Shown: piece after piece, positions 1 to 21,167 of the stretch | How the letters are laid out: each line of letters starts with the position of its first letter | Position numbering within the stretch: position 1 is the first letter of the stretch | Source of the DNA: a virus | Virus record (IMG/VR): IMGVR_UViG_3300008120_000289 | Span: 24,654-45,820 of that record | Direction: 5' to 3' (one strand) | Length of the DNA stretch: 21,167 nucleotides | Notes under the pieces: model-generated | What the model was told of the DNA's origin: nothing | Databases searched by the model: none | Seen by the model: the letters and a program-made list of their open reading frames with translations, nothing else | Position numbers and translations under genes: made by a program

Positions 1-821
1 ACCGCACTATAAATTGGATTTATATTTCTATTTAATAGAAAGTTTTCAACTTCATCTAAATTCTCGTTGAACACTTTATTAACCTCCATGTCGTTTGGTC
101 GTATAATTATATCTCCGTATATATATGTTTCTCCGGCAAATGGTTCTCCATCTACAAAAACTCTTAAAAATCCTGAAGTTAAAGAATTTGTAGGGATTAT
201 CCTTGTTAGGGGATAAGCATTACCTTTGTAATATAAATTATATTTTACCGCCTGTTTTGGTAAATCTCTTAAATCAGATACTTTAATTTCTTTTAAAGAT
301 AAATTTCGTGTTGAATTTACTGTAAAATCTATATCAAAAGGGTTTCTTAAATTTATAATATCCAAATCAAAACCTGTTTCATTTGAAATTACATTATACT
401 CAACGTCTGTGGCCGTAACTCCTGTTGCAAATGTTGGCCTATAAAATGCCGAAACTAATCCTGCGGGAAAATAACTAATTACACTTATAACTGAACTAGA
501 TAATCTTTTAGATAAAGAACCATATAGTGTAAAATTTGTTACCTTACTTAAATCAAAGTTTGGGTATACTTTAAAATTGTTTTCAACAATTTGTTTAGAC
601 TGATTTATATCATCAATACCTAAAGATTCTAAACTTATAGGGTCTGAAAAAGTACCGGTATTAAAAGTTCTGTTAGTCTTTTCTGTTACAGATTGTACAA
701 ACTCAAAATTACCTTGAGTTAAACCACCTCCTTGCACAAGTTGTAATCCGACTAAATTGTCAGAAAATGTTCCTTCTCCAGAAGCCTTTTGTGGTGGACA
801 GGTAAATTTATTAGTACTCAT
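1..821 (-). CDS. Phage structural protein, 3' end cut by the window edge
   Basis: An open frame starts at the ATG at 821 and continues for about 273 codons to the left edge without a stop, so the C terminus is missing. The protein begins MSTNKFTCPPQKASGEGTFS and is rich in Asn, Ser, Thr and Phe with little charge, like its neighbours. No signal peptide or membrane segment is visible. The start is chosen because its ATG overlaps the TAA of the upstream gene (TAATG), the same arrangement seen at 2897. I do not recognise a family. Its place at the end of a continuous block of particle genes suggests a tail, baseplate or fibre component; that is inference from context and composition. Confidence 0.75.
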   Translation of the reverse strand, partial: MSTNKFTCPPQKASGEGTFSDNLVGLQLVQGGGLTQGNFEFVQSVTEKTNRTFNTGTFSDPISLESLGIDDINQSKQIVENNFKVYPNFDLSKVTNFTLYGSLSKRLSSSVISVISYFPAGLVSAFYRPTFATGVTATDVEYNVISNETGFDLDIINLRNPFDIDFTVNSTRNLSLKEIKVSDLRDLPKQAVKYNLYYKGNAYPLTRIIPTNSLTSGFLRVFVDGEPFAGETYIYGDIIIRPNDMEVNKVFNENLDEVENFLLNRNINPIYSA

Positions 822-1729
822 TATTGTGTTATATTTGTAAAGTTTTTACTAAAATCAATATTATTACCTCTATCTTGTCTAACCTCATATAATAATTTAT
901 TAAATTGGTCTCTAACCTCAAATAAGTTATATTGTTTGTAAATATTATTACTTCTATCGTATAACGTATAAATTCCATCTTCCATAGATTTGGTTTGATT
1001 ACCATATAGCGCAATCGCTATTGTTGAGAAGTCGTGTTCCGCAATTTCAATATCTAAAGTTATTGGGTTAAAAAAGGTATTTGTAATTATTATACTTTGA
1101 TTTGGTTGTCCAATAAATGGAACCGCGTTTGGTTTATTTGTTGGTGCGGATGATGGTGATAATGTACAAAAAAGTAAATTAGTGTTATTATCGGTATATC
1201 TATATCTGATAGATTTTTGAACAGTGTTTGTTAAATTTTGAACAACTGGTTCACAAAAAAACGATGAGGTTATTAATCTAAAAAAATTAGGAATTTTACT
1301 ACCATCTGAATTTAAATACTCAATTCTAAACCCAACAAGTCCCTGATTAATAAACTTATTTCTAAATTTTACGGGTACTGAATTTAAATCAATAATTAAT
1401 CCTCTTACGTTTGGTAGCGCGGATAATACTCCACAATCCAAAATTTTTGTTCTTATTTGTGCGGGTCTAATCAATAATGTGTAAATACCAATTTTATTGA
1501 ATTGGTCTGCCGGTAATTTTAAATTATATAACCCACCTAAAATTTCAACATTCGCATTACCTCCGGTATTTGAATTATTAAAATAAGGTTTTAATATTGA
1601 CGACGCGTCTAATTTAGTTAATAAAAAATTATTGGTATCGTCTCTCGATGGTGTATAATTTAAAATTATATCAACATCTTCGGGTGATACATCTGCGGGT
1701 CTTATCGTTCCATACGTTCCTGTTGCCAT
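821..1729 (-). CDS. Conserved T4-like phage structural protein, unknown role
   Basis: A 302-residue protein with no signal peptide or membrane segment. It has mixed beta-type composition, and its central part (about residues 80-240) contains hydrophobic beta-like stretches such as GLIIDL and SIIITNTFFNP. It resembles proteins of similar length that I recall from tail gene clusters of marine T4-like phages, but I cannot assign a T4 gene number. It starts one base after the stop of the 388-residue gene (TAAATG) and its own TAA overlaps the next ATG, so it is probably translationally coupled on a polycistronic message. No ribosome binding site is visible. A virion or baseplate role is inferred from context. 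Confidence 0.75.
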   Translation of the reverse strand: MATGTYGTIRPADVSPEDVDIILNYTPSRDDTNNFLLTKLDASSILKPYFNNSNTGGNANVEILGGLYNLKLPADQFNKIGIYTLLIRPAQIRTKILDCGVLSALPNVRGLIIDLNSVPVKFRNKFINQGLVGFRIEYLNSDGSKIPNFFRLITSSFFCEPVVQNLTNTVQKSIRYRYTDNNTNLLFCTLSPSSAPTNKPNAVPFIGQPNQSIIITNTFFNPITLDIEIAEHDFSTIAIALYGNQTKSMEDGIYTLYDRSNNIYKQYNLFEVRDQFNKLLYEVRQDRGNNIDFSKNFTNITQ

Positions 1730-1730
1730 T

Positions 1731-2897
1731 TTATGTATTAATTATATTAAAAAATTTATATCCGTAACTAGTTAAATCTCCTATACTATCAACCTCACCT
1801 AATCTTTGCACTCTTTCTAGCCCTGAATACTTTCCTCGTTCTATAAATACACTGGAATAAATTTCTGGTTGGTCAATTACGTTAAGTAGTACTTCATTTT
1901 TTGTTATTGCGGTGCATGTTATCATATCTGATGTGAAACCTGAAGAATAAACGAAAAAAATAGTTGTTCCGTCATTAAAATCGTAGTAATCAACATCATT
2001 AATGGTGTATGCGGTGTATGTATTTCCTGAATCAGAACCTAAAAACGTACCAATAGTTCCAGTGTCTCCCGTAACTTGAATACCTAATTTGTATTTTGGA
2101 GTTCCGTATTGTTCTAAATCTTTTAAACTTGAGTTTGTGTATCCACTAACAATAAACGGTACAGTTGTATAGTTATCGCTTGTTTGTAAGTCAACATCAC
2201 AAATTGAATCTCCGCTAAAAATATATTCATAACTTATTGGTGTTGCAGACCAATTGCCCCCAGAAGGAAAAAAATACACCTCTCCGTTTGGGTTATCAAT
2301 TGTCACTCCTGTAAACGGAACGTAAACCGTTTTTTTAATTAAATTATACCCCCAAGGACTCATTCCTGACGTAGTAATTGTATATGTTGCAGGTGTTATT
2401 GAGTATGTGTGAGTATAAAAAGCGGGTGCTACACTAGATGCTAATTGTGTTGGACTTCCGTCACCCCAATCTATTCTATATGTTGAAAAATTCAAATATT
2501 TTTTAAAATCTACATCGGATGTATTATAAAAATAATACGTATAAGGAGCTCCTGTAAAAGCACTGAATACAAAATTTAACATTGTATCTTGTTGTGAAAT
2601 CGCGCCATCAAAGGCTGAATAATACCCAACATCAACTGTATTCTCACTTAAAAAAATTGGTACCGTGAGTCCTGTTAAAAGTGAACTACCGTTTGTCCCT
2701 CCTGACAAAATTTGTGTCATTGATGAATAAACATAAGTCGTTCCTGTTATTCTAAGTGTTGTTGTTGTGGTTGTAATGTCACAGCATTCATCATCAAATA
2801 TTTGAGGAATAATAGTTCCTCCGCTCCATATTGCTGGAAATATGTCATTAGTTATTACCTCCGGAGAAATTTTTATATGATAAATTCTATCTTCCAT
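1731..2897 (-). CDS. Structural protein with a PKD-like (Ig-fold) domain
   Basis: A 388-residue protein. Around residues 138-195 it carries a PKD-like signature: YRIDWGDGSPT, then THTYS, then TYTITTSG, the usual order in this beta-sandwich fold. PKD and other Ig-like domains commonly decorate phage tails and capsids and bind surface polymers. A run of six threonines (residues 42-47) follows the pair CC at 38-39 and may be a flexible linker. The C-terminal end, from about residue 350 (IERGKYSGLERVQRLGEVD), is more charged and looks like a separate conserved module, possibly the anchor to the particle. The ATG overlaps the preceding stop (TAATG). The exact role is unknown; an accessory tail or fibre protein is likely. 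Confidence 0.75.
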   Translation of the reverse strand: MEDRIYHIKISPEVITNDIFPAIWSGGTIIPQIFDDECCDITTTTTTLRITGTTYVYSSMTQILSGGTNGSSLLTGLTVPIFLSENTVDVGYYSAFDGAISQQDTMLNFVFSAFTGAPYTYYFYNTSDVDFKKYLNFSTYRIDWGDGSPTQLASSVAPAFYTHTYSITPATYTITTSGMSPWGYNLIKKTVYVPFTGVTIDNPNGEVYFFPSGGNWSATPISYEYIFSGDSICDVDLQTSDNYTTVPFIVSGYTNSSLKDLEQYGTPKYKLGIQVTGDTGTIGTFLGSDSGNTYTAYTINDVDYYDFNDGTTIFFVYSSGFTSDMITCTAITKNEVLLNVIDQPEIYSSVFIERGKYSGLERVQRLGEVDSIGDLTSYGYKFFNIINT

Positions 2898-3703
2898 TAT
2901 TGTGGCGGATTAATATATTCATACCATAAAATTGGTGTTGTAGTACCTATTCTTGAGTTATTATAATCAGTAACCTGATAGGTTTTACCACTGTAGTTTA
3001 ACTCTACTTTGTAATAGAAATATTCATCACTATTAAAAATAAATTTATTTGGTAATGATGACTGTGGTCTATTCATCATTCTTACGAATTCTCCTAAATT
3101 AGCGTTAAAAAATTTAGCGGAAATATAAAAAGTACTAATATCTAAAAAATCTTTTTTTCTTAACCAATAGAGAAAGAACCCTTCTTTATCCCCAACATAA
3201 TCTAATTTAAATTTTGGTTTTTTTACTTTAACATTATTAAATGGTGACAATGGTGAGATACTAGCCGTCATTGTTTCACCTTGTTGTGTTGGTATTATTA
3301 TAGTAAAATAATTTGTCTGTGTTGTGGTATTTGGAGTATCATAGAAATCTAACTTAAAAAATGACTTAGTAAAAGGTCTTCTATAGTAATATAAGTCATC
3401 AGATGAAAACCCTTCAACCAAATAACTATTTACCCAATTAGAAATTGTTGATGATGTTACTGTGATTGGATTTCCACTAAAAAAATTAAATTGATAATTA
3501 ATGTCTGTTAATTGACTATTAAGATGTTCGTTGTGTGAAAATCTTAATATTTCGTAATCTGTTGGTACACCTATTACTGTTTCAAGTACCTCATCTTCGT
3601 ATACTTCAATACTGTCATTTCTGCCGTCAAAATCCCATTTCATTTCTAATGGTAATTGTATTCCTTGTGTTACGTCAGGTAATGTAAAATAAAATTTATT
3701 CAC
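2897..3703 (-). CDS. Hypothetical phage structural protein, GTG start
   Basis: A 268-residue protein that I do not recognise. It is rich in aromatic residues (many Tyr and Phe) and beta-forming stretches, with no signal peptide, membrane segment or catalytic motif. The start is GTG at 3703. This start is supported because the frame-corrected end of the upstream gene (TGT GAA TAA) overlaps it, which is the same tight packing as the other junctions in this block. It ends with TAA overlapping the next ATG. Context suggests a tail or baseplate component; this is inference only. Confidence 0.72.
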   Translation of the reverse strand: MNKFYFTLPDVTQGIQLPLEMKWDFDGRNDSIEVYEDEVLETVIGVPTDYEILRFSHNEHLNSQLTDINYQFNFFSGNPITVTSSTISNWVNSYLVEGFSSDDLYYYRRPFTKSFFKLDFYDTPNTTTQTNYFTIIIPTQQGETMTASISPLSPFNNVKVKKPKFKLDYVGDKEGFFLYWLRKKDFLDISTFYISAKFFNANLGEFVRMMNRPQSSLPNKFIFNSDEYFYYKVELNYSGKTYQVTDYNNSRIGTTTPILWYEYINPPQ

Positions 3704-3808
3704 AGAAATCTATTGTTGGTACGTTTATGACACTCTCACTATAATTAGTTCCTTCAGGAATTATTCTAAAAATAAAATTAGAAAATGGGTAGTGAGTTCC
3801 GTTAAAAA
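3696..3808 (-). other. -1 frame C-terminal extension of the 3761-5344 gene
   Basis: Downstream of the T5 run the -1 frame stays open for about 36 residues, from NGTHYPFSN to TIDFCE, and stops at TAA 3698-3696. This stop overlaps the GTG of the next gene and fills what would otherwise be the only gap of more than a few bases between genes in the tail block. The local sequence is CCG TTT TTA ACG, which gives an imperfect slippery heptamer (G TTT TTA), and CCGTT/AACGG form a small inverted repeat around it. The extension is very likely part of the real protein. A one-base homopolymer undercall is the simplest cause. Confidence 0.7.
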
Positions 3809-5344
3809 CGGATAATCAACACCAATTCCATTACTATCAATAACTATTTGACTAGCGTCTCCCTCTTCTATATAATCAGAATAGTCTCTTATCTTAATAA
3901 GATTATGTGGTTTGTAATAATACCCTAAACTATTTGATAAAACTCCTCCTGTATCAAAATTATTAGAATTGAAGTTTATCTTATGATTTAATGTTGATAT
4001 TACTCTCTCTTTTTGTTCATAGTCATTCCATTCACAATAATCCCCATCTAAAGTATCTCCTGTCGTTAAACTTCTTGTATATAAAAAAGGAGATGACCAA
4101 GATGTATTATAACTATCTATTGGTAGGTTGGTTTCAGAGTTTGTATTTAATAAGTCCCACCAATCACTAGGTTGATTAAAAACTAAAGGTAGATTAAAAT
4201 CCCATCCTTGTTTTTTTGCACCCAATGTCCATCCAAAATAACCTCTCCATACAACAGTAAAAAATAACTCACTTATTGGTCTTTTTTGATTGTCGATTAT
4301 GTCATTTATTTGTATATCTTCATTAAATGATAAACTATATGATTGAGCACCTTCTTTTATTGAAACTCTTGACATTCTATTAGGAGTATAAGCCATTGAC
4401 TCATATTTCTTACTAATACCAAAAATATTTTGTTCAAACCCGCATTTTGTTAAAACAGCATTATCTAATTTTGTTAATACTTTATGTTTTCTTACATAAT
4501 ATTCTGAAGTAGAATCTGAAGGATTATCCCCTAAAATAACTCTTTTAAAAGTTCCAATAACTCCGTTATTAAACGTTGTACCTGTAAATCCAACATTTAT
4601 AATATTAAAAATATATTCTTCACTTCCAAAATTAGCGTCACCTAAAGAATCAATTTTAAACAAATTTTTTCCGTTGTATGAAAAACTTAATTTAACAAAC
4701 TCATCAGCATTTAATCCGTGTTTAATTGGACAAATAAATTTAACAATACCTAAACCATTCTCAGTAACATTTTCAATTACAAAAGGTATTCCATCTCCCG
4801 AAACCCAATTAATGTATTGTCCACTATACCTTTCATAAACTTTCATTGGTTTTGTATAGTCGTTACTTTTGGCATATGTCATATAGAACATCCAATTATA
4901 ATTGGACGCACTTTTTGGTATAAAAGTTAAATGTTGATTTGGTGGTTGGGTATAACCTGTAACATTATTATCATTTCTAATAAAATCGAATTCATTGTAC
5001 TGTGGTAATCCTGGCCAATATATATTTGGATTTGGTGGGCAATTTTGAGCCGCGGTTATTTCAGGATTTAAGTAATATAGGTTATTTTCAAATGGTTCAT
5101 AATTTGTTTTACCTGAATAAGAGTTTTTAAATAATATAGTGAATTTACAAGACGGTCTAAAGTTACCTGAACTTTGTCTTTCTCCTTGGAAAACATCTTC
5201 TAGACTAATATCAACTGTCCTATCAAATTCGACATTATGTTTCGAATTTTGAATTAACGGAACACTAAAAAGTAAATTAGTATCTGTTGCTGACTTATAT
5301 CTTAGAGACCCTAATACAACTCTATTTTCGTTATTATTACCCAT
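3761..5344 (-). CDS. Structural protein, reading frame disrupted near its C terminus
   Basis: A 527-residue frame that starts one base after the previous stop (TAAATG). It is a beta-rich, Asn/Tyr/Phe-rich protein without membrane segments, typical of the particle proteins here, and I cannot name it. The frame is probably incorrect after about residue 513. At a T5 run (plus-strand A5 at 3804-3808) the reading moves from SNGIGVDYPF into an unlikely tail, TELTTHFLILFLE. The -1 frame gives NGTHYPFSNFIFRIIPEG and continues to a TAA at 3696 that overlaps the next start. One extra T at this run would join the two, giving a product of about 549 residues. Whether this is a sequence error or ribosomal frameshifting cannot be decided here. 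Confidence 0.75.
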   Translation of the reverse strand: MGNNNENRVVLGSLRYKSATDTNLLFSVPLIQNSKHNVEFDRTVDISLEDVFQGERQSSGNFRPSCKFTILFKNSYSGKTNYEPFENNLYYLNPEITAAQNCPPNPNIYWPGLPQYNEFDFIRNDNNVTGYTQPPNQHLTFIPKSASNYNWMFYMTYAKSNDYTKPMKVYERYSGQYINWVSGDGIPFVIENVTENGLGIVKFICPIKHGLNADEFVKLSFSYNGKNLFKIDSLGDANFGSEEYIFNIINVGFTGTTFNNGVIGTFKRVILGDNPSDSTSEYYVRKHKVLTKLDNAVLTKCGFEQNIFGISKKYESMAYTPNRMSRVSIKEGAQSYSLSFNEDIQINDIIDNQKRPISELFFTVVWRGYFGWTLGAKKQGWDFNLPLVFNQPSDWWDLLNTNSETNLPIDSYNTSWSSPFLYTRSLTTGDTLDGDYCEWNDYEQKERVISTLNHKINFNSNNFDTGGVLSNSLGYYYKPHNLIKIRDYSDYIEEGDASQIVIDSNGIGVDYPFLTELTTHFLILFLE

Positions 5345-5345
5345 T

Positions 5346-8300
5346 TTAATTTGTTATATTTTCAAACCCTATCCATTTTCTAGCGAATCTATCCCAAGCA
5401 CTTCTTCCTTTTTTAAGTCCAAAATAAAAATGAAATGGTCCACCTACTGTTATATGTTTTTCTTTACCATTGACTAAGTTATTATAATCTTGGAAAGATA
5501 AATCCGAACTATATTGTCCTGAATTATTAACATTATATATATACCCTTTATTATAACTATTATTAGTTATACCAGGTAAAGTTCTAAAATATCTTGATGA
5601 TTCTGTCAATCTATCCATTTTCTGATAATAATTGGAAAAATATTTTTGACCATCTAAAGGTTCAGTAAACCAAGTATTTGATTGTGCCCCAAATATATTA
5701 GCGGTACTAGGATTATCTTTAAGTTGCCATTGATAAAATGGAACTTTTTGAGTTTTAACATTAAAATAACTAAAAGTACAGTCATTTGTTGACGCTCCTG
5801 AAGGTATTATAATAGTTCTTTTAGGAGATATGAAATCTCTAACTTGAGTGTCCGAAGAAAAGAAAATTCCAAATATACCATTTTCTGAGCCCCCATTACT
5901 AAAATAAATTGGACCTGTTCCTGGTACATCAGGATAACTTTCACTTTGAAATTCATTAACTCCTAACTCAGAATTTATAGAAATCATTTGAGCGTAGTCA
6001 GCATCTACTTGAAATCTACCTCTACTGTCAAAGTATTTTAACACACTGTTACCTCCGCTACCAAAAACTTGACTCCAAAATCCTGAATTAGCCATTCTTG
6101 ATAACATAAAAATGTTAAAAATTTCTGATACGTCTCCAAATGTTGTTGTTCTTAATTGACTAACAACATATCCGTCATAATCATCAGACATTATAATTTC
6201 TTGTAGATAAAAATTTCTAGGACCTAAATCAATTAATGTTGTTGGGTATCTTAAATTACCTAACTGAACTGTTGATTCAGTTCCAGGTGACCCACAAAAA
6301 TATTGTTCTGTTGTTCCTGAATAGTATGGGCTACTTCTATAATAAAAATTATTTGTTGTTGGGTCAAAATAAACTGTTCTATCACATATATCACTTGTTG
6401 GTTGGTTTTGATTATTAAAAATTCTATTATTTTTAAACGCAAATGCGTATAAAGAACCATTAATCCAATTATTTGTGAACACATGTGAAAATACATTCCT
6501 ACAAGCTCCGAACACTATTTTAGTTCTCGCAGCCCATTCCGCAATTAATAAAAAGTCTGTTGGTATTGATAACAAAATTCTTGTAACTAATTTATAACAT
6601 CCTGTTTTCCATATTAATTTAGGACTTCCATCATATTCGGTACTTTTACAAGCATCCCCCGTTTTTAATCTAAATTCATCTCCAACAAATTCATAACATT
6701 TTAATGGTACCGAATCCTGACATTCATTTAAACTATTAATAACAGTATTATTTAATGTATTGGATGTAAAAGTATTTCCATCATAAGGACCTTGAGTTAA
6801 AAAAGGTATTGTAGTGGTTTGTGAAGGTAATATTCCATTTTCTCCAATAACATAAATTGAAAAATTTGGGTTATTTTGTAATAAATAATCTATTTCACAA
6901 TTTGAAAAAACATTTGTTGAAGTTGGTAATCTATCAGACCTCATTACTGTTTTTCTATTTGTTTTGATTGTTGTTGGGTATGTTACGGTTGTTGCTGTAG
7001 AATATGATGTTGATAGATACGCAGTTACAACGGCAGGACTTCCAATGGTTGTATCTCTTATAGTAACATCCATAATCATTAAACCCCCCCCTTCAACAAT
7101 TTCGGAAACAAAATACCCTCTGTTTTTTGATAATGTATTATTGGGGGTTGGAGCGTAATAAGGGACTAATGGTAATGGTGGTGGTGAACTTGATGAAAAA
7201 ACAGGGGTATTAAATTCATATACAAAGGCGTTTTTACCATACCACCCTGTTGGGGAAGATGAGGAATAGGTAATATTACCAATTGCTCTAGCACCATAAG
7301 TAGTTTGACTTAAAACTGTGTTCAGATATAATGGACTAAGGTTACAACAAGTACCAAAAGTGACGCTATTTAAATTATTATCTAAGTTAGAATAATATGA
7401 TGGTAAATTTGAACCAAATCCACTAAATTGTGTTGTTGATGGTTGATAATTAAATGATTTAAAATATAAGTTGGAGTTGGAATATGATGAGTCTAAATCT
7501 GTACTATTAGTTAAATTATGTCTTATGTTTTTAAACCCTCCTACGATAGGTTGATTTAATTTATAAAAACCTTTAATAAGAACATTATTATAAGATGAAT
7601 GTCCAAATATTTTACTTAAATCATACGTTACAGGTTGTTTTGATGAATATGGGTCAACTCCTCTAACTAAAAATAAACATACCTGATTTTGGTAGTCGTC
7701 AAAAGCGGTTAATGGATTTATACCGGTAATTGGTTCTGATTGATTATCAGGAGCACCATCTTTATATATCTTTAAAAACCACATAGTATTATTCAAAAAA
7801 CGTTTGTTTAATGAATTCGTTAATGTTGTTCCTTGTTGCGACGCAAAATTTGAATAAGTCATCGCGGTTATCACTTGGAAGTATTCTAAATCAATAGGAT
7901 ATTTGTGATAGTTGGTATCGGCAGAATTTGGTGTTGGTATTGTGTAATTTACTGAGCCAGGAGTTCCATCGGGTTTAACATAATTAACTGTTACAGGATA
8001 AGCGGCGGTGTTAACCGGTGTTCCCGTTATTGAATTATTACCGTATTGATTTGTTGGTCCTCCAACAACATTAACATCTTTACTAAAACTAGGATTTTGG
8101 AAAGTTATAATATCTCCATCATTAAAACTTTGTAAACTATCAGGAGTTAACATTAAGAATACAATATTATCATAATGAGCGTCAATATCCGAAGTCATAG
8201 TCCCACCTGTTAAGAAACTTACTTTAATTTGGTTGACACCTCCTCCAGGGTTGTTTGGGATTTCGTCAAAAAATTTAGCCTTCGTATTAAATAAATTAAT

Positions 8301-10100
8301 TCTTTCACCTAAATTTAAACTACTTGTGAATACATAGTCTTCATTACCTGAAGAGTCGACACTAAGGGTTAAATTAGGAACTAAACTACCGCAAACCGGA
8401 GTATCTGTAGGTGGGTTTAAAAATTCTTGACCCGCAACTGATTGTCCTATAAATGAATATATTGGTTGACTGCTAACTAAATTAAGAAAATAGTTGTTGG
8501 TGTAAAATTCTGATATTTGACCTTGTACATTATTAGAAATATCGGAAGAATTTCCTCCAATTGCACCGGCACCTCCTCCAACTCCTGAAGTGCTTTGTGA
8601 CGGACTTCCTGCACCAGGTAAGCTTGGCATACCTCCCGCAACTTCAGATTCGTAACTATCTTGTATGTCATTTTCTTCTTGATTACAATCACAAAATTCA
8701 CATTGGTCATACAACATTATAGGTAAACTAAATGGTTTAAGTTTAACGTCTTTTAATTTTTTCCATAAAAATGCAAAAGCAACGGTTGCTAATCCCCAAC
8801 CAATAGCCTTTTTAAGGGATATAAAAAATAATTTAAAATTTGGGGAGACAGGTCCGGCAGGGGTAACGACACCAATATTTAAAGCAGCAATTGCCGAAGA
8901 TACTTCTTTAAGTAGGAAATAAAAACTTAGAGCAGCCAAAAAAATACCCAAGTATTTTACAATGATTATTAGAACATATAAAACATGAATCACCACAACC
9001 AGTGGTAACATTATAATTTGAAATATACTGATAAAAAATAAAAATATTAAGAATATAATATCTCCTCTATATACCGCATCATTTGTTGGAAATCTGTTAT
9101 TTTCGCTTTCGCAACTTTCATCTAATATATTCTTTATACTAACAAACCTATTTGGTAATGTACCTTGTCTGTGTTTATCGATTAATTGTGAAACAGAATA
9201 AACTTTATTATAAGCCATTTCATAAAATGAATCTTCACAATTAATTCCTGATTGAGGGTCAACATAATCGTCCCAATTAATACTAAATGCGTATGATTTA
9301 CGAAGTAATGTTTGATTAATAACTGTATTACCTCCGGAATCCCAACCAAATTCTCTGATATTTGGTACTAAATAATAACCTCTCTTTGTGTCTTCATTTA
9401 ATGTTGGAGATTGATTCCATTTTATTTTAAATCTATATTTTGCCTTAGTGGGTACACCAATTTTTGGGTCGTTAGATAAAACTTTTTCACCAAATTCGTT
9501 TGTTGTAACAAAATCTAAATTCATTGGTATATCAACAAGCCATGTTCCGTTTTCATCAATAACTTGTCCTCCTGATTCTAAATCAAAAGATTCTAAAAAC
9601 GGTCTTCCTAATGTGTCTTGAAATATTGTTTGTCTTATAGTTAGTATTTCTCCAGGACCGGCAATTAAATTACATAGTTCACCTTGTTTTAATCTTGGTT
9701 TACAATTTGATTTTAACGCCATTGTATCTATATCTGAAAATATAGAACCCATAAAAATTGCGGTCGGGGTTATTGTTATATTAGCCTCATCAGTTAAATC
9801 AAAATCTGTTCTTGTTATACCTAAATTACAAATCTCAGGTTGACCCCATAATGGCTCTACTTGTATAACCCTATTAATAGAAATTATTTGAGGTAATTCT
9901 GCTAAATTTGTAGATGACCTAAATTTTGTTCCTGAAATCTGAGATTCTGTGGCAACACCCATTCTTATCAAATCTTGAGGCGATAATGAAAATTCACCAA
10001 TGTCTGATAAATCAATATCAACATGTATTGTTTGTTGTCCCACAGGAACTCCAAAAATCATAAACATAAGGTAATAGATTATACCTATAACCATCCTCAT
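5346..10100 (-). CDS. Giant structural protein with membrane segments, main part of a broken gene
   Basis: A frame of 1584 residues. The first 12 or so residues (MRMVIGIIYYLM) are out-of-frame readings of the upstream fragment; authentic sequence begins near FMIFGVPVGQQ, the end of a regulatory-type beta-sandwich. After that come LSPQDLIRMG and a beta-rich region to about residue 330. Hydrophobic segments consistent with membrane helices follow at about 346-397 and 425-447. Next are a cysteine cluster CEFCDC at 467-472 and a Gly/Ser-rich linker at about 489-517. The remaining thousand residues are Asn/Ser/Tyr-rich and beta-type. I recall large proteins of this kind in tail clusters of marine T4-like phages but cannot assign a T4 homologue. 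A role in the baseplate or tail, perhaps contacting the host membrane, is inference. Confidence 0.75.
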   Translation of the reverse strand: MRMVIGIIYYLMFMIFGVPVGQQTIHVDIDLSDIGEFSLSPQDLIRMGVATESQISGTKFRSSTNLAELPQIISINRVIQVEPLWGQPEICNLGITRTDFDLTDEANITITPTAIFMGSIFSDIDTMALKSNCKPRLKQGELCNLIAGPGEILTIRQTIFQDTLGRPFLESFDLESGGQVIDENGTWLVDIPMNLDFVTTNEFGEKVLSNDPKIGVPTKAKYRFKIKWNQSPTLNEDTKRGYYLVPNIREFGWDSGGNTVINQTLLRKSYAFSINWDDYVDPQSGINCEDSFYEMAYNKVYSVSQLIDKHRQGTLPNRFVSIKNILDESCESENNRFPTNDAVYRGDIIFLIFLFFISIFQIIMLPLVVVIHVLYVLIIIVKYLGIFLAALSFYFLLKEVSSAIAALNIGVVTPAGPVSPNFKLFFISLKKAIGWGLATVAFAFLWKKLKDVKLKPFSLPIMLYDQCEFCDCNQEENDIQDSYESEVAGGMPSLPGAGSPSQSTSGVGGGAGAIGGNSSDISNNVQGQISEFYTNNYFLNLVSSQPIYSFIGQSVAGQEFLNPPTDTPVCGSLVPNLTLSVDSSGNEDYVFTSSLNLGERINLFNTKAKFFDEIPNNPGGGVNQIKVSFLTGGTMTSDIDAHYDNIVFLMLTPDSLQSFNDGDIITFQNPSFSKDVNVVGGPTNQYGNNSITGTPVNTAAYPVTVNYVKPDGTPGSVNYTIPTPNSADTNYHKYPIDLEYFQVITAMTYSNFASQQGTTLTNSLNKRFLNNTMWFLKIYKDGAPDNQSEPITGINPLTAFDDYQNQVCLFLVRGVDPYSSKQPVTYDLSKIFGHSSYNNVLIKGFYKLNQPIVGGFKNIRHNLTNSTDLDSSYSNSNLYFKSFNYQPSTTQFSGFGSNLPSYYSNLDNNLNSVTFGTCCNLSPLYLNTVLSQTTYGARAIGNITYSSSSPTGWYGKNAFVYEFNTPVFSSSSPPPLPLVPYYAPTPNNTLSKNRGYFVSEIVEGGGLMIMDVTIRDTTIGSPAVVTAYLSTSYSTATTVTYPTTIKTNRKTVMRSDRLPTSTNVFSNCEIDYLLQNNPNFSIYVIGENGILPSQTTTIPFLTQGPYDGNTFTSNTLNNTVINSLNECQDSVPLKCYEFVGDEFRLKTGDACKSTEYDGSPKLIWKTGCYKLVTRILLSIPTDFLLIAEWAARTKIVFGACRNVFSHVFTNNWINGSLYAFAFKNNRIFNNQNQPTSDICDRTVYFDPTTNNFYYRSSPYYSGTTEQYFCGSPGTESTVQLGNLRYPTTLIDLGPRNFYLQEIIMSDDYDGYVVSQLRTTTFGDVSEIFNIFMLSRMANSGFWSQVFGSGGNSVLKYFDSRGRFQVDADYAQMISINSELGVNEFQSESYPDVPGTGPIYFSNGGSENGIFGIFFSSDTQVRDFISPKRTIIIPSGASTNDCTFSYFNVKTQKVPFYQWQLKDNPSTANIFGAQSNTWFTEPLDGQKYFSNYYQKMDRLTESSRYFRTLPGITNNSYNKGYIYNVNNSGQYSSDLSFQDYNNLVNGKEKHITVGGPFHFYFGLKKGRSAWDRFARKWIGFENITN

Positions 10101-10389
10101 TTACATCACTTAATGATTTATAAGGATATAATTCAGAAATTATCGGATTAGTTTCATCTTCTTGGTCTAAAGGAATAAAAATTGAAATTTTAGCATTTGG
10201 GATTCCATATCCGTTATTTGAGGTAACTCTACCAACAACTACTCCGTAATCAGAACATTGTCTGTTGTATATTTGACTTTGTAATATTTTTAGAGATAAT
10301 ATCTCCAAATATTCAAAATCTTGGTTTAATAAAACTCTGATTGATTTATCAACTCCAACTTGTGTTCTAATCCTAATTGAATTCGGCAT
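10018..10389 (-). CDS. N-terminal fragment of the giant structural protein
   Basis: A 123-residue frame that overlaps the 1584-residue frame by 83 bases. Residues 1-109 look genuine: they include VVVGRVTSNNGYGIPNAKIS, a start typical of carboxypeptidase-regulatory-like beta-sandwich domains, and end with VNEDGYRYNLLPY. The last 14 residues (YDFWSSCGTTNNTC) are the out-of-frame reading of the DNA that encodes MIFGVPVGQQTIHV in the downstream frame. The two frames therefore belong to one gene, and the sandwich domain is split across the junction near 10065. The frame ends in TGA, whereas intact genes here all end in TAA. From memory of related proteins some tens of codons may also be missing, but a simple frameshift cannot be excluded. 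Confidence 0.7.
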   Translation of the reverse strand: MPNSIRIRTQVGVDKSIRVLLNQDFEYLEILSLKILQSQIYNRQCSDYGVVVGRVTSNNGYGIPNAKISIFIPLDQEDETNPIISELYPYKSLSDVNEDGYRYNLLPYVYDFWSSCGTTNNTC

Positions 10390-10399
10390 TATATAAAAA

Positions 10400-10441
10400 A
10401 TCTTTTTAGATAAATAGTTTATGGTCTATTTTCAAAAAGAT
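10400..10441 (-). terminator. AT-rich hairpin with T tract after gp6
   Basis: The 79-base gap between gp6 and the next gene holds an inverted repeat: outer 8 bp (ATCTTTTT/AAAAAGAT), a small internal loop, inner 6 bp (AAATAG/CTATTT) and an 8-base loop. Read on the minus strand it is followed by TTTTTTATATAATG. This is consistent with a weak intrinsic terminator or with a leader structure close to the start at 10389. The stem is AT-rich, so its stability is uncertain. Confidence 0.45.
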
Positions 10442-10468
10442 AAGTTAAGTTTTTTTAAAATAAATTTA

Positions 10469-12307
10469 TTAGGAGAAATTAGTGTTTCTTAGATTTTTAA
10501 GAGCAACAACAATATCTTTACTTGGAAATCTAACTTGATACATTTGGCTTGGTTCTGCAAATATTGTATCGTCAACTAATTCAATTTCTCTTGTTGCCGG
10601 AACCGCATATCTTTGGGATGTTTGTGATGAAGAGTATTGACCTCCCACTTTATTAAAGAACTTTATTTCTGATATTGTAATAACTCCGTTTTGACTTTGA
10701 ATTAGTCTCCTTATTTCGGACACATTGACATTTTGACCCATTTCTCTATTTCCTGGTGCAAAGTAATTAGAAACAACATTAACTATTTGTGATATAACTG
10801 AACCTTGGTTTTGAGCACCGTCTAAAACAACACTAATATTAATACCTAAATCAATAACATTAGCGGTTTCTATTGAAATGTAGTCGTTTATCATTCGGTA
10901 GTTTGATAAATAATTAGCAACATTACTTTTTAACGTATTTGATATAGTTTCTGTCAAATTTCCAGTGTCATCATACGCTAACATCTTAATTTTTATTTTA
11001 TTGTTTTCCTCAACAATACTTACTTTTGCCGGCGCTCCAAATTTAGAAGGCATAGTTCTTATTATTGATTCGTAATCATTAATAGTTACAGCTCTATCTT
11101 GGGCAGCAAAATTAAACGCCACCATATTTCTAACTTCTTCCATTGTTGGATTGTTAGCACCACCAATTGCCGCGGTTACGTTATTACACCTTAAAGAATT
11201 TATAACATTTGTGTTCATTGATTGTGAAGGTCCATTAACAAAAAATGATACCGTTCCTATTTGAGTAATAACATTTACACCTAAATTACTTCCTGTACCA
11301 CCTCCAATTCGATATTGCACAAATAAAGTTGTATTTGCTTTTAAAGTACTACCTAACGCAAAATTATTAGAATATTTATAAAGGTCTAATTTAAGTCCGT
11401 TTCTCGCAAATTCTTTTAGTTGTTCATCAGCAGATTGTGAACCTCCTCCAAAGGTTAGTTTACAAAACCCTTCAGGTGTGAATTCACTGATAAATTTATT
11501 TTGTACTGTTAAATATTTTCCCACTTTTATTGCGGGGTTATCTGATACTTTAGTTGGGTCTTCTACAAAGACTCTGTCTTCTACTAAAGCTTTAACCTCA
11601 TACCATCTATTATCCAATGATAAAAATTCTTGAGTTGTTGGTACGTTAGCGTATTGAGTTCCGTCTTTAAGTAATACACTTGTAATTCCTAACACGTTTC
11701 TTTCGGGTAAAAATAATTCAAAAAATGGTTTAATATCGTTAGGGGTTATAACTCTTTTAAAAACTTTAGTAACTCCATTAACAACAGTTTCTCTTTTAAC
11801 TATGGTATAATTAATCAATTTATTATTGGCATCAAAATTAGGAATTTTTAGTCTATTAGTAACCCCCTCAACATTAACATCTGAACTAAAATCTATATCA
11901 TAAACAGTTTCAAAAATTTGGCCAGCACCATTAACTTGTGCTCCCGTTCTTAAAATCCCACAATACCTTAAATCTTCTTTATCATTATCCGCCGGTACCG
12001 TAATTGAGAAATCAACTAAAGCAACTGAAGGTCTTTGTCCCGGAATTTTTAACCCGTAAGTTCTAGCAATATTATATATTGATGATTTTTGTTGTGCATA
12101 TTGTAATACCGTCTCCTGTATACTTCTATCAATATTATATTGTAGGTTATCAGTTACCGCCGCGTTTAAATCTATTAAAACTGAAAAGATGGAGGCGTCA
12201 TTAACGTTCTCAACTAAGTCAGGATAATAAGTTTTTGTAAAATTAATTAATTCAGTTCTTATTGATTGGAAATCCCTTGTTGTGTAAGATATTTTTTTAT
12301 TTGCCAT
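10469..12307 (-). CDS. 6: Baseplate wedge protein, gp6 / baseplate J-like
   Basis: A 612-residue protein similar in size to T4 gp6 (660). The N terminus reads YTTRDFQSIRTELINFTKTYYPD, followed by NDASIFSVLIDLNAAVTDNLQYNIDRS and AQQKSSIYNIARTYG, the conserved opening of the gp6/baseplate-J family. The family forms the ring-like wedge dimers that hold the baseplate together and rearrange on sheath contraction. The central part has beta-rich Gly-containing stretches (TFGGGS, RIGGGTGSN), and the C-terminal part has the DRAVTINDYESII segment typical of the family. It follows gp25 with only five bases between them, the order expected from T4 (25 next to 6). No Shine-Dalgarno motif is seen. Confidence 0.92.
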   Translation of the reverse strand: MANKKISYTTRDFQSIRTELINFTKTYYPDLVENVNDASIFSVLIDLNAAVTDNLQYNIDRSIQETVLQYAQQKSSIYNIARTYGLKIPGQRPSVALVDFSITVPADNDKEDLRYCGILRTGAQVNGAGQIFETVYDIDFSSDVNVEGVTNRLKIPNFDANNKLINYTIVKRETVVNGVTKVFKRVITPNDIKPFFELFLPERNVLGITSVLLKDGTQYANVPTTQEFLSLDNRWYEVKALVEDRVFVEDPTKVSDNPAIKVGKYLTVQNKFISEFTPEGFCKLTFGGGSQSADEQLKEFARNGLKLDLYKYSNNFALGSTLKANTTLFVQYRIGGGTGSNLGVNVITQIGTVSFFVNGPSQSMNTNVINSLRCNNVTAAIGGANNPTMEEVRNMVAFNFAAQDRAVTINDYESIIRTMPSKFGAPAKVSIVEENNKIKIKMLAYDDTGNLTETISNTLKSNVANYLSNYRMINDYISIETANVIDLGINISVVLDGAQNQGSVISQIVNVVSNYFAPGNREMGQNVNVSEIRRLIQSQNGVITISEIKFFNKVGGQYSSSQTSQRYAVPATREIELVDDTIFAEPSQMYQVRFPSKDIVVALKNLRNTNFS

Positions 12308-12312
12308 ATTTT

Positions 12313-12771
12313 TTAAATATTAATAATTACAAAATCACTTGTATTAAAAGCAGTTTCAGTTAATATGTAATCAATCTTTATTTTTGCGGTATGTTCTTTT
12401 TGACTAATACCCGGTACAACAAATTCTCTTTTACCGTCAGAATTAATATAAGTCCCTCTACCTTCTTCATCTTCAGAGGCCGGTTTTACTTCAATATTAG
12501 TTATTGTTATTCCCGGAATATATTGAGAAACCGATTCTCTTATTTCTCCTTCAATTTCTGAAAAAGTAGGTCCATCCATTGGGTCAAAAATAAATTCGTA
12601 TAATCTAGTTCCAAAATCAGGTAAAAAATATCTCGTTCCTTTTCTTGTTAATAGCAAATGGATTAAGTTTGACCTAACTTCTTCCTCAGAATTAACAGAT
12701 AAATCAAAATAAGTTCCTTCATAAGAATCTCTAAATGGAAAATTTATTCCATATGTTGGGTATTCTGCCAT
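12313..12771 (-). CDS. 25: Baseplate wedge subunit, gp25-like (GPW/gp25 family)
   Basis: A 152-residue protein, close to T4 gp25 (132). It shows the family core at about residues 34-65: NLIHLLLTRKGTRYFLPDFG then TRLYEFIFDP, followed by an alpha/beta C-terminal half with GITITNIEVKP. In T4 gp25 joins the wedge to the first sheath ring and nucleates sheath assembly together with gp6 and gp53. It is the first gene after the nrdA terminator, and gp6 follows directly, so it opens the particle-gene block of this window. The start at 12771 is the only sensible one; the sequence before it is AT-rich without a Shine-Dalgarno motif. Confidence 0.93.
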   Translation of the reverse strand: MAEYPTYGINFPFRDSYEGTYFDLSVNSEEEVRSNLIHLLLTRKGTRYFLPDFGTRLYEFIFDPMDGPTFSEIEGEIRESVSQYIPGITITNIEVKPASEDEEGRGTYINSDGKREFVVPGISQKEHTAKIKIDYILTETAFNTSDFVIINI

Positions 12772-12820
12772 ACATATAAATATATGTTCTGTTTATTTTC
12801 TATAAATAGATATAAATAAA
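12772..12820. promoter_or_regulatory. AT-rich spacer with three TATAAATA octamers
   Basis: Between the nrdA terminator and gp25 the plus strand carries TATAAATA at 12775-12782, 12801-12808 and 12811-12818. The octamer equals the T4 late promoter core, but it faces the plus strand, away from gp25. On the minus strand the same sites read TATTTATA. This phage may recognise a different late core, or the octamers may be chance in very AT-rich DNA. Some promoter for gp25 is expected here because the preceding terminator would otherwise silence the block, but I cannot define one with confidence. Confidence 0.35.
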
Positions 12821-12821
12821 A

Positions 12822-12843
12822 AATCCCGAACTATGTCGGGATT
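12822..12843 (-). terminator. Rho-independent terminator after nrdA
   Basis: An 8-bp stem (AATCCCGA/TCGGGATT on the minus strand) with a 6-base loop lies a few bases after the nrdA stop. On the minus strand it is followed by a T-rich run. GC-rich stem, small loop and T tract make it a convincing intrinsic terminator. It separates the replication and nucleotide genes from the baseplate genes. Confidence 0.85.
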
Positions 12844-12847
12844 AATA

Positions 12848-15271
12848 TTAAGAAGAACATCCAAAACATTCAAATTCACTGTTTTTAGGTTTTTCAGGTA
12901 ATTTAAAATCTACCTTTGGTGCTTCAGGAGTTGTTTTAGGTTTTTCTATTTTTGAGATATCAACCGCTAAATGTTTTGCTCCCGTTGAGATTGCTTTAGT
13001 TCTAACATAATAACATAAAGTTTTTAAACCTTTCTCCCAAGAATGGAAGTGTGATGATGTTATTTTTGATAGAGTAGGGTTACTCATGTATATATTCATT
13101 GATTGTGATTGGTCAATGAATGGTGCTCTATCTGCCGCCATATCAATTAATTCTCTTTGTGAAATTTCCCAAATTGTTTTGTATTTTGGTATTAAATTTT
13201 CAATACGTTTAACTTTTTTATGATAATTTTTATCTTCAACATCTAAGTAATTATTAAAATTAATTCCTTGTATTGACCCCTCATTTAAAATGATTTCATT
13301 TTTTAGGTCTTCACACCAAATACCAAGTTTTTCAAAATCGTTAATTAAGTATTTGTTAACAATCATAATCTCACCTCCAACAACTCTTCTATTAAAAATT
13401 GCCGAATGAGCGGGTTCTGTCATTTCATACGAACCAGTAATTTTTGCTGATGACGCTACAGGCATTTGTGCTGTGAATAATGAGTTACACACACCATAAT
13501 TTTTAACATCTTCTTTTAATTGAGTCCAATCCCACATTCCTGATAAATCAATATCTTTTAATCCCCACATATCAAACTGAAATACACCTTTTGACATTGG
13601 TGAACCGTCAAAGAACTCATATGGTTTTCTTTTTCCGTTTTTACATAAATCATTACTTTCTGTAATTGCGGCAAAATATATAGTTTCAAAAATAAACTTA
13701 TTTAGTTTTTTCGCTTCAGGCGATGTAAATCCATAATCCATTAAGTAGAAAACATCCGCAAGTCCTTGTGTTCCTATTGCAATTGCTCTCTGTTCTAACC
13801 CACCTTTTTTACCTTTTTCGGTTGAATAATTATTTACGTCAACCACTTTGTTTAGTGCTTTTACAACTTTTCTTGTTTCATCATATAGTAACTTAAAATC
13901 AAATTTACCGTCAACAATAAAGTTTTTTAATACCATTGAAGATAGTGTGCAGATAGCGGTCGTTTTCTCATCAGTATATTGATAAATCTCATTACATAAA
14001 TTCGATTGTTTAATAACTCCAATGTTTTGATGATTAGTCTTTTTATTAGCATTATCTTTTGAACATAAATAAGGAACTCCTGTTTCAACTTGAGATTCAA
14101 TAACTTTAGTCCAAACATCTTGAGCTTTAACTTTTTTTCCAAGTCCCATTGAAACGGCAAGAGCGTAATTGGATTCGTATTCATCACCATAACATTCTTG
14201 TAGTGGTTTAATACCCGCCTTTTTAATGTCGTTAGGACAGAATAAATACCAGTCTTCATTGTTCTTAACCGCTCTCATAAAATTGTCAGGAATCCAAAGT
14301 GCAGTAAATAAATCTCTCGCTCTTAATTCTTCCGCTCCCGTATTCTTTTTAATTTCTAATAGGTCAAAAATATCTTTATGCCAAGGTTCAAGGTAAATTG
14401 CGGCACTACCGGGTCTTCTGCCTTGTTGATTAAAAAATCTTAATGACTCGTTAACAATTTTAAGGTATTTTAATAACCCTCCCGCAAATCCCCCTGAAGT
14501 TGATATTCTACTTTCTTTACTTCTAATGTTACTCATAGATAAACCGATACCGGCAGCGTCAGATGAGTAAGTTGAGATGTCATTCATTGTTTGAAGGAGT
14601 CCTTCTCTTGAATCTGAGTTGTTGTAGTGTAATACACACGATGCTAACTGAGGTACTTTTGTTCCTGCGTTAATCATAATTGGTGTTGCCGGAGAAATTA
14701 ACTGATTTGATAATGACTTATAGTACTCAATAGCATCATCAAAGCTATTTGTTACCCATAACGCAACTCTCATATACATATGTTGTGGTCTTTCAATAGT
14801 TTTACCGTTAGGTAACTTTAAAAGATACATTTCTTGCAGCGACCTCCAAGCAAAATAATCAAAATTATAATCATTGTCGTGATTTATTATGGAATCAATT
14901 TTTTCTTTACCAAACATTTGCATTAAAATAATGAAATCTTTGTTAACAATACCGGCTTCATAAAGTTCTTCCATAGTCTCGTAAAAACTTGGATTAGTTT
15001 CTTTATGATAAGATGATATCGCAACTGAAGACGCTAAACGGGAATAGTCGTGATGACTACCAGTATAAGCGGCGGCAATCTCATACACTAATTTGTCTAA
15101 TTCTTTTGTTGTGATATGCCCCTCAACAGGAACTGATGTTATAACTTTAATAAAAATCTCATCAGAATTAACATTTAATCCTTTTGCGGCCTTTTTAATT
15201 CTATTATAAATCTTTTGTGGGTTAAAAGATACTTCCTCTCCACTTCTTTTTTTAATCTTTAGTGACATCAT
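12848..15271 (-). CDS. nrdA: Ribonucleotide reductase large subunit, class I (NrdA)
   Basis: Reduces ribonucleoside diphosphates to deoxyribonucleotides together with NrdB, supplying precursors for phage DNA synthesis in the host cytoplasm. Numbered from the ATG at 15271 (807 residues), the N terminus carries an ATP-cone (KIKKRSGEEVSFNPQKIYNR), the allosteric activity domain. C212 (LASCVLHY) and C441 (AICTLSS) are the redox pair, and NLCNEI holds N424, the thiyl radical C426 and E428. Near the C terminus are CYYVRT, with the tyrosine pair of the radical pathway, and a Pro/Lys/Glu-rich linker ending in CFGCSS, the CxxC tail that exchanges disulfides. A frame extends upstream to 15304, but the start at 15271 (or 15268), next to the nrdB stop (TAACATGATG), gives the natural N terminus. 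Confidence 0.95.
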   Translation of the reverse strand: MMSLKIKKRSGEEVSFNPQKIYNRIKKAAKGLNVNSDEIFIKVITSVPVEGHITTKELDKLVYEIAAAYTGSHHDYSRLASSVAISSYHKETNPSFYETMEELYEAGIVNKDFIILMQMFGKEKIDSIINHDNDYNFDYFAWRSLQEMYLLKLPNGKTIERPQHMYMRVALWVTNSFDDAIEYYKSLSNQLISPATPIMINAGTKVPQLASCVLHYNNSDSREGLLQTMNDISTYSSDAAGIGLSMSNIRSKESRISTSGGFAGGLLKYLKIVNESLRFFNQQGRRPGSAAIYLEPWHKDIFDLLEIKKNTGAEELRARDLFTALWIPDNFMRAVKNNEDWYLFCPNDIKKAGIKPLQECYGDEYESNYALAVSMGLGKKVKAQDVWTKVIESQVETGVPYLCSKDNANKKTNHQNIGVIKQSNLCNEIYQYTDEKTTAICTLSSMVLKNFIVDGKFDFKLLYDETRKVVKALNKVVDVNNYSTEKGKKGGLEQRAIAIGTQGLADVFYLMDYGFTSPEAKKLNKFIFETIYFAAITESNDLCKNGKRKPYEFFDGSPMSKGVFQFDMWGLKDIDLSGMWDWTQLKEDVKNYGVCNSLFTAQMPVASSAKITGSYEMTEPAHSAIFNRRVVGGEIMIVNKYLINDFEKLGIWCEDLKNEIILNEGSIQGINFNNYLDVEDKNYHKKVKRIENLIPKYKTIWEISQRELIDMAADRAPFIDQSQSMNIYMSNPTLSKITSSHFHSWEKGLKTLCYYVRTKAISTGAKHLAVDISKIEKPKTTPEAPKVDFKLPEKPKNSEFECFGCSS

Positions 15272-15272
15272 G

Positions 15273-16220
15273 TTAAAAATCTTCTGTAAAATTAATTGTT
15301 TCATTTAATTTAGCCTTTTGGTACTCAACGGTTCTTGATTCAAAGAAGTTTCCTTTGGTTTCAACGGCAATTTGTTCCATAAACTTGAATGGTTGTTCTA
15401 CATTAAATTGTTTTTTACAACCCAATTTAACAAGTAGACCGTCTACCACAAATTCCAAATATTGTTTCATTAGATTTGAATTCATACCTATTAATGATAC
15501 CGGTAATGATTCGGTGATAAATTCCTTTTCAATTTCTAATGCGGACAATAAAATTTCTTTAATTCGTTTCTCGCTTGGTTTATCTTCAACGTGATTGTTT
15601 AACAAATGAATTGCGAAATCACAATGTAAGTTTTCATCTTTAAATATTAATGCGTTTGCGTTACACAAACCTTGCATAATTCCTCTTGATTTTAACCAAA
15701 ATACAGAACAGAAAGAACCTGAGAAGAATATTCCTTCTACCGCGGCAAATGCCACCAATCTTTCTTGGAAAGATGCGTTTTTAATCCATTCAAGAGCCCA
15801 CGTAGCCTTTTTTTGAACCGCAGGTAACTTGTCGATTGCGTTAAAGCAATCATCTTTTTCTTTGGGGTTAGAGACATAAGTATCAATTAATAAAGAATAC
15901 ATTAATGAGTGTATGTTCTCCATCATCAACTGAAATCCATAGAAGAATTTAGCCTCAGGATATTGAACTTCTCTGTAGAAATTTTCTGCCAGATTTTCAT
16001 TTACAATACCGTCTGACGCGGCGAAAAACGATAAAATATTTTTGATGAAATATCTTTCATTATCTGAAAGGTTTTCCCAATCTCGAATATCTCCCGTTAA
16101 ATCAATTTCTTCTGCCGTCCAAAAAGCGGCTTGGTGTTGTTTATAGTATTCCCAAATATCATTATATTCGATTGGAAATATAACAAACCTGTTTGGATTC
16201 TCTTTTAATATTTTTTCCAT
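15273..16220 (-). CDS. nrdB: Ribonucleotide reductase small subunit, class I (NrdB)
   Basis: A 315-residue radical-generating subunit that works with NrdA. All di-iron ligands and the radical site are visible by family comparison: D40 (AEEIDL), E101 and H104 with radical Tyr108 (ENIHSLMY), E162 (VEGIFFSG), E196 and H199 ([10 protein letters not shown]). The C-terminal tail, ending TINFTEDF, is the usual docking peptide for the large subunit. The sequence resembles the eukaryotic/Bacteroidota type of R2 ([34 protein letters not shown]) more than E. coli NrdB. It starts three bases after the helicase fragment's stop and is immediately followed by nrdA; the B-then-A order is the reverse of many bacterial operons. 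No maturation factor or glutaredoxin gene is seen in the window. Confidence 0.95.
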
Positions 16221-16222
16221 AA

Positions 16223-16690
16223 TTAATTATTTTGCTGTCTTTGTTTTCTCTTCTCAAGTAAATCTTTTACTCTTTGTCTATTTTGTTCTTCTTTTTGTTC
16301 TTCTAATCCTAAGAATGTTACCGAACTTTCAGTATCAATCTCTAACATCCCGTTGTCAAATTTACAGTTCTCAAAAACCACACCATCATCTCCGATACGT
16401 GATTTTGTAATTGCAATGGTTGCAAGTTTCATTTCTTTTTGTTGTAATGTTTTTGCAACAGATATGATAACGTGACCAACTTGAGCCTTTTTAATTGACC
16501 CACCCATTTGGTCTGTTGTTACAACCTCAGATGAAATTGAACTTCTATTACCTTGTGTTGCCGTCCATCCAACTATTGATAGTTCGTGACACATCGCTTC
16601 AAATGCTCTCATAACCGAACCTTCTGATTTCCATTCGTCACCTAAGTTCTTATCAGGAACAACACAATCAATATAATCTAATAAAACCAT
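16223..16690 (-). CDS. 41: Replicative helicase gp41/DnaB type, C-terminal fragment
   Basis: A 155-residue frame holding the second half of a RecA-like helicase core. It begins exactly at Walker B ([10 protein letters not shown]5), continues with the [10 protein letters not shown] sensor segment (Q46), and ends the core with [11 protein letters not shown], matching the arginine-finger region of DnaB (family knowledge). A Glu/Lys/Gln-rich tail follows. By itself it lacks Walker A and the N-terminal domain and could not be a helicase. It overlaps the preceding N-terminal fragment by 13 bases in another frame, and a TGA lies 12 bases upstream of its ATG in the same frame. It is best read as the 3' part of one gene broken by a deletion. 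Confidence 0.85.
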
Positions 16691-17451
16691 ATGGATAATT
16701 CATCAGGATGAACCTTTGTCCATAAAGTAATATGTTTTCTTTGAATAATCTTTGGATTGTCCTCAAAAAAGATTTGAAGGACGTTATATCCAAGATTATA
16801 CGCGTGATTTGATATTTTAGTCAAGAATGTTGATTTACCTACGCCAGTTGGTGCTAAGATAACGCCAATTTCTCCTTTTGCCAAACCTCCCTTTAATAAT
16901 CTATCAATACCCGGTATTCCCATAGGGATAGGGTGTCTGTAATCTTCATTTAATACATCATCTAGGTTAAAGAAAACGTCAGACATTCCGTCTTCTCTCT
17001 CTCCAACTTGTAAAGCCTCTCTAACCAAGGTTTCTAATTGTTCATAGTTCTCAAATTCACCGCCATCGATTACTTTTTGAGCCTTAGTAATTGCTTTCTG
17101 TAATTCTTGTTGTTTACAGAATTTCATTGCTTTGTCTTGAACGAAGGTACTTCCTTCGTGAGGTGCGTCCTTAACTTTAACTAACGTATCTAAAACTATT
17201 TTAGACGCTAATTCTTGTTGTAATTCAGACTTAGTAATTTGTTCTAAAGTATCGAAATTAGGGGTGTGTTCGTATTTCCCGTAATATTCCTTAATCATTT
17301 GGAATATTAATTTGAAATACTTATTCTCAAAGTATTGAGAATCCATGACATCAATAATTGACCTTGAAAAATCTTTATCTACGATAATTTGGTTTAGAAG
17401 TTGAAGTTGGAAAGTACTACCTAGATACTCGAAATTTTTGTTTGACGCCAT
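16678..17451 (-). CDS. 41: Replicative helicase gp41/DnaB type, N-terminal fragment
   Basis: A 257-residue frame with the helical N-terminal domain (about 1-150), the linker and the first part of the RecA-like ATPase core: MGIPGIDRLLKGGLAKGE, Walker A LAPTGVGKST (K206) and the IFFEDNPK strand. In T4 gp41 unwinds DNA ahead of the leading-strand polymerase and recruits primase. The frame ends with SIWFY and TAG soon after HPDELS, while Walker B begins in a different frame at the very next bases. Only about 50 residues separate the Walker A lysine from the Walker B aspartate in the combined sequence, against roughly 100 in DnaB and gp41. Some 50-60 codons are therefore missing, in addition to the frame change. 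No intron or inserted element lies at the junction. Confidence 0.85.
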   Translation of the reverse strand: MASNKNFEYLGSTFQLQLLNQIIVDKDFSRSIIDVMDSQYFENKYFKLIFQMIKEYYGKYEHTPNFDTLEQITKSELQQELASKIVLDTLVKVKDAPHEGSTFVQDKAMKFCKQQELQKAITKAQKVIDGGEFENYEQLETLVREALQVGEREDGMSDVFFNLDDVLNEDYRHPIPMGIPGIDRLLKGGLAKGEIGVILAPTGVGKSTFLTKISNHAYNLGYNVLQIFFEDNPKIIQRKHITLWTKVHPDELSIWFY

Positions 17452-17480
17452 AAGTTATATAATTGTATTGATAAATATTC

Positions 17481-17933
17481 TTAAATTGTATTAACTTCAA
17501 GGTATTTGTAAGTTAAATTTTCAGATGAAAAAATGTCAGTTAAACCCGAAAGAATACTTTTTATGTGCGGACGTATGTCTACGGTGTATCTTATTTTAGG
17601 TGGATAGATTTTTGCGTCGAATCTTCTATGACAAATTGTCTTATCTCCTTCTTTAAGAAAGATATTAAATGATTCAGGTCCGTCAGTATAAGACGTGTTT
17701 AAAACTTCAGGATTGTTCTCAATCTCATACCTGTTATCCAACATATAAACTGCGGTCTTCATCTTTAATTCATAGGATAATTCATCCTTTAAATCTTTTA
17801 GATACTCATACAGTTCAAGTGAACTTTTTGCGTTAGGATTATAATCTCTAACATTGAAGAATCTTTGTACGATGATGTTATTGTTAACCATCATTACAAA
17901 CTCTAACTTTGTGCTTTCTTGTTGCTCTTTCAT
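17481..17933 (-). CDS. Conserved-looking hypothetical protein, 150 aa
   Basis: I do not recognise the family with certainty. The protein is soluble with no membrane segment, mixed alpha/beta: LEFVMMVNNNIIVQRFFNVRDYN near the start, a helical stretch YEYLKDLKDELSYELKMK and a C-terminal half with ICHRRFDAKIYPPKIRYTVDIRP. Similar short proteins with an N-terminal strand reading roughly NNNIIxQRxFNV occur, from memory, in other T4-like phages. It sits between rnh and the helicase in the replication cluster, starting one base after the rnh stop (TAATATG), so it is co-expressed with DNA metabolism genes. A replication accessory role is only a guess from position. Confidence 0.65.
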   Translation of the reverse strand: MKEQQESTKLEFVMMVNNNIIVQRFFNVRDYNPNAKSSLELYEYLKDLKDELSYELKMKTAVYMLDNRYEIENNPEVLNTSYTDGPESFNIFLKEGDKTICHRRFDAKIYPPKIRYTVDIRPHIKSILSGLTDIFSSENLTYKYLEVNTI

Positions 17934-17934
17934 A

Positions 17935-18942
17935 TTATTTATTTGTTTGGTATTTTTTCTTTTCTTTTCTTGTTAACTTTAAAAATGGTTTTATAAAATT
18001 AACCCATGCGTCATCTCCTTTTGGTAGGAACTTAAAAAAACCATCTTCCATCATAAGTTTAATTAAGTTTCGATAACCTCTTCCTTCAGGGTCTAATGTT
18101 TCATTATAATAAAGTTCAACGATTTCTTTTCCTTCTTCTGTGATAATTGGGTTTGATAAGTCAACAATCTTTTGATTGATTTCGAAGAATTCCTCTCCAT
18201 ATATTCCCGTTTTTGTTTTTCCTGTTAGTAAATTCTTTAATACCTTGTTCTCTTTGTCCTCTTTTAAGAGTTCTTCAGCTCTATTTAAAATATCGGTAAA
18301 AGAAATTGGTTTTTCAAGTATCTCAGGAAATAATTTTACTAAAGTTTTTTCCCCCAAATAGTAGATTCCGTCAATATTATCTGATTTATCTCCCGATAAT
18401 ATCTTATAAGTCTTTATATTATAGTGTGGGAACTCATAATCGTATATTCTAATCTTATCACCATGCTTATAATATTGTCTTGTTGAAGGTGAATATATTG
18501 TTACGTTTTCTGAAATTAATTGGGTTAAATCTTTGTCGGATGAGAATATTGTTTTGTGTTCGTTAGTTGAAATTTGACAATAGTATGATATCAAATCATC
18601 CGCCTCATTCTTTTCAACATTGATTTGTCTTACAAATGTTTCTTCTAAGTATTGTTTGATTCTTTCTTTCTGATAATTAGAAGATTCTTCTTTGAATGGG
18701 TTGTCTAATTCTCTTCTATTTTCTTTATACTGAGGGTAAATTGTTTTTCTAGCAACTGAATTCTCATTTCCATCCCAAAATACAACTACTTTGTCGAAAT
18801 TACTTTCTTCAATAAATTTTCTTAAAGTATTCACGAAGTGCCAGATTGCCCCAATATGTCTAGCATTATGGTAATAATCCTTAACTCCGTGAAGTCCTAT
18901 TTTAAATAGGTTGTTTCCGTCAACCAATAATGTTTTAATCAC
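17935..18942 (-). CDS. rnh: 5'-3' exonuclease, T4 RNase H / FEN-like
   Basis: A 335-residue nuclease of the FEN/PIN-like family; T4 RNase H (305) removes RNA primers and adjacent DNA from lagging-strand fragments. Acidic metal ligands appear in the expected order: D8 (LLVDGNN), D57 (VVFWDGNEN), E113/D115/D116 (EADDLI), D136 and D138 (SSDKDLTQLI), and D185/D188 (SGDKSDNIDGI). The last lies in the helix-hairpin-helix region that grips duplex DNA. The basic arch segment ARKTIYPQYKENR at 64-76 fits the threading helix. The start is GTG at 18942, ten bases after the uvsX stop and preceded by AAAAAG. The C terminus is strongly basic (LTRKEKKKYQTNK). Confidence 0.92.
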   Translation of the reverse strand: MIKTLLVDGNNLFKIGLHGVKDYYHNARHIGAIWHFVNTLRKFIEESNFDKVVVFWDGNENSVARKTIYPQYKENRRELDNPFKEESSNYQKERIKQYLEETFVRQINVEKNEADDLISYYCQISTNEHKTIFSSDKDLTQLISENVTIYSPSTRQYYKHGDKIRIYDYEFPHYNIKTYKILSGDKSDNIDGIYYLGEKTLVKLFPEILEKPISFTDILNRAEELLKEDKENKVLKNLLTGKTKTGIYGEEFFEINQKIVDLSNPIITEEGKEIVELYYNETLDPEGRGYRNLIKLMMEDGFFKFLPKGDDAWVNFIKPFLKLTRKEKKKYQTNK

Positions 18943-18952
18943 TTTTTGTTTT

Positions 18953-19942
18953 TTAGTCTTCCAAACTATCTACAACTTCTTCATCTAATAAAATTTCCCC
19001 TGTACCTGAAAGAACAGCATTCCAATAACTAGAATATTGTTTTTTATATTCTTCCAAAGCCTCTTTTGTATCGGAAATATAACCTTGTGGTACGGCAATA
19101 ATTTTACCATCATTATAACCCAAACCATTTACGTGATTTTTAATAATCGATATTTTGGTTCTAATAGCATATCTAACAGTTCTACCATTTTTAGTTGCGG
19201 TAATATGATTAATACCTGCTTTCTTTTGATTTCCAAATAGAAAAACTAAAGAAGATGCCAACCACAATGCCTCTCCACCTTTCGCCTTAATCTCAGGTTG
19301 TCCAAATGGATTGTCAGGTAAATCAACCCAAGGTTGATTAACTACTACCATAGTATTATAATAAGGATAATCTTCTTTTTTTGATTTAGATATTCTTGAA
19401 TGTACTCCCATTCCTATTCTATCCGCTAAAGCAGATGCGTTGTGCATTTTTCCACCTTTACCTTCAAAGGTCATTTTACATGGGATTGACCCAACAGAAT
19501 CCCATAAGAATAATAAACTATATGGTAATTCTCCTTTTTCTTGAGCATCTAAAACTTCATTTATAAAATCAGTTGCTTGTTCAATATAATCAAAACTATC
19601 ATTAAAAATAAAATCACCGTCCCACTCCCCTTGTTCATTTTGTTCTGCTTTTAATCCAAGTTCAACCGCATGAGACCAACTCCATTTCTTTTCAGTAATT
19701 ATGAATACGGGTAGATGTCCTTTCTTTTGAGCGTCAACTCCTGCCAAAATCATGGCGGTTGTTTTACTACTATTAGAGTGCCCTAAGAACATATTAATAC
19801 CTCCCATAATAGGACCTGGTAACCCACAAGCTCCCATAAAAGCATCTCCACAACTATAATAACTCTCTGGTTTATATTTAGTTTTTGTGGAGAACTTAGA
19901 TTTTATGGAATCTAAAGTTATTTCTTTTTTCTTAATCGCCAT
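18953..19942 (-). CDS. uvsX: UvsX-type RecA-like recombinase
   Basis: A 329-residue strand-exchange protein. In T4 UvsX coats single-stranded DNA with help from UvsY and gp32 and drives recombination-dependent replication. The Walker A segment GHSNSSKTT (54-62) lacks the glycine normally before the lysine; T4 UvsX has the same deviation (Phe there), which supports the assignment over bacterial RecA. A likely catalytic Glu is E84 (IITEKKWSW), Walker B is YSLLFLWDSVGS with D148, and VVVNQPW matches the RecA NQ sensor. The acidic end (LDEEVVDSLED) resembles RecA tails. At 329 residues it is shorter than T4's 391, mainly from a reduced C-terminal region. It starts two bases after the 77-residue gene. 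Confidence 0.92.
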   Translation of the reverse strand: MAIKKKEITLDSIKSKFSTKTKYKPESYYSCGDAFMGACGLPGPIMGGINMFLGHSNSSKTTAMILAGVDAQKKGHLPVFIITEKKWSWSHAVELGLKAEQNEQGEWDGDFIFNDSFDYIEQATDFINEVLDAQEKGELPYSLLFLWDSVGSIPCKMTFEGKGGKMHNASALADRIGMGVHSRISKSKKEDYPYYNTMVVVNQPWVDLPDNPFGQPEIKAKGGEALWLASSLVFLFGNQKKAGINHITATKNGRTVRYAIRTKISIIKNHVNGLGYNDGKIIAVPQGYISDTKEALEEYKKQYSSYWNAVLSGTGEILLDEEVVDSLED

Positions 19943-19944
19943 AA

Positions 19945-20178
19945 TTATTCGTATTTATAGAATTCTTTAATTGTTTCTAATTTGTCTTTTGCGTTTGCAA
20001 TCTTTTCAACAAGTTTATCCATTTCTTCAATATGTTGTGGATGTTCTCCAATTCCAACAGGTGAAGTAAAATAAACAAGTAGTGATGCCTCAGCCTCTAA
20101 AGCTTGTGATTCGTATTTGGCACATAAAGCCTTATACATTTTTTCTGTAATTTTGTTTTCGTTATTCGTCGCTTTCAT
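19945..20178 (-). CDS. Small conserved-looking helical protein, 77 aa
   Basis: A short, mostly helical protein with two amphipathic stretches (KMYKALCAKYESQALEAEAS and about residues 49-75) that could form a helical hairpin or coiled coil, joined by a YFTSPVGIGEHP turn. I recall similar small proteins with a PVGIGEHP motif in other T4-like phages but know no function. It lies between gene 32 and uvsX with its stop two bases before uvsX, so a role near recombination or replication is plausible. It is too short to be a normal UvsY (137 residues in T4), and I would not name it so. Confidence 0.68.
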   Translation of the reverse strand: MKATNNENKITEKMYKALCAKYESQALEAEASLLVYFTSPVGIGEHPQHIEEMDKLVEKIANAKDKLETIKEFYKYE

Positions 20179-20195
20179 AAGTTAAATGTAATAAA

Positions 20196-20216
20196 GCGTG
20201 GACGATTTGTCCACGC
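20196..20216 (-). terminator. Strong hairpin after gene 32
   Basis: A perfect 8-bp GC-rich stem (GCGTGGAC/GTCCACGC) with a 5-base loop lies 15 bases after the gene 32 stop. On the minus strand it is followed by TTTATTACATTT, only a moderate T tract. It probably acts as a partial terminator or an mRNA-stabilising 3' end, allowing gene 32 to be made in excess of uvsX and the genes beyond. Confidence 0.72.
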
Positions 20217-20231
20217 AATGATTAATAAATT

Positions 20232-21080
20232 TTAAAATGGCATATCTTCATCAGGTTCTGCGTCAGCCTGTGGGTCTTTTGTAGATTTTTTACTACCCAT
20301 ATCAATTGTTTGTTCGTCAGAATTTCCATAAACGTATTTACCCGCATCTGAATCCCAACGTGGAGTCTCTCCTCTTGCAATTGCCTCAAGATATTCTTCA
20401 GGTTTTTTAGAGTATACATCTTCCCAAGTTAATTCGTCATTAACCCAAGAATCGCCTGTTTCTTTCTTTTCGTGAATCGGTGCCGGGTCATCATACATAA
20501 TTGTTTGAATTACTGTATATACCGCTCCGTTTGGTGTTTTTGCTTTGGTTAACTCAAGAATAATATCTCTACCTTTTTCAGGGTCTGTGATGTCTCCTTT
20601 TGCTCTCCAAATTGGAATAATTTTATCTAAGATTCCTTCATTTTTATAGTTGTGTTTGAATCTCCAGAATTTAACTCCATCAGATTCGTTATCTCTATCA
20701 ACAACTTTAACAATATAAAACTTACGTGGTTTGTATTGTGTTGCCAACTTCTTATCAGACTCTTTTCCTGTTGCCATTAATTCTTCATAAACCTCAGTTA
20801 AAGGAGAACGTTCGTTGTCATTTTTACCTGGGTCGTAGAATTTTTGCCATTTACCATCTACCTGAACTTCGTGAAACCAAACTTCTTTGAATGGTGAAGA
20901 GCCGTCTTTTGTTGGTAGAATTCTTAATCGTTTTTGTCCTTGTTTTTCGTTGTCTTTAAGGATTGCCGCGAAGTATTTTTTCATCCTTTCGTCTTGAGAC
21001 ATTTTAGAGGTGGATGATGACCCCTGTTTTGAATTTTCGTACTGCGCCAGTACCGCGTCGAGTGAATTGTTTGTCGCCAT
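20232..21080 (-). CDS. 32: Single-stranded DNA-binding protein, gp32-like, without zinc cysteines
   Basis: A 282-residue protein (T4 gp32 is 301). The N-terminal region is basic and helical (DERMKKYFAAILKDNEKQGQKR), followed by the OB-fold core with RLRILPTKDG, VWFHEVQVDGKWQKFYDPGK and KFYIVKVVDR, and an acidic C-terminal tail ending DEDMPF. In T4 the tail recruits replication partners; here the last residues also look like the DxPF end of bacterial SSB. T4 gp32 binds zinc through one His and three Cys. Here H70 (WFHEV) is present but the protein contains no cysteine at all. Gene 32 has its own promoter and a strong hairpin behind it, so it is probably expressed highly and semi-independently. 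Confidence 0.93.
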   Translation of the reverse strand: MATNNSLDAVLAQYENSKQGSSSTSKMSQDERMKKYFAAILKDNEKQGQKRLRILPTKDGSSPFKEVWFHEVQVDGKWQKFYDPGKNDNERSPLTEVYEELMATGKESDKKLATQYKPRKFYIVKVVDRDNESDGVKFWRFKHNYKNEGILDKIIPIWRAKGDITDPEKGRDIILELTKAKTPNGAVYTVIQTIMYDDPAPIHEKKETGDSWVNDELTWEDVYSKKPEEYLEAIARGETPRWDSDAGKYVYGNSDEQTIDMGSKKSTKDPQADAEPDEDMPF

Positions 21081-21110
21081 TTTTTCGTGTTATTTAATTG
21101 TTTATGATAA

Positions 21111-21139
21111 AATATAAGTGTCAGCCTTTGTAATGTCAA
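21111..21139 (-). promoter_or_regulatory. Promoter of gene 32
   Basis: On the minus strand TTGACA (21139-21134) is followed after 17 bases by TATATT (21116-21111), a near-perfect sigma70 arrangement. The same bases also fit the Bacteroidota pattern, TTTG then TAnnTTTG (here TATATTTT) 20 bases later. Transcription would begin about 20-25 bases before the ATG at 21080, giving a short A-rich leader (ACACGAAAAA) with no Shine-Dalgarno sequence. Confidence 0.65.
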
Positions 21140-21146
21140 ATTAGTT

Positions 21147-21162
21147 GGGGAATTTCATCCCC
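21147..21162. terminator. Short GC hairpin upstream of gene 32
   Basis: GGGGA and TCCCC form a 5-bp stem (6 with the flanking T/A pair) around a 6-base loop. No T tract follows on the minus strand. It may end the transcript of a gene to the right of the window, or act as an operator just upstream of the -35 box. The stretch 21163-21167 is too short to judge. Confidence 0.4.
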
Positions 21163-21167
21163 ATTAC

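What the first reader, a model, noticed from the sequence alone, without database searches (positions are those of the whole stretch)
16660..16720. Helicase gene broken by an out-of-frame internal deletion between Walker A and Walker B
The N-terminal frame carries Walker A and ends TAG; the next frame begins precisely at Walker B. The joined sequence has about 50 residues between the Walker A Lys and Walker B Asp, where DnaB/gp41 proteins have roughly 100. No inserted DNA lies at the junction, which sits at the palindrome CCATATGG (16687-16694). A replicative helicase is expected to be essential, so either the sequence is wrong here, this copy is a minority deletion variant, or a functional helicase is encoded elsewhere.
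Basis: partly seen in the sequence, partly recalled or inferred. Interest (0 to 1): 0.7.

Follow-up and report, generated by a model that had tools for sequence, protein, structure and literature searches.

The report
Assembly error inside a phage helicase
The broken helicase gene is almost certainly an error in how this virus fragment was pieced together by computer, because other copies of the very same virus have the gene whole.

Summary
The window's T4 gp41/DnaB-like helicase lacks 151 bp between Walker A and Walker B. Of 156 relative loci fetched (capped lists), 155 hold both halves; all 155 keep the full spacing (102 residues Lys to Asp) with no stop. The junction 30-mer was in no other viral contig scanned. 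Two records of the same virus decide it: IMGVR_UViG_3300031857_024884 (203 kb; 3 substitutions against the window's record over about 32 kb) and IMGVR_UViG_3300031787_000997 (21 kb). Both have the helicase whole. Against both, the window shows three unmarked losses: 75 bp at 3842/3843 (plus 1 nt nearby), 131 bp at 10063/10064, 151 bp at 16691/16692. A 9-N scaffold gap lies directly before the window. Three coding losses of 75-151 bp beside three substitutions fit contig ends joined with the gap between them dropped, not evolution. Each of six related records gave one DnaB_C match, so a second helicase is unsupported. The palindrome CCATATGG is made by the join. Raw reads were not available; a minority deletion variant is not formally excluded.

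The parts
16678..17451 (-). N-terminal part of the gp41/DnaB-like helicase (257 aa, Walker A GVGKST); residues 1-254 match relatives, the last 3 are out-of-frame read-through ending in TAG
16223..16690 (-). C-terminal part of the same gene (155 aa, begins at Walker B LLDYID)
16691..16692 (.). False junction 1: 151 bp absent relative to G010, G011 and L002; 2-bp overlap AT; creates the palindrome CCATATGG (16687-16694)
10063..10064 (.). False junction 2: 131 bp absent relative to G010, G011, L179 and L182; 79 of 79 loci with both flanks have 138 nt where the window has 7; splits one 1751-1925-aa frame of the relatives into ORFs 10018-10389 and 5346-10100
3842..3843 (.). False junction 3: 75 bp absent relative to G010 and G011; blunt join. 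The 25 missing residues are conserved in 3 of 3 relatives aligned
3803..3804 (.). One base missing relative to G010 and G011 in a run of A (six in G010, five here), 38 bp from junction 3; shifts the frame of the last part of ORF 3761-5344
1..3 (.). The window begins directly after a 9-N scaffold gap (record 24645-24653), where G010 has 5 real bases

Best explanation
The break is an assembly artefact. The virus carries one intact T4 gp41-type (DnaB-like) helicase gene of about 459 codons. In the record that holds the window, neighbouring contig ends were joined with the unsequenced or unresolved stretch between them dropped and no N written. This happened at three places in the window (151, 131 and 75 bp lost, with 2, 2 and 0 bp of overlap), and a fourth join just before the window is marked by nine Ns. 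Shown: the losses, the intact copies in the same virus, the conservation of all three lost stretches, the N gap. Inferred: that short-read scaffolding or gap closing was the step that did it (no reads and no assembler name were available).
For: Same virus, intact: G010 (203 kb) has 3 substitutions, one 1-nt indel and one N gap against the window's record over record positions 13620-45820, apart from the three losses; its helicase is 459 aa, one open frame, 100% identical to the sister protein P0003, and so is G011's. G010 and G011 agree at all three sites on 75, 131 and 151 bp. L179 and L182 also hold the 131 bp. Conservation: 155 of 155 loci with both helicase halves have the same spacing and no stop between (107 distinct gene sequences); 79 of 79 loci at the second site; 3 of 3 relatives at the third. 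Uniqueness: junction 30-mer in 0 other viral contigs. Several lesions of one kind lie in 21 kb, with an N gap beside them. Purifying selection up to the present: of the differences from sister L002 in the two retained helicase parts all are silent (15+10, one of them in the junction codon). Published parallel: PMC11017572 (abstract seen) reports that many pseudogenes in bacterial assemblies are assembly errors.
Against: No raw reads could be mapped, so a real deletion in part of the population is not formally excluded. The collection scans may leave out records very near the window (stated by the tool), so other carriers of the junction could be hidden. The two intact records come from other metagenomes, not demonstrably from the window's own sample. 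I did not identify the assembler. No paper describing exactly this collapse was found in two searches.
Confidence: 0.95

Rival explanations
1. A real deletion variant: a minority of genomes in the population (defective particles, or cells carrying dead phage DNA) truly lack these stretches, and the assembler took that path.
For: The joins are clean, and at two of the three sites there is a 2-bp overlap, as in end-joining. No reads were available to exclude it.
Against: Three coding losses of 75-151 bp plus a 1-nt loss in one molecule, beside 3 substitutions in 32 kb, would need a burst of deletions without point mutations. Overlaps of 0-2 bp are what chance gives. No other contig scanned carries the helicase junction.
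Confidence: 0.04
2. A truly dead helicase gene whose function is taken over by a second helicase elsewhere in the genome.
For: The window's record is a 45.8-kb linear fragment, so the rest of that genome is not seen.
Against: Two other records of the same virus carry the gene intact. DnaB_C gave exactly one match in each of 6 of 6 records, including the 203-kb record of the same virus and relatives of 177-322 kb; 25 of 25 single-base differences from sister L002 in the retained parts are silent.
Confidence: 0.005
3. A working gene expressed by recoding, trans-splicing or two subunits, with a shortened core.
For: Both parts keep start-like codons and conserved sequence.
Against: Coding sequence is missing rather than interrupted: 50 residues of the ATPase core between Walker A and Walker B are absent, and 155 of 155 loci keep them. 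Two unrelated genes in the window have the same kind of lesion.
Confidence: 0.003

Closest known systems
T4 gp41 / DnaB-like replicative helicase (PHROG 19; PDB 8DTP)
   Same: The intact sister protein P0003 matches phrog_19 'DnaB-like replicative helicase' (E 1.2e-59, residues 13-446) and T4 gp41 chain 8dtp_A (E 1.4e-17, residues 18-429; 8DTP is T4 gp41 by PMC10359460, passage seen). DnaB_C is over its cut-off in 6 of 6 related records. Neighbouring genes match a gp32-like SSB and a 5'-3' exonuclease.
   Different: Only the window's copy lacks 151 bp; the gene itself shows nothing unusual in its relatives.
Spurious pseudogenes created by assembly (PMC11017572, abstract seen)
   Same: A near-identical genome has the gene intact while this assembly shows it broken; several broken genes in one assembly.
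   Different: That paper concerns bacterial genomes; here the lesions are losses of 75-151 bp in a metagenomic phage record.

Membership tests
T4 gp41 / DnaB-like replicative helicase | Sequence match over the whole protein to the family profile | tested here: met
   Intact sister P0003: phrog_19 E 1.2e-59, PDB 8dtp_A E 1.4e-17; DnaB_C over cut-off in G010 and G011, the same virus. The window's N-terminal part alone scores 14.4 bits, below the cut-off of 27, and the C-terminal part alone hits no Pfam family.
T4 gp41 / DnaB-like replicative helicase | Walker A and Walker B in one frame with about 100 residues between | tested here: not met
   Not met in the window's own text (51.7 codons, two frames); met in 155 of 155 relative loci (102 residues) and by whole open frames in G010 and G011. 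Read as an error of this record.
T4 gp41 / DnaB-like replicative helicase | ATP-driven 5'-3' unwinding as a hexamer | not testable with these tools
   Biochemistry; not tested.
Assembly artefact (collapsed gap) | Near-identical copies of the same genome are intact at the site | tested here: met
   G010 and G011 at all three sites.
Assembly artefact (collapsed gap) | Several lesions of one kind in one record | tested here: met
   Losses of 151, 131 and 75 bp plus a 9-N gap.
Assembly artefact (collapsed gap) | Reads do not support the joins | not testable with these tools

The most novel reading that the evidence does not exclude
A subpopulation of this phage truly carries several short coding deletions, in the helicase and two structural-region genes, with no accompanying point mutations, as defective genomes maintained by intact co-infecting relatives.
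Probability: 0.03. Interest if true: 0.35.

Novelty: not a real feature. Interest (0 to 1): 0.04.

Why it matters
It does not reveal new biology. It is a useful caution: in single metagenomic phage records, stretches of 75-151 bp can vanish without an N, giving apparent dead essential genes. A check against near-identical records exposes this quickly.

Tried and rejected
Second helicase elsewhere: searched with DnaB_C in the window's record (1 match, the N-terminal part) and in six related records (1 match each), and with the intact protein in ten records (one match in each of G010, G011, G001-G004, partial in G012, two pieces in G000, none in the short records G013 and G014). Rejected.

Homologues with a short core: none among 155 loci. 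Palindrome or repeat as cause: the palindrome is made by the join; overlaps are 2, 2 and 0 bp. An imperfect 6-base similarity at the ends, seen first against L002, is not needed. Base composition of the lost stretches is ordinary (32% G+C against 31% for the window).

The 75-bp difference might have been an insertion in the sister instead: rejected, since the 25 residues are conserved in 3 of 3 relatives aligned. Named phages: DNA search of the gene region gave no match in the phage collection. PHROGs gave no family for the other two broken genes. Papers on such collapse: two searches, listings only; the one most apt was seen as abstract. Limits: the relative lists are capped at 80 each, with near records possibly left out; about 118 distinct contigs lie behind the 155 loci (my hand count), 107 distinct gene sequences by script. 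In one search five loci that start inside the gene were read in a wrong frame and 37 missed my Walker B motif; redid the count with corrected frames. The first 13.6 kb of the record has no near-identical partner; there against relatives showed length differences but no frame break.

Full report
What was checked. The two frames exist as described. The minus-strand frame 17451-16678 carries Walker A and ends in TAG; the frame 16690-16223 begins at Walker B. The Lys-to-Asp distance is 155 nt in the window against 102 residues in the intact sister L002. The window is bases 24654-45820 of a 45,820-base linear viral record, and a run of nine Ns lies directly before it (record 24645-24653).

What the gene is. 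The intact sister protein (459 aa, from L002) matches PHROG 19, DnaB-like replicative helicase (E 1.2e-59), and the solved T4 gp41 helicase (8dtp_A, E 1.4e-17; 8DTP identified as gp41 from a passage of PMC10359460). Nearby genes match a gp32-like protein and a 5'-3' exonuclease, so the setting is a T4-like replication cluster; that the phage is T4-like in a wider sense is inference.

Relatives. Searches with each half gave 156 loci besides the window (L002-L157; lists capped at 80 each and some contigs present twice). In 155 both halves were found, always with 150 nt between the matched parts, no stop, and 102 residues from the Lys to the Asp. One locus (L066) ends before the second half. The window's value is -1 nt, i.e. 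151 bp short. The junction 30-mer was found in no other viral contig, with the tool's warning that records very near the window may be left out.

The same virus, intact. A search with the neighbouring broken gene brought up contigs identical in sequence. Record G010 (IMGVR_UViG_3300031857_024884, 203,171 bases) aligns to record positions 13620-45820 with 3 substitutions, a single-base indel, the N gap and three losses. Record G011 (IMGVR_UViG_3300031787_000997, 20,939 bases) shows the same three losses in the window; it differs from the window by 3 substitutions in its body and by 15 differences clustered at window 17994-18352 near its own end, and a further mismatch or so in the part before the window was not itemised. 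Both carry the helicase as one open frame, 459 of 459 residues identical to the sister protein.

Three losses, not one. Site 1: 151 bp at 16691/16692 in the helicase. Site 2: 131 bp at 10063/10064; seven related records have one frame of 1751-1925 aa where the window has two, and 79 of 79 loci with both flanks have 138 nt where the window has 7 (one of 80 loci had one flank only). Site 3: 75 bp at 3842/3843, with one base lost 38 bp away from a run of A; the 25 residues are conserved in three relatives, and four relative frames show the frame shift. Overlaps at the joins are 2, 2 and 0 bp. The palindrome CCATATGG appears only after joining.

Why artefact. Natural decay would leave substitutions along with deletions; here there are three losses totalling 357 bp beside three substitutions in about 32 kb. 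The retained parts of the helicase are under strong purifying selection: 25 differences from L002, all silent, one of them in the junction codon; for 24 differences the chance of all being silent without selection is about 1.5e-17 on the script's simple model. The record is demonstrably a scaffold with an N gap whose length is wrong (9 Ns for 5 bases). All losses are no longer than 151 bases, which is a common short-read length (recalled, not tested here). The best reading is that contig ends were joined and the gap between them dropped.

Other options. One DnaB_C match in each of six related records leaves no sign of a second helicase, with the limit that the records may be fragments. A minority deletion variant remains possible at a few per cent because reads were not available. 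Recoding is rejected because coding sequence is absent, not interrupted.

Literature. PMC11017572 (abstract seen) reports that many apparent pseudogenes in bacterial assemblies are assembly errors. Two searches for papers on this particular collapse gave listings with nothing closer.

Verdict. Interest is low.

Noticed in passing
window 10018-10389 and 5346-10100 (minus strand): A second gene broken by an unmarked loss of 131 bp; relatives have one frame of 1751-1925 aa.
   Followed up: yes
window 3761-5344 (minus strand), near 3804 and 3842: A third gene with 75 bp lost in frame plus one base lost nearby, so the last part of the protein is out of frame.
   Followed up: yes
record G000 24645-24653, directly before window base 1: Scaffold gap of nine Ns where the same virus in another record has five bases, giving a false frame shift across it.
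   Followed up: yes
window 17994-18352, against G011: Fifteen differences clustered near the end of contig G011 while the rest is nearly identical; probably strain mixing at that contig's end.
   Followed up: no
L158 8259-9023 and L159 1-1935 and 1963-4281 (same record, outside the window): Proteins with long proline-threonine repeats (TPTPTPT) and, in L159 5510-8284, repeated SHSEG units; they look like structural or adhesion proteins.
   Followed up: no
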